Below are positions 1 through 64,000 of a DNA stretch of 64,000 nt, piece by piece. Positions within the stretch are counted from its first letter, which is position 1. The number at the start of each line of letters is the position of its first letter. The notes beneath the pieces were generated by a model, which saw only the letters and a list, made by a program, of their open reading frames with translations, ran no database searches and was not told the origin of the DNA. Source of the stretch: Massilia sp. CF038 (GTDB lineage Bacteria > Pseudomonadota > Gammaproteobacteria > Burkholderiales > Burkholderiaceae_D); the NCBI RefSeq assembly GCF_900129765.1, contig NZ_FQWU01000001.1, forward strand, positions 1,116,001 to 1,180,000, in the 5' to 3' direction. Both the position numbers and the translations under genes were made by a program.

Positions 1-11
1 GAACAGGAACA

Positions 12-500
12 ATGACTCAGATTAAAGATTTTTTCAGCAGCATGCTGCTGGTCGAACTGTTCAAGGGCCTGGCGCTGACCGGCAAGTACATGTTCGCCCG
101 CAAAATCACCGTGCAGTACCCGGAAGAGAAGACCCCGATGTCGCCTCGTTTCCGCGGTCTGCACGCGCTGCGCCGCTACCCGAACGGCGAAGAACGCTGC
201 ATCGCCTGCAAGCTGTGCGAAGCGGTGTGCCCGGCCATGGCCATCACGATCGAATCGGAACAGCGTGACGACGGTTCGCGCCGCACCACCCGTTATGACA
301 TCGACCTGACCAAGTGCATCTTCTGCGGTTTCTGCGAAGAATCCTGCCCGGTCGACTCGATCGTTGAAACGCATGTACTGGAATACCACGGCGAAAAACG
401 TGGCGACCTGTATTACACGAAAGAGATGTTGCTCGCTGTTGGCGACCGCTACGAAGGCGACATCGCCGCTGCCCGTGCAGCCGATGCGCCTTACCGTTAA
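12..500 (+). CDS. nuoI: NADH-quinone oxidoreductase subunit I
   Basis: This is the ferredoxin-like subunit of respiratory complex I that passes electrons through two 4Fe-4S clusters towards the quinone site at the membrane interface. The 162-residue protein has two complete CxxCxxCxxxCP motifs, with cysteines at about 63/66/69/73 and 102/105/108/112. An amphipathic N-terminus precedes them, as usual for NuoI. The ATG lies just behind a GGAACA-type ribosome binding site at the left edge of the window. nuoJ follows after about 20 bases, so this is the continuation of a nuo operon whose earlier genes lie outside the window. The length is normal for the family and no key residue is missing. Confidence 0.97.
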
Positions 501-521
501 TCGCAAGTGTCTGGGTTAGTC

Positions 522-1196
522 ATGGAATTTAAAACTATATTGTTCTACGTGTTCTCGCTGATCATGCTGTTCGCAGCGGTCCGCGTCATCACCGCCCGGA
601 ACCCGGTGCACGCCGCGCTGTTCCTGGTGCTCGCCTTCTTCAACGCAGCCGGTATCTGGATGCTGCTCGAAGCCGAGTTCCTCGCCATTGTGCTGGTGCT
701 GGTGTATGTGGGCGCCGTGATGGTGCTGTTCCTGTTCGTGGTGATGATGCTCGATATTAATATCGACAAGATGCGCGAGGGCTTCTGGTCCTACCTGCCG
801 CTGGCACTGGGCATCGGCATTGTGATCATCTTCGAAATGGCGGCCATCTTGTGGCGCGGTTTCCTTGACTTCGAGCCGGCGCCGGCAGTGGCGGGCGCCC
901 ACATCGGCGGCACCAAGGAACTCGGCCTGCTGATCTACACCAAGTATATTTACGGCTTTGAAATTGCCGCAGCGATTTTGCTCGTGGCGATCATTGCTGC
1001 CGTGGCACTGACCCTGCGCAAGCGCAAGGACACCAAGGCCTTCAACCCGGGCGATGCCGTGCGCGTCAAGCGCAATGACCGCCTGCGCATCGTCAAGATG
1101 GATGCCGTGGACCAGCCAGCGATTGATGCTGCATCGAAAGCGGCCGCCCTGGCTGCCGCCGAAGCGCAGGATGCCGCCAGCAAGGAGACCAAATAA
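522..1196 (+). CDS. nuoJ: NADH-quinone oxidoreductase subunit J
   Basis: NuoJ is a membrane subunit of the proton-pumping arm of complex I. The 224-residue protein has about five hydrophobic segments, including the typical stretch around [20 protein letters not shown]. An Ala-rich, charged C-terminal tail of about 60 residues follows the last membrane helix and is less conserved in the family. I chose the ATG at 522 because the protein then begins MEFKTILFY, as expected. A GTG five codons upstream (507) is in frame but adds only MSGLV. The stop overlaps the nuoK start (TAATG), which indicates translational coupling. Confidence 0.95.
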
Positions 1197-1504
1197 TGAC
1201 TTTAACGCTCACACACTATCTGATCCTGGGCGCGATGCTGTTCGCGATCTCGATCGTCGGCATTTTCCTGAACCGCAAGAATGTCATTGTTCTGCTGATG
1301 GCCATCGAACTGATGCTGCTGGCCGTGAACATGAACTTCATCGCGTTTTCGCACTATCTGGGCGACGCGGCAGGGCAGATCTTTGTCTTCTTCATCCTGA
1401 CCGTCGCCGCTGCCGAATCGGCAATCGGGCTGGCGATTCTGGTGGTCATGTTCCGTAATCTGGACACCATCAATGTGGAAGACCTGGACAGGCTCAAAGG
1501 CTAA
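1196..1504 (+). CDS. nuoK: NADH-quinone oxidoreductase subunit K
   Basis: NuoK is the small three-helix antiporter-related subunit of complex I (MrpC/NuoK family). The 102-residue length matches the family. The second helix carries the conserved membrane glutamate in [17 protein letters not shown], and the third has the second conserved glutamate in [16 protein letters not shown]. Both are involved in proton transfer in known complexes. It overlaps nuoJ by one base and is followed by nuoL after about 50 bases. Confidence 0.96.
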
Positions 1505-1555
1505 GTTTTCGGCGATCTCGGTTAAAACTCGAATACATAACGATTAAGGTTCAAC

Positions 1556-3640
1556 ATGGCGGGGCAACTTCTCAACCCTAACCTCCTACTTGCCGTCCCA
1601 CTGGCGCCGCTGGCTGGCGCAGTGATCGCCGGCTTGTTCGGTACTAAGTTCTTCGGCAACATGGTCGGTCGCAAGACGTCGCACACGGTGACGATTCTTG
1701 GCGTGCTCATCGCGCTGATCCTGTCGGTGCAGACGCTGATGGCGGTGCTGGACGGCGCCAGCTTCAACGGCACCATCTACAACTGGATGACGGTCGGTAC
1801 GCTGAAGATGGAAGTCGGTTTCCAGATCGATGCCCTGTCGGCGATGATGATGTGCGTGGTGACCTTCGTGTCGCTGATGGTGCACATCTACACCATTGGC
1901 TACATGGCAGAAGACGAGGGCTACAACCGCTTCTTCGCCTACATCTCGCTGTTCACGTTCTCGATGCTGATGCTGGTCATGGCCAACAACTTCCTGCAGC
2001 TGTTCTTCGGCTGGGAAGCAGTGGGCCTGGTGTCCTACCTGCTGATTGGTTTCTGGTACACCCGTCCGACCGCGATCTTTGCCAATATGAAAGCCTTCCT
2101 GGTCAACCGCGTGGGTGACTTCGGCTTCATCCTGGGCATTGGTCTGCTGCTGGCCTATGCCGGTTCCATGAACTACCAGGAAGTGTTTGCCAAGCGCGAA
2201 GCGCTGGCCCTGCTGACCCTGCCAGGTTCGGACTGGATGCTGCTGACCGTGGCCTGCATCTGCCTGTTCATTGGCGCAATGGGCAAATCGGCCCAGTTCC
2301 CGCTGCACGTCTGGCTGCCTGATTCGATGGAAGGCCCGACCCCGATTTCCGCACTGATTCACGCGGCAACCATGGTGACCGCGGGTATCTTCATGGTGGC
2401 ACGCATGTCGCCCCTGTTCGAACTGTCCGACACTGCTTTGTCCTTCGTGCTGGTGATTGGTTCCATTACCGCGCTGTTCATGGGCTTTTTGGGCATCATT
2501 CAAAACGACATCAAGCGCGTGGTTGCTTACTCGACCCTGTCGCAGCTGGGCTACATGACGGTGGCGCTGGGTTCCTCGGCCTATTCGGTGGCCGTATTCC
2601 ACCTGATGACCCACGCCTTCTTCAAGGCGCTGCTGTTCCTGGGCGCCGGTTCGGTCATTATCGGCATGCACCATGATCAGGACATCCGCAACATGGGCGG
2701 CCTGCGCAAGTACATGCCCATTACCTGGATCACCGCCTTGCTCGGTTCGCTGGCACTGATCGGTACGCCGTTGTTCTCGGGCTTCTACTCGAAAGACAGC
2801 ATCATCGAAGCCGTGCATGCCACCCATATCTGGGGTTCGGGCTTTGCCAACTTCGCCGTGCTGGCTGGTGTGTTCGTGACCGCCTTCTACTCGTTCCGCA
2901 TGTACTTCCTGGTGTTCCACGGGGAAGAGCGCTTCGGCAAGGCCAGCACTGGCCATCATAGCCACGGCCATGACTCGGATGCGCACGACGAGGATGCGCA
3001 CGACGACCATCATCACCATGGTCTGGCCCCGGGCGAGAAACCGCACGAGTCGCCACTGGTCGTGACGCTGCCGCTGATCCTGCTGGCCATTCCTTCGGTC
3101 TTCATCGGCGCCATGACCATCGGCCCGATGCTGCATGGCGACTTCTTCAACAACGTGATCTTCGTTGGCGAGAACCATCACGCCATGCACGAGCTGCACG
3201 AAGAGTTCCATGGCTGGTGGCAGATGGCGGTACATGGCCTGATGACGATGCCGTTCTGGCTGGCTGCTGCCGGTGTCGCGTCCGCTTACTACTGCTACAT
3301 GGTCAACCCGCGCGTACCGGCCTGGTTCTATGCCAAGTTCAAGGCCCTGCACACGCTGCTGGACAACAAGTACTACATGGACAAGTTCAACGACGTGGTG
3401 TTTGCCGGCGGCGCGCGCCTGCTCGGCGGCGGCCTGTGGAACATTGGCGACCGCAAGCTGATCGATGGTCTGCTGGTCAATGGCAGCGCCAAACTGGTGG
3501 GCTGGTTCTCGTCCATCGTGCGCACTGGCCAGACCGGCTACATCTATCACTACGCGTTCGTGATGATCATCGGCGTGCTCGCTTCGCTGATGTACTTCCT
3601 CCCGTCGCTGAAGTACTTCCTCTCGCTGTGGCACGTTTAA
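1556..3640 (+). CDS. nuoL: NADH-quinone oxidoreductase subunit L
   Basis: NuoL is the distal antiporter-like subunit of complex I, with a long lateral helix that braces the membrane arm. The 694-residue protein has the NuoL/MrpA proton-translocation core, seen in LFFGWEAVGLVSYLLIGFWY, in GAMGKSAQFPLHVWLPDSMEGPTPISALIHAATMV and in NDIKRVVAYSTLSQLGYM. The conserved glutamate and lysines of the channel are present. An unusual His/Asp-rich segment (roughly residues 464-490) interrupts the C-terminal half in a predicted loop. An AAGG ribosome binding site precedes the ATG. Apart from the His-rich insert, it is of normal length. Confidence 0.97.
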   Translation: MAGQLLNPNLLLAVPLAPLAGAVIAGLFGTKFFGNMVGRKTSHTVTILGVLIALILSVQTLMAVLDGASFNGTIYNWMTVGTLKMEVGFQIDALSAMMMCVVTFVSLMVHIYTIGYMAEDEGYNRFFAYISLFTFSMLMLVMANNFLQLFFGWEAVGLVSYLLIGFWYTRPTAIFANMKAFLVNRVGDFGFILGIGLLLAYAGSMNYQEVFAKREALALLTLPGSDWMLLTVACICLFIGAMGKSAQFPLHVWLPDSMEGPTPISALIHAATMVTAGIFMVARMSPLFELSDTALSFVLVIGSITALFMGFLGIIQNDIKRVVAYSTLSQLGYMTVALGSSAYSVAVFHLMTHAFFKALLFLGAGSVIIGMHHDQDIRNMGGLRKYMPITWITALLGSLALIGTPLFSGFYSKDSIIEAVHATHIWGSGFANFAVLAGVFVTAFYSFRMYFLVFHGEERFGKASTGHHSHGHDSDAHDEDAHDDHHHHGLAPGEKPHESPLVVTLPLILLAIPSVFIGAMTIGPMLHGDFFNNVIFVGENHHAMHELHEEFHGWWQMAVHGLMTMPFWLAAAGVASAYYCYMVNPRVPAWFYAKFKALHTLLDNKYYMDKFNDVVFAGGARLLGGGLWNIGDRKLIDGLLVNGSAKLVGWFSSIVRTGQTGYIYHYAFVMIIGVLASLMYFLPSLKYFLSLWHV

Positions 3641-3665
3641 TCAGACACGCAAAGACAACGACAAC

Positions 3666-5165
3666 ATGATGCAGTCTATTTCTACATTACCTCCGTATCT
3701 GAGCCTGGCGATCTGGCTCCCGATCGCCTTTGGCGCGCTGATCCTGTTCGTCGGCCGCGATGAAAAGCCGGGCTTCACCCGCTGGCTGTCGCTCGCTGGC
3801 GCCTTGATCAGCTTCCTGGCCACGATTCCTCTGCTGACCCATTTCGACAACGCGGCCCATGGCCTGCAATTTGTTGAAAAGGCGCCATGGATCGGCCAGT
3901 TCAACATTTTCTATGCACTGGCCGTGGACGGCCTGTCGCTGTGGTTCGTGCCGCTGACCGCCTTCATCACCGTCATCGTCGTCATTTCCGCCTGGGAAGT
4001 AATCGAAAAGCGCGTGGCCCAGTACATGGGTGCCTTCCTGATTCTGTCGGGCCTGATGATTGGCGTGTTCACCGCCACCGACGGCTTGCTGTTCTACTTC
4101 TTCTTTGAAGCAACCCTGATCCCGATGTACATCATCATCGGTATCTGGGGTGGGGCAGACCGCGTGTATGCGTCGTTCAAGTTCTTCCTGTACACCTTCC
4201 TCGGTTCGCTGCTTACCCTGGTTGCCATCATCTACCTGTACAACGCCTCGGGCAGCTTCAACATCTTCGACTGGCACCAGCTGCCATTGACGATGAAAGA
4301 GCAGACCTTCATCTTCCTGGCCTTCCTGGCAGCGTTCGCCGTCAAGGTGCCAATGTTCCCGGTCCATACCTGGTTGCCGGACGTGCACGTCGAAGCGCCA
4401 ACGGGCGGCTCGGCCGTGCTGGCCGCCATCATGCTGAAACTGGGCGCGTATGGCTTCCTGCGCTTCTCGCTGCCAATCACGCCCGATGCATCGCATGCCA
4501 TGGGCCCGTTCATCATTACCCTGTCGCTGATTGCCGTGATCTATATTGGTCTGGTTGCACTGGTGCAGAAGGACATGAAAAAGCTGGTGGCGTATTCGTC
4601 GATTGCACACATGGGCTTTGTAACGCTGGGCTTCTTCATGTTCAACCAGATGTCGGTGCAGGGCGGTATCGTACAAATGATTTCGCACGGCTTTATCTCC
4701 GGCGCCATGTTCCTGTGCATCGGCGTGCTGTACGACCGCATGCACTCGCGCCAGATCGCCGACTACGGCGGGGTGGTCAACACCATGCCGAAGTTCGCTG
4801 CCTTCATCGTGCTGTTCTCGATGGCCAACTGCGGCTTGCCAGCCACTTCCGGCTTCGTGGGCGAATTCATGGTGATCCTGGGCGCGGTCCAGTTCAACTT
4901 CTGGATCGGCATGCTGGCTGCCACCGCCCTGATCTTCGGCGCAGCGTACTCGCTGTGGATGGTCAAGCGCGTGGTGTTTGGCGAAATCGCCAACGAGCAC
5001 GTGAAAGAACTGACCGACCTGAACAAGCGTGAATTCCTGATGCTGGGCATTCTGGCGATCGCCGTGATTGCGATGGGCCTGTATCCGGCGCCATTTACCG
5101 ACACGATGCAAACCTCGGTCGCAGACTTGCTCCAGCATGTCTCCGTGTCGAAACTGCCGCAATAA
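3666..5165 (+). CDS. nuoM: NADH-quinone oxidoreductase subunit M
   Basis: NuoM is the second antiporter-like, proton-pumping membrane subunit of complex I. The 499-residue protein has about 14 hydrophobic segments and the family hallmarks: [21 protein letters not shown], the channel lysine region [27 protein letters not shown], and [18 protein letters not shown]. It starts with two adjacent ATG codons (3666 and 3669). It lies 25 bases after nuoL and 8 bases before nuoN, within one transcription unit. Confidence 0.97.
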
Positions 5166-5173
5166 AACAGACT

Positions 5174-6667
5174 ATGATCGAAACTACCAATCCCAATCTG
5201 GTTCCGGTATCCGCCGAAATCTTCCTGCTGATTGCCGCGTCGGCAATCCTGCTGATCGACATGTTCCTGTCGTCGTCGAAGCGGGCGCTGACGTATTACC
5301 TGTCGCTGGCCACGCTGATCGTGTGCGGCTACCTGACCTGGTGCGACTATTCGCTCGGCCTGACGGTCTACACATTCAATAATATGTTCGTGTCGGATCC
5401 GATGTCGAACCTGCTCAAGCTGTTCACCTACCTGGCAGTCGGCATCACGCTGATTTATTCGCGCCAGTACGCAGGGGAGCGGGGCATGTTGTCGGGCAAC
5501 CTGGGCGGCGAGTTCTACGTGCTGGCCCTGTTTGCCATGCTGGGCCAGATGATCATGATCTCCGGTAACAACATGCTGGCGATTTACCTGGGTCTGGAAC
5601 TTATGTCGCTGTCGCTGTACGCGCTGGTGGCCTTGCGCCGTGACCACGCCGCCTCGACCGAAGCATCGATGAAGTACTTCATCCTGGGGGCGCTGGCGTC
5701 CGGTTTCCTGCTGTACGGTATTTCGATGCTGTACGGCGCCACCGGCACCCTCGATATCAGCCAGATCGCCCGCGTGGCCGCTGGCGCTACCGCCAACCAC
5801 ACCATTCTGGTGTTTGGCGTGGTGTTCGTGGTCGCAGGCCTGGCCTTCAAACTGGGCGCGGTGCCATTCCACATGTGGGTGCCGGACGTGTATCAGGGTT
5901 CGCCAACCGCGGTCACGCTGTTGCTGGGCGCGGCGCCGAAACTGGCTGCCTTTGCCATCTGCATCCGTATCCTGGTTGAAGGCTTGATGCCAATGGCAGT
6001 GGACTGGCAGCAAATGCTGATGATTCTGGCCGTCATGTCGCTGGCCATCGGCAACCTGACCGCGATTGCCCAAACCAACCTCAAGCGCATGCTGGCCTAC
6101 TCGACCATCGCCCAGACCGGCTTTGTGCTGCTGGGCCTGATGGCAGGCGTGGTCGGTGGCCAGCAAGACAATGCTGCCGCAGCTTACAGCTCGGCCATGT
6201 ACTACTCGATCACCTACGTGCTGACCACGCTCGGTACCTTCGGCGTGATCATGCTGCTGGCCCGTGCTGGTTTTGAGGCGGAAGAGCTGGCTGACTTCAA
6301 GGGCTTGTCCAAGCGCAGCCCATGGTTTGCCGCTGTCATGTCGATTCTGCTGTTCTCGCTGGCCGGCGTGCCGCCGATGATGGGCTTTGCCGCCAAGTTT
6401 GCCGTGCTGCAGGCAGTGCTGTCGACCGGCGCTGTGTGGCTGACCGTGCTGGCGGTGATGTTCTCGCTGATCGGCGCTTTCTACTACCTGCGCGTGGTCA
6501 AGGTCATGTGGTTTGATGAGCCGGAAGAGTCGGCTCCGCTGGCCGTACCGTTCGACATGCGCGCCACCCTGACCCTGAATGGCATTGCCATCGTGGTGCT
6601 GGGTATTTACGCCGGTCCGCTGCTGACGGCCTGCATGCACGCCATGAACGCCACCCTCGGCACCTGA
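5174..6667 (+). CDS. nuoN: NADH-quinone oxidoreductase subunit N
   Basis: NuoN is the third antiporter-like subunit of complex I and the last core nuo gene. The 497-residue protein shows the family signatures [40 protein letters not shown] and [20 protein letters not shown], with about 14 membrane segments. The stop codon shares one base with the start of the next gene (TGATG), so the downstream DUF2818 protein is probably translated by coupling. Confidence 0.96.
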
Positions 6668-6972
6668 TGGATGTAACGCTTTCTGCATGGTTGGTGATTG
6701 CTGTCGCACTGGTACTCGCCAACCTGCCGTTCATGAATGAATCCCTGTTCGGCGTGATTCCGCTGGGCGCGCCACCCAAGGCGGGCTGGGTGCGTGCCAT
6801 CGAGCTGCTTGTTTTATACTTTGTTACCGGCGGCATCGCCTACGTGCTCGAAGCGCGTGCTGGCAACGTCTTCACCCAGGTCAAGGAGTTCTACATGATC
6901 ACGGTGCCCCTGTTTGCGGTACTGGGGTTCCCGGGCTTCGTGCTGCGCTACCTGCGCAAGCGCCATCACTAA
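6667..6972 (+). CDS. DUF2818 family small membrane protein
   Basis: This is a 101-residue protein with about three hydrophobic segments (residues 5-22, 38-58 and 76-92) and a basic C-terminus. Proteins of this family sit directly after nuoN in many betaproteobacteria. That position suggests an accessory role in complex I assembly or stability, but the function is not established. It overlaps nuoN by one base and precedes the Nudix gene by 19 bases. The family call rests on length, membrane pattern and position. Confidence 0.8.
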   Translation: MDVTLSAWLVIAVALVLANLPFMNESLFGVIPLGAPPKAGWVRAIELLVLYFVTGGIAYVLEARAGNVFTQVKEFYMITVPLFAVLGFPGFVLRYLRKRHH

Positions 6973-6991
6973 CCACGCACCAGGAGCGGGC

Positions 6992-7546
6992 ATGGATTCG
7001 CAGCTCAAAGAAACCCGGATCGATGGAGCACTTGCCTATGATGGCGGCTTCCTCAAAGTCACGCGCGACCGCGTCAAGCTTCCCAATGACGCTGTTACCT
7101 TCCGCGAATACATCAAGCATCCTGGCGCGGTCGTGATTTTGCCGGTCTTTGACGACGGCCGCGTGCTGCTCGAACGCCAGTTTCGCTACCCGCTCGACCG
7201 CGTGTTCATCGAATTCCCCGCCGGAAAGATTGATCCGGGCGAAGACACGCTCGCCTGCGCCAAGCGCGAACTGCAGGAAGAAACCGGCTACACGGCCGAC
7301 AGCTGGCAGTTCGTCAGCACAATTCATAACGCCATTGCCTATTCCGACGAACACCTGGACATGTTTGTGGCGCGCGGCCTGACGCCGGGCCCGCGCAAAC
7401 TCGACGAGGGCGAGTTCCTCGACATCTTTACCACCACCATTCCTGAACTGCTGGAGATGGTCCGGCTTGGCCAGATCACCGACGTGAAGACCATCATTGG
7501 CGCCTTCTGGCTTGAAAAGCTGGCAGCTGGCAACTGGTCGGTCTGA
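6992..7546 (+). CDS. Nudix hydrolase, ADP-ribose pyrophosphatase type
   Basis: This 184-residue protein contains a complete Nudix box: G78, E84, then REL-QEE-TGY at 92-100. The preceding FPAGKID and the flanking architecture resemble ADP-sugar pyrophosphatases (NudF group), which split ADP-ribose into AMP and ribose-5-phosphate. The ATG at 6992 follows a CAGGAGCGGG ribosome binding site. An open frame extends further upstream into the DUF2818 gene but lacks such a site. Its place at the end of a complex I operon fits clean-up of NAD(H) breakdown products, though that link is inference. Confidence 0.88.
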   Translation: MDSQLKETRIDGALAYDGGFLKVTRDRVKLPNDAVTFREYIKHPGAVVILPVFDDGRVLLERQFRYPLDRVFIEFPAGKIDPGEDTLACAKRELQEETGYTADSWQFVSTIHNAIAYSDEHLDMFVARGLTPGPRKLDEGEFLDIFTTTIPELLEMVRLGQITDVKTIIGAFWLEKLAAGNWSV

Positions 7547-7553
7547 GACCCGC

Positions 7554-8255
7554 ATGCGCGCGCTGCTCCTGTTCTTGCTGGCCCTGACCTGCAATAGTGC
7601 GCTCGCGTCACGCGGCATGTTCCAGGCCCTGTGCGAAGACCGCATGGCCGGCTCGCGCGCGATTGTCAAAAGCCGGCTCAATGGCTACAGGATCGACAAT
7701 ACCTTGTCGTTCCGCGAACTGCCCGCCAAGTCGCAAAAACCGGCGCCCGTCAACGGCGCCGTGCTGGGCGTGACGGCCACCAAATACGCCACCAATATTG
7801 GCTACAGCGCGCACGTCATGCGCAACCCGATCTCGCGTTACGAATGCGTCAGCTCCCAGATTGAAGTGACGGTATCGTATGAACCGACGGTCATTTATAT
7901 CGGCAAGGAGTTTTTGCCCGGCACTTGCGCCTACCGGGAAATTCTTGCGCACGAAATGCGTCATCTCAACACTTACTTTGAACAATTGCCGAAAGTGGAG
8001 ATAGCTGTGCGCGAGGCGCTGGTGCGCCGCTTCAACGTCAAGGCCGAGTACGGTCCTGCAGGGCAGGCGCAGGCCGCGCTGAAACGCGAGGTCGAAAACG
8101 TGTGGGTGCCCTTTTTTACCGCCCAGATCAAGCGTGCCGATGCGCTGCATGACGTGATCGATACGCCGCAGGAATATGCGCGACTGAGCAGAGTTTGCCA
8201 AGGTGAGGTACAGTCATTCATAGCACCAAACGGTCAAACCAACAGAACTCCATGA
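7554..8255 (+). CDS. secreted protein with HExxH motif, possible metallopeptidase
   Basis: The 233-residue protein starts with a clear signal peptide (MRALLLFLLALTCNSALA, cleavage near residue 18). The mature part has a HEMRH motif at about 133-137 inside REILAHEMRHLNTYFEQ, which matches the zinc-binding HExxH helix of metallopeptidases. Two cysteines (about 98 and 125) could form a disulfide. No known peptidase family was recognised, so activity is inference from this motif alone. The ATG at 7554 lies 7 bases after the Nudix stop. The stop overlaps ispD by four bases (ATGA), tying an exported protein into an isoprenoid gene group. Confidence 0.8.
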   Translation: MRALLLFLLALTCNSALASRGMFQALCEDRMAGSRAIVKSRLNGYRIDNTLSFRELPAKSQKPAPVNGAVLGVTATKYATNIGYSAHVMRNPISRYECVSSQIEVTVSYEPTVIYIGKEFLPGTCAYREILAHEMRHLNTYFEQLPKVEIAVREALVRRFNVKAEYGPAGQAQAALKREVENVWVPFFTAQIKRADALHDVIDTPQEYARLSRVCQGEVQSFIAPNGQTNRTP

Positions 8256-8938
8256 ACCAGCCTGCACCGCGTTATTTTGCCCTGATACCCGCCGCCGGCG
8301 TGGGCGCCCGCATGGCTGCAAACGGACCGAAGCAGTACATGGCCATTGGCGGCAAACCCATGCTGCGCCACACCATCGACGCTTTTTTGTCGAGTGCACT
8401 GATTACCCATACCTTTATTGTGGTCAGCCCTGACGACGGCCAGATCGATGGCGTTGTCCCAGATGCAGGCGTCACCGTGCTGCGCTGCGGCGGTGCCACC
8501 CGCATGGAATCGATTCAAAACGGCTTGCGCCAGATGGGCGAGCTGGTCGGCCCGCAAGACTGGGTGCTGGTGCACGATGCCGCACGGCCCGGCCTGAACG
8601 CGGCCCTGATCGAGAAACTCATTACAACGATAGGCGGCGACGCCGTCGGCGGCCTGCTCGCGCTGCCGGTGGTCGACACCGTCAAGCGCGCAGGCGCGGC
8701 TGTCTCCACGGTAGCGCGGGACGGCTTGTGGCTGGCGCAGACTCCGCAAATGTTCCGCTACCGGCTGCTTGTCGACGCGCTCGCCGCCGCCACCGACGCC
8801 AGTGTCATTACCGATGACGCCAGTGCGATCGAGGCGTTGGGACACTCGCCCAAGCTGGTCGAAGGACATCCCCGTAACTTAAAAGTGACGCTGCCTGCGG
8901 ACATCCGCATTGCCGAGATGTACCTGGCTGCGCCGTAA
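8252..8938 (+). CDS. ispD: 2-C-methyl-D-erythritol 4-phosphate cytidylyltransferase
   Basis: IspD transfers CMP from CTP to methylerythritol 4-phosphate, the third step of the MEP isoprenoid pathway in the cytoplasm. The 228-residue protein begins with the nucleotide-binding loop IPAAGVGARMAANGPKQYM (GxGxR and KQY). It also has WVLVHDAARPGL, VVDTVKR and LAQTPQMFR, all characteristic of the family. It overlaps the upstream gene by four bases and is followed after 18 bases by ispF, the usual ispDF pair. Confidence 0.96.
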   Translation: MNQPAPRYFALIPAAGVGARMAANGPKQYMAIGGKPMLRHTIDAFLSSALITHTFIVVSPDDGQIDGVVPDAGVTVLRCGGATRMESIQNGLRQMGELVGPQDWVLVHDAARPGLNAALIEKLITTIGGDAVGGLLALPVVDTVKRAGAAVSTVARDGLWLAQTPQMFRYRLLVDALAAATDASVITDDASAIEALGHSPKLVEGHPRNLKVTLPADIRIAEMYLAAP

Positions 8939-8956
8939 CCTGATAGCGAATTCATC

Positions 8957-9472
8957 ATGTCACTGGCTTCCTATAATCCAACACCCCCGTTTCGTATTGG
9001 CACCGGCTACGACTGCCACGCCCTGGTCGAGGGCCGCAAACTGATCATCGGCGGGGTGACCATCCCGCACAAAACCGGCCTGTTCGGCCATTCCGACGCC
9101 GACGTGCTGCTGCACGCCATCATCGATTCGATGCTGGGCGCTGCCGGCCTGGGCGACATTGGCAAGCACTTCCCGGACACCGACCCCATGTTCGCCGGCG
9201 CCGATTCGCGTACGCTGCTGCGCGAAGTGGCGCACCGTGTTGTGGCCACCGGCTACACCATTGGCAATATCGATGCGACCATCATCGCGCAGGCGCCGAA
9301 AATGGCGCCGCACATTCCGCAGATGGTGTCGCGCATTGCCGAAGATGTGGGCGTGTCGCCCCAGCAGATCAACATCAAGGCCAAGACCAACGAAAAGCTC
9401 GGTTATCTCGGGCGCGAAGAAGGCATGGCGGCGGAAGCGATCTGCATGCTGATCAAGGCCGCCACAGCCTAA
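8957..9472 (+). CDS. ispF: 2-C-methyl-D-erythritol 2,4-cyclodiphosphate synthase
   Basis: IspF cyclises the CDP-methylerythritol phosphate intermediate with release of CMP. The 171-residue protein has the zinc ligands in GYDCH near the N-terminus and the family block [33 protein letters not shown]. The C-terminal [19 protein letters not shown] is also present. The N-terminus is about ten residues longer than the shortest homologues. The gene lies directly after ispD and ends a few bases before a palindromic intergenic repeat. Confidence 0.97.
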
Positions 9473-9480
9473 TCGAGCAC

Positions 9481-9574
9481 CCACACATCGTCCTCGCGCA
9501 GGCGGGGACCCATCCCATGCTGACCAACTTCGGTGATGTGGAATAGGTCCCCGCCTGCGCGAGGACGATGTGGC
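9481..9574. repeat. REP-like long inverted repeat, copy 1
   Basis: Two arms of about 30 bases face each other: the left contains CATCGTCCTCGCGCAGGCGG and the right contains GGTCCCCGCCTGCGCGAGGA. Between them is a spacer of about 25 bases with CATGCTGACC. The same 93-base arrangement, including the spacer, recurs at 23845-23937, and a differently arranged copy lies at 61432-61506. It sits just after ispF, so its hairpin could also end transcription or protect the mRNA. Confidence 0.85.
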
Positions 9575-9633
9575 TGACTGCTGGCCCCTATCCTTCGGTA
9601 TGATGGTCGTTCAATATCACGACCGGATCCCGT

Positions 9634-10569
9634 ATGATTGTTCTGTATGCATTTGCGGCGGTGCTTGCCGCCTTGTTCCTCGCCACACGCCTGGCCCCTG
9701 TCGGCATGACCACCGCAGGCCTGTGGCTGGAACGCCGCCTGAGCGGGCTGAACACGCGCAGCTTGCAGGTCGACGGCTTCACCATGCCTTACCTCGAAGG
9801 TGGCAAGGGCGACGTCCTGCTGCTGATCCACGGCTTTGGCGGCGACAAGGATAACTTCACCCGCATCGCGCGCCATCTGACGCCGCATTACCGCGTCATC
9901 ATTCCCGATCTGCCCGGCTTTGGCGACGCCACGCGCGATCCCAAGGCCAGTTACGCCATGGCCGACCAGGTCGCGCGCATCCACAGCTTCATTACCCAGC
10001 TGGGCATTGAACGTCTGCACCTGGGCGGCAATTCGATGGGGGGATTTATTTCTGCCCAGTTTGCAGTGCCGTACGGTCACATGGTGCAGAGCCTGTGGCT
10101 GCTCGATCCCGCCGGCACCGCGGCCTCGCACGAGTCAGCCATGCTGCGCCACTACGAGGCGACCGGCGAATGCCCGCTATTGGTCAAGCGGGTGGAAGAC
10201 TTTGACGCCACCATTGCCATCACCACCCACAAGACACCGTTCGTGCCGCGCTTTGCCCGCATCGCCCTGGGCCGGCGCGGCGTGGCGGATCTGGCGCTGC
10301 ACACGCGCATCATGCGCCAGATGCAGGAGTCACCCTTGCTGGAAGTGACGTACCAGCCGATGGCCACGCCCGCGCTGATTGTGTGGGGCAAGGAAGACAA
10401 AGTGCTCAGTCCTGCCGGCGCGGTGGCGTTCAAGCAGCTGTTTCCGAATGCACAGGTGATCTTGATGGAGGGCATCGGGCACTTGCCGATGGCCGAGGCG
10501 CCGAAGCAAACCGCGCAGGACTACCTGCAATACCGCGCCGCGCTCGTCAAGTCGCCAGGTGCTACCTAG
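9634..10569 (+). CDS. alpha/beta-fold hydrolase, lipase/esterase-like
   Basis: This 311-residue protein has an N-terminal hydrophobic anchor (residues 1-20) and a classic alpha/beta hydrolase core. Visible parts are the oxyanion strand LLLIHGFGGDKDNF, the nucleophile elbow GNSMGG with Ser at about 134, a late acid in VWGKEDKVL and the catalytic His in GIGHLPMAE. It resembles membrane-anchored lipases and C-C bond hydrolases, and the substrate cannot be told from sequence. It stands alone between a repeat element and genes on the opposite strand. Confidence 0.82.
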   Translation: MIVLYAFAAVLAALFLATRLAPVGMTTAGLWLERRLSGLNTRSLQVDGFTMPYLEGGKGDVLLLIHGFGGDKDNFTRIARHLTPHYRVIIPDLPGFGDATRDPKASYAMADQVARIHSFITQLGIERLHLGGNSMGGFISAQFAVPYGHMVQSLWLLDPAGTAASHESAMLRHYEATGECPLLVKRVEDFDATIAITTHKTPFVPRFARIALGRRGVADLALHTRIMRQMQESPLLEVTYQPMATPALIVWGKEDKVLSPAGAVAFKQLFPNAQVILMEGIGHLPMAEAPKQTAQDYLQYRAALVKSPGAT

Positions 10570-10625
10570 TCGACCGCAGTCGGTTGCGCCTTCGCTGTCG
10601 GCTCCTTACGCCCCGTTGCGGACGT

Positions 10626-10952
10626 TCATTTAAAAAGTGAAAAACGAGCTTTTGTTTCGATGTCGCAGAGAATGACACTACCAACCGGAACGGACTCTTT
10701 CGGTATTCTTCCGAGACTCGTTACAACTTGCCAGCGCTTCTGAAGCGGAGCGGTTACATCCGGGATGTTGAAATGCGTAAGATTGAACCACGCACTGACA
10801 TCAAATGCAGGACCATCAGGAGGATGAACACTCACGACTGCCGAGAAATTCTTGAACGGCATTTCTGGTGACGGCTGGAGATGAGGCGCGCATACGAGTC
10901 CCTGACTCACAAGATCAAATACGTCCTCCACGATCAGCAGTTCTACTTTCAT
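10626..10952 (-). CDS. hypothetical protein, possible orphan immunity-type protein
   Basis: I do not recognise this 108-residue protein. It is soluble, without signal peptide or membrane segment, and has a compact aromatic core (HPPDGPAFDVSAWFNLTHFNIPD). Its base composition is visibly more AT-rich than the nuo and isp genes. It lies 85 bases downstream of another small protein of similar composition on the same strand. The setting and size resemble immunity genes left from polymorphic toxin loci, but no toxin is visible, so this is inference only. Confidence 0.55.
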   Translation of the reverse strand: MKVELLIVEDVFDLVSQGLVCAPHLQPSPEMPFKNFSAVVSVHPPDGPAFDVSAWFNLTHFNIPDVTAPLQKRWQVVTSLGRIPKESVPVGSVILCDIETKARFSLFK

Positions 10953-11037
10953 AAGTTCTCTATTGTTTGGCCCGCTACATTTTTGGCGAAGCTTCCGATG
11001 TCCGGTGCTGGCCGTATAGAGCCTGTAAATGCGGGCT

Positions 11038-11481
11038 TCAATTTATCATCCGGAACTTTGGATGACCAATCCAATGATAAAGAAACTCGGGGGTGACGTA
11101 GTCGCCATACGCACCTTCGAATCGCCCCTCCATGACTAAAATGCCGTCATCAGCGAGCGACTTGATGTGGCCGCCCAATGCAATCACACCGTCGAGTTTC
11201 TGTGCAATACGCGCCACGAGCATTGCAAGATAGGCTTCTGATACAGTTCCACGGCACATAGCGCAAAAACCGACTACGCCACGAGGATTCAACCCCAAAA
11301 TATCGAGCGCCAGCTCTTCCTCGTCGGCAGTCCCGTCGTACCAAACAAACGGTTGTCCTGCAACCCAGAAGGACTTCCCCTCAACGGCAGAGGCCGCTGT
11401 TTGAATATAGCTTTCAATCAGCTCACGCTCGCGGTCGGAAATCGATTGACGCAGCAACACTTCTGCGGTGGCGCCTGCCAT
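11038..11481 (-). CDS. small protein resembling DUF6368 family
   Basis: The 147-residue soluble protein ends in FLYHWIGHPKFRMIN and contains LDGVIALGGHIK. These two features remind me of DUF6368 proteins, found among immunity-type proteins in actinobacteria and others. This is a recollection of family pattern, not a search result. No signal peptide or membrane segment is seen. The ribosome binding site is weak. The AT-rich composition and the neighbour at 10626-10952 suggest recent acquisition of both genes. Confidence 0.6.
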   Translation of the reverse strand: MAGATAEVLLRQSISDRERELIESYIQTAASAVEGKSFWVAGQPFVWYDGTADEEELALDILGLNPRGVVGFCAMCRGTVSEAYLAMLVARIAQKLDGVIALGGHIKSLADDGILVMEGRFEGAYGDYVTPEFLYHWIGHPKFRMIN

Positions 11482-11589
11482 ATTGAGCCATTAACCTGTT
11501 TTGATGAAAAAATTGTTTGAATTTTTACGGCCGTCAACGTCCGCTGTTGGCCGATGGCAGACTACCACGAAGATTCAGCTTCGGTCCAA

Positions 11590-12390
11590 CTAGTCAACCC
11601 ATTCAATTGTCTTGAACTCGCCGTCACGCTCGAAAAAACTTTTCTTCAACCCAATGGCGCGTACAGCGCCGCCGTAGGCGATCAGCTGCTTCACGTCTGG
11701 ATAGGCGTCGCCCTCAAGTAAACGCACCTCGGTGATCGGATGAAGCTTACTTTCCGCAATGAGCGCAGCCTTTAAACCTTCTGCAGACATGGACTTGCCT
11801 CGCCAGTTGAAATTGCCCGATTCTTCTGCGGTAATTTCAACGATCGGACTAATCTCGTCTGCCGCAAGTATCTCTGCTGTCCTACGCGTGAACGTGCCTG
11901 ACAGCCCATATGCAAACGTCTTGTCCTCGTCCGATGACGGACTCGTAACATTATTGACGACTCTGGAATAGGCAACGCGCAGTGTATTTTCGGACTGGGA
12001 TGTGATGCCCAAGATCCAGGTTTCTACCCACACATCCTCGTCGCTTTTGCCGGAATTGGTACCTTGAACGACCGCATTGCCCCGGTCGACAGAAACGCGG
12101 AACAGTCCAGGCATCGTCTCCTTCCACACACCATTCTTCTTTTGAAATTCCACCTTGGCTTTGGCGTCATCCAGCGTTAGTCTGATAGCAAGTGTTCTGT
12201 GTTCGGAAGTCGAACTCGTGCCAGATAACACCCCGGTCCACTGTCCTTTGAGACGCGCATCGTTGGGCGCTTCACGCGCTGCAGCCGGACTTGAAGTAGC
12301 GGCGATCTTTGAAACTGGCGAGGTGAGCACTTCTTCTGCGCAAACTACGCCTGACCAAAGAACGAGTGCAATAGAAAGTATTTTTTTCAT
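11590..12390 (-). CDS. secreted protein of unknown function with ExbD-like C-terminal pattern
   Basis: This 266-residue protein starts with a signal peptide (MKKILSIALVLWSGVVCA, cleavage before EEVLT). A Ser/Ala-rich linker and a beta-rich domain (about 48-170) of unknown type follow. The last 80 residues (VEITAEESGNFNWRGKSM to the end) follow a pattern reminiscent of the periplasmic domain of ExbD/TolR, but without the membrane anchor. No function is assigned. It is more AT-rich than the housekeeping genes nearby and appears to be transcribed alone. Confidence 0.7.
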   Translation of the reverse strand: MKKILSIALVLWSGVVCAEEVLTSPVSKIAATSSPAAAREAPNDARLKGQWTGVLSGTSSTSEHRTLAIRLTLDDAKAKVEFQKKNGVWKETMPGLFRVSVDRGNAVVQGTNSGKSDEDVWVETWILGITSQSENTLRVAYSRVVNNVTSPSSDEDKTFAYGLSGTFTRRTAEILAADEISPIVEITAEESGNFNWRGKSMSAEGLKAALIAESKLHPITEVRLLEGDAYPDVKQLIAYGGAVRAIGLKKSFFERDGEFKTIEWVD

Positions 12391-12538
12391 TTTGTCGTTA
12401 TGTACGTTTTTCTTAGAGGGCTTGATAGGGGGCGCAGTACAACGCTGAATGGCATCACTGCCGTGGCGGTTGGCATGGTTAGCGAGCGCGCCTGGCTGAA
12501 TGCGGTCTCATACTCTAGCGCCTGAAAGTGACGCGCGC

Positions 12539-12841
12539 TCAGTCGCGCACGAGCAAGCGAATTTCGACCGTGCCGCCGGCCGCGTGCGTCGGGTTGCCCT
12601 GTAAGAAGTGCTGCGCTGCCTGAATACTGTCGGCGCGCACAAGCAGATAGCCGGTCACCTTGCCATTGGCGTCGCGCTCCGTGCAATCTTTCTGAACGAG
12701 GATGCCAGCGCCGATGGCGCTGCCGCCATCAAAGCAGCCTGACGATCGCAGGCTTGCCAGGTAAGTGTGCCAACGCTGCGCATCATTGGCGATGGCAGCA
12801 TCGTTGACATCGTTATGCATGAACAGGATGTATTGATTCAT
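12539..12841 (-). CDS. YCII-related domain protein
   Basis: This 100-residue protein of the YCII-like (DGPF) family has a ferredoxin-like alpha/beta fold. It starts MNQYILFMHND and contains GYLLVRADSIQAAQHFLQGNP, a typical YCII core with the family histidine near the N-terminus. Members often accompany ECF sigma factors or act as small enzymes, and the role here is unknown. It stands alone between a secreted protein and an RDD protein. Confidence 0.75.
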   Translation of the reverse strand: MNQYILFMHNDVNDAAIANDAQRWHTYLASLRSSGCFDGGSAIGAGILVQKDCTERDANGKVTGYLLVRADSIQAAQHFLQGNPTHAAGGTVEIRLLVRD

Positions 12842-12943
12842 CTGCGCGGTCTCGTCGTCGGTTCGCCTGGCTGGGAAGCTGTTGCGAGTATGGCGCGACT
12901 TTGCTGGATGTTCAATCTTTTCCGGCGCCGCGTAGGCGTCGGC

Positions 12944-13396
12944 TTAGCGGGTGCGAATCACGACCGTCTTGGCAACCTCGTCATGCCAGCCGCGATCGCC
13001 AAAATAGGAAAACGCTTCGAACGGAATGAAACGGGAAAGGGTGCGTTTCATGATCGTGCCGAATCCCGGAACGCCGCCGGTCTCGGTCATGACCTTGGTG
13101 CCGAGGATGAATTTGCCGGGTGTGCGGGCCCAGATGGATTCGAACGCTGCGTAATAAACGATGAACAGTGCCACCGAAAACAGAAAACCGTTCCATGCTT
13201 GAATTGCTGCAATGGCTGCCGGGCCGATCAGTGCGGCAATGAAGCCGCAGACAAATGCAGCCAGCGTATAGAAAAAGTAGTCGATCAAGAAGGTGAAGAA
13301 GCGGATCCACTTGCTCGCCTGGCGCAATTGTTCGACATCGGCGGGCGCGTCAGCCAAGGCGGTGGGGGACTGGTAAGGGTTGAATTGCGCGGTCAT
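12944..13396 (-). CDS. RDD family membrane protein
   Basis: The 150-residue protein has two to three membrane segments, and its first helix begins ASKWIRFFTFLIDYFF. RDD proteins are named for conserved Arg and Asp residues. Here the positions read as R..D in the first helix and KFILGTKV after the second. Proposed roles of the family include ion or compatible-solute transport, but none can be fixed here. The N-terminal 25 residues (NPYQSPTALADAP) form a soluble leader common in RDD proteins with an NPYxxP motif. The upstream region (13397-13505) is very AT-rich and probably holds its promoter. Confidence 0.8.
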   Translation of the reverse strand: MTAQFNPYQSPTALADAPADVEQLRQASKWIRFFTFLIDYFFYTLAAFVCGFIAALIGPAAIAAIQAWNGFLFSVALFIVYYAAFESIWARTPGKFILGTKVMTETGGVPGFGTIMKRTLSRFIPFEAFSYFGDRGWHDEVAKTVVIRTR

Positions 13397-13505
13397 ATAT
13401 TTGCGGAAGGATTAAATGCTAATAGGTAATTATAATTTACCCAATTCAATCTTTAGGCATTGAACAAAAATAAACCATATCGACGCAACATAACCCTGCG
13501 CTGCC

Positions 13506-14030
13506 TCAGATATCGAAGATCAGGCAGGTGGTGGTCGCGAACGCATATAACTTGCCATTGGCATCGGTGATGCGGCCTTCAGCAATGCCAACCTGGCCGC
13601 CCACGCTGACCACCTTCGCTTCGGCCCGCACTGGCCCTGTTTTGTCCGTCATTGCGCGGATATAGTTCACCTTCAGTTCCAGGGTTGTATAGCCTTTACC
13701 GGCAGGCAGCATGGAATGGATGGAGCAGCCGACCGCAGTGTCCAGCAGGGTGGCGGCGTAGCCTCCATGCACCACGCCGCTGGGATTGTAATGCGCCAGC
13801 GAGGGCAAGCCCTGGAATACCACCACGCCCGGTTCGACGGAAATTGGCGTGATATCGAGCAGCTCGGCGATGGGCGCCGGGGGCAGGGCGCCGCTGCCTA
13901 TGTCCTTCAAAAACGCGATGCCGGTGCGCGAACGCAGCGCTTCCCGGTCGGCCACGCCCGGCGCGGCCAGCCCGGCACGCATGGCGGCTGCTTCGTCGAG
14001 CCATTGCTGGCGCTTGTCCTCTTGCTCCAT
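13506..14030 (-). CDS. PaaI-type hotdog thioesterase
   Basis: The 174-residue protein contains the hotdog-fold thioesterase core: PSGVVHGGYAATLLDTAVG (the HGG helix), then LELKVNYIRAMT and AEAKVVSVGGQVGIAEGRITDANGKLYA. Family members hydrolyse aromatic or short acyl-CoA thioesters. The N-terminal 60 residues form an extra helical region. An AAGGATGGAAA site precedes the ATG. It is divergent from the MarR regulator, so it may share that regulator's operator region (14031-14114). Confidence 0.85.
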   Translation of the reverse strand: MEQEDKRQQWLDEAAAMRAGLAAPGVADREALRSRTGIAFLKDIGSGALPPAPIAELLDITPISVEPGVVVFQGLPSLAHYNPSGVVHGGYAATLLDTAVGCSIHSMLPAGKGYTTLELKVNYIRAMTDKTGPVRAEAKVVSVGGQVGIAEGRITDANGKLYAFATTTCLIFDI

Positions 14031-14064
14031 TTTCCATCCTTTCTGACGGTGTTGAACACAAAGC

Positions 14065-14110
14065 GTGTAGATACACTATAATCCAATTCATCAGATATGT
14101 GTAACTGCAC
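14065..14110. promoter_or_regulatory. divergent promoter with two MarR-type operator palindromes
   Basis: The perfect palindrome GTGTAGATACAC (14065-14076) abuts a consensus -10 box TATAAT (14077-14082). A possible -35 box TTGAAC lies at 14052-14057, giving a 19-base spacer. A second, weaker copy GTGTAACTGCAC (14099-14110; 9 of 12 positions match) lies just before the marR start codon. The arrangement fits autorepression by the MarR protein encoded immediately downstream. Function is inferred from position only. Confidence 0.65.
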
Positions 14111-14114
14111 CTAA

Positions 14115-14579
14115 ATGCACGACCTCCTCGAAAAACCGCTCGGTTGTACCTGCTTCAAGTTGCGCAAGCTGACGCGGGCCATGTCGCGTCTGTACGACCA
14201 GCACATGGCCACCGTCGGTCTGAAAACCACCCAGTACAGCCTGCTGGTCAATGCCGCCCGCGCGGCCCGCCCGGTGGCCGAGCTGGCCGACACGCTCGGA
14301 ATGGAGCGCACCACGCTCACGCGCAACCTCAAGCCGCTGCTGGAAGCCGGCTTTGTCGTCCTCATGCCCGGTGCCGACAGCCGCCAGCGCATCGTCACCA
14401 TCACCCCGGCCGGGCGCGCAAAAGTGGAGCAGGCCTACGTGGTCTGGCGCGCCGCGCAAACCGAATTCGAAAAGCTGATGGGCCGCGATGCCGTACGCGC
14501 GCTCAATCAGCAGCTGGAAACCACCATGACCCAACTTGGCCCTTTGCTCGAGGAAGCACACCATGCACACACAGAATGA
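14115..14579 (+). CDS. MarR family transcriptional regulator
   Basis: This 154-residue MarR-type repressor has a winged helix seen in RPVAELADTLGMERTTLTRNLKPLLEAGFVV, followed by the wing region PGADSRQRIVTITPAGR. N- and C-terminal helices form the usual dimer interface. An N-terminal GCTCFKLRKLTRAMSRLYDQH precedes the domain, with two cysteines close together. Its last 17 bases overlap the MFS transporter start, so it probably controls that transporter and perhaps the divergent thioesterase. No clear ribosome binding site precedes its ATG. Confidence 0.92.
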   Translation: MHDLLEKPLGCTCFKLRKLTRAMSRLYDQHMATVGLKTTQYSLLVNAARAARPVAELADTLGMERTTLTRNLKPLLEAGFVVLMPGADSRQRIVTITPAGRAKVEQAYVVWRAAQTEFEKLMGRDAVRALNQQLETTMTQLGPLLEEAHHAHTE

Positions 14580-15816
14580 AATGTCGCCACGCGCCGCGTG
14601 GATGCTGATCCTGGCCGCCTCGGCGATCTTGATGATCACCATGGGCGCGCGCCTGACCACGGGCTTGTTCATGTCACCGATTAACACGTCCACCGGCCTT
14701 GGCATCGCGTCGATCAGTTTTGCCATGGCCATTGGCCAGTTCGTGTGGGGCGCGGCGCAGCCGGTGTTTGGCGCCGTGGCCGACAAATGGGGCTCGGCCA
14801 AGGTGATCATTCTGGGCGCCTTGCTGCTGGCCGGCGGCACCGCGCTGACGCCCTTCGTCAACTCGCAGTGGAGCCTGATCGTGTGCATGGGCATTCTCAG
14901 CGCCGCGGGGGCGGGGGCGGGCAGTTTTTCGATTCTGATTGGCGCCACCGCACAACGGCTGCCGGCCGCGCGCCGTCCGTTCGCAGCGGGCTTCATCAAC
15001 GCGGGCGGCTCCTTCGGCCAGTTCGTGTTCGCGCCGCTCATGCAAGCCATTATCAGCAGCGCAGGCTGGGTGATGGCGATGCTGACCATGGCCGCGACCA
15101 CCTTGCTCACCATTCCTCTGGCCTGGCCGCTGCGCCGCAATGCGGGGCTGGCCAAGGCGGATCCTGCCGCACCTGCAAAACCGGTCGAGGCGCCTGGCAT
15201 CGGCCTGGGCCAGCAGATCAAGATAGCGCTGCGCGACCCCAGTTACCTGTTCCTGCATGCCGGCTTTTTTACCTGCGGCTTTCACATCGCCTTCCTGGTA
15301 ACGCACTTGCCGAACGAAGTCGCGCTGTGCAATCTGCCGGCCGGCGTGTCTGCCGCTTCGCTGGCACTGATCGGTTTATTTAATATCGCTGGCAGCCTGA
15401 CGGCCGGTGCGCTGTCGACCCGCTACCGCATGAAATCTCTGCTGGCGCTGATGTATGCCAGCCGCGCCGTGATCATCGTGCTGTATCTACTGGCACCCAA
15501 AACCGCGCTGACGTTCTACATCTTTGCCGGCGCGCTTGGTTTCACCTGGCTGGCCACGGTGCCGCCAACAGCGGGCCTGGTGGGCAAACTGTTCGGCATG
15601 CGCTACTTGTCCACGCTGTTCGGTCTGACCTTGCTGTCGCACCAGATCGGCGGCTTCCTCGGTGCCTGGCTGGGCGGCCTGTCGTTCGTCACCTACGGCG
15701 ACTACACCTGGATGTGGTACGCCGACATTGTGCTGGCCGTTGGTGCGGCCCTGATCAATTTGCCGATCCGCGAGGCGCATGTGGTGCGCGCACCCGCCGC
15801 GCTGGCCAAGGCGTAG
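14563..15816 (+). CDS. MFS transporter
   Basis: This 417-residue major facilitator protein has 12 predicted membrane segments and a central loop after helix 6 (about residues 200-220). The loop between helices 2 and 3 shows the family pattern FGAVADKWGSAKVI. It belongs to the broad MFS_1 group, some members of which carry organic anions. The substrate is unknown. I chose the ATG at 14563 because GAGGAAGCACACC precedes it, and it overlaps marR by 17 bases. Regulation by MarR is likely from this arrangement. Confidence 0.88.
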   Translation: MHTQNEMSPRAAWMLILAASAILMITMGARLTTGLFMSPINTSTGLGIASISFAMAIGQFVWGAAQPVFGAVADKWGSAKVIILGALLLAGGTALTPFVNSQWSLIVCMGILSAAGAGAGSFSILIGATAQRLPAARRPFAAGFINAGGSFGQFVFAPLMQAIISSAGWVMAMLTMAATTLLTIPLAWPLRRNAGLAKADPAAPAKPVEAPGIGLGQQIKIALRDPSYLFLHAGFFTCGFHIAFLVTHLPNEVALCNLPAGVSAASLALIGLFNIAGSLTAGALSTRYRMKSLLALMYASRAVIIVLYLLAPKTALTFYIFAGALGFTWLATVPPTAGLVGKLFGMRYLSTLFGLTLLSHQIGGFLGAWLGGLSFVTYGDYTWMWYADIVLAVGAALINLPIREAHVVRAPAALAKA

Positions 15817-15819
15817 GCG

Positions 15820-16128
15820 ATGGCGCGCGATACCTATGCCTACCGCGAGGTGGCGGTCGAATCGTTTGTGGACCCGCGCAGCGGCGTGCTGCGCATCCGG
15901 CCGATGGCAGGGCAGGCATTCGCGCCCAGCCTGAAGGTGCATTGCGCGCGCAGTCTGAGCGATGCCGCGCTGCACCCGCCCGGCACGCGCTTTCTGGTGT
16001 CGGCCAAGCTGACCGACCGCCTGGGCGGCGAGCCGTTTCTGTATGTGTACCACGGCGATCCGGTCATGGTCATGACGGCCGCCGAGGCGAAGAAATTCCT
16101 GGCCGAGTTCCGGCGCGGCCGCATCTAG
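15820..16128 (+). CDS. hypothetical small protein in the marR-MFS operon
   Basis: I do not recognise this 102-residue protein. It is soluble, basic and beta-rich (VDPRSGVLRIRPMAGQAF, GTRFLVSAKLTDRLGGEPFLYVYHGDP) and ends in a short helix. The ATG lies three bases after the MFS stop, implying the same transcript. Its stop codon overlaps the stop of the convergent LysR gene. Codon use looks like that of its neighbours, which supports a real gene. Confidence 0.65.
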   Translation: MARDTYAYREVAVESFVDPRSGVLRIRPMAGQAFAPSLKVHCARSLSDAALHPPGTRFLVSAKLTDRLGGEPFLYVYHGDPVMVMTAAEAKKFLAEFRRGRI

Positions 16129-17036
16129 CGCCGTGCGAGATAGGTGCGGTAGAAATCAATAAACGCGCGCACTTTGGCTGGTACATGACGGCCCGGTGGC
16201 AGAACCGCATACACGCCGCCTTTCTGCAGTGACCATGCCGGCAGCAGCTTCACCAGGCGACCGGCCGCGAGCGATTCCTTCATCGTCATCTCTTCCAGCG
16301 CGCTGATGCCGGCGCCGTGTTCAATCAAGGCCAGCAAGGCACTGGGCGCGTCGACCTGCATGCGCGACTGCATATGCACCGTCACGTCCTTGCCATCGGC
16401 ATGGCTGAATTTCCAGGTCAGCGGCGTTGGCAGTAGCGACAGGGCGAGCCAGTCGAGTTGGGCCAGATGTTCCGGCCGTTTCGGCTTGCCGCGCCGTTTT
16501 ACATACTCGGGCGAGGCCACCACGAATTGCGAAAACTCGCGCAGCTTGATGGCGCGCTGGGTCGAGTCGCGCAACCACCCCATCCGAAATGCCAGGTCGA
16601 TGCCTTCTGCCACCATGTCGGCCACTTTGTCGCCGGTACGCAGGTCGATTTGCAGGCGTGGGTGCAGGGCGGCAAACTCCACCAGCGCCGGCCCCACGGA
16701 TTGCGCGGCCTGTAGCGCCGTGGTGGTAATGCGCAGCATGCCGGACAGCTCGCCCTGGTCGTTGCCAGCTTCGGCCAGCGCGTCGGACAGGCCACGCAAC
16801 AGCGGCTGGCACTGGGCAATCAGCGCGCGCCCGGCGTCGGTCAAGCTCACCTGGCGCGTGGTGCGGGTGAACAGCGCCACTCCCAGCTGGCGTTCCAGAC
16901 GTGCGATCTGCACGCTGATCTTGGCCTTGGCCACGCCCAGGCGGTCGGCCGCGCCAGTAAAGCTGCCCGCTTCCACCACACAGTCGAAGTAGGTCAGGCT
17001 GTTGAGGTCAATCTGATCCGGTAGCGGCATGGTCAT
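16125..17036 (-). CDS. LysR family transcriptional regulator
   Basis: The 303-residue protein has an N-terminal winged helix (SFTGAADRLGVAKAKISVQIARLERQLGVALFTRTTRQVSLTDAG). A LysR substrate-binding domain from about residue 90 to 300 follows. It belongs to the large subgroup that regulates a divergently transcribed oxidoreductase. Here the divergent gene at 17137 is an NAD(P)-binding protein. A long inverted repeat in the shared promoter region overlaps its own start codon. A second ATG two codons downstream is also possible. Confidence 0.92.
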   Translation of the reverse strand: MTMPLPDQIDLNSLTYFDCVVEAGSFTGAADRLGVAKAKISVQIARLERQLGVALFTRTTRQVSLTDAGRALIAQCQPLLRGLSDALAEAGNDQGELSGMLRITTTALQAAQSVGPALVEFAALHPRLQIDLRTGDKVADMVAEGIDLAFRMGWLRDSTQRAIKLREFSQFVVASPEYVKRRGKPKRPEHLAQLDWLALSLLPTPLTWKFSHADGKDVTVHMQSRMQVDAPSALLALIEHGAGISALEEMTMKESLAAGRLVKLLPAWSLQKGGVYAVLPPGRHVPAKVRAFIDFYRTYLARR

Positions 17037-17090
17037 TGATAAGGAAATAAGAACAATGAATTATCATTCTTGCAGTTTATCTTATCAATG
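17034..17090. promoter_or_regulatory. inverted repeat in LysR divergent control region
   Basis: A perfect 10-base inverted repeat, CATTGATAAG (17034-17043) and CTTATCAATG (17081-17090), flanks 37 bases. Inside lies a smaller palindrome AATGAATTATCATT (17055-17068), which fits the T-N11-A type of LysR site. The left arm contains the start codon of the LysR gene. Autoregulation and control of the 17137 gene are inferred. Confidence 0.6.
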
Positions 17091-17136
17091 GCCAATGTCA
17101 TGATGCGTGCCATACCAACCACATCAGGAGCATTGC

Positions 17137-17775
17137 ATGAACATTGTATTGATTGGCGCCAGCGGCTTTATCGGCACTGCGCTGCGCAACGAAGCGCTGG
17201 CACGTGGCCACAGCGTCACCGCGCTGGTGACCCGCCCCGAAAAGATCGCAGCCCAGGCCAATCTGACCGTCGTGGCCAGCGACGTGATGGATGTGCAAAA
17301 GCTCAGCGCGCAGCTGCACGGCTTCGACGCCGCGATTGCCGCTTTCAGTGGCCACGCGCAAAGCGAGGTCCTTGACTATTACCTGACCGGGATCGGCAAT
17401 ATCATCACGGCCGCCAAGGAAGCGCGTGCGCCACACCTGCTGGTGGTCGGTGGCGCCGGTTCGCTCGAGGTGGCCCCTGGCCAGCTGGTGATCGACACGC
17501 CCGACTTCCCGCCGCAGTACAAGGCCACGGCGCAAGGAGCACTGCAGGCGCTTGAGATGCTGCGCCGCGAGACAGCGCTGAACTGGACCATGCTCAGCCC
17601 GTCCGCCGTCATAGCGCCCGGCCAGCGCACCGGCGTGTTCCGCACAGCCCTCGATCGCTTGCTGACCCGCGACGATGGCAGCAGCAGCATTTCGGTCGAA
17701 GACTATGCGGTCGCCATGATCGATGAACTGGAAGAGCCGGTCCACCCACGCAAACGCTTCACGGTCGGCTACTGA
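17137..17775 (+). CDS. NAD(P)H-binding (NmrA/SDR-like) oxidoreductase
   Basis: This 212-residue protein has an atypical short-chain dehydrogenase fold. The N-terminal Rossmann motif reads IVLIGASGFIGTAL, and a later stretch HLLVVGGAGSLEV fits the NmrA/YwnB group, which lacks a classical Tyr-Lys pair. A CAGGAGCATTGC site precedes the ATG at 17137. It is divergent from a LysR gene that probably controls it. Substrates of this group are mostly unknown, and roles in quinone or flavin reduction have been proposed. Confidence 0.85.
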   Translation: MNIVLIGASGFIGTALRNEALARGHSVTALVTRPEKIAAQANLTVVASDVMDVQKLSAQLHGFDAAIAAFSGHAQSEVLDYYLTGIGNIITAAKEARAPHLLVVGGAGSLEVAPGQLVIDTPDFPPQYKATAQGALQALEMLRRETALNWTMLSPSAVIAPGQRTGVFRTALDRLLTRDDGSSSISVEDYAVAMIDELEEPVHPRKRFTVGY

Positions 17776-17878
17776 TGCGAAGAGGGGTGTTCGCCGGTTC
17801 GAGCGAGGGCATGCAAAAATTGCTACTATCGGAGGTTGATGCTCCCGTCGAACCACCGCCCACCCCGAAAGGAATGCT

Positions 17879-18430
17879 ATGGCCACGAGAAAGATCGCTG
17901 TCATCATCGGCAGTCTGCGCAAGGAATCGTTCAATCGCCGGGTTGCCAAGACCTTGATGCTGCTGGCGCCCACCCAGCTCGACATGGAAATCATCGAGAT
18001 CGGCCAGCTGGCGATGTACAACCAGGACGATGATGATTCGCCGCCTCCCACCTACACCGAGTTCCGCGAGCGCATCCGCGCCGTCGACGGGGTGCTGTTC
18101 TGCACGCCCGAATACAACCGCTCCGTGCCGGCCGTGCTGAAAAACGCCATCGACGTCGGCTCGCGCCCCTACGGCGCCAGCGCCTGGAACGGCAAGCCGT
18201 GCGCGGTCATCAGCGCCTCGCCTGGCGCCTCGGGCGCGTTTGGCGCCAACCATCATTTGCGCCAGTCGCTGGTGTTTCTCAACATGCCCGCGATGCCGCA
18301 GCCGGAAGCCTACATCAGCAATATCGGCAAGCTGTACAGCGGCGATGATCTGACTGAGGACAGCACCAAGCAATTCTTGCAGAACTTTATCGATTCGTTC
18401 GCCACCTGGGTCGAGCGGCACGCCGACTGA
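17879..18430 (+). CDS. NADPH-dependent FMN reductase (ChrR/YieF-like)
   Basis: This 183-residue flavodoxin-like reductase has the FMN phosphate loop GSLRKESFNRRVAKTL near the N-terminus. The signature CTPEYNRSVPAVLKNAIDVGSRP at about 76-100 matches the quinone/chromate reductase group ChrR. Such enzymes transfer two electrons from NAD(P)H to quinones and related acceptors. The start follows GAAAGGAATGCT. Its stop shares bases with the next start (TGATGA). The gap from the upstream oxidoreductase (about 100 bases) could hold a separate promoter. Confidence 0.88.
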   Translation: MATRKIAVIIGSLRKESFNRRVAKTLMLLAPTQLDMEIIEIGQLAMYNQDDDDSPPPTYTEFRERIRAVDGVLFCTPEYNRSVPAVLKNAIDVGSRPYGASAWNGKPCAVISASPGASGAFGANHHLRQSLVFLNMPAMPQPEAYISNIGKLYSGDDLTEDSTKQFLQNFIDSFATWVERHAD

Positions 18431-18837
18431 TGATCCGGATCCAGCACATCGACCACGTGGTGCTGCGCGTGGTCAATCTGAAGGCGATGCTGGCCTTCTA
18501 CTGCGACGTGCTTGGCTGCACTGTGGAACGACGCCAGGACGAGATCGGCCTGGTGCAGCTGCGTGCTGGCACCTGCCTGCTTGACCTGGTGCCTGTCGAC
18601 GGCAAGCTGGGGCGGGCAGGCGGCGCCGCGCCTGGCAGCGAGGGCCGCAATATGGACCATCTGTGTTTCCGCGTCGATCCTTACGATGAGGCCGCAATCC
18701 GCGCGCAACTGCTTGCCGCCGGCATCAATGCCGGTCCCGAAGCGTCGCGCTATGGCGCCGAAGGGGAAGGTCCATCCATCTATCTGAACGATCCCGAAGG
18801 CAATACCATTGAGTTGAAAGGCCCGCCGGCGCCTTAA
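18430..18837 (+). CDS. VOC family (glyoxalase-like) protein
   Basis: This 135-residue single-module vicinal-oxygen-chelate protein shows HIDHVVLRVVNLKAMLAFYCDVLG at the N-terminus, MDHLCFRVDPYD in the middle and DPEGNTIELKG at the end. These give the usual His/His/Glu metal ligands. Homologues include glyoxalases and dioxygenases, so the substrate is open. It is translationally coupled to the FMN reductase and ends 12 bases before a convergent transposase-like gene. Confidence 0.88.
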   Translation: MIRIQHIDHVVLRVVNLKAMLAFYCDVLGCTVERRQDEIGLVQLRAGTCLLDLVPVDGKLGRAGGAAPGSEGRNMDHLCFRVDPYDEAAIRAQLLAAGINAGPEASRYGAEGEGPSIYLNDPEGNTIELKGPPAP

Positions 18838-18849
18838 GCGGGAACTTTT

Positions 18850-19635
18850 TCAGGCCCCCATTGCTGCTTGCGGCTGCTCACGAATGCGCTGTGGCTGCCG
18901 CGGCGCAGCATGCCGCGGGACAAGACACGCATCCTTTTCGATCCAGTAATTGAATTGACCAAAACTTGGCGTGGCGGCGGTGTCCCCGGTGCTGAAAAAA
19001 TCTTCGATCATTTGCCGATAGGCACCACGCCTTGAAAACGCCCGGTGGGTGGCGGCGTAACGCGCCACTGCATCACGGAAGGTTTCGCGTACATCGTTAC
19101 TGGCATTCATGCCCGGATGACCTTCCCCTTTGCGCGGGCGCCCCCGTTTGACATCGGGCCGCGAGCTGCGCGTCTTGCCGCGTCCACCCGAGTTTTTGTA
19201 GTCTGGCAGCAAGGCGTTGGCGTTCTGGCCGCGCTCCCAATAACGCCGCAAGTAGCGATAAACCGATGGGTAAGATATGCCGTGCAATTCCGCGTGGCGC
19301 AGCACCATGCCGCCGCGCGCGCTGGGCTGGTAGATGGCCGGCTCCTGCGTTACCAGGGTGCTGACCACGTCCCAGGCGCGTGCTTGCAGTTGCAAATGGC
19401 TGACTGGCAGATCGTCGGGACGGGCCTGGACCAGGTAGGGATCGACCAGCAACAGTTGTGCGCGGCCACTGTTGACATCCTCGACCAGCGAGCCCAGCGT
19501 GGCAATTTGCGGGTGCGCGCTTTTGGCATGCAATTCGAAGGTATAAGCGATCTTGTGCGCGGCGTCGATCCACAGGATGCGGACGGTCCGCTCACGCGGG
19601 AAAGTGTAGTGCAGCAAGTCATTTCGTAGCAGCAT
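18850..19635 (-). pseudogene. TnsB/Mu-type transposase N-terminal fragment lacking the DDE domain
   Basis: This 261-residue frame matches the DNA-binding half of Tn7-like TnsB proteins. Visible parts are the start MLLRNDLLHYTF, the helix-turn-helix YPSVYRYLRRYWERGQNANALLPDYKNSGG, the basic linker KRGRPRKG, and the last helical module RGAYRQMIEDFF ending in FNYWIEKD. The protein stops about 24 residues later, just where the DDE integrase core should begin, so it cannot be catalytic. An AGAAGGA site precedes the ATG. No tnsA, tnsC or catalytic remnant is seen nearby. It may be a decayed remnant or a retained DNA-binding protein. Confidence 0.7.
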
Positions 19636-19955
19636 GGGTGCATCCTTCTCGCAATGGGTAGGCAATCCATTGCAATATCCGCGCCAGCAAAAATCCGCAG
19701 AAATCCCCCTTTTCACGCTTGCTTTTGGTGCGACGCAACAGTATCTGCACTAGATCGAACAGATGCTGTTGACGACATGAACACGTTTGAGCCAGATCAA
19801 ACGTGGAGAGACTCACTCACCTAGCCTTGTAACTTGTGCTGGAGACGTCCTGTCGGGTTCGCCCGGGAACGTCGACAGGGCAGTGTTCCTATGCACTCGC
19901 AGCGGTTGCACCAATTCCGCATCCATTCAATAGCTCATTTAATCGAGGTAAATAC
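19636..19955. promoter_or_regulatory. phasin control region with FNR-like palindrome
   Basis: These 320 bases between the divergent transposase fragment and the phasin start hold no convincing gene. The notable structure is a 24-base inverted repeat at 19782-19805, with arms CACGTTTGA and TCAAACGTG. Its core TTGAGCCAGATCAA (19787-19800) differs from the FNR/ANR consensus TTGAT-N4-ATCAA at one position. A ribosome binding site GAGGTA lies directly before 19956. The region around 19860 is GC-rich without a clear hairpin and T-run. Confidence 0.55.
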
Positions 19956-20639
19956 ATGTATCCATATTCCCAAGCCGTTACTCCTGCTGTGCGCACGCAT
20001 CTGGACGCACAAATGGCGTTCTTCAACGACATGTCCAAATCGGTGTTCCGTTCATTCCAGCAGCTGTGCGACCTGAACATTCAACTGACCCAGACCATGC
20101 TGGAAGAAACCGCCATCACGGGTCAAAGCCTCATTACGGCAGACCGTCAGACCGACGTCATCAGCGCCACGGCAGCACGCGCTCAGCCCGCCACTGAAAA
20201 ACTGCGCGCCTACCAGCAGCACATCTCGCGCGTGGCCGCTGACGCCCAGGTCGATCTGGCCCGCGTGACCGAGCAGCACGTGCAGGAAACCAGCCGTACC
20301 GCGCGCCAGCTGGCCGACGAAGTAGCCCGCGTCGCATCGGAAGAAACCGAACGCAGCATGCGTAACCAGCAGGAAACCATGCGCAAGTTCACCGATCCGT
20401 TCATGCAGGATGGTGCCCGCCGCAGCAACGGTGCCGAGTCGCGCGGTGGCGCCAGCATGCAAAGTGGCCAGTCGGGCAGCGCCCAGGGCGGCAGTGCCGG
20501 CTCCAGCCAGAGTGACAGCATCTCGGGCTCGCAGTCGGGTTCACAAGGTGGTTTGTCGGCAGCCGGTTCCAGCGGTTCAACTGCCGGCACCACGGGCAGC
20601 AAGTCGGGTGCCGGTGGCAGCGTTGGCAAAGGCGCCTAA
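19956..20639 (+). CDS. phasin family protein
   Basis: Phasins coat polyhydroxyalkanoate granules. The 227-residue protein has a phasin domain over residues 1-155 (YSQAVTPAVRTHLDAQMAFFNDMSKSVFRSFQQLCDLNIQL), rich in amphipathic helix and heptad patterns. A Gly/Ser/Gln-rich, low-complexity tail of about 70 residues follows (SGSQSGSQGG-like). I chose the ATG at 19956 because GAGGTAAATAC precedes it and the protein then begins like other phasins. The frame is open for 40 more codons upstream. Possible oxygen-responsive control comes from the palindrome described upstream. Confidence 0.88.
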   Translation: MYPYSQAVTPAVRTHLDAQMAFFNDMSKSVFRSFQQLCDLNIQLTQTMLEETAITGQSLITADRQTDVISATAARAQPATEKLRAYQQHISRVAADAQVDLARVTEQHVQETSRTARQLADEVARVASEETERSMRNQQETMRKFTDPFMQDGARRSNGAESRGGASMQSGQSGSAQGGSAGSSQSDSISGSQSGSQGGLSAAGSSGSTAGTTGSKSGAGGSVGKGA

Positions 20640-20663
20640 GGGCAACTGAAGTGTCTTGATCCG

Positions 20664-20691
20664 GCCGGGCCGCGCATGTGGCCCGGCTTTT
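20664..20691. terminator. rho-independent terminator after the phasin gene
   Basis: A perfect 8-base-pair stem, GCCGGGCC (20664-20671) and GGCCCGGC (20680-20687), closes an eight-base loop and is followed by TTTT. It lies between the phasin stop and the convergent acyltransferase stop. It should end phasin transcripts and may slow transcripts from the other side. Confidence 0.85.
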
Positions 20692-20700
20692 AGCAGCCCG

Positions 20701-21912
20701 TCAGCAACTTGCTGTGGCGGGCTGTTTGCTTTCCAAGCCGTCCTTCTGGGGACTTGGGCGGCGCCATGCCAGACCGAACAGGGGCCGCAGGACGGCGATT
20801 CGGCGAATGATCTCAAAGCTGCCAAAGCTGATGCACAAGGTCAGCACGATCAGAATCAGCCCTTCCGTGCCCGCGGCGATCTTGGCTGGTTTGATCAGGT
20901 GCGCCATCGAGACAATCAGGGTTTGATGCAAAATGTAGACAGGGAAGACCGCTTCCGTCAGGTAGGCGCGGCTTGCGCTGTCCCGGTTCAGGTGGCGCTT
21001 GGCAAAGCCACATACCGCGACAATGGCGCTCCATGCGCACAGCATGTACACCACGCGCATCAGCATGCGCCACTCTTCCAGCGCCGGGCGCAACGCCTCG
21101 GTGTCGAACAGCGAGTAGTAAATAATCAGCGCGCCCCATGACGACACCGCCAGGCCCAATGCGTGCCAGCGTGCCCCTTCCATCTGCTGCCACACGCCCT
21201 GACTGCGTGCAAACATCGCCCCCAGCACAAACGCGCACAAGGAGTTGGCGTGGTTGTACCAATCCCAGGTCAGGTTGTGCGTGATGGGAAACTGCGACGA
21301 CAGCGCGATACGTAAGGCGCCCAGTACCAGTGCTGGCAGCACGATCAGTTTCCAGCCGGTCAGCGCGCCGCAGACACGGGCGGCAACTCGATCGAACCGT
21401 GTCCCGGCCAGCACAACGATTGCGCCCAGCAGCAGCGTGTACACCCACAGGTAGGCCACAAACCACAGGTGGTTCCAGGTGGGCAGGGTCAGGCATTCCT
21501 GCTCCTTGCAAAAGCCGTGGAAGGCGGACAGGTACAGGCGCATGAAGTCAGCATAACTGCCCTGGTAAGCGAATTTCTCGATCACTTCGAAATAGGGCTG
21601 GGGCGGGACAATCACCAGCATGCCGAAGATAAGTGGTACCAGCAGGCGCACACTGCGCTGACGGACGAAGCGGCCAGCGCCGATTTTGCTCAGCATGAAG
21701 CTGGACGCGACGCCCGAAATCAGGAACAGTAGGCTCAGACGCCATGGCGACGACAAGAGCATGAACGGTTCGATGGCATCGCTGGCGAAGGGGCTTTTTA
21801 CGTGCCAGCCCCAGGTCACGTAGTACATGCCCACGTGGTAGACGATCAGCAGCATGAACGCAATGATGCGGACCCAGTCGAGGAAGAAAAGTCTTGTTTG
21901 TGGCGTTTGCAT
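20701..21912 (-). CDS. acyltransferase 3 family membrane protein (OpgC/MdoC-like)
   Basis: This 403-residue protein has about ten membrane segments. The N-terminal FFLDWVRIIAFMLLIVYHVGMYY has the Arg and His of the acyltransferase-3 active region, and RLSLLFLISGVASSFML follows. The family transfers acyl or succinyl groups to periplasmic glycans or other surface carbohydrates, and OpgC modifies osmoregulated glucans. The substrate here is unknown. It lies about 100 bases downstream of a LytTR response regulator on the same strand and may be its target. Confidence 0.85.
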   Translation of the reverse strand: MQTPQTRLFFLDWVRIIAFMLLIVYHVGMYYVTWGWHVKSPFASDAIEPFMLLSSPWRLSLLFLISGVASSFMLSKIGAGRFVRQRSVRLLVPLIFGMLVIVPPQPYFEVIEKFAYQGSYADFMRLYLSAFHGFCKEQECLTLPTWNHLWFVAYLWVYTLLLGAIVVLAGTRFDRVAARVCGALTGWKLIVLPALVLGALRIALSSQFPITHNLTWDWYNHANSLCAFVLGAMFARSQGVWQQMEGARWHALGLAVSSWGALIIYYSLFDTEALRPALEEWRMLMRVVYMLCAWSAIVAVCGFAKRHLNRDSASRAYLTEAVFPVYILHQTLIVSMAHLIKPAKIAAGTEGLILIVLTLCISFGSFEIIRRIAVLRPLFGLAWRRPSPQKDGLESKQPATASC

Positions 21913-22018
21913 GGCATTGGCTCGTTAAGTGGAGAACAAGGCCAGCGTAAAACCTTGCGCCTGCCAGCGCGAGCCAAATGGGGCGAGACGGGCGCGCGCT
22001 GGGGCGAGTTGGACGCGC

Positions 22019-22729
22019 CTACAACTTTTCCAGCACTGCCGCCTTGTATTGCCGGCTGCACGGCACGCGCGCGCCACCGCGCAGCACCAGTTCGCAGTCG
22101 CCCTTGTCCAGCGCGACCACGCTCTCGATCCACGACAGCTGTACCGCGGCGCGCCGGTGGCAGCGGACAAAGCGCGGCCCCAGTTTGTCCACCAGCCCGG
22201 CCAGGGTCTGGCGCATCAGGGGTGCGCCGGCGGCGGTGTGCAGTACCACGTAATTGTCGGCCGTTTCAATCCACTGCACCTCGTCCACGCGCACCACACG
22301 GGTCACGCCGCGCTCCGTCACCAGCAATTGGGCGATCACATGGCCGCTGTCGAAGGACGCGGGTGTCGCCGGCGTCTGCAGGCGCTGGCGCACGCGCACC
22401 AGGGCCCGCTGCAGGCGCTCCCGGTCGTAGGGTTTGAGCAGGTAGTCGATGGCGTTGGCATCGAAAGCGCGGATCGCGTACTGATCGAAGGCGGTGGCAA
22501 ACACGATCAGGGGCGCCGGGGCCGGCAGAGACGCTGCCAGTTCGATCCCGCTCACTTCCGGCATCTGGATGTCGAGGAACACCACGTCTGGTTTGAAGGC
22601 GGCGATCCGTTCCAGCGCTTCCACGCCGTCGCGCGCTTCATCCAGGGCGCTGACGTCCGCTTCCTGCTCCAGTAAGCGGCGCAGTTTGTCGCGCGCAGGG
22701 CGTTCGTCGTCGACGATCAGAATGCGCAT
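22019..22729 (-). CDS. LytTR family response regulator
   Basis: This 236-residue regulator has a receiver domain (DDE at 7-9, phospho-acceptor D53 in VVFLDIQMPEVSG, lysine in LLKPYDRERL). A C-terminal LytTR DNA-binding domain follows (VDEVQWIETADNYVVLHTAAGAPLMRQTLAGL ... FVRCHRRAAVQLSWIESV). It is the AlgR/LytR type that binds DNA through beta strands. The start overlaps the upstream kinase gene by 13 bases with a GAGG site, so the two form one unit. Confidence 0.94.
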   Translation of the reverse strand: MRILIVDDERPARDKLRRLLEQEADVSALDEARDGVEALERIAAFKPDVVFLDIQMPEVSGIELAASLPAPAPLIVFATAFDQYAIRAFDANAIDYLLKPYDRERLQRALVRVRQRLQTPATPASFDSGHVIAQLLVTERGVTRVVRVDEVQWIETADNYVVLHTAAGAPLMRQTLAGLVDKLGPRFVRCHRRAAVQLSWIESVVALDKGDCELVLRGGARVPCSRQYKAAVLEKL

Positions 22730-23814
22730 GGGATCCTCATTGCGGCGCGTACGCCGGCTGGCTCGCGCTGCGACAGCGTGAGTGTCGCGCGCGCGCCGTA
22801 CAGCACTTCCAGCCGTTCGCGCAGGTTGGACAGGCCGATGCCGGGTTTGCCGCTTGGTGCAAAGGTCCCGGTGTCATCGTCCAGCGTCACGCACAGCATG
22901 TCCGCGTCACGCACGATGGTAATCGTGACATGGGTGAGCTGACGGCGCTTTTCCACGGTGTGCTTGAAGACGTTTTCCAGCAGCGGCTGTATGCTCATGA
23001 CGGGCAGCGTGCAGGCCAGGGTGTCGTCGCCGATCTGCCACTCGATCGCGACCCGGTCCGCATAGCGTTCCTGCATCACCCTTGCGTAGCCTTGCGCGAG
23101 GCGCAGCTCGGTCGACAGCGGTGCTTCGTGCAGGTCGCTGACATCGAGTGTGGTGCGCAGAACTTCGGCCAGCTGGATCAGGGTCGCGTCGGCCTTGTCG
23201 ACGTCCGTGTGCATCAGTGACGAAATGGTGTTCAGGGCGTTGAACAGGAAGTGCGGCTGCATTTGCTGGGCCAGGCGCTGAAGCTGGGCCTGGCGCAGCA
23301 GGGCATTGGCGCGTTCGACACGCAGTTTTTCTTCCAGCAGCTGGTGGTAGGACAGAATGCCGAAGCGGATCAGGAAAAACAGGCTGACAAATACGCTCAG
23401 CTTGAGCGACTCGTACAGGAAGGTTTCGCCCCATGCCTCGTGCTGGTAGACTTGCCCCATCAGCGCGTACACCGCATGACGCATGCCGAAGGCAAGGGGG
23501 ACGAAGGCGGTCCAGTACAGCGGCAGCCAGGCGAATTGCAGCGCGAACCAGCGTGCGGGGCGTGGCAGCAGGGCGGCGTCGTGGTGTTCGGTAAAGTGGC
23601 GCTGGATGAGCAGCAGCAGGGTTGCCGCCAGCATGGAGGAGGTTTCCCATAATATCGGCTGCCAGTAGGCGGTGCCGTCGTCACGTGCGTAATCCTGGAC
23701 GGCGACGGCGACCATCATGATCCAGAACAGGAACCAGGCAAGGATGATGGCGGCGCGGGTGCGGTTCTGGGGCATGGGGGTGGCGGGAATGGGGAAGCGC
23801 TGATGATTGCGCAT
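22717..23814 (-). CDS. LytS/YehU-type sensor histidine kinase
   Basis: This 365-residue kinase has four N-terminal membrane segments (about residues 20-150). The His_kinase domain follows, with phospho-acceptor helix LAQQMQPHFLFNALNTISSLMH, then an ATPase domain with LQPLLENVFKHT and GIGLSNLRERL. There is no separate sensor domain, so the membrane region likely senses the signal. The first Met is used here, and a second at residue 14 (MPQNRTRAA) is equally possible since neither has a strong ribosome site. It is paired with the LytTR regulator. Confidence 0.92.
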   Translation of the reverse strand: MRNHQRFPIPATPMPQNRTRAAIILAWFLFWIMMVAVAVQDYARDDGTAYWQPILWETSSMLAATLLLLIQRHFTEHHDAALLPRPARWFALQFAWLPLYWTAFVPLAFGMRHAVYALMGQVYQHEAWGETFLYESLKLSVFVSLFFLIRFGILSYHQLLEEKLRVERANALLRQAQLQRLAQQMQPHFLFNALNTISSLMHTDVDKADATLIQLAEVLRTTLDVSDLHEAPLSTELRLAQGYARVMQERYADRVAIEWQIGDDTLACTLPVMSIQPLLENVFKHTVEKRRQLTHVTITIVRDADMLCVTLDDDTGTFAPSGKPGIGLSNLRERLEVLYGARATLTLSQREPAGVRAAMRIPCAF

Positions 23815-23844
23815 TCTGCAGGGGATGTCAAAGGTCGGTCACCC

Positions 23845-23937
23845 ACCACATCGTCCTCGCGCAGGCGGGGACCCATAGCATGCTGACCGAATCCGGAAAC
23901 GTGGAATGGGTCCCCGCCTTCGCGAGGACGATGTGGG
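23845..23937. repeat. REP-like long inverted repeat, copy 2
   Basis: The layout is the same as the copy at 9481. The left arm contains CACATCGTCCTCGCGCAGGC, the spacer has AGCATGCTGACC and GTGGAATGGG, and the right arm contains TCCCCGCCTTCGCGAGGACG. The spacer is also conserved between the two copies, so the whole unit of about 93 bases is the repeat. It separates the histidine kinase start from the YdeI gene. Confidence 0.85.
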
Positions 23938-23957
23938 GTTTTTTAAATGGAGCGGTA

Positions 23958-24518
23958 ATGGATCCACTGAAATTCGATTCCCAGGCCGCATTCGCACAAT
24001 GGCTGGCGGCCAATCACGACCGCTCCGACGGCGTCTTCCTGCTGCATGCCAAAAAAGGCAAGGGCGAAACCACGGTCAGCTATGACGAGGCGTTGGAAGT
24101 AGCCCTGTGCTTCGGCTGGATCGACGGCATGCGCAAAAGCGCGGGCGAGCAGTTCTTCATGCAGCGCTGGACCCCGCGCCGCGCACGCAGCATCTGGTCC
24201 AAGGTCAACCGTGACAAGGCGCTGCGCTACATCGAAGAAGGCCGCATGCAGCCAAGTGGCCTGGCGGAAGTCGAACGCGCACGCAAGGATGGCCGCTGGG
24301 ACGCCGCCTACGATTCCGTCAGCAAGGCGCAAGTGCCGCCCGATCTGCAAGCCGCCATGGCCGCAGCCCCCGGTGCCGAAGCCTTCTTTGCCACCCTCAG
24401 TTCGCAGAACCGCTACGCAATCCTGTTCCGCATTCAAACGGCCAAAAAGCCTGAAACGCGGGCTCGCCGTATCGCCCAGTTCACCGCCATGCTGGTGCGC
24501 GGCGAAACGATCCACTAA
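23958..24518 (+). CDS. YdeI/OmpD-associated family protein
   Basis: The 186-residue soluble protein carries the YdeI-like pattern: FDSQAAFAQWLAANHDRSDGVFLLHAKKG, SYDEALEVALCFGWIDGMRK and RWTPRRARSIWSKVNRDKA. It ends in a C-terminal module with KPETRARRIAQFTAML. Family members have been linked to bacteriocin or peptide tolerance in a few organisms, but the mechanism is unknown. I chose the ATG at 23958, just after the repeat, with TGGAGCGGTA in front. An in-frame upstream extension would run through the repeat and is unlikely. Confidence 0.85.
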   Translation: MDPLKFDSQAAFAQWLAANHDRSDGVFLLHAKKGKGETTVSYDEALEVALCFGWIDGMRKSAGEQFFMQRWTPRRARSIWSKVNRDKALRYIEEGRMQPSGLAEVERARKDGRWDAAYDSVSKAQVPPDLQAAMAAAPGAEAFFATLSSQNRYAILFRIQTAKKPETRARRIAQFTAMLVRGETIH

Positions 24519-24524
24519 GCTGAA

Positions 24525-25499
24525 TCAATCGTCGTCGTCATCGCCGTTATCGCGGAATTTTTTGGTCCGTGCCACGTCAAGCTTTGCCTTCAGCGCGTTC
24601 ACGTCGCCCATGAATTCGTCGACGCTATGGTCCGGACTGACCCGCACCGATGGCTGCAAAATGACCGACATGTACGGGCTGTCGGCCAACTGGCCGGTGC
24701 GCTGCTCATTGCCCATTAAGGTCAGCCCCGAGGCAAGAATGGCCAGAATCAGGGAGGTGATCGCAAAGCGCCGCGTGTGGTGCGGGCGCACCGTGTTCAG
24801 GTGATGGAACAGGGTGCCGGCCGCGATCAGAATCGCCACGTGCGAACTGTAACGGGTCAGGAATTCAAGCGAGAATGCATAGGCCACCAGGCTCGAAATG
24901 ATCTTGAATGCGGTGACGGCGGTCAGGCCGCAGCCCAGTACAAACAGGTGGCGGCCCAGGCGTACGTGGCGCCCGAACAGACGATTGCCGAAGGCCCAGG
25001 CGCCAGCCCATACCAGCCCGCCGCCCATGCCGTAGGCCAGCGCCTGCAAATAGCGCACCAGCTGGAACGACTGGGTGTCCGACAGCCAGACCGTAAAGAC
25101 GGCAAAAAAGCCGATCATCAACATGCCAACCAGGCCAGGCGCCAGTCCCTCCCAGCCGTGACGGGTGCGGTCCAGCAGTTCCGGCGCCACGGCGTAGTCT
25201 GCCCCGCGCACGCGCAAGGTGGTGTGGCCGATGCGGATCTCGGTATCGCCCGTCATCAGCAGCGTTGGATGACGCCGTCCGCGGTGAATCACACCATTTT
25301 TGGTGCCCAGATCGCGCAGCACCAGCGCACCGTCTTCACGTGCTTCAATCACGGCATGGTTCGGCGCTGCGTAAGCATCGTCGATGATGAAGTCGTTGTC
25401 GTAGCCACGGCCAAGGCGGATCGGCAGCGCGTCGACCTGGTGCCGGTGCAGCACGTCGCCATTCCGGGCCAGCATTTCAATGAAGTAGGGCGCGTTCAT
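24525..25499 (-). CDS. FHA-domain membrane protein
   Basis: The 324-residue protein has an N-terminal forkhead-associated domain (about 1-100): LGRGYDNDF with the key Arg, then APNHAVIEA and LGTKNGV. Five or six membrane segments follow (about 120-275), then a soluble tail ending in five aspartates. FHA domains bind phosphothreonine, but the usual Ser of the SxxH motif is Ala here, so binding may be weak or altered. Its start overlaps the stop of the serine protease gene by four bases, so the pair is co-translated. Confidence 0.85.
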   Translation of the reverse strand: MNAPYFIEMLARNGDVLHRHQVDALPIRLGRGYDNDFIIDDAYAAPNHAVIEAREDGALVLRDLGTKNGVIHRGRRHPTLLMTGDTEIRIGHTTLRVRGADYAVAPELLDRTRHGWEGLAPGLVGMLMIGFFAVFTVWLSDTQSFQLVRYLQALAYGMGGGLVWAGAWAFGNRLFGRHVRLGRHLFVLGCGLTAVTAFKIISSLVAYAFSLEFLTRYSSHVAILIAAGTLFHHLNTVRPHHTRRFAITSLILAILASGLTLMGNEQRTGQLADSPYMSVILQPSVRVSPDHSVDEFMGDVNALKAKLDVARTKKFRDNGDDDDD

Positions 25500-26917
25500 T
25501 TGCTGCCTCCACGTCCCAGTGCATCGAGGAAGGCGCGCGTGGTGCGCATGCCATTTTCGTAGGACACGCCCGATACATCGAGCCGGCTTTGCAAGCTGGC
25601 CTTGGCGTCGTCGGTGGTGGCGGTCAGCAGGGTGAAGTTGTACAGACCTTCAAATTTGCGGTAGGCCCGCACGCAGCTCACTGCGCGCAGCGGCAGCGTT
25701 TTGGTCTTGACGAACGACTCGGTGCAGATTGGCGAAGTCAGATGAGCGTCCTTGTTGTTGCCGAGATTGTCTGCCTTGAACAAGGTGCTGGCCAGGACCG
25801 CAAAGCGCACGGAATCGAGCGTGGTGGTGCGCACATACTGGTGCGTCATTGATACATGCCCGGTCTGCTGCGACTCCGACACAAAAATCGCCGACTCCAT
25901 CGCACACGCCATGGTGTCAGCCGTGAAGGTGGCTTCGGCCTTGACGTTCGAGCGCCCCCAGCAGCGCACCTGATCCGACTCGCGCACCGGTACCAGGTAA
26001 GGCCCCATGCTCTTGATGGCCAGCGGCTTGTCGAGCAGACGGTCGATCATGGCTTTTTGATGCGCCAGCAGCTGCTGGCCGATCAAGGGATTGAAGTCCT
26101 TGGGCGCCACAGCTTGCGCGGCGACCTTGCGCAGCAGCTCCTGCGCGTAGCGGATCGGCACCAGGAAGCTGACCAGTTCCCCATCGCGCCGCTTCGATAC
26201 GTTCACGCCAGCGACCGCGCCGCTGCCAGTTACGCTCGGACCGCCGCTCATGCCCGAGTTGATCGGGCCGGTGAACATCAGCTGGTCATAAAAGCTGCGG
26301 GTGATGACGCCATTGTAGGCGCCCTCGGAGATGGCAAAGCCCAGGTCCAGCGGATTGCCAAGGGAGTACAGGTACTGACCCTGGGTCAGTTTGACCAGGC
26401 GATCGGGGATGTCGAAAAAGCCGGTGCCCTTGCGGTTGATGCGCACCACGGCCAGGTCGTGCAGCACGTCCACGGCCAGCAGTTCGACCGGTCCGCGCTT
26501 GCCGTCGGTGTCGACGAATTCGCCCACGTACACATCTGGGTCGATCGCCATCTGCGACACCACATGGTAATTGGTCAGCACAAGATTGCTGGTGCCAACC
26601 ATGAAGCCGGAGCCGACCGATGACTGGCTGCGCCCGTTCTTGAGCAGCATGCGAATTTGCAGCAGGTCGTCCTTGGCGGCCGAATAGAGCTTTTGCGCGG
26701 CCGTCGACGGTGGTGGCAGCGCCGCATTTTCTTCTTCTGGCGCGACTGGGGTGGCGGCGGGTGGCGCAACGGCGGCAGGCGGCAGAACAGGGGCAGACGG
26801 CGAGGGCGCCACCGGCTTGACCGGTGCGGCTTTGGCGGGCGGCGCAGGGCTTTGCGCCAGCGAGAACGCGGTGGCGCCAGCGAGCGACAGCAGAACCGCC
26901 ATTTGAGAGAATTTCAT
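25496..26917 (-). CDS. secreted trypsin-like serine protease, DegP/HtrA-like core without PDZ
   Basis: The 473-residue protein has a signal peptide (about 1-21) and a Pro/Ala-rich linker (22-70). A trypsin-like domain follows with an intact triad: H118 in LTNYHVV, D154 in HDLAVVRI and S224 in GMSGGPS. Instead of a PDZ domain, the C-terminal 190 residues form an unrecognised domain with several cysteines (near CWGR, MACAM, SPICTES and SCVRAY). It is the first gene of a two-gene unit with the FHA membrane protein. A linked envelope-signalling or quality-control role is plausible but unproven. Confidence 0.88.
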   Translation of the reverse strand: MKFSQMAVLLSLAGATAFSLAQSPAPPAKAAPVKPVAPSPSAPVLPPAAVAPPAATPVAPEEENAALPPPSTAAQKLYSAAKDDLLQIRMLLKNGRSQSSVGSGFMVGTSNLVLTNYHVVSQMAIDPDVYVGEFVDTDGKRGPVELLAVDVLHDLAVVRINRKGTGFFDIPDRLVKLTQGQYLYSLGNPLDLGFAISEGAYNGVITRSFYDQLMFTGPINSGMSGGPSVTGSGAVAGVNVSKRRDGELVSFLVPIRYAQELLRKVAAQAVAPKDFNPLIGQQLLAHQKAMIDRLLDKPLAIKSMGPYLVPVRESDQVRCWGRSNVKAEATFTADTMACAMESAIFVSESQQTGHVSMTHQYVRTTTLDSVRFAVLASTLFKADNLGNNKDAHLTSPICTESFVKTKTLPLRAVSCVRAYRKFEGLYNFTLLTATTDDAKASLQSRLDVSGVSYENGMRTTRAFLDALGRGGSK

Positions 26918-26976
26918 GCCATCCTGACGTGGTAAGCGGGGTAGTACTTGCCCTTAGCTTACCGTATTTGCCGGAT

Positions 26977-27624
26977 TTAGAGTTCGCCGTCCTGTGCGAC
27001 GGTTTCGGCCAGCGGCTGCATCATGTGGCCCATCTTGGCTGCCTTGGTGTCAAGGTAGGCGGTATTGAAGGCGTTGCGGTTCACCAGCAGGGGCACGCGC
27101 TCGCTCACGCGCACGCCCAGCTTTTCCATGGCGTCAATCTTGCGCGGGTTGTTGGTCATCAGCTTCAGCGTCTTGATGCCGAACTGGGCAAACATGGGCT
27201 CGCACAAAGCGTAGTTGCGCGCATCGGCATGGAAGCCAAGCGCCAGGTTCGCTTCCACCGTGTCGGCGCCGGCTTCTTGCAAGCGGTAAGCGCGGATTTT
27301 GTTGACGAGGCCAATGCCACGGCCTTCCTGGCGCAAATACAGCAGGATCCCGCGGCCCTCGTCGGCAATCTTCTTGAGGGCGCCTTCGAGCTGGGCGCCA
27401 CAATCGCAGCGTTGTGAAAACAACACGTCGCCCGTCAGGCATTCCGAATGCACGCGCGCCAGCACCGGCTCGCCATTGCCGATGTCGCCCAGCACCATGG
27501 CCAGGTGTTCCTTGCCCGTTGCGTGCTCGACAAAGGCGTGCAGCGTGAACTGGGCCCATGGGGTGGGCAGCAGGCAGGAGGTGGTGTAATCCAACAGGGC
27601 TTCTTCTTTGGGGACGGACGGCAT
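26977..27624 (-). CDS. ribA: GTP cyclohydrolase II
   Basis: RibA opens GTP to the pyrimidine precursor of riboflavin, releasing formate and pyrophosphate. The 215-residue protein has the zinc cysteines C62, C73 and C75 in [20 protein letters not shown]. It also has the GTP-binding [11 protein letters not shown] and the C-terminal [11 protein letters not shown]. It is a free-standing RibA without a fused RibB domain, somewhat longer than the E. coli enzyme at the N-terminus. I saw no FMN riboswitch in the short upstream gap. Confidence 0.95.
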
Positions 27625-27667
27625 GGCTTTGTTCTCGAAACTATTGCTGTAGCCGCAAGTGTAGCGG

Positions 27668-27695
27668 AAAACCCGGCCCCCCGTTGGGGACCGGG
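27668..27695 (-). terminator. rho-independent terminator after the pirin gene
   Basis: Read on the minus strand, CCCGGTCCCC and GGGGGGCCGGG form a strong stem around a short loop, followed by TTTT. It lies directly downstream of the pirin-family gene and upstream of ribA, so it should separate the two transcripts. Confidence 0.75.
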
Positions 27696-27707
27696 CTCTA
27701 AAACCGC

Positions 27708-28409
27708 TTAGTATGGCAGGTCGAAAACCAGCACTTCGGCCGCTTCCGCCTGGGCCAGCTGCACCCCGGACTCGCCCGTGATCTTGAGCGCATCGCCGCC
27801 ACTCAGTGCGGTGCCATTGACGGTGACGCGGCCGCGAATCACGTGCACGTAGCCGCTACGGCCCTGGGCCAAGCTATGCTCGACTGCATCACCCGTGTTC
27901 AGCAGCGTGGCGTAGATGGCGGCATCCTGGTGGATGAGCACCGACCCGTCACGGCCGTCGGACGAGGCCACCAGGCGCAGCTGGCCTTGCTTGGTGTCCG
28001 GGGCGAAGTGTTTTTCCTCATAGCTGGGTGCAATCCCTTTGACATTGGGCTGGATCCAGATTTGCAGGAAATGCACTTGCTCGTTCTGCGAACCGTTGAA
28101 CTCGCTGTGACGCACGCCGCTGCCGGCGCTCATGCGCTGCACGTCGCCATAGTGCAAGACCGAACCGGTGCCGATACTATCCTTGTGTTCAAGCGCCCCT
28201 TCCAGCACGTAGGAAATGATTTCCATATCGCGGTGGCCGTGGGTGCCAAAACCCTGGCCTGGCGCCACTTTGTCTTCATTAATGACCAGCAGAGGGCCAA
28301 AGCCAACGTGGCGCGGATCGTGGTATTCGCCGAACGAAAAGGTGTGCTTCGATTGCAACCAACCGTGGTTGGCGACGCCGCGTTCTTCGTTTTTCCGGAT
28401 TTCGAGCAT
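27708..28409 (-). CDS. pirin family protein
   Basis: This 233-residue bicupin has an N-terminal pirin domain with metal-binding histidines in [19 protein letters not shown] and [13 protein letters not shown]. The C-terminal cupin is weaker. It resembles YhhW, which has quercetin dioxygenase activity, though the natural substrates of the group are unclear. I chose the ATG at 28409 because CCAGGAGAAAAAC precedes it. The divergent LysR regulator (28539) very likely controls it. A strong terminator follows. Confidence 0.92.
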
Positions 28410-28486
28410 GTTTTTCTCCTGGTTGGTCTTAATGTGCAATAATTTCGAATCAGTTGTTTGAAGCGATGGAGCTAGTATAGGCCCCG

Positions 28487-28534
28487 TTTATTCGTTTGAA
28501 AAACGGAAAATATTGTCATCTATGATCGAATAAA
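28487..28534. promoter_or_regulatory. inverted repeat in the pirin/LysR divergent region
   Basis: Arms TTTATTCG (28487-28494) and CGAATAAA (28527-28534) form an 8-base inverted repeat with a 32-base AT-rich spacer. It ends just before the LysR start codon and is a candidate LysR binding region for both divergent genes. This is inferred from symmetry and position. Confidence 0.45.
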
Positions 28535-28538
28535 TCGA

Positions 28539-29471
28539 ATGCTCAGACTCAGCCTGGAAGCCCTGCAAATCATTGACGCCATCGACCGGCGCGGTTCCTT
28601 CTCCAAGGCGGGGCAGGAACTGCATCGTGTCCCTTCCACCATTTCCTATATGGTGGGCAAACTGGAAGACGACTTGTCGGTCCAAGTCTTCGAACGCAAT
28701 GGTCCGCGCGTTGTATTGACACCTGCCGGGCGCGAGCTGCTCAAGGAGGGGCGCTTTCTGCTCAAGGCCGCGCAAGATCTTGAACACCGGGTCAAGCGCG
28801 TGGCCTCCGGCTGGGAAACAGAGCTGACGATCGGCATGGACTCCATGTTTTCAATCACGGCCCTGGTACCCGACATGCGCGAGTTTTACGACATCGCCCG
28901 TCAGACCCGCCTGCGCGTGGTACAGGAAACCTTGTCCGGGCCGTGGGAAGCCTTGCTTGAGCGCCGTGTCGATCTGCTGGTCGGGGTAGCGGGGGACGGG
29001 CCGGCCGGTGGCGGTTACGTCGCGCGCAGTATTGGCGAATTGCCGTTCGTGTTTGCGGTGGCGCCCGACCACCCGCTGGCAGCCATGCCAGAGCCGCTCG
29101 GGCGCAGCCAGCTGCAGGACTATCGTGCCATCGTGGTGGCTGATTCGGCGCGCAACATGGCGCCGCGTACCGTGGGCTTGCTGTTCGGACAGGATGCGCT
29201 CACCGTGCCCGATATGCATGCCAAGCTCGCGCTGCAGGTAGCTGGCCTTGGCTTCGGTTTTTTGCCCGAGCCGGCAGCGCGCCGTGCCATTGCAGACGGC
29301 TTGCTGGTTGAAAAGCAGGTCGAGGAAAGGCGTGCGGCTGAAACGTTTTACGTGGCCTGGCGCAGCGGCGAGGAGGGGGCTGGCCTGAAATGGTGGCGCG
29401 ATCGGATGCAGCGCCACGGCTTGCTCGACTGTCTGTGCGGCCACCTGCCGAGCGCAATTTTGCCTGACTGA
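28539..29471 (+). CDS. LysR family transcriptional regulator
   Basis: The 310-residue protein has an N-terminal HTH (LEALQIIDAIDRRGSFSKAGQELHRVPSTISYMVGKLEDDLSVQVFERNG). An effector-binding domain follows from about residue 90. This is the form commonly found facing a pirin gene in proteobacteria. The intergenic region holds an inverted repeat ending just before its start. The effector is unknown. Confidence 0.92.
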   Translation: MLRLSLEALQIIDAIDRRGSFSKAGQELHRVPSTISYMVGKLEDDLSVQVFERNGPRVVLTPAGRELLKEGRFLLKAAQDLEHRVKRVASGWETELTIGMDSMFSITALVPDMREFYDIARQTRLRVVQETLSGPWEALLERRVDLLVGVAGDGPAGGGYVARSIGELPFVFAVAPDHPLAAMPEPLGRSQLQDYRAIVVADSARNMAPRTVGLLFGQDALTVPDMHAKLALQVAGLGFGFLPEPAARRAIADGLLVEKQVEERRAAETFYVAWRSGEEGAGLKWWRDRMQRHGLLDCLCGHLPSAILPD

Positions 29472-29559
29472 TAATTCGGTTGCGAAAACAACTGTTCTGT
29501 TGGCAAAAACCAATCCGTTCGAGGTAACATAGGGCAATAGGAATCTCTGCCGAGAAAAC

Positions 29560-30561
29560 ATGACGACAGCCTCGAGTTCACCGCCACTGGTCGTATTCCG
29601 CGTCCTTGCCGACCAGCGAGGCAAGCCTGCGGGCTTGCTGCTGGACGTGGGTCCGGGCGATGCCGAGCAGCTCATGCCGCTGTCCGGCTCGGAAGATTTC
29701 AGCGCCCTCAGCGACGAATTCACCGCCTATTACCGCGATGGTTTGTCACCCGTAATGGCCGATGCGCTCGAGCTGGCTGGCTGGAAACGCTTGCTCCCAG
29801 ACGCGCTGCTGACCCAGGACGAACAGCTCGATACGGCCACCGTCACCGATGACGACGTGCTGATCGAAGGCGACTGGTACATGGCCGCGCCACCCAAGGC
29901 CACCGGCGCCCAGGCTGCTTCGCGCGCGCTGGCCTTGCAGCTGGCGCAACTGATTGCCTCCGACGCCCACACGCACGACATTGAAGCGCTGCTGCGCAAG
30001 GACCCGACCCTGTCGTATCACTTGCTACGGCTGGTCAATTCCCTGGGCATGGGGCATGGCCGCAAGATCACCAGTTTTTCCCAAGCCATATTGATTCTGG
30101 GCCGCCAGCAACTGCGGCGCTGGGTCAACCTGATGCTGTTTGCCGCGCGCCCGGGCGACCCCCGTTCGGCCATGTTGCTGGCGCGGGTGGCGGTGCGTGG
30201 CCGTCTGCTGGAACAGCTTGCTGCGGCACGCGGGCGCGACAAACACGGCCAGGATCAGGCTTTTCTGGCCGGGATGTTTTCCCTGCTGGGCGTGCTGTTC
30301 GGCATGCCGCTGGCCGAGGTACTGGCGCCCCTGACCATGAGCGATGAAGTCCACGATGCCGTGCTGCATTACAAAGGCGAACTGGGCGACATGCTGCGCC
30401 TGTGCGAAGCCATCGAGCTGGGCGACTTCGACTATCTGTCCGCCCGCCTGAGCACGCTGGACATCGACGAGGCCGAGTTCAACGATGCCCTGGTGGAATC
30501 GAACCACTGGATGCTGGGCGCCCTGCGCGGCAGCCAGGGCGAGCCGGGCGCTGCTGGCTGA
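29560..30561 (+). CDS. HDOD domain protein
   Basis: The 333-residue cytoplasmic protein has an HDOD domain (about residues 130-300), visible in LALQLAQLIASDAHTHDIEALLRKDPTLSYHLLRLVNSLGMGHGRKITSFSQAILILGRQQLRRWVNLML. It lacks the catalytic His-Asp pair of HD hydrolases. The first 120 residues resemble a shortened EAL-type partner region without its catalytic motifs, as in YuxH-like EAL-HDOD proteins. HDOD proteins act in signalling as scaffolds. No operon partner is evident. Confidence 0.85.
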   Translation: MTTASSSPPLVVFRVLADQRGKPAGLLLDVGPGDAEQLMPLSGSEDFSALSDEFTAYYRDGLSPVMADALELAGWKRLLPDALLTQDEQLDTATVTDDDVLIEGDWYMAAPPKATGAQAASRALALQLAQLIASDAHTHDIEALLRKDPTLSYHLLRLVNSLGMGHGRKITSFSQAILILGRQQLRRWVNLMLFAARPGDPRSAMLLARVAVRGRLLEQLAAARGRDKHGQDQAFLAGMFSLLGVLFGMPLAEVLAPLTMSDEVHDAVLHYKGELGDMLRLCEAIELGDFDYLSARLSTLDIDEAEFNDALVESNHWMLGALRGSQGEPGAAG

Positions 30562-30637
30562 CTGTTCTAGCTCAATCAAATCAAGCCGTTTTCCCGCATT
30601 ATTTCCTGCTTGTTCAGCCAGCACGGAAGGTGCCGTC

Positions 30638-30709
30638 GTGAAGCCGTTGCCGCAGGTCAGTGTCATCACCGCTTTTTTGCGGGAGGTCATCGCGCGGAGT
30701 GGCGCATGA
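30638..30709 (+). other. possible 23-codon upstream ORF
   Basis: A GTG-started frame of 23 codons (MKPLPQVSVITAFLREVIARSGA) follows GGAAGGTGCCGTC, a good ribosome binding site. Its stop overlaps the ATG of the 66-residue gene (ATGA). It may be a leader peptide or a coupled microprotein. Support is only the ribosome site and the overlap. Confidence 0.35.
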
Positions 30710-30906
30710 AGCGCATGCGCTGCACCATCGTGATCCCGCGCGATGAGCGCCGCTCGCGCCGCGACCTGGCCGGCAAAGTCGCGGTGGGACTGGTCTCGCT
30801 TGAAACGCTCGGCGTCGAGGTGGCAACCTGGTACCTGCTCTCGCACGGCATTTCGCTGGATACGATTTTGCGCGTGATGACGATGCCAAACCGGCGCCGC
30901 CGCTGA
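30706..30906 (+). CDS. hypothetical small protein (66 residues)
   Basis: I do not recognise this protein. It is strongly basic (15 or so Arg/Lys) with a central hydrophobic stretch (VAVGLVSLETLGVEVATWYLL) and ends in NRRRR. That may suggest nucleic-acid or membrane contact. The ATG overlaps the stop of a 23-codon frame with a good ribosome site. It ends seven bases before a convergent esterase gene. It could also be a chance frame. Confidence 0.45.
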   Translation: MKRMRCTIVIPRDERRSRRDLAGKVAVGLVSLETLGVEVATWYLLSHGISLDTILRVMTMPNRRRR

Positions 30907-30912
30907 TTCTGC

Positions 30913-31779
30913 TCAGCGCAGCGGGGGCAGGGCCCACTTCAATCCGCGCGTCATGATCGGCGGCGCCACCGACAAGTGATCCTCATCGACGATCACTTTG
31001 CTGGTGGTGCGCAGACCGGGGTACTTGCGTGACTTGAGCAGCTTTTCAAACTGCTGCATGTCACCGACCATATCGTCCTTGCCCGTGCCGGTTTCGAGCG
31101 CGCCCACCGCAAAGAAAATCTGCGCCTTCAGATCCTTGTGCGCGGCCGCGTAGGCTTTTTCGCGCTCGAACATGATGCGCTTGCCGTACCACAGTGATGG
31201 ACTGCCGAGAATATAGTGGCTGAACATGCCCGGTTCGCTGAACACGATGTGCAGGCCAAGCAGGCTCCCGTAGGAATGACCGGCAAAGATCTTGCGGCCC
31301 ATGTCAGCGCGGTAGCGCTGCGCGATCAGAGGAAAAACAGTATCGCCAATAAAGCGGCGGTACTGTTCTACTTCGCCAAATTTGGGTGGCTTGCCTGGCA
31401 TGTCGGAGGTCAGGCCGCTATCGAGCGACGGGGCGGGCGTATAGTCGCGCCGGCGGCTGTATTCAGGCGTATCGCCTTTGGCGTAGGACAGGCCGACCAG
31501 AATGAACTCTTCCAGCCCCCGTCCATGGGCGCCGACCCGCGCAGCCAGTGCCCGCGCCACCGGAAACGCGTAGTTCGCATCGGCGACAAACACCACGGGG
31601 TACGACTTGTTTGAGGTCTTGTATGACTCGGGCAAACTGATGAAAATCTGATAGTCGCGCTGCAGGTCTTTGGCGCTAACGTCGAGCACTTCCGTATCGT
31701 TCAGCTGGTACTGCGCGGGCGCTGGTGCGGCGCTGGCGCATAGTGCTGTCAGCATCAGGGTGCAAAAGATCAATTTCAA
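30913..31779 (-). CDS. secreted alpha/beta hydrolase, enterochelin esterase-like
   Basis: The 288-residue protein has a signal peptide (KLIFCTLMLTALCASAAPA). A D-type esterase fold follows with nucleophile GHSYGS, preceded by FAGHSYGSLLGLHIVFSEPGMFSHYILGSPSLWYG, and a late DEDHLSV with the probable catalytic His. This is the IroE/Fes-like or esterase-D-like group. I chose the TTG at 31779, behind GGAGACCACAA with ideal spacing. A TTG 16 codons further upstream has no such site and would spoil the signal peptide. The substrate (siderophore or other ester) is not known. Confidence 0.8.
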   Translation of the reverse strand: MKLIFCTLMLTALCASAAPAPAQYQLNDTEVLDVSAKDLQRDYQIFISLPESYKTSNKSYPVVFVADANYAFPVARALAARVGAHGRGLEEFILVGLSYAKGDTPEYSRRRDYTPAPSLDSGLTSDMPGKPPKFGEVEQYRRFIGDTVFPLIAQRYRADMGRKIFAGHSYGSLLGLHIVFSEPGMFSHYILGSPSLWYGKRIMFEREKAYAAAHKDLKAQIFFAVGALETGTGKDDMVGDMQQFEKLLKSRKYPGLRTTSKVIVDEDHLSVAPPIMTRGLKWALPPLR

Positions 31780-31846
31780 TTGTGGTCTCCAAAAAGCAGA
31801 GGCCGCATTATCGGCGATGTCTCGCAAAGATGTTAAGTCTTAGATA

Positions 31847-32080
31847 TTATTTCGGGGCGCGCTGCGACGATGTGGGCTTGAGCGGGTCGAGCAGGGCGCG
31901 CAAGTCGTTGTGATCGAGTTCGTACATAATAGCCAGCAGCTCGCCCAGTTCGCCGCGCGGAAAACCCTCGCGCGAGAACCAGGCCAGATAATTGCCGGGC
32001 AGGTCGGCGATCACTGTGCCTTTGTACTTCCCAAAAGGCATTTCGCGGACCAGCAGCAGTTGAAGGTGTTCGGGTTTCAT
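31847..32080 (-). CDS. DUF3820 family protein
   Basis: The 77-residue protein matches the DUF3820 pattern MPFGKYKGTVIADLPGNYLAWFSREGFPRGELGELLAIMYE. Family members are small cytoplasmic proteins, some near exonuclease-like genes, but without an agreed function. The ATG at 32080 gives the expected N-terminus. The frame remains open for 14 more codons upstream. It is divergent from the GFA-family gene with only 40 bases between starts. Confidence 0.8.
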   Translation of the reverse strand: MKPEHLQLLLVREMPFGKYKGTVIADLPGNYLAWFSREGFPRGELGELLAIMYELDHNDLRALLDPLKPTSSQRAPK

Positions 32081-32120
32081 GGGCCGACACTCTAACGTAA
32101 ACGTGTCACGACGGGGCCAC

Positions 32121-32522
32121 ATGCTAAAAACTTACCACGGTAGTTGCCATTGCAAACAAGTGCGTTTTGAAGCGGACATTGATCTCGCCCAGGGATCGGT
32201 GCGCTGCAACTGTTCCATCTGCGCAAAGGGGCGGTACTGGCCGGCGCGGATTGCACCAGATGCGTTTCGTTTACTCAGCGGTGAGGAAGCTCTGTTGGGC
32301 TATCAGTTCGGCGCGCGCGTGGATCAGCACACGTTTTGCCGCCATTGCGGGATACGTCCGTTCAGTTTTGGCACCTCCCGCAAAATAGGCCAGTTCGTCA
32401 GCATCAACCTGTGCTGCCTCGATGACGCCAGCGACGCTGAGCTGGCCGCTACGCCCATCACCTATCTGAACGGGCGTGAGGATATCTGGGACGCGCCGCC
32501 GGCAGAAACGCGCCATCTTTAA
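32121..32522 (+). CDS. GFA family zinc protein
   Basis: This 133-residue protein of the GFA/CENP-V family has zinc sites formed by GSCHCKQVRFEA (C9, C11), RCNCSICAKG (C29, C31, C34) and FCRHCGI. Members were named for a glutathione-dependent formaldehyde-activating activity, which has not been confirmed for most of them. It uses the ATG at 32121 within GCCACATG. It ends seven bases before the convergent transporter gene. Confidence 0.88.
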   Translation: MLKTYHGSCHCKQVRFEADIDLAQGSVRCNCSICAKGRYWPARIAPDAFRLLSGEEALLGYQFGARVDQHTFCRHCGIRPFSFGTSRKIGQFVSINLCCLDDASDAELAATPITYLNGREDIWDAPPAETRHL

Positions 32523-32528
32523 GGAACG

Positions 32529-33602
32529 CTATTGTTCGCTCGGCGTCTTGACCTTGTCCCCCAGCACATCCTGCACATACAGCATGGTGACGACCACTGC
32601 CAGCACCGCCGTCAATGGCGTTGCCAGCGCCACGCCGGCCAGCCCGAACAGCGTGCCGAATAAAACCTGCATAACGATGGTCAGCGCCGGCGGCAGCGAC
32701 ACGGTTTTGTTCTCGATGAACGGCTGCAGCATGTAACCCTCAATCAGCTGGATGAGGCCGAACAGCCCGACCACGTACAGCGCCTGAGTCGGGCTGGTGG
32801 AGAACGCGATCAGCAAGGCGGGCACGCCCGCCATCAGCGGACCAAGGTAAGGAATGAAGTCGAGCAGGCCCGCAATAATGCCAAGGATGAGCGCCAGCGG
32901 CACACCCAGCAGCGCCAGGCCTGTGGCCGTGAGCGTGCCTACCAATACCATGGAGGCGAATTTCCCCATCAGCCATTTGGACAGGGTGCGGCCAATTTCG
33001 GACAGCACTTCACGCGCGCGTTCGCGCTTGTTGTGCGGCACCAGCAGCACGAAGCCATCGATATAAGTGTAGGGCGCGGCAGCGAAATAGATGCCCACGA
33101 AAATAATAATCAGTACATTGCCGAACGCACCCAGCACACCGCTGAAGAACAGGCCCGCGTTGGGCACCATGCGGCCCAGGTAGGCCAGCAGCTTCTCGTT
33201 TGATGGCACGCCACCCAGCAGGCGGCGCGCCAGGTCGTTCTGGTTAAGCGACTTGCGCAATTCTTCAATGGCATGCGGAATGGCCTCGGCCAGCTTGTCG
33301 GACTGATCGGCGATTTGCGGCGCCATCAGCCAGCCGCCTATCCCGATGATGGCCAGCAGCAAAGCCACTACCAGGGGCAGGGCGAACTTGCGGCGCAAAT
33401 GCAATCGCTGTCTGATGGTGTCGCTCATCCCATACAACAGAATGGCAAACAAAATGCAGGCAAAGATCAGCAGCAGCGCATCGGCTGCGTACCAAAGCCC
33501 GGCCAGTACCAGCAGGAACAGCAACGCCATGCCGTCCATGAGCACCAGCCGATGCAGGAATTCACGTTTGCTGTCAGGGGCGTCGTTGCGCGGTTCGTTC
33601 AT
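32529..33602 (-). CDS. AI-2E family transporter (PerM-like)
   Basis: The 357-residue protein has about eight membrane segments and the AI-2E/PerM signature near the C-terminus: GIIAGLLDFIPYLGPLMAGVPALLIAF and IEGYMLQPFIENKTVSLPPALTI. Family members include TqsA and sodium/proton antiporters, so the substrate is uncertain. I chose the ATG at 33602 (MNEPRNDAPDS), since the frame upstream is open but runs through an inverted repeat. It lies 84 bases downstream of rsgA on the same strand. Confidence 0.88.
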   Translation of the reverse strand: MNEPRNDAPDSKREFLHRLVLMDGMALLFLLVLAGLWYAADALLLIFACILFAILLYGMSDTIRQRLHLRRKFALPLVVALLLAIIGIGGWLMAPQIADQSDKLAEAIPHAIEELRKSLNQNDLARRLLGGVPSNEKLLAYLGRMVPNAGLFFSGVLGAFGNVLIIIFVGIYFAAAPYTYIDGFVLLVPHNKRERAREVLSEIGRTLSKWLMGKFASMVLVGTLTATGLALLGVPLALILGIIAGLLDFIPYLGPLMAGVPALLIAFSTSPTQALYVVGLFGLIQLIEGYMLQPFIENKTVSLPPALTIVMQVLFGTLFGLAGVALATPLTAVLAVVVTMLYVQDVLGDKVKTPSEQ

Positions 33603-33626
33603 TGAGGCTCGATAGAAGGATGACAC

Positions 33627-33664
33627 TTGGGTCCGATGGTGTAAATATAGCAATTCGGACCCAA
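33627..33664. repeat. 10-base perfect inverted repeat between rsgA and the AI-2E gene
   Basis: Arms TTGGGTCCGA (33627-33636) and TCGGACCCAA (33655-33664) flank an 18-base AT-rich spacer containing TATA-like sequence. There is no T-run after the stem, so it is not an ordinary terminator. It may be an operator for the AI-2E gene or an mRNA hairpin. Confidence 0.6.
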
Positions 33665-33686
33665 ATGCGGCGCACGCCCTGCAGTG

Positions 33687-34709
33687 CTAGCCGCGCTTGT
33701 CCTTCGAGCGTGCCCCAGCCGCGCGCATCAGCACCTTCCACTTGTTGCGTGCGGCGATGCGGTCGAGCGGTGTTTGCACCGCGCGCCGGCTCTCGCGCAG
33801 CAGCTTGTGGTAGTTGCGTAGCCGGTCGGGGTGGACCGCGCCGCGCACCGCGCAGCCAGGTTCCTCATCATGGCTGCAATCGCGGAACTGGCACTGCGCC
33901 GCCAGCGACTCGATGTCCTCGAAAGACGCGGCCAGAGCGTCTTCATTCAGGTCGGGCTGCAGGCTGCGCAGGCCGGGCGTATCGATGATGCAGGCGCCGT
34001 GGGCGCATTGGTGCAGCGAGCGCGCCGTCGTTGTGTGCCGCCCGCGGCTGTCGTCCTCGCGTACGCCGCCCGTGGCCTGGGCCGCGCCTGTCAGCGTATT
34101 GGTCAGCGTCGATTTGCCGGCGCCCGAGGAGCCCAGCAAGATCAGCGTCTGGCCCGCGCCCAGCCACGGCGCCAGTGCGGCGGTGCTGCCCGCATCAAGA
34201 CCATTGACGGCCAGGATCGGCGTGCCGCGCGGGAGCCTGGCGTGCAGTTCATCGAGCTTGTGGGCGACGTCGCTGCCGATGTCGGATTTGGTCAGCACGA
34301 TGACTGGTGCCACAGCGGCCGCTTGCACCAGCGCCAGGTAGCGCTCGAGCCGGCGCGGATTGAAGTCGTGGTCCAGGCCCATGACCAGTAGGGCAGTATC
34401 GATATTGCTGGCAATCGCCTGGGAGCGGCCTTCCGCCGTGCGGCGCGCCAGATGGTTGACGGGTTCGATGCGGGCGATGATGCGTCCTTCGTGCAAGACG
34501 GCCCAGTCGCCGGTTGCCAGTGCATCGGTCAGCAAAGGACGGGCGCTTGATTGGGTCTGGCCGTCATGCACATGCACGCGGTCGCGGTGAACTTCCGTGA
34601 TGCGGACCAGGGCCGCGTTGGCTGGCAGGTCGGTCAGTGTGTGAAGCTGGCCGGCGATGGTCTGGGTGAAGCCGATGGTGCGAAGTGAAGCGAAATCGAA
34701 GTCGATCAT
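33687..34709 (-). CDS. rsgA: ribosome small subunit-dependent GTPase A
   Basis: RsgA is a circularly permuted GTPase that helps late maturation of the 30S subunit. In this 340-residue protein the motifs come in the permuted order G4 (TKSD, 140-143), G1 (GSSGAGKST, 193-201), G3 (DTPGLR, 243-248). A zinc knuckle follows (C273, C278, H280, C286). An OB-fold occupies the first 90 residues. A basic C-terminal tail ends in RSKDKRG. A 12-codon ORF with a strong ribosome site lies upstream in the same direction and may regulate it. Confidence 0.95.
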   Translation of the reverse strand: MIDFDFASLRTIGFTQTIAGQLHTLTDLPANAALVRITEVHRDRVHVHDGQTQSSARPLLTDALATGDWAVLHEGRIIARIEPVNHLARRTAEGRSQAIASNIDTALLVMGLDHDFNPRRLERYLALVQAAAVAPVIVLTKSDIGSDVAHKLDELHARLPRGTPILAVNGLDAGSTAALAPWLGAGQTLILLGSSGAGKSTLTNTLTGAAQATGGVREDDSRGRHTTTARSLHQCAHGACIIDTPGLRSLQPDLNEDALAASFEDIESLAAQCQFRDCSHDEEPGCAVRGAVHPDRLRNYHKLLRESRRAVQTPLDRIAARNKWKVLMRAAGARSKDKRG

Positions 34710-35010
34710 GATGAGAGTGTGTTCCCGGATTCATTGCGCTCGCAAAGGGCGAGCAAAAGCAGCACGTAGCAACGTGCAGGCGATGGAATGGGGGAGGTCG
34801 GCGCGCGATCGGGCGCGCAGTCACACAGGGGTCTTGATCAGACTGGGTGGTGCGCGATCAGGCAGCCGACAGGAGGGCAATGGCATTCGTACGCATGGTG
34901 TGGTCTCCTGTGGAAGTGGGTGAAGGACGAAGCATCCCATGGCGCGCGCGCTGCGTCAAGACGCGCGTGCCCGCCATGAGCGCAACAATTGATAGTAGAC
35001 TGGCTTCATT
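34710..35010. promoter_or_regulatory. divergent control region of rsgA and dioxygenase genes
   Basis: The 301 bases contain the rsgA leader on the minus strand: a 12-codon ORF at 34858-34896 and two small hairpins. The hairpins are GCTCGC/GGCGAGC near 34740-34755 and GCACGT/ACGTGC near 34769-34785. The remaining part towards 35010 shows no strong promoter by eye, and no other gene is seen. Confidence 0.45.
34858..34896 (-). CDS. candidate leader peptide upstream of rsgA
   Basis: A 12-residue peptide, MRTNAIALLSAA, is preceded by AGGAGA with a 7-base spacer to ATG, one of the best ribosome sites in the window. It lies about 150 bases before rsgA on the same strand, with two potential hairpins in between. 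That layout fits a regulatory leader, but neither expression nor function is shown. Confidence 0.45.
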   Translation of the reverse strand: MRTNAIALLSAA

Positions 35011-35589
35011 ATGAGCCAGCCCGCCCGCCTGCATGACTTCATTACCGCCTTCACCCGCCTGATCGACACCGGGCCGGAGGAGGAACGCATCTTCAGCGAA
35101 GGTGGCGCGCTGCTGGCTGATCTGGTCGCGCATGACGACTGGCTGCCTGCGGCTTACGCCGGAACTGAGCCCGAACGCTACCAGCAATACCTGTTGTATT
35201 GCGATCCAACCGAGCGGTTTTGCGTGGTCAGCTTCGCCTGGGGACCGGGCCAGTCGACGCCCATTCACGACCATACGGTTTGGGGCATGGTGGGAGTGCT
35301 GCGCGGCGGCGAAGTGTGCGAAGAATTCGCCGGCACGCCGCTACGGCCAAGCTGTTCGCATCCGCTGGCGGCAGGCGCGGTCGATCTGGTGTCGCCGCGT
35401 GTGGGCGATGTGCACCGCGTCTCGAACGCGTTTTCCGACCGCGACAGCATCAGTATCCATGTGTATGGCGGCGACATCGGCAAGGTCCAGCGGCACGTGT
35501 TCGATCCGGTCACCGGCGCGGCCAGCAGCTTCGTGTCCGGTTACGCGAACGCTGGCGCACCCGCTCTGGTGCGTATAATCGACGCTTAG
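35011..35589 (+). CDS. cysteine dioxygenase family protein
   Basis: This 192-residue cupin is related to cysteine and 3-mercaptopropionate dioxygenases, which oxidise a thiol to a sulfinate with iron. The three iron ligands appear as H86 and H88 (TPIHDHTVWGM) and H135 (GDVHRVSNA). The position of the mammalian crosslinking Cys (93) is Met here, so no Cys-Tyr cofactor is expected, as usual in bacteria. It is divergent from rsgA and stands 32 bases before the NYN gene. The exact thiol substrate is uncertain. Confidence 0.85.
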   Translation: MSQPARLHDFITAFTRLIDTGPEEERIFSEGGALLADLVAHDDWLPAAYAGTEPERYQQYLLYCDPTERFCVVSFAWGPGQSTPIHDHTVWGMVGVLRGGEVCEEFAGTPLRPSCSHPLAAGAVDLVSPRVGDVHRVSNAFSDRDSISIHVYGGDIGKVQRHVFDPVTGAASSFVSGYANAGAPALVRIIDA

Positions 35590-35621
35590 CCTGACACTTT
35601 CAACACCAGAGAACAAATCCA

Positions 35622-36836
35622 ATGGCATCATCGAACGACAATATCAGCATGGCCGTGTTCTGCGATTTCGAGAACGTCGCCCTCGGCGTGCGCGACGCGA
35701 ACTACGAAAAATTCGACATCAAACCGGTCCTGGAGCGCTTGCTCCTGAAGGGCAGCATCGTCGTCAAAAAGGCTTACTGCGACTGGGAGCGCTACAAGGG
35801 CTTCAAGGCTACCATGCACGAAGCGAACTTCGAACTGATCGAAATTCCGCACGTACGCCAGTCTGGTAAAAACTCGGCCGACATCCGTCTGGTGGTCGAT
35901 GCACTCGATCTTTGCTACACCAAGTCGCATGTGAACACCTTCGTCATCATCAGTGGCGACTCCGACTTTTCGCCGCTGGTCTCCAAGCTGCGCGAAAACG
36001 CCAAGCAGGTGATTGGCGTGGGCGTCAAGCAGTCGACGTCCGATCTGCTGGTGGCCAACTGCGACGAATTCATTTTTTACGATGACCTGGTGCGTGAAGT
36101 CAAACGCGCAGCCGCCAAGCGCGACGAGCGCAAGCAACCGCCGGCGCGCAAGTCGCCTGACGAAGGCAACCGCCGCAAGGAAGAAATGGAAGCGCGCAAG
36201 GCGCAAGCCATTGAACTGGTGGTCGAAATGTTCGATGCGCTGGTGTCCGAGCGCGGCGACAGCGGAAAAATCTGGGCTTCGCTGCTGAAGGACACGCTCA
36301 AACGCCGCCGTCCCGATTTCAACGAGACCTATTACGGCTTCCGCACCTTTGGCAATCTGCTCGAAGAAGCGCAAAACCGCGGCATGCTCGAATTCGGCCG
36401 CGATGAAAAATCCGGTGCCTATGTCTATCGCAGCAGCGTACCGCACGCGGTCAATGCCCCGGTCAGCGAAGCGCCGGCTACCGAGGCAGCCGTGGCGGAA
36501 GCGGTGCAGGAAACCGCACCGGCCAAGTCGGAATCGCGCCGCCGCGGCGGACGCGGTGGCCGCAAGCAGGCCGAGACTGTGGAGGCGGTGACCGAAGTGC
36601 AGGCCATGCCTGAGCCGCAAATCCAGCCCGCCCCTGAGCCCGAAGCTGTGCCGCAGCCTGACCCTGAAGTGCAGGAAAAGCGCCGCGCGCCACGCGGCGG
36701 GCGCAAGACGGCGCCGAAGAAGGAAGCTGCCCCTGCTGAAGTTGTGGCGGAAGCGGAGCCAGCCCCGGCCCCAGTCCCGGCCCCAGCCAAAAAAGCGGCC
36801 CGTCCGCGCCGTCCGGCCAAGCCCAAGGCCGAATAA
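35622..36836 (+). CDS. NYN-domain ribonuclease-like protein with LOTUS/OST-HTH domain
   Basis: The 404-residue protein begins with a NYN (PIN-like) domain (about 8-160), with acidic residues in AVFCDFENVALG and IISGDSDFSPLVSKL that would form the metal site. It is followed by VIGVGVKQSTSDLLVANCDEFIFYD. A LOTUS/OST-HTH RNA-binding domain lies at about 195-270. The last 130 residues are a Pro/Ala/Glu-rich, Arg-patched low-complexity tail. This architecture suggests an RNA nuclease, but the target is unknown. Confidence 0.85.
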   Translation: MASSNDNISMAVFCDFENVALGVRDANYEKFDIKPVLERLLLKGSIVVKKAYCDWERYKGFKATMHEANFELIEIPHVRQSGKNSADIRLVVDALDLCYTKSHVNTFVIISGDSDFSPLVSKLRENAKQVIGVGVKQSTSDLLVANCDEFIFYDDLVREVKRAAAKRDERKQPPARKSPDEGNRRKEEMEARKAQAIELVVEMFDALVSERGDSGKIWASLLKDTLKRRRPDFNETYYGFRTFGNLLEEAQNRGMLEFGRDEKSGAYVYRSSVPHAVNAPVSEAPATEAAVAEAVQETAPAKSESRRRGGRGGRKQAETVEAVTEVQAMPEPQIQPAPEPEAVPQPDPEVQEKRRAPRGGRKTAPKKEAAPAEVVAEAEPAPAPVPAPAKKAARPRRPAKPKAE

Positions 36837-36853
36837 GCCGGCCATCGCGCTCG

Positions 36854-36884
36854 CCCTCGCAGCAGTCCGCGAGGGTGATGTTTG
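36854..36884 (+). terminator. probable terminator after the NYN gene
   Basis: A 7-base-pair stem CCCTCGC/GCGAGGG (36854-36860 and 36869-36875) with an eight-base loop is followed by the imperfect T-tract TGATGTTTGCTT. It is 18 bases after the stop codon. The weak T-run makes this only probable. Confidence 0.5.
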
Positions 36885-36958
36885 CTTGCTGCTGCACACA
36901 CCCGGAAAATGGGGCACACTGATAACTTGATCCCCTTACCGGTCTCAAGGAGCTTGCC

Positions 36959-37384
36959 ATGCGATTGTCCACCGTGTTTGCGCTGTCGCTGGCCTTGCTG
37001 GCGCCCGCTGCTGTTGCCGCGCCGCCCGCCAACGACCATCCCATCCTCGGTATCTGGCTGCTCTCGCTGCCGGACGGCAGTTGCGCCGAAATCTATCGCT
37101 TCCGTGGCGACGGCACCAGCTTTGTCACCAGCGCCGACGAAGTCTCCGAAAGCGAATTCAACATCCCGGCCAAGCCCGACGCCAGTGGCTTCTATAAATT
37201 GGAAGACCATATCGTCAAGGGCAATGGCAAAAAGGATTGCGGTGGCAGCGTCACCAAAATCGGTACGCGCGCCACGCATTTTGTGCAATTTCATCCGTCC
37301 GGCAGCCTGTTCGTCATGTGCATAAAGGAGTCGCTCGATGCCTGCATCGGCCCCTTCCTGCGCATGCCCGGCCGCGAATCGTAA
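36959..37384 (+). CDS. small secreted protein of unknown function
   Basis: This 141-residue protein has a clear signal peptide (MRLSTVFALSLALLAPAAVAA, cleavage near residue 20). The mature part is beta-rich with four cysteines (SCAEIYRF, KKDCGGS, VMCIKE, DACIG), which would suit two disulfides in the periplasm. The start GIWLLSLPDGSCAEIYRFRGDGT resembles lipocalin-like or META-like small domains but is not firmly assigned. It ends eight bases before the phosphoesterase gene, so they may be co-transcribed. Confidence 0.75.
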   Translation: MRLSTVFALSLALLAPAAVAAPPANDHPILGIWLLSLPDGSCAEIYRFRGDGTSFVTSADEVSESEFNIPAKPDASGFYKLEDHIVKGNGKKDCGGSVTKIGTRATHFVQFHPSGSLFVMCIKESLDACIGPFLRMPGRES

Positions 37385-37391
37385 GGCGCGC

Positions 37392-37853
37392 ATGATACGC
37401 ATCGGCGTTATTTCAGACACGCACGGAATGCTACGCCCACAGGCGCTGGCAGCACTGGCCGGGTGCGACCACATCATCCATGGCGGCGACATCGGCGGGC
37501 AGGACATCCTCGACCAGCTGGCCGCGCTGGCGCCGCTGACCGCCGTACGCGGCAACAACGATGGCGCGCCCTGGGCCGCCGCCGTTCCCCACAGCGCCCA
37601 GGTGCAGCTGGGCGGCCTGACGCTGCATGTCGTGCATGACATCGCCACCCTGGCCATCGACCCCGTGGCAGCCGGTGTCGATGTGGTCATCTACGGCCAT
37701 TCCCACAAGCCACTGGCCGAACAGCGCGCCGGTGTGCTGTACCTCAATCCCGGCAGCGCCGGGCCGCGCCGCTTCAAGCTGCCGGTGTCGGTGGCCGAGC
37801 TGGTGCTCGATCAGGGGCCGCCCCAGGCGCGGATCATTGAACTGGCGGTATAG
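37392..37853 (+). CDS. YfcE/MJ0936-type metallophosphoesterase
   Basis: This 153-residue calcineurin-like phosphoesterase shows all metal-binding motifs: GVISDTHG, IIHGGDIGG, VRGNND, YGHSHKP and LNPGS. Small phosphodiesterases of this group hydrolyse phosphodiester model substrates, and the biological substrate is unknown. The ATG at 37392 follows TAAGGCGCGC. The frame extends upstream into the secreted protein gene but lacks a better start. Confidence 0.9.
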   Translation: MIRIGVISDTHGMLRPQALAALAGCDHIIHGGDIGGQDILDQLAALAPLTAVRGNNDGAPWAAAVPHSAQVQLGGLTLHVVHDIATLAIDPVAAGVDVVIYGHSHKPLAEQRAGVLYLNPGSAGPRRFKLPVSVAELVLDQGPPQARIIELAV

Positions 37854-37893
37854 GGTATATTGCTGACCAATTGAATCATTGCATTGGGGCATT

Positions 37894-39369
37894 ATGTCGG
37901 CGCTTGTGTTGTTTGCCATTCTTATCGCGTATTTCGCGCTCCTGGTGGGCGTTGCCTGGCTCACTTCCCGCCATGCCGACAACGAGAGCTTTTTTATCGG
38001 TAACAAGAGCAGCAACTGGATGCTGGTGGCCTTTGGTATGGTTGGCACCACGCTCTCGGGTGTGACCTTCATTAGCGTGCCCGGCGCCGTAGGGCGCGAC
38101 GGTTTTGGCTACATGCAGATCTTGATTGGCTACGTGATCGGCTACATTGCCGTTGCCTTCATCTTGCTGCCGCTCTATTACCGCCTGCAACTGACCTCGA
38201 TTTACCACTATCTCAATGTGCGCCTGGGGCAACGCGCCTACCAGAGCGGCGCCGCTTTCTTCATCTTGTCGCGCCTGCTGGGTGCAACGGCGCGGCTTTA
38301 CCTGGTCGTTAATATTTTGCAGCTGATCATTCTCGATCGCCTGGGCATCCCGTTCTGGATCACCACGCTGATCATTCTGGGCATGATCCTGGTGTACACC
38401 TATCAGGGCGGGGTCAAGACCATCGTCTGGACCGACACCTTGCAGACGACGTGCATGCTGTTCGGCTTGATTGCCTGCGTGGCCTTCCTGCTCGGAAAGC
38501 TGGACCTGAGCGTGGGCCAGAGCCTGGCGCAAATGAGCGAGCGCGGCTTGTCGCGCGTATTTACTGTCGACCCGAACAGTCCCGGCTTTTGGCTCAAGCA
38601 AATCGTCGCGGGCATTTTTATCGTGATCACCATGACTGGTCTGGACCAGGAAATGATGCAGAAGACCATTTCCGTCAAGACGCTGCGGGACTCGCAAAAG
38701 AATCTGCTGACCCTGACCTTGATCCTGGTGCTGGTGCTGAGTCTGTTCATGTTCCTGGGCGGCTTGTTGCATCTGTATGCGCCGGTCGCCGGCGTCACAG
38801 CGACTGGCGACAAACTGTTCGCCGCCGTTGTGATGGAACAGTTGCCCGCCGCAGTGCAAATCATTTTCCTGGTGGCGCTCATTTCCGCCTTGTTTCCCAG
38901 CGCCGACGGCGCCATTACCGCGCTCACGTCGACTGTCTGCATCGATCTGCTGGGACTGCAGCGCCGGGTGGACCTGTCCGAACAGCAAAAGGTACGCTGG
39001 CGTCAGCGCGTGCACCTGGTCTTTGCCGGGCTGTTCCTGCTGCTGGTGCTGGCCTTCAAGGTGGCCGACAGCCCCAGCATGATTGCCGTCGTCCTCAAGT
39101 TGGCGGGCTACACCTATGGCCCCCTGCTAGGACTGTTTGCCTTTGGCATTTTGACCAAACGCAGCGTACGCGACCGTTGGGTGCCGCTGGTGGCCCTCGC
39201 CGGGCCAGTTTTATGCGCAATTCTTGATTTTAATCAGGGATTGCTCTTGGGCAGCTACCGCCTGGGCCTTGAACTGCTGATTCTTAATGGCATATTCGTG
39301 TTTGCAGGGCTGCTTGCGATCTCTCGTCCGCGTGAGCATTTTGACCACGTCCCGGGCGATTTCGCTTAG
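37894..39369 (+). CDS. sodium:solute symporter family protein
   Basis: The 491-residue protein has about 13 membrane segments of the SSS (LeuT-fold) family. Signatures are SFFIGNKSSNWMLVAFGMVGTTLSGVTFISVPG, YRLQLTSIYHYLNVRLG and ALISALFPSADGAITALTS near helix 8, which carries the sodium-site serines. Substrates in this family range from sugars and amino acids to carboxylates, and no specific signature was recognised. I chose the ATG at 37894. A TTG five codons upstream is also in frame. Confidence 0.9.
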   Translation: MSALVLFAILIAYFALLVGVAWLTSRHADNESFFIGNKSSNWMLVAFGMVGTTLSGVTFISVPGAVGRDGFGYMQILIGYVIGYIAVAFILLPLYYRLQLTSIYHYLNVRLGQRAYQSGAAFFILSRLLGATARLYLVVNILQLIILDRLGIPFWITTLIILGMILVYTYQGGVKTIVWTDTLQTTCMLFGLIACVAFLLGKLDLSVGQSLAQMSERGLSRVFTVDPNSPGFWLKQIVAGIFIVITMTGLDQEMMQKTISVKTLRDSQKNLLTLTLILVLVLSLFMFLGGLLHLYAPVAGVTATGDKLFAAVVMEQLPAAVQIIFLVALISALFPSADGAITALTSTVCIDLLGLQRRVDLSEQQKVRWRQRVHLVFAGLFLLLVLAFKVADSPSMIAVVLKLAGYTYGPLLGLFAFGILTKRSVRDRWVPLVALAGPVLCAILDFNQGLLLGSYRLGLELLILNGIFVFAGLLAISRPREHFDHVPGDFA

Positions 39370-39420
39370 AGTGGTAAGGTTTTCGCTTTTCATCCTTTTT
39401 TTCTTTTCGCCGGAGTTTCG

Positions 39421-41277
39421 ATGTCATTCAAACCCTTGTCCTTCTTGCGCCGTGGCTTTGGCATGTTCTGGGGCGCGCTGGACGCCACCCGCCGCACGGT
39501 TTTTAACCTGATTTTCCTGCTCTTCATCATCATTATCATCACTGCCATGTTCACTGGCGGACCAAAGCCGATCGCGCCCAACACCGCGCTGGTGATCGAC
39601 CTGAAAGGCGAACTGGTCGAGCAGCACAGCGGCACTGTGCGCGATGCCTTCATGGCTGGCTTGAGTGGCGATAACCAGAAAAGCGTGCAATTGCGCGATC
39701 TTCTGACCGTGCTCGAAACGGCAGAGAAAGACAAGAACATCACCACCATCCTGCTGCGCCTCGATGACCTTGATGGCGCCGGCCTGGCCACCTTGCACGA
39801 AGCAGGCGCCGCGCTGGACCGGGTAAAGGCTGCCGGCAAGAAGGTAATTGCCTGGGGCGGGAATTACGACCAGAAGCGCTACCTGCTGGCTTCGCACGCC
39901 AACGAGGTGTATATGCATCCGATGGGCTTCGTGCTGATCGAAGGCTTCGGCCGCCACCGCAATTACTACCGCGACGCGCTGGACAAGCTGGGCGTGACGG
40001 TCAACCTGATGAAAGTCGGGGCCTACAAGAGCGCCGCCGAACCGTACATCAGCAACGGTCCATCGCCAGCCGCCTCGGAAGCGGAAGCCTATCTGTACAA
40101 CGCGATGTGGGAAGGCTACACCACCGACGTCGAGAAAAACCGCAAACTGCCGGCTGGCAGCGTCATGAAAATGATCAATGAGCTGCCTAAATTGATGGAA
40201 GACGCCAAGGGCGATGTCGGCAAGGTGGCCATGGACAATAAACTGGTTGATGGCCTGAAAACGCTGGACGAAGTGCGTGCCATGCTGATCAAGCGCGGCG
40301 CCCTCGACGAAGAGAAAAAGACCTTCCGCCAGGTTGCCTTCAATGATTATCTGTCGCGCGTACATCCTAAAATGTTTGGCGACGCAATCGGTGTGGTGGT
40401 TGCCGCGGGCGAAATCACCGATGGCGTGGCTGCGCCCGGCGCCATTGGCGGCCAGTCCACCTCCGCCCTGATCCGTCAGGCACGCGAGGACGATAACATC
40501 AAGGCCATCGTGCTGCGCGTCGATTCGCCTGGCGGCAGCGCCTATGGATCGGAGCTGATCCGGCGCGAACTGGAGCTGACCCGCGCCGCCGGCAAGCCGG
40601 TCGTCGTTTCGATGGGCAATGTTGCCGCTTCGGGCGGGTACTGGATTTCCATGTCGTCCGACGAAGTGATTGCCGACCGCTCCACCGTCACTGGCTCGAT
40701 CGGCGTGTTTTCGCTGATTCCAACTGCCGACAAGGTTGCTGACAAGCTGGGTATCCACACTGCCGGCCACACCACCACCTGGCTGGCGGGCGCCTACAAT
40801 CCGCTGCGTCCGCTGGACCCACGCTTTGGTCAATTGATCCAGAGCAGCGTGAATCGCATTTACGGTGACTTCACCGGCAAGGCCGCGGTCGCACGCAAGA
40901 CCACCCCGGAAAAGATCGACGAAGTCGGCCAGGGCCGCGTGTGGACCGGTACCCAGGCGAAAGAGCGTGGCCTGATCGATACCATTGGTAGCTACGGCGA
41001 CGCCATCAAATCGGCTGCCAAGCGCGCCAAGCTGGGCAACAACTACCGTCTGGCGTATGTCGAACGCGAAGGCAATGCCTTTGAAAAGTTGCTGACCAAA
41101 CTGGGGGCCACTTCGACCCAGATCATCAATGTCCAGGTCAAGCTGGGCATGCTGCCGGCAGGCTTGCCGCAAGGCGCAGTGGCCGATGTCACCAAAGAGC
41201 TGACGTGGCTCAACGATATGTCCGCTGGCCGTACCCCGTTCCAGGCGATTACGCACTGCATGTGCAGCGCGCCGTGA
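39421..41277 (+). CDS. sppA: signal peptide peptidase SppA, 67K type
   Basis: SppA degrades cleaved signal peptides in the inner membrane. This 618-residue protein has the tandem-domain long form with an N-terminal membrane anchor (about 28-47). The general base lysine K203 lies in VGAYKSAAEPY, and the nucleophile S404 in GNVAASGGYWIS. These are the expected positions for a Ser-Lys dyad split over two domains. A terminator follows about 55 bases after its stop. Confidence 0.95.
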   Translation: MSFKPLSFLRRGFGMFWGALDATRRTVFNLIFLLFIIIIITAMFTGGPKPIAPNTALVIDLKGELVEQHSGTVRDAFMAGLSGDNQKSVQLRDLLTVLETAEKDKNITTILLRLDDLDGAGLATLHEAGAALDRVKAAGKKVIAWGGNYDQKRYLLASHANEVYMHPMGFVLIEGFGRHRNYYRDALDKLGVTVNLMKVGAYKSAAEPYISNGPSPAASEAEAYLYNAMWEGYTTDVEKNRKLPAGSVMKMINELPKLMEDAKGDVGKVAMDNKLVDGLKTLDEVRAMLIKRGALDEEKKTFRQVAFNDYLSRVHPKMFGDAIGVVVAAGEITDGVAAPGAIGGQSTSALIRQAREDDNIKAIVLRVDSPGGSAYGSELIRRELELTRAAGKPVVVSMGNVAASGGYWISMSSDEVIADRSTVTGSIGVFSLIPTADKVADKLGIHTAGHTTTWLAGAYNPLRPLDPRFGQLIQSSVNRIYGDFTGKAAVARKTTPEKIDEVGQGRVWTGTQAKERGLIDTIGSYGDAIKSAAKRAKLGNNYRLAYVEREGNAFEKLLTKLGATSTQIINVQVKLGMLPAGLPQGAVADVTKELTWLNDMSAGRTPFQAITHCMCSAP

Positions 41278-41331
41278 ACGGTTTTGTAGCGAGTTTGTAA
41301 CGGCTTGTAGCAGCTTCAGCAAGCCATCCTG

Positions 41332-41362
41332 ACGGGCGCATGTGCATCATGCGCCCGTTTTC
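41332..41362 (+). terminator. rho-independent terminator after sppA
   Basis: A perfect 11-base-pair stem, ACGGGCGCATG (41332-41342) and CATGCGCCCGT (41348-41358), with a five-base loop is followed by TTTC. It separates sppA from the efflux operon, whose own promoter should lie in the remaining 155 bases before 41518. Confidence 0.88.
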
Positions 41363-41517
41363 ATTGGTACTTACGTGTGTGTCGCTGCTGCGCTGCAGCA
41401 GAATGCGGCTGCCGAGGCTGTCCTATGTAAACGTCTCTGTGCGCTATGAAACATATCGAACCCTGACCACATGCTAAAGTCAGACCGATATTCGTTGCAA
41501 TCGAGACAAGGACAAGC

Positions 41518-42960
41518 ATGGACGCCGTACTCACCTCCAAACCGCCGCGCAAGCCCCGCACCAAGATCATTGGCAGCATCATTGCTGTACTGGCGATGGT
41601 TGCGCTGGGCGGCGTGGCCTGGTACCTGACCCACCAACCCAAGGAAGCGGGACCGGGCATGCAGGGGGGGCCAGGCGGCGGCGGTCCAGGCGGCGGTCGC
41701 GGTGGGCGCGGGGGCGCCACCACGGTGGGCGTGGCCACCGCGGAAGTGGCCGACATTCCCGTCAGCCTCGATGCACTGGGCACCGTAACGGCGGCAGCCA
41801 CCGCCACGGTGCGGCCGCAAGTATCGGGCATTTTGCAGAAAGTGCATTTCAGCGAAGGCCAGCTGGTCAAGGCAGGCCAGGTGCTGGCCACCATCGATCC
41901 GCGTCCGTTTGAGATGGCGCTGTTGCAAGCGTCTGGCCAGCGCCAGCGCGATGAAGCCCAGCTCGCCAGTGCGCGCGTCACGCTGGATCGTTTCAAAACT
42001 CTGCTGGAACAGGATTCCATCGCCCGCCAGGAAGTCGACACCCAGGCAGCGCTGGTCAAGCAGCTTGAAGGCACGGCCATGACAGACCGCGCGGCCGAAG
42101 GCATCGCCAAACTCAATCTGAGCTACACCCAGATCAAGGCGCCCATCACGGGGCGGGTCGGCTTGCGCGTGGTGGACATGGGCAACCTGGTCAACAGCGG
42201 CGACGCGGCCGGCATTGCCGTCATCACCCAGCTCTCGCCCATCGATGTCGAGTTCGCGGTGCCGCAAGACCGCGTGCCCGATTTGCAGGCCAGCCTGCGT
42301 GGCGGCGCTGCCTTGCCGGCCCAGGCGTATGACCGCACCCGCACCAACGCCCTGGCCACGGGTAAGTTCGCCGCGCTCGACAACCAGGTCGACGTCCAGA
42401 CCGGCACCGTGCGCGCCAAGGCGCGCTTCGGCAACGATGACCAGGGCCTGTTCCCCAGCCAGTTTGTCAATCTGCGCCTGGAGCTGCGCACCATCAAGGA
42501 TGCGGTCATGGTGCCGGTGACGGCCCTGCGCAACAGCAGCACGGGCGACTTTGTGTATGTGCTCAACGCGGCTGACCGTACGGTGGCGGTGCGCCCGGTT
42601 ACGCGCGGCCAGGCCACGGTCGACAAGGTGCAGATCAAGACTGGACTGAAAGCGGGCGAACAAGTTATTACAGAAGGAGCGGACCGCCTCAAGGATGGCG
42701 CCAAGGTCACGCTGCCGGGCGACAAGCCGGCCGCGGGCGGCGGTGGCCGTCGCGGCGGGCGCAATGGGGCAGGGCGGGGCACGCCAGCCGAAGGTACGCC
42801 ACCTGCCGCAGGTGGGGCTCCCGCAGCCGACGCAGCGCCAGCGGCGCCCGGTGCGGCTGCCCCTGCAGCCCCGGCAGCAGACGGTGAACGGCGCCGCCGC
42901 GGCGACGGCACTGGCGGCGAGCGCCCGCGCCGCCAGCGTGAAGGCGCGGAGCAGCAATGA
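41518..42960 (+). CDS. mdtA: RND efflux periplasmic adaptor (MdtA-like)
   Basis: The 480-residue adaptor joins inner membrane RND pumps to the outer membrane channel. It has an N-terminal anchor (about 17-36), a Gly/Pro-rich linker ([17 protein letters not shown]) and a biotinyl-lipoyl domain ([36 protein letters not shown]). An alpha hairpin and barrel domains follow. The last 75 residues are an Ala/Pro/Gly/Arg-rich tail, longer than in E. coli MdtA. It overlaps the mdtB-like gene by four bases. An AAGGA site precedes the start. Confidence 0.9.
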
Positions 42961-45900
42961 GTCCGTCCACCCCCTTCATCCGGCGCCCGGTTGCCACGGC
43001 GCTGCTGATGCTGGCGATTGTGCTGGCGGGTCTGGTCGGGTTCAAGTTCCTGCCGCTGTCAGCGCTGCCGCAGGTCGATTTCCCAACCATTCAGGTGCAG
43101 ACCTTGTATCCGGGCGCCAGTCCGGAAGTCATGGCGCGCACTGTGACGGCTCCGTTGGAGCGGCGCTTCGGCCAGATGGCGGGCTTGAACCGCATGAGTT
43201 CAACCAGTGCGGCTGGCGTGTCCATCGTCACCTTGCAGTTCGGCCTGGGCCAGACGCTGGACGTGGCCGAACAGGAAGTGCAGGCGGCCATCAACGCGGG
43301 CGGCTCGCTGCTGCCAACCGATTTGCCGGCCCCGCCGGTGTACGCCAAGGTCAACCCGGCTGACGCCCCGGTGCTGACGCTGGCCATTACCTCGGATACG
43401 CTACCGCTGACCGAAGTACAAAATCTGGTCAACACACGCCTGGCGCTCAAAATCAGCCAGGTATCGGGCGTGGGGCTGGTGACCCTCAGTGGCGGGCAGC
43501 GGCCAGCGGTGCGCATTCAGGCAGATACCGGTGCGCTGGCTTCCTACGGTCTGGGACTGGACACCCTGCGCACTGCCATTTCCGGCGCCAATGCCAACAG
43601 CGCCAAGGGTAACTTTGACGGCCCCGCGCGTTCCTACGCCATCAATGCCAACGACCAGCTGATGACGGTGCCCGAATACGAAAACCTGATCGTCGCTTAC
43701 CGCAACGACGCGGCCGTGCGCCTGAAGGACGTGGCCAAAGTGGTCGACAGCGCGGAAAACGTCAAGCTGGGCGCCTGGGCCAATATGAAGCCCGCCATCA
43801 TCCTGAACGTGCAGCGCCAGCCCGGCGCCAACGTGATCGCCACAGTCGACGCCATCAAGAAGCAGCTGCCCGAACTGGCCGAAGGCTTGCCGGCCTCGGT
43901 CAAGCTCGATGTGCTGTCCGACCGTACCACCGGCATTCGCGCCTCTGTCATGCACGTGGAGATCGAGTTGCTGCTGGCGGTGGCGCTGGTGGTGCTGGTG
44001 ATTTTCGCTTTCCTGCACAGCATTCGCGCTACCGTGATTGCCAGCCTGGCCGTGCCCATCTCCCTGATCGGTACCTGTGGCGCCATGTACCTGCTGGGCT
44101 ACAGCTTGAATAACCTGAGCCTGATGGCGCTGACGATTGCAACCGGCTTCGTGGTCGACGATGCGATCGTCATGATCGAAAACATCGCGCGCTACATCGA
44201 AAAGGGCGAGAAGCCCATGGACGCTGCGCTCAAGGGCGCTAGCCAGATCGGCTTTACCATCATCTCGCTCACGGTCTCGCTGATTGCGGTGCTGATTCCG
44301 CTGCTGTTCATGGGCGACGTGGTGGGGCGCCTGTTCCGCGAGTTTGCGATCACGCTTTCGATCACGATCCTGATTTCCGCGGTGGTCTCGCTTACGCTCG
44401 TGCCGATGATGTCGGCACGCTGGCTGCGCAGCCACGAAGACGAGCACCCTGGCGCACTGGCACAGCGCACCCAGGCCTTCTTCGACCGGGTGATCGGCCA
44501 CTACGACCATGCGCTGGACTGGGTGCTGGCGCGCCAGGGCTTGACGCTGCTGGTCGCGCTGGCAACCCTGATCCTGACCGCGCTGCTGTATGTGTGGATT
44601 CCCAAAGGCTTGTTCCCGACCCAGGATACGGGCCAGCTGCAGGCGCGGGTGGAAATGCGGCAGGCGATTTCCTACGATCGCATGGCCGAACTGCAGCAGC
44701 AGGCTGCACGCGCCATCCTGGCCGATCCGGATGTCGCCTCCCTCAGCTCCAACGTGGGCGTGGACGCGGCCAACAACATGATGCTGCACACAGGCCGCAT
44801 GCTGATCAACCTGAAGGAAAAGCGTTCCGGCAGCCAGGAAGACACCATGAACCGGTTGCGCCGCCGCGTGGCCGATATTGCCGGCGTCACGCTCTACCTG
44901 CAGCCAACCCAGGATCTCACCATTGATGCGGAGTCCGGGCCAACCCAGTACCGCGTGTCAATCGAAGGGGCCGACAACGCCACCGTCACCGAATGGGCGC
45001 TCAAGCTGGTCAAGCAGCTGCAATCGGAAAAGCAGGTGCGCAACGTGGTCACCGATGCTGGTGCCGTGGGCGCGGCAGCCATGGTCAGCATCGACCGCGA
45101 CAGCGCCTCGCGCCTGTCCGTCACGGCGGCGTCGATTGACGATGCGCTCTACAGCGCTTATGGCCAGCGCATTGTCTCGACCATTTTCACCGAAACCAAC
45201 CAGTACCGCGTGATTCTGGAAGCGCAGCGCGACGAGGCCATGTCGGTGGCTGCGCTGGGCCAGCTGCCCCTGAAAACCGGTTCCGGCAAAACCACGCCGC
45301 TAGCCGCCGTGGCTCAGGTGGTGGAGCAGGACGCGCCGCTGCAAATTACGCACGTGGCGCAGTATCCGGCCACCACCATCGGCTTTGACACTGCGCCCGG
45401 TGTTGCCCTGGGCCAGTCGGTGGACGCCATTCGCGCTGCCGCCAAAGCCATTGGCATGCCCGCGTCCGTCAGCATGAGCTTCCTGGGCGCAGCCGGCGCC
45501 TACGAAAATTCGCTGTCAAATCAGCTGTGGCTGATTCTGGCCGCGGTGGTGTGCGTGTACATCGTGCTTGGCGTGCTGTACGAGAGCTACATTCATCCGC
45601 TCACGATTCTGTCGACGCTGCCTTCGGCCGGGGTAGGGGCCTTGCTGGCGCTGATGATCAGCGGCCAGGATCTGGGTGTAATCGGCATCATTGGCATCAT
45701 TCTCCTGATCGGCATCGTCAAGAAGAACGCGATCATGATGATCGACTTTGCCATCGAAGCGGAGCGCGAGCAGGGCATGGGCCCGCGCGAAGCCATTCAG
45801 CAAGCAGCGTTGCTGCGTTTCCGTCCGATTCTAATGACGACGCTGGCCGCCTTGTTTGCCGCCGTGCCGCTGATGCTCGGCTTTGGCGAAGGCGCCGAGT

Positions 45901-46055
45901 TGCGCCGTCCGCTCGGCCTGGCGATTTTTGGCGGCTTGATCGTCAGCCAGTTGCTGACCTTGTTCACAACACCCGTGATCTATCTGGGCTTTGACCGGCT
46001 GGCGCGGCGCTGGGGCCGACGCAGCGATGACGCGCCGCTCGGGGTGGCCAAGTGA
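42957..46055 (+). CDS. mdtB: RND multidrug efflux permease (MdtB-like)
   Basis: This 1032-residue RND pump has the 12-helix layout with two large periplasmic domains. Motifs include [20 protein letters not shown] at the start, and in helix 4 the proton-relay acids within [49 protein letters not shown] lies near the end. It is the first of two non-identical pumps, as in the heteromeric MdtB2C pump of E. coli. It overlaps mdtA and the next pump by four bases each. Confidence 0.93.
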
Positions 46056-49000
46056 ATCTGTCCGAACCCTTTGTCCGGCGCCCGATCGCCACCGTGCTGC
46101 TGACCTTGGGCATTGCCCTCGCTGGCATTGGTGCCTTTTTCGTGCTGCCGGTATCGCCCCTGCCGCAGGTGGATTTTCCGACCATCTCGGTAAGCGCCTC
46201 GCTGCCTGGCGCCAGCCCGGACACCATGGCCACCAGCGTGGCCACGCCGCTGGAGCGGCGCCTGGGCGTCATTTCGGGTGTCAATGAAATGACCTCGAAT
46301 AGCGGCAGCGGCTCGACCCGGGTCAGCCTGCAGTTCGATTTGAACCGCAAGATCGACTCGGCCGCACGCGAAGTGCAGGCCGCCATCAGCGCCGCCCGCA
46401 GCGACTTGCCGGCCACGCTCAAGAGCAATCCGACCTACCGCAAGGCCAATCCTTCGGACGCGCCTATCATCATTCTGGCGCTGACGTCGCCCACCAAGTC
46501 GCCCGGCCAGATTTACGAATCGGTGTCCAACCTGGTGCAGCAGAAGCTGGCCCAGGTCAAGGGCGTGGGCGACGTGGAAATTGGCGGCGGCTCGCTCCCC
46601 GCGGTCCGGATCGAGCTGCTGCCATATGCGCTGAACCGCTATGGCGTGTCGACCGAAGATGTACGCGCGGCGATTCAGGCCACCAACGCCAACCGTCCCA
46701 AGGGTGCGATCGAAGGCAATGGGATGCGTCTGCAAATTTACTCGCAGGCGGCAGGCACCAGCGCCGGGCGCAGCGCAGCTGATTATCGCGGGCTGATTGT
46801 CGCCTGGCGCAACGGCGCCGGCGTGCGCCTGGACGACGTGGCCGAAGTGATTGACGGCGTCGAAAACATCAATACCCTGGGCTTGTTCAACGGCGCCCCC
46901 GCGATTGTGGTACTGGTCACGCGCCAGCCCGGTGCCAACGTGATCGAAACGGTGGACGGCGTGCGCGCGCTGATTCCTTCACTGCAGGCGCAACTGCCCA
47001 AGGATATCAAGCTGGAAGTGGCTTCCGACAGCACCAATTCAATCCGCTCTTCGCTGCACGAAATCGAGTTCACGCTGATGATCTCGATCCTGCTGGTGGT
47101 GCTGGTGGTCAGCGTGTTCCTGCGCAGTGTGCGCGCGACCATCATTCCCACCGTGGCCACGGTGGTGTCGCTGCTGGGGACCTTCGGCGTCATGTACATG
47201 CTGGGCTTTAGCCTGAACAACCTGTCGCTCATGGCGCTCACGGTGGCCACCGGCTTTGTGGTGGACGACGCCATCGTGGTACTCGAAAACACCGCCCGCC
47301 ACATCGAGCAGGGAATGGACCGCATGCAGGCCGCCCTGCTGGGCGCGCGCGAAGTGGGCTTTACGGTGCTGTCGATCAGTCTGTCGCTGGTGGCAGTGTT
47401 CATCCCGCTGCTGTTCATGGGCGGCCAGGTGGGCCGCCTGTTCCGCGAATTTGCGGTCACGCTGTCGGCGGCGGTCATGATCTCGCTGGTCATTTCGCTG
47501 ACCACCACGCCCATGATGTGCGCCTGGCTGCTGAAACCCGGCACCACGCCCGAGCGCGCACCGGGCCGCCTGTCGCGCTGGGCCGAGCGGGGCTTTGACT
47601 GGATCCACAAAACCTATGAACATTCGCTGGACTGGGCGCTGGGCAGTGTGGCCCTGGTCATGGTGATTTTCTTCTTTGTGATCGGCCTGAATGTGTACCT
47701 GTTTGCCGCCGCGCCCAAGGGCTTCTTCCCGCAGCAGGATACGGGCCAGATCAATGGCGGCATCCGCGCCGACCAGAGCATCTCGTTCCAGGCCATGCAG
47801 GAAAAGCTCAAGCAACTGGTCGACATCATCCGCGCCGATCCCGCCGTGGCCACGGTGGTGGGCTTTACCGGCGGTTCGCGCGCCGGTGGCGGTTTCATGT
47901 TCATCAATCTGAAACCGGTAGCGGACCGCGACGTGGGCGGGCAGGCGGTGATTGCCCGTCTGCGCCCGCAACTGGCCCAGGTGACGGGCGTGTCCATGTT
48001 CCTGAACCCGGTGCAGGACTTGCGTATGGGCGGACGCCAGTCCAATTCCACCTATCAGTACACCCTGAAAAGCGACAAGCGCGAAGACCTCAAACTGTGG
48101 GCCGGCAAGCTGGCTGACGCCATGAAGCGCCAGGCACCGCTGGTTGATGTGGACACCGATCAGGCTGAAAACGGGGTCGAGATGTTCGTCCAGATTGACA
48201 AAGACAGTGCGGCCAGGCTGGGCATCAACCCGCGCGACGTTGACAATGCCTTGTACAACGCCTTCGGCCAGCGCCAGGTGGCCACCATCTACGATGAGCT
48301 CAATCAGTACAGCATCATCATGGGCGTGGCCAAGCGCTACTCGCAAACGCCGCAGGCGCTGTCGGACGTGTACGTGCCGTCTAGGGCCACCACCCAGGCC
48401 GCGCCGGCCAATCTGACGGCCGCGCGCGATCCGTCCAGCGGCCAGGCCCTGTCCGGCACGGCCACCACCATGGTGCCGCTGTCGGCGATTGCCCGCTTTG
48501 CCGAAAGCGCGACGCCAACCTCGGTCAATCACCAGGATGGCGAGCTGGCGACGACGATTTCGTTCAACCTGGCCGAAGGCAGCAACCTGGCCGACGGCAA
48601 GGCTGCTGTCAAACAGGCCGAAGCCGATATCGCGATGCCCACCAATGTGCGCGGCAGCTTCCAGGGCACGGCGCGTGCGGCGGAAGAGTCGAACAAGGAG
48701 CAGCCGCTGCTCATTCTCGCTGCCATCGTGGTCATCTACATTGTGCTTGGCGTGCTGTATGAAAGCCTGGTGCATCCGATTACGGTGTTGTCGACCTTGC
48801 CTTCGGCAGGAGTGGGTGCGGTGCTGGCGCTGCTGCTGTTTAAGATGGACTTCTCGATCATTGCCTTGATCGGGGTCTTCCTGCTAATCGGGATCGTCAA
48901 GAAAAACGCAATTCTGATCATCGACTTTGCACTTGAAGCTGAACGCACGCGCGGCCTGACCGCGCTGGAAGCAGTGCGCGAGGCTTGCCTGCTGCGCTTC

Positions 49001-49246
49001 CGGCCGATCCTGATGACCACCCTGGCCGCCGCGCTGGGTGCCTTGCCGCTGGCGATCGGCTTTGGCGAAGGCTCCGAGCTGCGCCGCCCGCTGGGCGTGG
49101 CCATCATTGGTGGCCTGATCGCCAGCCAGCTGCTCACCCTTCTGACCACGCCGGTGGTGTATGTGGTGATGGACAAGCTGCGCCGCCGCGGACCGGCCGA
49201 ACGCGAACTTGGTCACCACAGCGACCATGCGGTATCACCCAGTTAA
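46052..49246 (+). CDS. mdtC: RND multidrug efflux permease (MdtC-like)
   Basis: The 1064-residue RND permease pairs with the preceding MdtB-like pump. It starts [39 protein letters not shown], has [22 protein letters not shown] in helix 4 and [30 protein letters not shown] at the end. It has an extra stretch of about 25 residues in a periplasmic loop (around [23 protein letters not shown]), not obvious in the MdtB partner. The two pumps share overall architecture, consistent with an old duplication. Confidence 0.93.
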
Positions 49247-49259
49247 CCCGAAAGCTGAC

Positions 49260-50645
49260 ATGCGTATTCTGACACTGACCCCATTGCTGGCTGCCCTCGT
49301 CGTTTCGGGCTGCGCCGTTGGTCCCACCTACCAGGTACCGGCCACACCCGAACCTGTCGCCTTCAAAGAGGCCGCTGGGTGGGTCGCTGCGGCCCCCGCC
49401 GATACACTCGAACACGGCCCGTGGTGGACCTTGTTTAACGATCCCTTGCTCAATCAACTGGTCGAGCAAGTCGAGGTATCGAACCAGAACGTGGCTGCCG
49501 CCGTCGCCTCCTACGCTCAGGCGCGCGCCCTGGTGCAGGAGCAGCGCGCCTCGCTGTTCCCCAGCGTGGGATTGAATGCCAGCGGGGAGCGCTCCGGCGG
49601 GCGCAATGCCGATGCCGAAACCAGTTATCGCGCCAATATCGGCGCCAGCTGGGAACCGGATATCTGGGGCCGCCTGCGCGCAGGCGTCAGTAGTGCGGGG
49701 GCCAGTGCTGCGGCCAGCCAGGCCGATCTGGCGGCGGCGCGCCTGTCCGCCCAGGGCGAGCTGGCCGTCAATTACTTCTCGCTGCGCGAGGCAGATGCCG
49801 CCCGCGCCTTGCTGGCCACCACCATCGAGGGTTACGAGCGGGTGCAGCAAATTACCCGCAACCGTTTTGACGCCGGCATTGCGGGCAAGTCTGATGTGCT
49901 GCAAGCTGAAACCCAGCTGGCCAACGCCCGGGTCGACGAGCTGAGCCTGGTGCGCCAGCGCGCCCAGCTTGAGCATGCCATTGCCGTCTTGATCGGCAAG
50001 GCGCCAGCCGATTTTGCGCTGGCCCCCGCTCAATGGCGGGCCGATGTGCCCGACATTCCTGTCGGTGTACCGTCGGTATTGCTGCAGCGCCGGCCCGATA
50101 TCGCTTCCGCGGAGCGGCGCGTGGCAGCGGCCAATGCGCAAATCGGTATTGCGCGCTCAGCCTATTATCCCAACATCGGTCTGTCCGGTTCGGTGGGGAC
50201 GGGCGGCAGACGCGTGAGCGACTTGTTCAGCGCCTCCAACTTGCTGTGGTCGCTGGGCACCAGCGTGGCGCAGTCGCTGTTCAATGCCGGCGCCACCCGC
50301 GCTAACGTCGCGGGAGCCGAGGCCCAGCACCAGGCCGCCGTGGCGCGCTACCGTCAGACTGTACTGACGGCCTTCGGCGATGTCGAAAACCAGCTGAGCG
50401 CAACACGCACGCTGGCGCAGCAGCAAGCCTTGCGCCAGCAAGCGTCATTGGCCGCAGACCAGGCGGAAGCGCAAATGCTCAACCGCTACAAGGCGGGGCA
50501 GGTCAGTTACACCGAAGTGGTGCAGGCCCAGGCCACGGCGCTGTCGGCACGGCGCGCGCTGGTGCAGTTGCAGGCGGACCGGCAGACCACCGCGGTCGCT
50601 TTGATTCAATCGTTAGGCGGAGGATGGCAAGCTTCAGTAAAATAG
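49260..50645 (+). CDS. outer membrane efflux lipoprotein, NodT/OprM-like
   Basis: The 461-residue protein starts with a lipoprotein signal ending in the lipobox VVSGC (Cys at about 19). Two repeats of the TolC/OEP fold follow (NPLLNQLVEQVEVSNQNVAAAVASYAQAR and IGIARSAYYPNIGLSGSVG). It should be the trimeric exit duct for the MdtABC pump encoded just upstream. I chose the ATG at 49260 because the signal peptide then starts cleanly. It lies 13 bases after mdtC, within one operon. Confidence 0.92.
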   Translation: MRILTLTPLLAALVVSGCAVGPTYQVPATPEPVAFKEAAGWVAAAPADTLEHGPWWTLFNDPLLNQLVEQVEVSNQNVAAAVASYAQARALVQEQRASLFPSVGLNASGERSGGRNADAETSYRANIGASWEPDIWGRLRAGVSSAGASAAASQADLAAARLSAQGELAVNYFSLREADAARALLATTIEGYERVQQITRNRFDAGIAGKSDVLQAETQLANARVDELSLVRQRAQLEHAIAVLIGKAPADFALAPAQWRADVPDIPVGVPSVLLQRRPDIASAERRVAAANAQIGIARSAYYPNIGLSGSVGTGGRRVSDLFSASNLLWSLGTSVAQSLFNAGATRANVAGAEAQHQAAVARYRQTVLTAFGDVENQLSATRTLAQQQALRQQASLAADQAEAQMLNRYKAGQVSYTEVVQAQATALSARRALVQLQADRQTTAVALIQSLGGGWQASVK

Positions 50646-50652
50646 CGTCACC

Positions 50653-51165
50653 ATGACCAAAAAATCCCCGACCCCCGCTTCCGTCCCCCTCGATCCGGTC
50701 CCTTTCGAGGTGCGCCGGTCCGCCATCCACGGCAACGGCGTGTTTGCCAACCGGCATATCAATGCAGGTGACTGCATCACCGAATACCTGGGCGAACACA
50801 TCACGTCCGACGAGTCCGCCATTCGGGCGGAGCAGGGCGGCGGTCCGGTCAACCACACCTTCTTCTTTTCTCTGGCCGACGGCAATGTGATCGACGGTGG
50901 CAGCGGCGGCAACGACGCCCGCTTCATCAACCACGCCTGCGAGCCGAACTGCGAAGCCTACGAGGAAGAGGGCCGCGTTTTCATCTATGCGCTGCAAGAT
51001 ATCGAGGCGGGCGAAGAGCTCAATTACAACTACGCCCTCATTTACGAAGAGCGCCACACGCCAGCCGTTAAAAAACTGTTTGAATGCCGCTGCGGCGCGC
51101 CTTCCTGCACCGGCACCATGCTGGCGCCGAAAAAGCGCAAGTCGCGCGCCGCGGCCAAGGGCTGA
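50653..51165 (+). CDS. SET-domain protein, lysine methyltransferase-like
   Basis: This 170-residue protein consists of a nearly minimal SET domain: RRSAIHGNGVFANRHINAGDCITEYLGE, the catalytic NH motif in RFINHACEPNCEA (90-102), and ELNYNYALIY. It ends in a post-SET cysteine cluster (FECRCGAPSCTG, C145/C147/C152). The tail is basic (KKRKSRAAAKG). SET proteins methylate lysines using S-adenosylmethionine, and bacterial targets include histone-like or ribosomal proteins. It follows the efflux operon by seven bases but is probably unrelated in function. Confidence 0.88.
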   Translation: MTKKSPTPASVPLDPVPFEVRRSAIHGNGVFANRHINAGDCITEYLGEHITSDESAIRAEQGGGPVNHTFFFSLADGNVIDGGSGGNDARFINHACEPNCEAYEEEGRVFIYALQDIEAGEELNYNYALIYEERHTPAVKKLFECRCGAPSCTGTMLAPKKRKSRAAAKG

Positions 51166-51966
51166 TCAGCGCGCGTTCTCGGCGCCGGCCTGCTGCACCA
51201 GCTTGCCGTAGTCGCGGCTGTTGCGTGCTTCTTCCACGGCCTTGCCGATGCGCTGTGCCAGAGCCGGGTTCGCTCGCACGAGCCGTTGGGAAAGAATGAG
51301 GAAGTAGGGCTTTTCCAGCAAGGGCTTGGGCAGCATCTCCAGCTCAGCGGCAAACGGGCCGGCCATCATGCCCGCTGCTTCACTGTCGAACACCGCCGCG
51401 CCTGCCAGGCGGCCGGTAATGAGCTTGCGCGCCACGCTGTCGCTGCTGTCCTTGCTCTCGTCAACCGGGACCTGTTGCGCACGCAGCATGTCACCCACCG
51501 AGTAGCCGAGCTGAAAGCCGATCTTGCCATCGACATGGTCAAAGCGCGTGCCGTCCCAGTCGATGTTGCTGCCTTTTTTGCGCATCAGGTAATAGCGCGC
51601 CATGTGCATGCGCTGTTGCGGATCGGGCTGCCCGACTCCCGGAAAGACGCCGAAGGCCAGCCGGTCCGGACTGAAACTGACGCTGAAGGCGCCGTCCACC
51701 TCGTTTGCCTGCAACTTGGCCAGGCAACGTTTCCATGGCAGGGGCACATAGCGAAACTTCAGGCCCACGCTCGTTTCCACCCGCTTGAGAAGGTCGAAGT
51801 TCAGGCCGTGCAAGTCCAGACTGCGCCAGGGCAGCACTTCACGGTTTTCGAAGCACAGCGTCAGCTTGTCGGCGGCCTGCGCCGGTGCCAACGGCGCCAG
51901 AGCCAGACTGGCGACCAGAACATGTCCGCCTGCGAAGCGGGATAACAGGGCCTTGAAGCGTGCCAT
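51166..51966 (-). CDS. periplasmic amino-acid-type solute-binding protein
   Basis: The 266-residue protein has a signal peptide (about 1-31) and the family-3 extracellular solute-binding fold: DKLTLCFENREVLPWRS, LLKRVETSVGLKFRYVPLPWKRCLAKLQANEVDGAFSVSFSPDR. No permease or ATPase of the amino-acid type is nearby, so it may serve as a sensor partner rather than an importer. I chose the ATG at 51966 because TGGAGGAACTCGA precedes it. It is the last gene after the sigma-54 kinase, 30 bases downstream. Confidence 0.82.
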   Translation of the reverse strand: MARFKALLSRFAGGHVLVASLALAPLAPAQAADKLTLCFENREVLPWRSLDLHGLNFDLLKRVETSVGLKFRYVPLPWKRCLAKLQANEVDGAFSVSFSPDRLAFGVFPGVGQPDPQQRMHMARYYLMRKKGSNIDWDGTRFDHVDGKIGFQLGYSVGDMLRAQQVPVDESKDSSDSVARKLITGRLAGAAVFDSEAAGMMAGPFAAELEMLPKPLLEKPYFLILSQRLVRANPALAQRIGKAVEEARNSRDYGKLVQQAGAENAR

Positions 51967-51996
51967 TCGAGTTCCTCCATGCAACTTGCGAAGAGT

Positions 51997-53337
51997 CTAC
52001 ACTCGTTTTGTCCCCGTGAAAAAGATTTCGAATTGTGTTTCGCCCGCGCCCGTCGCAGCCAGGCGGTAAGGAAATGCATGCCGCATCAACACCTCGCGCA
52101 CGAACATCAGGCCGATGCCCTGGCCGCCCTTTTTTGTGCTGACAAAAGGGGTGAACAACTGGCGCGCCGGTAGTTCGCCCAGGCGGTTGCCGGAGTCGGT
52201 GATTGCCAGCCGGACCTGGTCGCCTTGCCGGGCCAGCGAAAAGTGAATGTACCCGCCTGCGGCACCCTCGGCCTGGCTCGCTTCCACCGCCTCGACCGCG
52301 TTCTTCACGATGTTGAGCAAGGCTTGCTCCATCAAGTGGCTGTCAAAGCGCTGCAGGGGCACCTCGTCGCGCTGTTGCCAGGCAATCTCAATGCCAAGGC
52401 GCTTGCATTGCTCGCGGTTGAGCCAGAGGATGTCGTCCATCATCGCGGCCACCGATGCGGGCCGCAATTCCGGCTGCGGCATCTTGATCACGCGCGTGAA
52501 TCGTTCGATAAATTCACCCAGGCTGATGTTGCGCCGCTTGACTGCCACAATGGCCGTGCTGAAGTCGGCACCGTCGCGTTCGGTAAGCTGGGATTGGTAA
52601 AACAGCAGCGAGTCCAGCACCGAGCCGGTTGCCGCCACGGTATTGTTGACTTCATGCGCCAGCACGCGGATCAGCTTGTCGTAGGTGGCGCGCTCGGAGC
52701 TTTCCAGTTCCGCCGTCAGTTCGTCCACCAGCAGGAAGTGGCGAGCAAAGCCGCGGTCATGGAATTGCCCACGCTGGGCCCGGTAGCGGCGGCCTTCGCC
52801 GTCGGTCAGCAGTCTGCTTTCGCCCAGCGGCAACGCGTTTAGCTGGGGCAGCAGACCGGCATTGCCCCAATGGCTGAGTGGTTTGCCCCTGGCATCCACC
52901 AGGCCCAGCAGCGCATGGGCGCTGGCATTCATCAGGCTGATGTGGCCGTCGTAGTCGAACACGACCACAGCGCTGGGCGTGGCTTCCAGCAAGCTGTCCA
53001 AAAAGCCGCGCTGCTCGCCCAGGGCCAGACGTTCCTGGTACAGCGTCGAGAGCATGGTATTGAACAGACGAACCAGTTCGTCCAGTTCAGGCAACTTGGA
53101 ATCGACCAGACGCGCCGCATAGTCCTCGTCTTCCAGCAAGTCGCGAAAGCGCGCCGTATATTCCAGCGGCCGCAGCGCGCCGCGCACAAGAAAGATACCG
53201 CACGCCAGGCTCGCCAGCAAGGCCAGTTCGATGCCGAGGAACAGTGCAAAGTTTTGGCGAAACAGATAAATCGTCACACCAAACAAGGCCAGGTGCAGCG
53301 CCACCAGATAGGCGCCAAGGCGCCAGCGCAGCGTCAT
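51997..53337 (-). CDS. sensor histidine kinase of the sigma-54 two-component system
   Basis: The 446-residue kinase has two N-terminal membrane helices with almost no periplasmic loop between them. A HAMP-like linker follows, then a PAS-like domain (about 110-205) and HisKA with H228 in RVLAHEVNNTVAATGSVLDSL. The ATPase domain shows QALLNIVKNAVEAVE and GGQGIGLMFVREVLMRH. The near absence of a periplasmic domain suggests sensing in or at the membrane. Its start overlaps the response regulator stop by four bases. Confidence 0.93.
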   Translation of the reverse strand: MTLRWRLGAYLVALHLALFGVTIYLFRQNFALFLGIELALLASLACGIFLVRGALRPLEYTARFRDLLEDEDYAARLVDSKLPELDELVRLFNTMLSTLYQERLALGEQRGFLDSLLEATPSAVVVFDYDGHISLMNASAHALLGLVDARGKPLSHWGNAGLLPQLNALPLGESRLLTDGEGRRYRAQRGQFHDRGFARHFLLVDELTAELESSERATYDKLIRVLAHEVNNTVAATGSVLDSLLFYQSQLTERDGADFSTAIVAVKRRNISLGEFIERFTRVIKMPQPELRPASVAAMMDDILWLNREQCKRLGIEIAWQQRDEVPLQRFDSHLMEQALLNIVKNAVEAVEASQAEGAAGGYIHFSLARQGDQVRLAITDSGNRLGELPARQLFTPFVSTKKGGQGIGLMFVREVLMRHAFPYRLAATGAGETQFEIFFTGTKRV

Positions 53338-54719
53338 TCCTCGGACCCGCCACCGAGGCCATGCCGCTCCAGCCGCCGGTACAGTGCAGTGCGCGACAGG
53401 CCCAGCGCCTGGGCAACGCGCGAAATATTGCCGCGATGCTGGTCCAGCGCTTGTTCGATCATGCGCCGCTCAACTTGTTCGAGCGTCATGCCGTCCACGC
53501 CTAGGCGGGCCTGGCCGCCATTGTCGTCATGCTGTTCCGCTCCGACAAAGTCGGCCTGGCTCAGCACCGATTTACCGGCCAGCAGCACGGTCCGCTCCAG
53601 CGTTTGCTTGAGCTGGCGGATGTTGCCCGGCCAGGGCTGGGCACTGAGCCATTCCAGCGCCTGCGGCGTGAGCGTGACCGGGGCAAGCCCGTAATGGGAC
53701 GCCACTCCGGTGATGATGTGGTTGGCAAGCAGCGCGATATCGCTGCGGCGCTCGCGCAAGGGCGGCAGCCGGATCGTGATCAGGTTCAGGCGGTAAAACA
53801 AGTCTTCGCGGAAGTCGCCCGAGGCGACCAGTTCGGCCAACTCCTGGTTGGTGGCTGACACGACGCGAATGTCTGCCTGCTCGCTGCGGCTGGCGCCCAC
53901 GGGCAAATAGCTTTGGTCTTGTAGCACGCGCAGCAGTTTGACTTGGTCAGCCCGATTGAGTTCACCGATTTCATCGAGGAAGAGGGTGCTTTCGTGGGCG
54001 CTGGCGATATGCCCCTTCCGGTCTGACTTGGCGTCAGTAAAGGCACCGCGCACATGGCCAAACATTTCGCTCTCGAACAGGGAGGGCGTGATGGCACCCA
54101 TATTGATCTTGACTGGCAGGCGTGCGGCGCGCGGGCTGTTCTGGTGAATGGCATCGGCAATCAGTTCCTTGCCGGTGCCGCTTTCGCCCAGGATCAGAAC
54201 GGGTGCCTTGGTGCGCGCCACCTGGCCAATGGTGGCCAGTACGCGCAGCAACTTCGGGTGCTCGCCCACAATGGCGCCAAAATCGAACTGGCGGTCGAGC
54301 GCCTGCCGGTTCAGGCGTTGCGGCGTCAATGATGCGGACAGTTCCAGCGTGCTGGCGATCAAGCCGGCCAGCTGGGCATTGTCCCAAGGCTTGGTGAAGA
54401 AATTGGCGGCCCCGGCCTTGACCCCGCGCACCGCCAGGGCAATCGATCCCCATGCGGTCATCAGTAGCACGGGCAGCTCGGGGTGGGCGTCCTTGATGTT
54501 TGCCAGCAGCGCCATACCTTCCTCGCCACTGGTTTGCAGCGAGAAATTCATGTCCTGCAGTACCAGATCGATATGCTCGGTTGTCAGCAGGGCCAGTGCG
54601 GCGGCCGGGCCGTCGCAGCTGAGCGCCTCGTAGCCCGCTTGCTTGAGCAGGAGGGCCAGCGAGACCTGGACGGCGCTATCGTCATCGACGATCAAAATGC
54701 GTTGCTTCTGTGATTCCAT
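53334..54719 (-). CDS. sigma-54-dependent response regulator (NtrC family)
   Basis: The 461-residue activator has a receiver (D12/D13, phospho-acceptor D56, K110 in FFTKPWD) and an AAA+ domain with GESGTGKE (178-185). The sigma-54 contact loop reads GAFTDA (225-230) instead of GAFTGA. Walker B is TLFLDE (245-250). A Fis-type HTH ends the protein (NISRVAQALGLSRTALYRRLERHGL). It follows the second FtsX permease by ten bases and is thus in the operon it probably activates. Confidence 0.94.
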   Translation of the reverse strand: MESQKQRILIVDDDSAVQVSLALLLKQAGYEALSCDGPAAALALLTTEHIDLVLQDMNFSLQTSGEEGMALLANIKDAHPELPVLLMTAWGSIALAVRGVKAGAANFFTKPWDNAQLAGLIASTLELSASLTPQRLNRQALDRQFDFGAIVGEHPKLLRVLATIGQVARTKAPVLILGESGTGKELIADAIHQNSPRAARLPVKINMGAITPSLFESEMFGHVRGAFTDAKSDRKGHIASAHESTLFLDEIGELNRADQVKLLRVLQDQSYLPVGASRSEQADIRVVSATNQELAELVASGDFREDLFYRLNLITIRLPPLRERRSDIALLANHIITGVASHYGLAPVTLTPQALEWLSAQPWPGNIRQLKQTLERTVLLAGKSVLSQADFVGAEQHDDNGGQARLGVDGMTLEQVERRMIEQALDQHRGNISRVAQALGLSRTALYRRLERHGLGGGSEE

Positions 54720-54729
54720 CGTCTCTTTG

Positions 54730-55932
54730 CTATTCGTAATGCAGCGCTTCGGTCGGGCTCAGGCGGCTTGCGCGCCAACCCGGGTACACCGAGCAGAGCA
54801 AGGATAGCAGATAGATCAAGGCCATTGACAGTGCCGCAGCCGTGATAAAGACCCGCCAGTTCAAGTGTTCGCCCAGTACACCCGTCAGCGGTATCTGTAC
54901 CAGCAGCAGTAGCCCAATCAACATGGCGCCCGTGCTCAGCAAGGCTTGCTCGGCGATGATCTGACGATAGATGTTGGCCGCGCTGGCGCCAACCGCACGC
55001 CGCAAGCCCAGTTCCGGAATGCGCATTGTAGTGTTTTGCCACAACACGCCAAACAGACCAAAGGCAACCATCAGCAGCAGGAACAGCGCGATCACGGACA
55101 GCACGATCAGCGGTGTGATCTGGTTTTTCATGGCGTCGGCCCGGCGCACCGATAAGGGGGCGATTTCGTAGCTCCAGGTATTGTTGAGCAGCTTCAGCTG
55201 GCGCGACAAGGTTTCTTCAAAGGCGCGCGTGGTACCCGGGCGCACTTTGATCAGCAACGATTGCATGCCACCATCTTCCGTGCTGGGCACACTGCGGGTG
55301 ATGATCATGTTCACCGGCGCCGCAAACTCCCCCTTGCTGCGGTAGTCGTCAATGATGCCCACAATGCGCATCGGCTGGTTGGCTATGCCCACCCCCATAT
55401 GATGGTCCACGATTTTGCCCAGGGCAGGGGCGGTACCGAAAATGTCACGTGCCGTACGCTCGTTGATCACGACTGGCACGGCGGCTGCGCCGTCGTCGGC
55501 CCGCTCGAACAAGCGCCCCTGAATCGGCGTCACGCCCATCAGCGGCAAGGCATCGTCATCCATTTCAATCACTTGGGCGAGGATTTCGCGTTTGCTGACG
55601 GGATCGCTGAAATTACTGCTCCAGGTGCGCGACAGGTATGGCGTGGTGCTGGCAAAAGCCACTTTGTCGACACCGGGAACGGCGGCAAGCCCGCGTTTAA
55701 ACTGCTCGTACACCTCGGGCGTGAGGTTCTTGCCCTCTTGCGGTAAATTGCCAATACGCACAGACCAGACATCGTCGATGGCGAAGCCCGTTGGCAGGTG
55801 GTACAGCTCGTTGCTGCGTACGGCAAACCCGGCAATGGCAAACACCACGATAAACGCAAGCAGGATTTCAAGGCTGAGCATCAGGTTGCGGCTCTTGCGC
55901 TTCCAGATCAGCAAAAACAAATGGCGGAACAT
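54730..55932 (-). CDS. ABC transporter permease, FtsX/MacB type (second copy)
   Basis: The 400-residue protein has one N-terminal membrane helix, a MacB-like periplasmic domain (about 45-270) and three C-terminal helices (FtsX domain, LGLRRAVGASAANIYRQIIAEQALL). Such permeases do not move substrates through the membrane but transmit force to the periplasm (mechanotransmission), as in MacB and LolCE. Its start codon overlaps the stop of the first permease (TGATG). Together they could form a heterodimer. Confidence 0.9.
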   Translation of the reverse strand: MFRHLFLLIWKRKSRNLMLSLEILLAFIVVFAIAGFAVRSNELYHLPTGFAIDDVWSVRIGNLPQEGKNLTPEVYEQFKRGLAAVPGVDKVAFASTTPYLSRTWSSNFSDPVSKREILAQVIEMDDDALPLMGVTPIQGRLFERADDGAAAVPVVINERTARDIFGTAPALGKIVDHHMGVGIANQPMRIVGIIDDYRSKGEFAAPVNMIITRSVPSTEDGGMQSLLIKVRPGTTRAFEETLSRQLKLLNNTWSYEIAPLSVRRADAMKNQITPLIVLSVIALFLLLMVAFGLFGVLWQNTTMRIPELGLRRAVGASAANIYRQIIAEQALLSTGAMLIGLLLLVQIPLTGVLGEHLNWRVFITAAALSMALIYLLSLLCSVYPGWRASRLSPTEALHYE

Positions 55933-57173
55933 CAGACAGCTCCCTTCAGGGCGTGAATCGGATCAAGGCGCGACATTTTCCAGGCGGGTAACACGCCCGA
56001 CAGCAGACCGAAGAACAGTGTCATCAGCAAGCCATAGCCGAGGATGGCAAAATTCAGGTGCACCTTAAGGTAAGGAATCAGGTCGGACGATTCCAGTGCT
56101 TGCAGCACCAGGGCGGCGCCTGCCATGCTGATCAGGCCGCCGGCCAAGCATAGCAGCACGTTCTCAACCAGCAACTGACCGACTAGATGGGCGCTGGTCG
56201 CACCGAACGCCTTGCGCACGCCGATTTCGGAACTGCGTTCCAGGATCCGGCCGCTGTTCAAGTTGACCAGATTCAGGGCCGGCAACAGCATGAACAGAAA
56301 CATCAGGCATAGCAGCACGGCGATCATGGTGCCAGCGCCGGAATCGGCCCTGTCACCGTGGCCGATGGTCTGGCGCGCAAGGGCATCGATCTTGCTATCC
56401 GCCCAGAAATTGATTTTGCTGTATTGCTTCTTGTCGCCGAAGTCGGCGCCGCTGGCAATTGCCTCCACATCCTTGCGGACCATCGGCAGGTCCGCAGAGG
56501 AACGCGCCAGCAGCAAGGCAATGAAGTCGCCAAAGTATTCCTGCCTGTACGATGAGGACGGGTAGGTGCTGATTGGCGCCCACAAATCCGCATACGCGTT
56601 AATTTGCATTTCGTTTTCCACCACGCCGATGATGGAAAATTGCTGTCCGCTGACTCTGACGCTCTTGCCCACCGCCGCCACCTGGCCGAACAGCTTCAGG
56701 GCGGATGCGCGGTTGATGACCGCCACAAAGCGGCCCTGGGCATCGTCCTCGGCATTGGGCAGGCGTCCTTCCAGCACAGTGAAGTCGAGAATTTTCCAGT
56801 AGTTGGCGTCCGTACGCCGCATTTCGAGCTCGGTTACGCGGCCCTCCTGATAGACCGACACGGTGCTGGGGCCGCTGGTAACACCCACCAGTTCCACCGA
56901 TTTCATGGGCTTGAGGTATTTTTCGACCACCTTGTAGCCAAGGGGACTGGTGCTGATTGAGCTGGCATCGTCCGATTCGGTACGCATCACCATCACTTGC
57001 AGGAAGCGCTCGCTCTTGCCTTCCACCCCGGTCGGATAAAAGGCGTTCTGCACCAGCGCCGTGACGACCATCAGCACGACCAGCGTAAGCACGATGCACA
57101 GCAGATTAATGGCCGTGAACAGTTTGCGGCGCATGAAGACCTTCCATGCGGTGAGCAGATAGTTTCTGAACAT
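55932..57173 (-). CDS. ABC transporter permease, FtsX/MacB type (first copy)
   Basis: The 413-residue protein has the same topology as the next permease: an N-terminal helix (RKLFTAINLLCIVLTLVVLMVV), a large periplasmic domain, and an FtsX domain with SSEIGVRKAFGATSAHLVGQLLVENVLLC. It differs enough from its partner to suggest a heterodimeric LolCE-like arrangement rather than a recent duplicate. It follows the ATPase gene by eight bases. Confidence 0.9.
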   Translation of the reverse strand: MFRNYLLTAWKVFMRRKLFTAINLLCIVLTLVVLMVVTALVQNAFYPTGVEGKSERFLQVMVMRTESDDASSISTSPLGYKVVEKYLKPMKSVELVGVTSGPSTVSVYQEGRVTELEMRRTDANYWKILDFTVLEGRLPNAEDDAQGRFVAVINRASALKLFGQVAAVGKSVRVSGQQFSIIGVVENEMQINAYADLWAPISTYPSSSYRQEYFGDFIALLLARSSADLPMVRKDVEAIASGADFGDKKQYSKINFWADSKIDALARQTIGHGDRADSGAGTMIAVLLCLMFLFMLLPALNLVNLNSGRILERSSEIGVRKAFGATSAHLVGQLLVENVLLCLAGGLISMAGAALVLQALESSDLIPYLKVHLNFAILGYGLLMTLFFGLLSGVLPAWKMSRLDPIHALKGAV

Positions 57174-57181
57174 GACCTCTC

Positions 57182-57844
57182 CTAGGCGACCAGCTGGCCA
57201 TCGAACACGCGCACAATGCGCCCGACCTGCCGCGCTTCCTGCTCATCGTGGGTCACCATGACGATGGTGGTGCCTTCCTCGTTGAGTTTTTTCAGGATCT
57301 CCATGATTTCGGCGCCCATTTTGCTGTCCAGGTTGCCCGTCGGTTCGTCGGCCAGCAACACTTGCGGGCGGCCGACGATGGCACGGGCAATGGCCACACG
57401 CTGCTGCTGACCGCCGGACAATTGATTCGGATAGTGTTCCATGCGCGCGCCCAGGCCCACCTTTTCCAGCGCCGCCCGCGCCAGCGCACGCCGTTCGCTG
57501 CCGTTCATGCTGCGGTACAAGAGCGGCAGCTCCACATTGTCGATCACGCGCAAGTCATTAATCAGGTGAAAGCTCTGGAAGATGAAGCCGAAGGTGCTGT
57601 TGCGCATCTGCGCGACCTGCTTGTCCTTGTAGGCCTTGACGGGAATGCCGTCGACATGGACGGTGCCGCTGCCGGGCCGGTCCAGCAGGCCGATCAGGTT
57701 GAGCAGGGTACTTTTGCCGCAGCCACTGGGGCCCATCATGCAAACGAATTCGCCTTTTCTCACGTGCAGGTCGATGTCCTTCACGGCCAGGGTTTCAACT
57801 TTGTCGGTCTGATAGGTCTTGCTGACTTTTTCGAGTTTGATCAC
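57182..57844 (-). CDS. ABC transporter ATPase, LolD/MacB type
   Basis: This 220-residue ATPase drives FtsX-type permeases. It has Walker A GPSGCGKST (38-46), the Q-loop region FIFQSFHLINDL, signature LSGGQQQR, Walker B VLLADEPTGNLDS and the switch His in MVTHDEQEA. A LolD-like insertion is short. The place between the HlyD-type adaptor and two permeases makes the set MacAB-like but with separate ATPase and two permeases. Confidence 0.94.
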   Translation of the reverse strand: MIKLEKVSKTYQTDKVETLAVKDIDLHVRKGEFVCMMGPSGCGKSTLLNLIGLLDRPGSGTVHVDGIPVKAYKDKQVAQMRNSTFGFIFQSFHLINDLRVIDNVELPLLYRSMNGSERRALARAALEKVGLGARMEHYPNQLSGGQQQRVAIARAIVGRPQVLLADEPTGNLDSKMGAEIMEILKKLNEEGTTIVMVTHDEQEARQVGRIVRVFDGQLVA

Positions 57845-57865
57845 GGTGTGTCTCTCAGGTTGGCG

Positions 57866-59113
57866 TTAATTGCTAATGCGAATAGTGTCGTGTTCTTTGA
57901 AGCTCTTGCTGTCGGAGACGATCAGCTGCGCCCCCAGGCTGGCGCCGCTGACGATTTCAACCACCTTGCCGTCGCCGGCGCCGATCTCCAGTTCTGTCTT
58001 GCGGGCGACGCCATCGCGTACCACCCAGACTGCCTGGCGGCCCTTGCCGTTGATGCCGGGGCCGGTATCGGCGATCAGCGCGCGCGGCTTTTCGCCGGTA
58101 ATGATGCTCACGTCCACCCGCATTTTGTTGCGCAGGTTGGGGTGGTGCGGCTGGTCCAGCGACACCAGTAGCTTGACGGTGCCGTTCTGGATTTCAGGCA
58201 GAATGGTTTGCACGCGCCCGCTGAGCACATCTTTATCCTGCTCCACGCGCACGGCCTGACCCGGGCTGAGCGCGCGCGCATGAAAGTCCGACAGCGTAGC
58301 TTCAACCTTGTAATTGTCCGGCTCCGACACGCGCGCCACCAGCTGCCCCATCTGCACGCTGGCGCCTTCGTCTTCCAGCAACATGGTCACGGTGCCGGCA
58401 AATGGGGCGCTGACGCGGGTGCGTGCCAGCACGTTCTGCTGCTGTTCGATCTGCTTTTGCAAAATGCTTTTCTGCAGCCGCGCACCTTCGATGCTGGTGT
58501 TGGTGCTGCGCCGCGAGTCTTCGATCAATTCTTTTTGCTGACGCAGCTGGATTTCAACCCGGCTCACGTTCAGTTCGGCGGTCAGCATGTCTTCGCCGGA
58601 GACACCGCCTGCCTTGCGCAGGGTGGTGTAGCGTTCCTTCTTCACGCGCGCGCTTTGTAGGTCCAGTTCCAGCAGCTCGATGCTGCTGGCAATTTGCTTG
58701 CGCTTTTGATCCAGCTCCAGCGTCAGGCCCGCGATCCGGTTTTCCTGCTGTGCCAGCTGCTCGCGCAAGCTGTCCAGCGCCAGTTGAATAGTGTGGCCAT
58801 CGAGTTCAAGCAGGACTTCGCCGGCAGCAACGCGCTGACCTGGCTTGGCGTGCACCTTTGCAACACGGCTCTGGATCGGGCTCGATACCATTTCTTCGTG
58901 CATCGGAATCACAACGCCCGCCGCATTGATTGCGTTCGCAATCCCGCCCTGGCGCACGGTGCTGATCCGGACGTCAGCTGCCTTGATACTTGGGCGCAGT
59001 ACATGATTGAGCGCCCAGGCGCTGCTGGCAATGGCTGCCAGGACGGCGGCTGTGATGATCAAGCGCGTGCGGCGGCGGCGCGCGTGGGTGAGGGGGCTGA
59101 TATTGGTGTCCAT
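57866..59113 (-). CDS. HlyD/MacA-type efflux adaptor
   Basis: The 415-residue protein has a basic N-terminus, one membrane anchor (about 18-36), a lipoyl half (VSSPIQSRVAKVHAKPGQRVAAGEVLLELDG), a long coiled-coil hairpin (about 100-225) and barrel domains (VSAPFAGTVTMLLEDEGASVQMGQL). It is the first gene of the cluster. An AAGG site precedes the ATG at 59113. A consensus sigma-54 promoter predicts transcription starting almost at that ATG, which would make the message leaderless. Confidence 0.9.
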   Translation of the reverse strand: MDTNISPLTHARRRRTRLIITAAVLAAIASSAWALNHVLRPSIKAADVRISTVRQGGIANAINAAGVVIPMHEEMVSSPIQSRVAKVHAKPGQRVAAGEVLLELDGHTIQLALDSLREQLAQQENRIAGLTLELDQKRKQIASSIELLELDLQSARVKKERYTTLRKAGGVSGEDMLTAELNVSRVEIQLRQQKELIEDSRRSTNTSIEGARLQKSILQKQIEQQQNVLARTRVSAPFAGTVTMLLEDEGASVQMGQLVARVSEPDNYKVEATLSDFHARALSPGQAVRVEQDKDVLSGRVQTILPEIQNGTVKLLVSLDQPHHPNLRNKMRVDVSIITGEKPRALIADTGPGINGKGRQAVWVVRDGVARKTELEIGAGDGKVVEIVSGASLGAQLIVSDSKSFKEHDTIRISN

Positions 59114-59124
59114 GTCAGCCTTAC

Positions 59125-59140
59125 AGCAAGTGCCGTGCCA
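59125..59140 (-). promoter_or_regulatory. sigma-54 (-24/-12) promoter of the HlyD-ABC-two-component operon
   Basis: On the minus strand the sequence TGGCACGGCACTTGCT matches the sigma-54 consensus TGGCAC-N5-TTGCW at every position, with GG and GC in the required phase. It points into an operon that encodes a sigma-54 activator. The predicted start of transcription is near 59114, next to the HlyD start codon. Confidence 0.85.
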
Positions 59141-59201
59141 GGCCTGAAAACAGGGCACAACCGCGTGTTTACCACGAAATAATGCCCGTCTGCGCCCATG
59201 G

Positions 59202-59219
59202 GTGTCCGTTTCCGGACAC
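59202..59219. promoter_or_regulatory. palindromic activator site (candidate UAS)
   Basis: GTGTCCGTTTCCGGACAC is a perfect palindrome with 7-base arms and a 4-base spacer. Its centre is about 96 bases upstream of the predicted sigma-54 start, in the usual range for NtrC-type activators with Fis HTH domains. It also overlaps the -35 area of a possible promoter (TATACT at 59230-59235) for the divergent peptidase. Confidence 0.7.
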
Positions 59220-59267
59220 TGGCTTCAGATATACTGCCCGCTTGCATTTATTTTACCGGGGTATATC

Positions 59268-61406
59268 TTGTTGAAATCCATCGCATTGCCCGTCGCCTTG
59301 CTGGGCGTCTTCGCTACCGCGAACGCTGACGAAGGCCAGTGGCAGCCACACCAGCTGCCGCAACTGAAAAAAGAATTGAAAAAAGTCGGGATCACGATTC
59401 CCGCCGAAAAGCTGGCTGACCTGAGCAAGCACCCGATGAGCGCGATTGTTTCGACCGGCAACTGCTCGGCATCCTTCGTGTCCGGTGATGGCTTGATCGT
59501 CACGAACCACCACTGCGGCTACGATGCCGTGCAGCGCAATTCGACGGCGGAAAAAAATTACATCGCCAACGGCTTCCTGGCCAAGACGCGCGCTGAAGAG
59601 CTCCCGGGTGGTCCCAACCTACGTGTGTACGTGACCGACAAGGTCGAAAACGTGACCGAACGTGTGCTCAAGGATCTGCCGGCCACCATGTCGGGCCGCG
59701 CGCGCTACGACGAAGTCCAGTCGCGCATCAAGGCACTCACTGCCGAATGCGAGACCGACAAGAACTACCGCTGCTCGGTGCCGAGCTTCCACCGTGGCCT
59801 GGAGTACTACCGCATTCGCCAGCTGATGATCCGCGACGTGCGCATGGTCTACGCGCCTTCGGACAAGATCGGCGAATACGGCGGCGAGGTCGACAACTTC
59901 GAGTGGCCGCGCCAGACTGGCGATTTCTCCTTCCTGCGCGCCTACGTCGGCAAGGACGGACGCCCGGCCGACCCGTCGCCCGACAACGTGCCTTACAAGT
60001 CCAGGGACTTCCTGGTGGTATCGGCCGAAGGCTTGAAAAATGGCGATCCGATTCTGCTGGCCGGCTACCCTGGCCGCACCAGCCGCTACAAGCTGCCTGC
60101 TGAAATCCGCTTTGCCCGCGACGTCAATTTCCCGGCGCGTGTGGCTGAAATCAAGGCCGACAACGGTACCATCGCCGCCGCCACCAAGGGCAATGCCGGC
60201 AATGAAGTGCGCTACGCCAGTGTGGTCAAGTCGGCCAACAACGTGCTCAAGAAAACGCAGGGTCTGCTCGATGGCTTCGCCCGCGTCGACATTGCTGCCA
60301 TCAAGGATGTGCAGGATGCCGAGTTCCGCGCCTGGTACGCGAAGCAGGCCGGCGTATCGCCCACGCTGCTGTCCGAACTGGACGCGTTGATCGCAGCCGA
60401 TATGGCCTTGCAGGAAGAGGAATTCGCCTGGTCGGTCGCATCCACCAGCGACTTGTTCCGCAGCGCCCGCACGCTCTATCGCCTGGCCCTGGAAAGCGCC
60501 AAGCCTAACGAGAAGCGCGAGGCTGGCTATCAGGAACGCGATCAATCCTTCATCAAGGCGCGCATGAATCGCCTGGAGCAGTCCTACGTGGGCAGCGTGG
60601 ACGAGGCGCGCTTTGGCGCCGCCTTGCAGCGTTACAGCAAGCTGCCAGCGAAGACGCATCCGGCCGGTCTGGACGCGCTGCTGCCAGCGCCTGACGCAGT
60701 CGCTGCCATGTATCGCCAGTCGCAACTGGGCGACACCGCCAAGCGACTTGCATGGATCGGAAAGGATGCCGCCGCCTTTGCCAGCTCGGATGACGCCTTC
60801 ATTGCGCTGGCCGTCAAAACCTACGACACCACCAAGGCGCTGGAAGACCGCCGCAAGGAAATTGACGGCAATCTGGAACGCGTGATCCCGCAATACATGT
60901 CGTCCGTGATCGCTTTCAAGAAGTCGCAAGGCAAACCGGTTTACCCGGATGCCAATTCGACCTTGCGTGTGACCTACGGCACCGTCGCACCGTACTCGCC
61001 GCGCGACGGCATCGTCAAAGGTCCGTTCACGACGGTGCAGGGCATTCGGGAAAAGCACACGGGCGTAGAACCATTCATCGCGCCCAAAGCACTGATTGAT
61101 GCGGTCAACGAGAAGCGCTACGGTGTATTCAAGGATCCTGTTCTGGGCACGGTGCCGGTCAACTTCCTGTCCAGTGCCGATACCACGGGCGGCAATTCTG
61201 GTTCCGCGGTCATGAACAAGCGTGGCGAACTGATTGGTCTGAATTTCGATTCGACCTATGAATCGGTGACCAAGGACTGGTACTTCGACAGCGCCATCAC
61301 CCGCGCCATTCACGTGGATATTCGCTACATGCTGTGGGTGATGAAAGAGGTTGACCATGCCGACAACCTGCTCAAGGAAATGACTATCAAGTATCCGCGC
61401 AAGTAA
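59268..61406 (+). CDS. S46 family dipeptidyl-peptidase (DPP7/DPP11-like)
   Basis: This is a periplasmic exopeptidase that removes dipeptides from peptide N-termini. The 712-residue protein has a signal peptide (LKSIALPVALLGVFATANA), the catalytic His in SGDGLIVTNHHCGYD, an acid in RQTGDFSFLRAY, and the nucleophile S644 in TGGNSGSAVMN. The residue 18 positions later, which sets P1 preference in this family (Gly in DPP7, Arg in DPP11), is Ser (S662). I chose TTG at 59268 after CGGGGTATATC, since no ATG gives a proper signal peptide. It is divergent from the sigma-54 operon. Confidence 0.9.
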   Translation: MLKSIALPVALLGVFATANADEGQWQPHQLPQLKKELKKVGITIPAEKLADLSKHPMSAIVSTGNCSASFVSGDGLIVTNHHCGYDAVQRNSTAEKNYIANGFLAKTRAEELPGGPNLRVYVTDKVENVTERVLKDLPATMSGRARYDEVQSRIKALTAECETDKNYRCSVPSFHRGLEYYRIRQLMIRDVRMVYAPSDKIGEYGGEVDNFEWPRQTGDFSFLRAYVGKDGRPADPSPDNVPYKSRDFLVVSAEGLKNGDPILLAGYPGRTSRYKLPAEIRFARDVNFPARVAEIKADNGTIAAATKGNAGNEVRYASVVKSANNVLKKTQGLLDGFARVDIAAIKDVQDAEFRAWYAKQAGVSPTLLSELDALIAADMALQEEEFAWSVASTSDLFRSARTLYRLALESAKPNEKREAGYQERDQSFIKARMNRLEQSYVGSVDEARFGAALQRYSKLPAKTHPAGLDALLPAPDAVAAMYRQSQLGDTAKRLAWIGKDAAAFASSDDAFIALAVKTYDTTKALEDRRKEIDGNLERVIPQYMSSVIAFKKSQGKPVYPDANSTLRVTYGTVAPYSPRDGIVKGPFTTVQGIREKHTGVEPFIAPKALIDAVNEKRYGVFKDPVLGTVPVNFLSSADTTGGNSGSAVMNKRGELIGLNFDSTYESVTKDWYFDSAITRAIHVDIRYMLWVMKEVDHADNLLKEMTIKYPRK

Positions 61407-61431
61407 GTCTTTCGCGGCGACTCAAAAATGG

Positions 61432-61506
61432 TATGGGTCCCCGCCTCCGCGAGGACGATGTGCAGCCACTTACATCGTCCTCGCGCAGGCGGGGACCCAT
61501 TCCACA
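61432..61506. repeat. REP-like inverted repeat, copy 3 (opposite arrangement)
   Basis: The same arm sequence as in the 9.5-kb and 23.9-kb copies is present, but the arms are swapped. GGGTCCCCGCCTCCGCGAGG comes first, then a short spacer CAGCCACTTA, then CATCGTCCTCGCGCAGGCGG. The shorter spacer gives a compact hairpin between the peptidase and the PnuC gene, which could terminate or stabilise transcripts. Confidence 0.85.
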
Positions 61507-61525
61507 TCACCGGTATCTGTAACTC

Positions 61526-62125
61526 ATGAACGACCCCATCACCCTGATCGGCATCACCACCACCTACCTCGAGCTGATCTCCTTCATCCTCGCAGTCATC
61601 ACGGTCGCCCTGAACATCCGCCAGCTCCACTGGGCCTGGCTGTTCTCAATCGCCTCATCAGCCACCTACGCCGTGGTCTTCTACGACGCACGCCTGTACG
61701 GCGACATGGGTCTGCAATTCGTCTTCATCTCGGTCTCCGTGTGGGGCTGGTACCAATGGCTGCGTGGCGGCGTCGATCACGCGCCACTGCCGGTCACCGC
61801 TTCCTCAGCAAAGGGCTGGGCCTGGGGCATCGCAGCCTGGCTCGCAGCCTTCGCGCTTCTTGCCTGGTTCCTGGCAAAATTCACCAACACCGACGTACCC
61901 AATACCGACGGTTTCCTCACAGCCGGCAGCCTGCTCGGCCAAGTCCTGCTGTCGCGTAAAAAAGTGGAAAACTGGATCGTCTGGATCGTGGTCGACATTC
62001 TCTATGTGGGTCTGTACATGTACAAAGGCTTGCACCTGACCGCGGTCCTGTACGGCATCTTCGTCATCATGGCAGTCATGGGATGGGTCACCTGGTATCG
62101 CGCCGCCGGAAGCAAACACGCATGA
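61526..62125 (+). CDS. pnuC: nicotinamide riboside transporter PnuC family
   Basis: This 199-residue PnuC-fold facilitator has about seven membrane segments. The signature tryptophans appear in FVFISVSVWGWYQWLRGG and NWIVWIVVDILYVGLYMYKGL. PnuC proteins admit vitamin nucleosides by facilitated diffusion, and a kinase traps them inside. The next gene, overlapping by four bases (ATGA), is a NadR-like kinase, favouring nicotinamide riboside. Relatives that carry thiamine or riboflavin cannot be excluded. Confidence 0.9.
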   Translation: MNDPITLIGITTTYLELISFILAVITVALNIRQLHWAWLFSIASSATYAVVFYDARLYGDMGLQFVFISVSVWGWYQWLRGGVDHAPLPVTASSAKGWAWGIAAWLAAFALLAWFLAKFTNTDVPNTDGFLTAGSLLGQVLLSRKKVENWIVWIVVDILYVGLYMYKGLHLTAVLYGIFVIMAVMGWVTWYRAAGSKHA

Positions 62126-62640
62126 ATCAGCCTCTGCGCATCGCCATCCTGGGCGCCGAATCGTCCGGCAAATCAACCCTGGCTGCCGCCCTGGCAAGCC
62201 ACTATGAGACAGTCTGGGTCCCGGAATACTTACGTGAGTTTGTGGACACCCGCGGCCGCGTGCCCGAGGAGAGCGACCAGTATCCGATCGCGCGTACGCA
62301 AATGACGCGCGAAGATGAAGCAGCGGCGAAGGCCTCGCGCTTTCTGTTCTGCGACACAACACCGCTCATGACGGCACTGTACAGCCGTTGGTACTGGGGC
62401 AGGGTGGATGCGCAGCTGGCACTGCTTGAGCGCCGCCACGACTATGCATTTACCTTGGTGACCGCGCCCGACAGTCCGTGGGAAGCGGACGGTCTGCAGC
62501 GCGAATCGGAAGAAGTGCGCCAGACCATTCACGAGCAAGTGCTGCAGATGCTGGTCGAGCGCGATATACCTTATTTGCTGGTCACGGGCAGCCTGCCGCA
62601 GCGCATGCTGCAGGCCGTCCGCTACATCAATCCCGTTTAA
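62122..62640 (+). CDS. NadR-like ribosylnicotinamide kinase domain protein
   Basis: This 172-residue ATPase resembles the C-terminal kinase domain of NadR. It has Walker A GAESSGKST at 11-19, then WVPEYLREFVDTRG, FLFCDTTPLMTALYS and YLLVTGSLPQRM. It lacks the nucleotidyltransferase and HTH parts of full-length NadR. The start at 62122 overlaps pnuC, so uptake and phosphorylation are coupled. Its stop overlaps the convergent receptor gene by four bases. Confidence 0.87.
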   Translation: MNQPLRIAILGAESSGKSTLAAALASHYETVWVPEYLREFVDTRGRVPEESDQYPIARTQMTREDEAAAKASRFLFCDTTPLMTALYSRWYWGRVDAQLALLERRHDYAFTLVTAPDSPWEADGLQRESEEVRQTIHEQVLQMLVERDIPYLLVTGSLPQRMLQAVRYINPV

Positions 62641-64000
62641 AAGTCGAACTGCGCCGATACGCGGAACGTGCGCGGGGCGCCCGGGAACAGGTAACCGCCC
62701 ACTTCCGGAGTTACATCGCGCCAGTAGAACTTGTCGGTCACGTTGTCAACCGTCGCGCGGATGATGGTCTTCAAGCCGCCCATATGCATCGCGTAGGCAC
62801 CGCCCAGGTCAAACAGATGGTAGCCCGGCACGAAGGTCGCATTCTGCACGTCGAAGGCTTTCTTGCCGCTGTAATGCCAGGCCCCGTTGAATTTCAGGCC
62901 CGCCACTGACGGTACTGCGTACTCCAGCGCGGCGGTGGATTTGAACGCTGGTACATTCGTGGTGCGCTTGCCGTCGACATCCGCATTGCCCGTGCCTTGC
63001 TGCTGCATGTGCAGGGCCAGCAGCGACAGGTTGTACTTCAGATTGGTCGTTGCATTGCCTTGCGCGCCCAGTTCAATGCCGCGGTGGGTCTGTTCGCCCG
63101 AACGGACGAAGTAGTTTGCCGCGTTGATGTACTCGAGTCCCTTCTTGATCTGGAACAGCGAGCCCGAGACCGTCATGCTGTTGTTGACGATGCCTTTGAC
63201 GCCAATTTCGATTTCTTTCGATCGGCTGGGCGCCAGTACCTCAAACTGATTCTCGGTCTTTTTAGGCGCTTCGCCGCCGTGTTCCATGCCGTGTGTCGCT
63301 GTGGCGTACACCATCCAGTCGGCCGTCGGTGTGTACACCAGCGAAGCGCTTGGCAGCGTGAAGCTGGTGTCGAGTGCTTCCACACCAAGAACATCGCGCT
63401 TGATCTGCACCTGGCGTACACCAGCATGCAGTTTGAATTCCGGCGACAAGGTCAAAATGTCCTGCACGATCAGGGCACGCTCACGGTCATGGCGCTGTTC
63501 CAGAATCGGGCCAGTCGACGGATTGTTTGGCGCAGGCGGCACGATGACATTCTTGTAGATGTTGCTGGAACCAGCGTAATCGTAGACGTAGTCACCGAAG
63601 TAGTCGCTGCGCGTCTGCTCGGTCAGGCCCAGTGTCAGCTCGTGTTTGACGCTTCCGGTGGCAAACTTGCCGTTCAACAGTGCCTGGGTGCCAAATGGGT
63701 TCTTGCGCTCACCCACGCTCTGGTAGTCGTACACGTCGTAGTCGCCATTCGAGCAGAAGCCCGGATAGAAGCCGTCACCCTCGTTGCTGCAGCCGTAAGG
63801 GAAGGCGGTGTAGTCGTCGCGCTTGAAGTTGTGCTTGTTGGCCGCGAGGGTGGCGCGCCAGTCGTCATTGAGGCTGTATTCGAAGCGCAGGCCGATATTG
63901 CTGGTCCAGGTTTCCACCGGCTTGGTCCACGGCTGCGCGTTCAGCAGCATGGTGCGCGATACGCCGGTGGGGAGTTCAACGCCGCGAATCAGCTGGTAGC
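62637..64000 (-). CDS. TonB-dependent receptor, C-terminal part (runs off the window)
   Basis: The open frame continues beyond base 64000, so only about 454 C-terminal residues are present. They form beta-barrel strands with the TonB-receptor end DNVTDKFYWRDVTPEVGGYLFPGAPRTFRVSAQFDF, finishing in Phe as outer membrane proteins do. The strand pattern and the ELGAQGNATTNLKYNLSLLALHMQQQG stretch suit siderophore receptors. The plug domain and signal peptide lie outside. It is convergent with the PnuC-kinase pair, and a functional link is possible but not shown. Confidence 0.88.
   Translation of the reverse strand, partial: YQLIRGVELPTGVSRTMLLNAQPWTKPVETWTSNIGLRFEYSLNDDWRATLAANKHNFKRDDYTAFPYGCSNEGDGFYPGFCSNGDYDVYDYQSVGERKNPFGTQALLNGKFATGSVKHELTLGLTEQTRSDYFGDYVYDYAGSSNIYKNVIVPPAPNNPSTGPILEQRHDRERALIVQDILTLSPEFKLHAGVRQVQIKRDVLGVEALDTSFTLPSASLVYTPTADWMVYATATHGMEHGGEAPKKTENQFEVLAPSRSKEIEIGVKGIVNNSMTVSGSLFQIKKGLEYINAANYFVRSGEQTHRGIELGAQGNATTNLKYNLSLLALHMQQQGTGNADVDGKRTTNVPAFKSTAALEYAVPSVAGLKFNGAWHYSGKKAFDVQNATFVPGYHLFDLGGAYAMHMGGLKTIIRATVDNVTDKFYWRDVTPEVGGYLFPGAPRTFRVSAQFDF

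Follow-up and report, generated by a model that had tools for sequence, protein, structure and literature searches.

To our knowledge, few systems are known in which the cytoplasm controls proteolysis across the membrane. Proteases of the HtrA/Deg (S1C) group, such as DegP, DegQ, DegS and HhoA, carry at least one PDZ domain. FHA domains contact phosphate through an Arg, the Ser of an SxxH motif and an Asn, and their usual ligand is a phosphothreonine protein. In the LapD-LapG system, LapD is a GGDEF/EAL receptor for c-di-GMP and LapG is a cysteine protease (Peptidase_C93). Excerpts of three reports describe inside-out, c-di-GMP-dependent control of periplasmic proteolysis by this transmembrane receptor (PMC3032545, PMC3032553, PMC4359373).

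Here we analyzed two adjacent genes in a 64,000-nucleotide stretch of the genome of Massilia sp. CF038 (hereafter the window), which encode a trypsin-like protease with predicted export and a membrane protein with an FHA domain. As in LapD-LapG, a cytoplasmic state may control a periplasmic protease, a likeness that we propose from predicted topology and gene linkage. The two systems share neither protein family, however: the reader would be an FHA domain instead of GGDEF/EAL, on a protein whose five predicted helices are followed by a short tail, and the enzyme is a serine protease of the trypsin-like type, unlike the cysteine protease LapG. Pfam searches found no Peptidase_C93 in the window protease (E ≤ 1) and no GGDEF/EAL in the membrane protein. 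With the HtrA/Deg enzymes, the protease shares a trypsin-like catalytic domain, predicted to be secreted, and a complete His-Asp-Ser triad, but it lacks a PDZ domain, carries a different C-terminal domain and scores below every NCBIfam cut-off. The FHA domain has the fold of known readers (GarA/OdhI, FhaA, EmbR, Rv1747), with the FHA domains of CT664, OdhI and GarA as top structural matches and Rv1747, CT664 and EmbR as top sequence matches; it differs from those readers in having Ala at the Ser position of SxxH and in sitting on a five-helix protein coupled to a protease gene. Among the literature matches listed for the pair or its domains, titles and the beginnings of abstracts indicated no paper on the pair. 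A Bacteroides FHA-FHA-trypsin fusion, listed in an excerpt of PMC2605481, is distinct from it.

Architecture of the locus and its two products

The minus strand carries both genes, the protease gene first (26917-25496) and the gene for the FHA-membrane protein second (25499-24525), with the following features:

25496..26917 (-), trypsin-like serine protease gene, product predicted to be secreted; 473 aa, triad H118/D154/S224, without PDZ
26855..26917 (-), Sec signal peptide predicted for residues 1-21, from the sequence read by eye
After the signal peptide, to residue ~66 (-), Pro/Ala-rich linker of the protease, read by eye
26120..26629 (-), trypsin-like catalytic domain, residues ~97-266 (PF13365 at 102-238, PF00089 at 97-246)
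25499..26092 (-), C-terminal domain of the protease, residues 276-473; four invariant Cys, without a Pfam family
25506..25510 (-), GGAGG resembling a Shine-Dalgarno site for the FHA gene, within the protease gene, from sequence
25496..25499 (-), four-base ATGA overlap of the protease and FHA genes, from sequence
24525..25499 (-), FHA-membrane protein gene, five predicted transmembrane helices; 324 aa
25227..25421 (-), FHA domain, residues 27-91; R31, H48 and N68 kept, Ala45 at the SxxH Ser position
24696..25145 (-), membrane region of five predicted helices (residues 119-268); orientation N-in/C-out according to the positive-inside rule
24528..24707 (-), tail predicted to be periplasmic (residues 265-324), variable at its acidic end but with the pattern Y...L.PP......s.d.F conserved

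The GGAGG site lies six bases upstream of the ATG of the FHA gene. The four-base overlap claimed in the initial annotation is present, and both open reading frames lie where it had placed them. No sigma-70 promoter was found in a scan of positions 24400-27800.

The catalytic domain of the protease matched Trypsin_2 with an E-value of 4.2e-21, and Trypsin_2 and Trypsin were its sole Pfam matches at E ≤ 1. The initial annotation had described a secreted, PDZ-less protease with a complete triad, a description that agrees with our results: export is predicted, no PDZ domain was found at E ≤ 1 in the window protease or in the C-terminal domains of 28 homologs, and H118, D154 and S224 are each conserved in 36 of 36 proteins of the family sample, the 37th row being truncated. 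The triad was also complete in 20/20 order proteins, 20/20 class proteins and 14/14 proteins of a further set that includes the phylum loci. The best NCBIfam matches belong to the HtrA/Deg group, all of them below the curated cut-offs (the best at 67 versus 416 bits), and these scores together with the missing PDZ rule out an ordinary HtrA. We also discarded a defence system as an explanation; the PADLOC matches (RT-Protease_XI and a weak nacht match) span the trypsin domain only. The structural model of the protease was poor over its catalytic part, with pLDDT below 50 across residues 1-229.

The cysteine-containing C-terminal domain noted in the initial annotation is real and strongly conserved. 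Each of its four cysteines (319, 338, 398 and 415) is found in 37/37 proteins of the family sample, 20/20 order proteins and 20/20 class proteins, and in 14, 14, 13 and 13, respectively, of the 14 proteins of the further set, in which one row is truncated. The model of this domain reached a pLDDT of at least 79 in 14 of 21 ten-residue blocks, with dips to 53-67. Its strand layout would bring Cys319 close to Cys338, and Cys398 close to Cys415, in two hairpins, which would allow two disulphides. Neither a Pfam family (28 homologs) nor, in a sequence search of the PDB that used the profile of the C-terminal domain, a relative (E 0.34 at best) was found. The initial annotation could not place the domain and had proposed structure prediction, which gave a partial answer: Foldseek over the PDB returned no match below 1e-3 for the protease model, and the listed matches had E-values of 1.8e-3 at best and target TM scores below 0.5, but a structural second look, effectively covering residues 296-472 and barely probing other parts of the protease, pointed to the PsbP/Mog1/DcrB fold. 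It retrieved Tli4/TplEi (Z 10.5-10.1), PsbP (up to 9.7), DcrB (9.0), Mog1 (8.6) and the PknH sensor (7.3); matches of the PsbP/Mog1/DcrB type had Z values between 7.3 and 10.5 for aligned lengths of 114-154 residues and made up most rows at Z ≥ 8, and RseB was likewise among the matches (Z 5.8). We therefore tentatively assign the modelled domain to a PsbP/Mog1/DcrB-like alpha/beta sandwich. The predicted fold is what it has in common with PsbP, DcrB, Mog1, Apa, LpqN, Tli4/TplEi and the PknH sensor; it differs from them in showing no detected sequence relation, in its four invariant cysteines and in its fusion to a protease.

In the membrane protein, the FHA domain matched PF00498 (E 3.5e-10) and its modelled structure matched the CT664 FHA domain in Foldseek (E 8.6e-9). 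The other Pfam matches, YscD_cpl and Yip1, were both below their cut-offs. The model, with a mean pLDDT of 82.5, consists of the FHA domain and five helices. Across 61 sequences, loops 2 and 4 carry means of 3.9 and 3.5 Lys plus Arg versus 0.2 in loop 1 and 0.8 in loop 3, a concentration of positive charge that predicts a cytoplasmic FHA domain and an external tail, on the same side as the protease. For the tail itself, the positive-inside argument is weaker because of its Lys and Arg content (means of 7.8 K+R and 11.7 D+E in 58.5 residues). The penta-Asp tail pointed out in the initial annotation is present in the window protein, where it is predicted to be periplasmic, but it does not characterize the family, as DDDDD near the end occurs in 5/37 family proteins and 0/52 distant ones. 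What is kept across 146 pairs is the pattern Y...L.PP......s.d.F. A covariation scan of these pairs (about 61 effective sequences) placed 8 tail-protease pairs in the top 100 versus about 16 expected, hence no excess; the top pair, F2-P470, sits at the overlapping gene ends. Covariation was therefore dropped as support for contact between tail and protease.

Linkage of the two genes across genomes

The initial annotation had suggested searching for conservation of the gene pair, on the grounds that genes occurring mostly apart would speak against a joint device; the genes are almost never apart. Our samples comprised 145 genomes of the family, 250 of the order, 321 of the class and 349 of the phylum. 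Since any HtrA protein matches the protease, its search hit 144/145 family genomes, and strong matches were delimited at E ≤ 5.2e-58 for the protease, the next value being 3.6e-14, and at E ≤ 7.6e-84 for the FHA-membrane protein. Strong matches to both genes were found in the same 37 of the 145 family genomes, and no genome had a strong match to one gene alone. In each of the 37 pairs, the genes are direct neighbours on a single strand, with a four-base overlap in 35, a one-base overlap in one and a 77-base gap in one; at one locus (L069), only the C-terminal end of the protease is present, at a contig edge. Across named genomes, a scan turned up 209 encoding stretches, 80 of which were kept as loci. 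Both genes were present at 78 of these, with the four-base overlap kept in 65, and the remaining two loci run out at a contig edge; two of the 78 pairs have short FHA reading frames (L072, 236 aa; L096, cut, 187 aa). The closest named match of the protease C-terminal domain was from Massilia sp. H-1 (91%).

The association extends well beyond the family. The C-terminal domain of the protease was found in 25/250 order genomes at 26 places, 25 of them outside the window's own genome (20 were fetched with flanks), and an FHA-membrane neighbour is present at 26/26. No FHA-membrane protein apart from the protease was found in the 250 order genomes; the other matches to its profile stop by position 132 and are thus FHA domains alone. 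In one order genome (G254), the pair is present twice, on separate contigs (L222 and G254:C52:4926-6424). In the class sample, the domain was found in 22/321 genomes, and the 21 places besides the window's own comprise 19 with the FHA-membrane partner, one with an FHA-less version and one cut by a contig end (L302); at one locus counted as paired (L256), the contig ends after the FHA part of the partner. The phylum sample (17/349 genomes) added 13 new places, five of them in other classes, with the partner at 13/13. Overall, the pair is kept at 52 of 53 distant loci, which represent 30 further families and include other classes. Overlap lengths at distant loci are unreliable, since start codons were set by script and several reading frames begin far upstream (e.g., L210, L251, L263, L289 and L301). 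A search of plasmids gave no match at E 1e-20. Over 146 pairs, divergence of the protease correlates with that of the membrane part plus tail (r 0.98) and with that of the FHA domain (r 0.94), in both cases partly through ordinary vertical descent.

No third gene shares this conservation. In the window, ribA (GTP cyclohydrolase II; 26977-27624) is on the same strand as the protease gene, 59 bases upstream of it; the fetched flanks contained ribA for 71/80 near relatives and 0/53 distant loci. When reading frames of at least 120 aa were clustered at the 53 distant loci (30 families), no third sense gene recurred in more than five families; a cluster spanning six families is the protease gene's shadow on the opposite strand. 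We thus rejected a conserved third partner. The window also contains, on the minus strand at 22019-23814, histidine kinase and LytTR response regulator genes with a 13-base overlap, relatives of which occur in the flanks of 46 and 45, respectively, of 80 near relatives. In family f199 (L268:3086-6248 and L267:4063-7411), the pair follows a tyrosyl-tRNA synthetase-like gene that has a four-base overlap with the protease gene.

Conservation and loss of the FHA pocket

The initial annotation had noted that the FHA domain lost the Ser of SxxH while keeping Arg and Asn. This is correct for the window protein (Ala45, R31, N68) and for its family, in which R31, Ala45, H48 and N68 are each found in 37/37 proteins. 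Among the 78 FHA proteins of the scan, one of them gapped, R31, H48 and N68 are kept in 77/77, and position 45 is Ala in 75 and Gly in two. The Ser position varies further out: Ser in nine, Ala in nine and Arg in one of 19 order proteins; Ser in eight, Ala in six, Cys in four and Asp in two of 20 proteins of the class plus L225; and Cys in six, Ala in three, Ser in three and Asp in one of 13 phylum proteins. In these three sets, Arg31 is kept in 16/19, 18/20 and 13/13 proteins and Asn68 in 16/19, 19/20 and 13/13, and H48 is kept in 13/13 phylum proteins. Phosphothreonine recognition by the FHA domain is plausible in most members.

In some lineages, however, the domain has decayed or disappeared while the membrane part, the tail and the protease persist. 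Genus g81 (family f38) has lost the phosphate pocket in all three of its pair-bearing genomes that were read (L208, L209 and L196, the last by eye), and Pfam detected no FHA match at the pair in any of them. In family f199, the FHA domain of L267 is present with its Arg replaced by Ser, and the partner at L268 has only 213 aa, shares 39% identity with the L267 membrane part plus tail across 189 residues, and starts inside the end of the protease gene, leaving no space for an FHA domain; a search of the whole L268 genome gave no FHA match. With the pocket lost in the g81 genomes and the whole FHA domain lost in one genome while the rest is kept, phosphate reading by FHA cannot be the indispensable function of the pair.

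The kinase context gives a mixed picture. PF00069 matched seven times in the window's genome, with the closest match roughly 150 kb away on the contig that carries the pair. Kinase genes were found on the same strand in the flanks of 3/53 distant loci (L249, L250 and L296) and in none of the flanks of 80 near relatives and 20 order loci. L249 (4070-9644) and L250 (3951-9633), from different families, share a same-strand run of kinase, PP2C, rph, rdgB, protease and FHA genes. At L249, the kinase, PP2C, rph, rdgB (Ham1 family) and hemW (HemN_C) were checked against Pfam; at L250, rph and the kinase were checked, and rdgB and PP2C were named by reading. At L296, a CHASE2-kinase gene lies directly downstream of the FHA gene. 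These nearby kinases are suggestive only as a hint of phospho-input. Co-occurrence is uninformative and was rejected as evidence: 52/55 pair-bearing genomes have a PF00069 match, but so do 282/321 class genomes, kinases being near universal in the class (20/22 of its pair-bearing genomes). The three pair-bearing genomes with no PF00069 match are G534 (no FHA), G645 (decayed pocket) and G309, which is 97% complete and keeps Arg, His and Asn intact. The two f199 genomes, in which no Ser/Thr kinase was matched, fit a loss of the reader along with the writer, in one lineage with small genomes; as G534 and G645 belong to one family with small genomes, they count as at most one event. Conversely, the pocket is gone in g81 genomes G266, G337 and G366 despite 9 to 13 kinase matches each, so phospho-reading is not required there.

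Function of the pair

Because the genes are almost never apart, they probably form a little-known device controlling envelope proteolysis. Our preferred reading, to which we give about even weight, is that they are one functional unit consisting of an inner-membrane regulator or anchor and a dedicated periplasmic protease, with the FHA domain as cytoplasmic input. The FHA domain would read the cytoplasm, its usual ligand a phosphothreonine protein, and its state could be relayed across the five helices to the periplasmic side. There, the conserved tail would most likely recruit, retain or free the protease according to the FHA-bound ligand, probably through physical contact with the C-terminal domain, and the exported protease would act on a putative envelope substrate, the signal presumably running outwards. 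The core unit would be the protease and the membrane protein with its periplasmic tail, with FHA as its usual input. A more specific version is tentative, and we hold it well below the general one: Ser/Thr kinases would set the state of the FHA-membrane protein, and its tail would toggle a protease with a PsbP/Mog1-like tail domain, making the pair a phosphothreonine-gated inside-out switch. The initial annotation had envisaged a two-part envelope signalling device linking cytoplasmic phospho-recognition to periplasmic proteolysis; its two-part nature is borne out by linkage, overlap, predicted topology and triad, but phospho-recognition is dispensable in some lineages.

That dispensability also suits another arrangement, in which the membrane protein only tethers, folds or stabilizes the protease and the FHA domain serves non-phospho docking or structure, with no signal passing. 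The membrane part and tail survive decay of the pocket (L208, L209, L196 and L267) or absence of FHA (L268), and the SxxH Ser position varies between Ser, Ala, Cys, Asp and once Arg in distant members. A purely structural FHA domain would not need its phosphate-contact residues, as their roles are generally understood, kept as exactly as they are (R31, H48 and N68 in 37/37 family and 13/13 phylum proteins), and we consider this arrangement rather unlikely. The signal might instead run inwards, a direction akin to DegS-RseA: the C-terminal domain would sense the envelope, and the protease would cleave or bind the tail and so alter the cytoplasmic action of FHA. Tail and protease share a compartment by predicted topology, the tail is conserved, and the model of the C-terminal domain has, among others, the PknH extracellular domain as a structural match at Z 7.3 and RseB at Z 5.8. 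Those Z values, however, are within the range that the tool calls common, and the pair is kept in an FHA-less genome, where FHA-mediated cytoplasmic output is impossible; we regard an inward relay as improbable. Least probable, in our judgement, is that an operon holds two non-contacting neighbours together for dosage alone. The absence of tail-protease covariation would agree with that, but adjacency holds at 53 distant loci of 30 families where other neighbours mostly differ, one of these loci having the FHA-less partner, and no FHA-membrane protein occurs away from the protease in the 250 order genomes.

As a two-gene unit conserved over about 30 families, the pair offers a compact, testable case of cross-membrane protease control, and it draws attention to an unnamed cysteine-bearing domain. 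The decay and loss of FHA in some lineages is a natural experiment that separates the reader from the core machine. If the phosphothreonine-gated switch is true, the pair would be an FHA counterpart of LapD-LapG that occurs in many proteobacterial families and that the literature searched does not describe.
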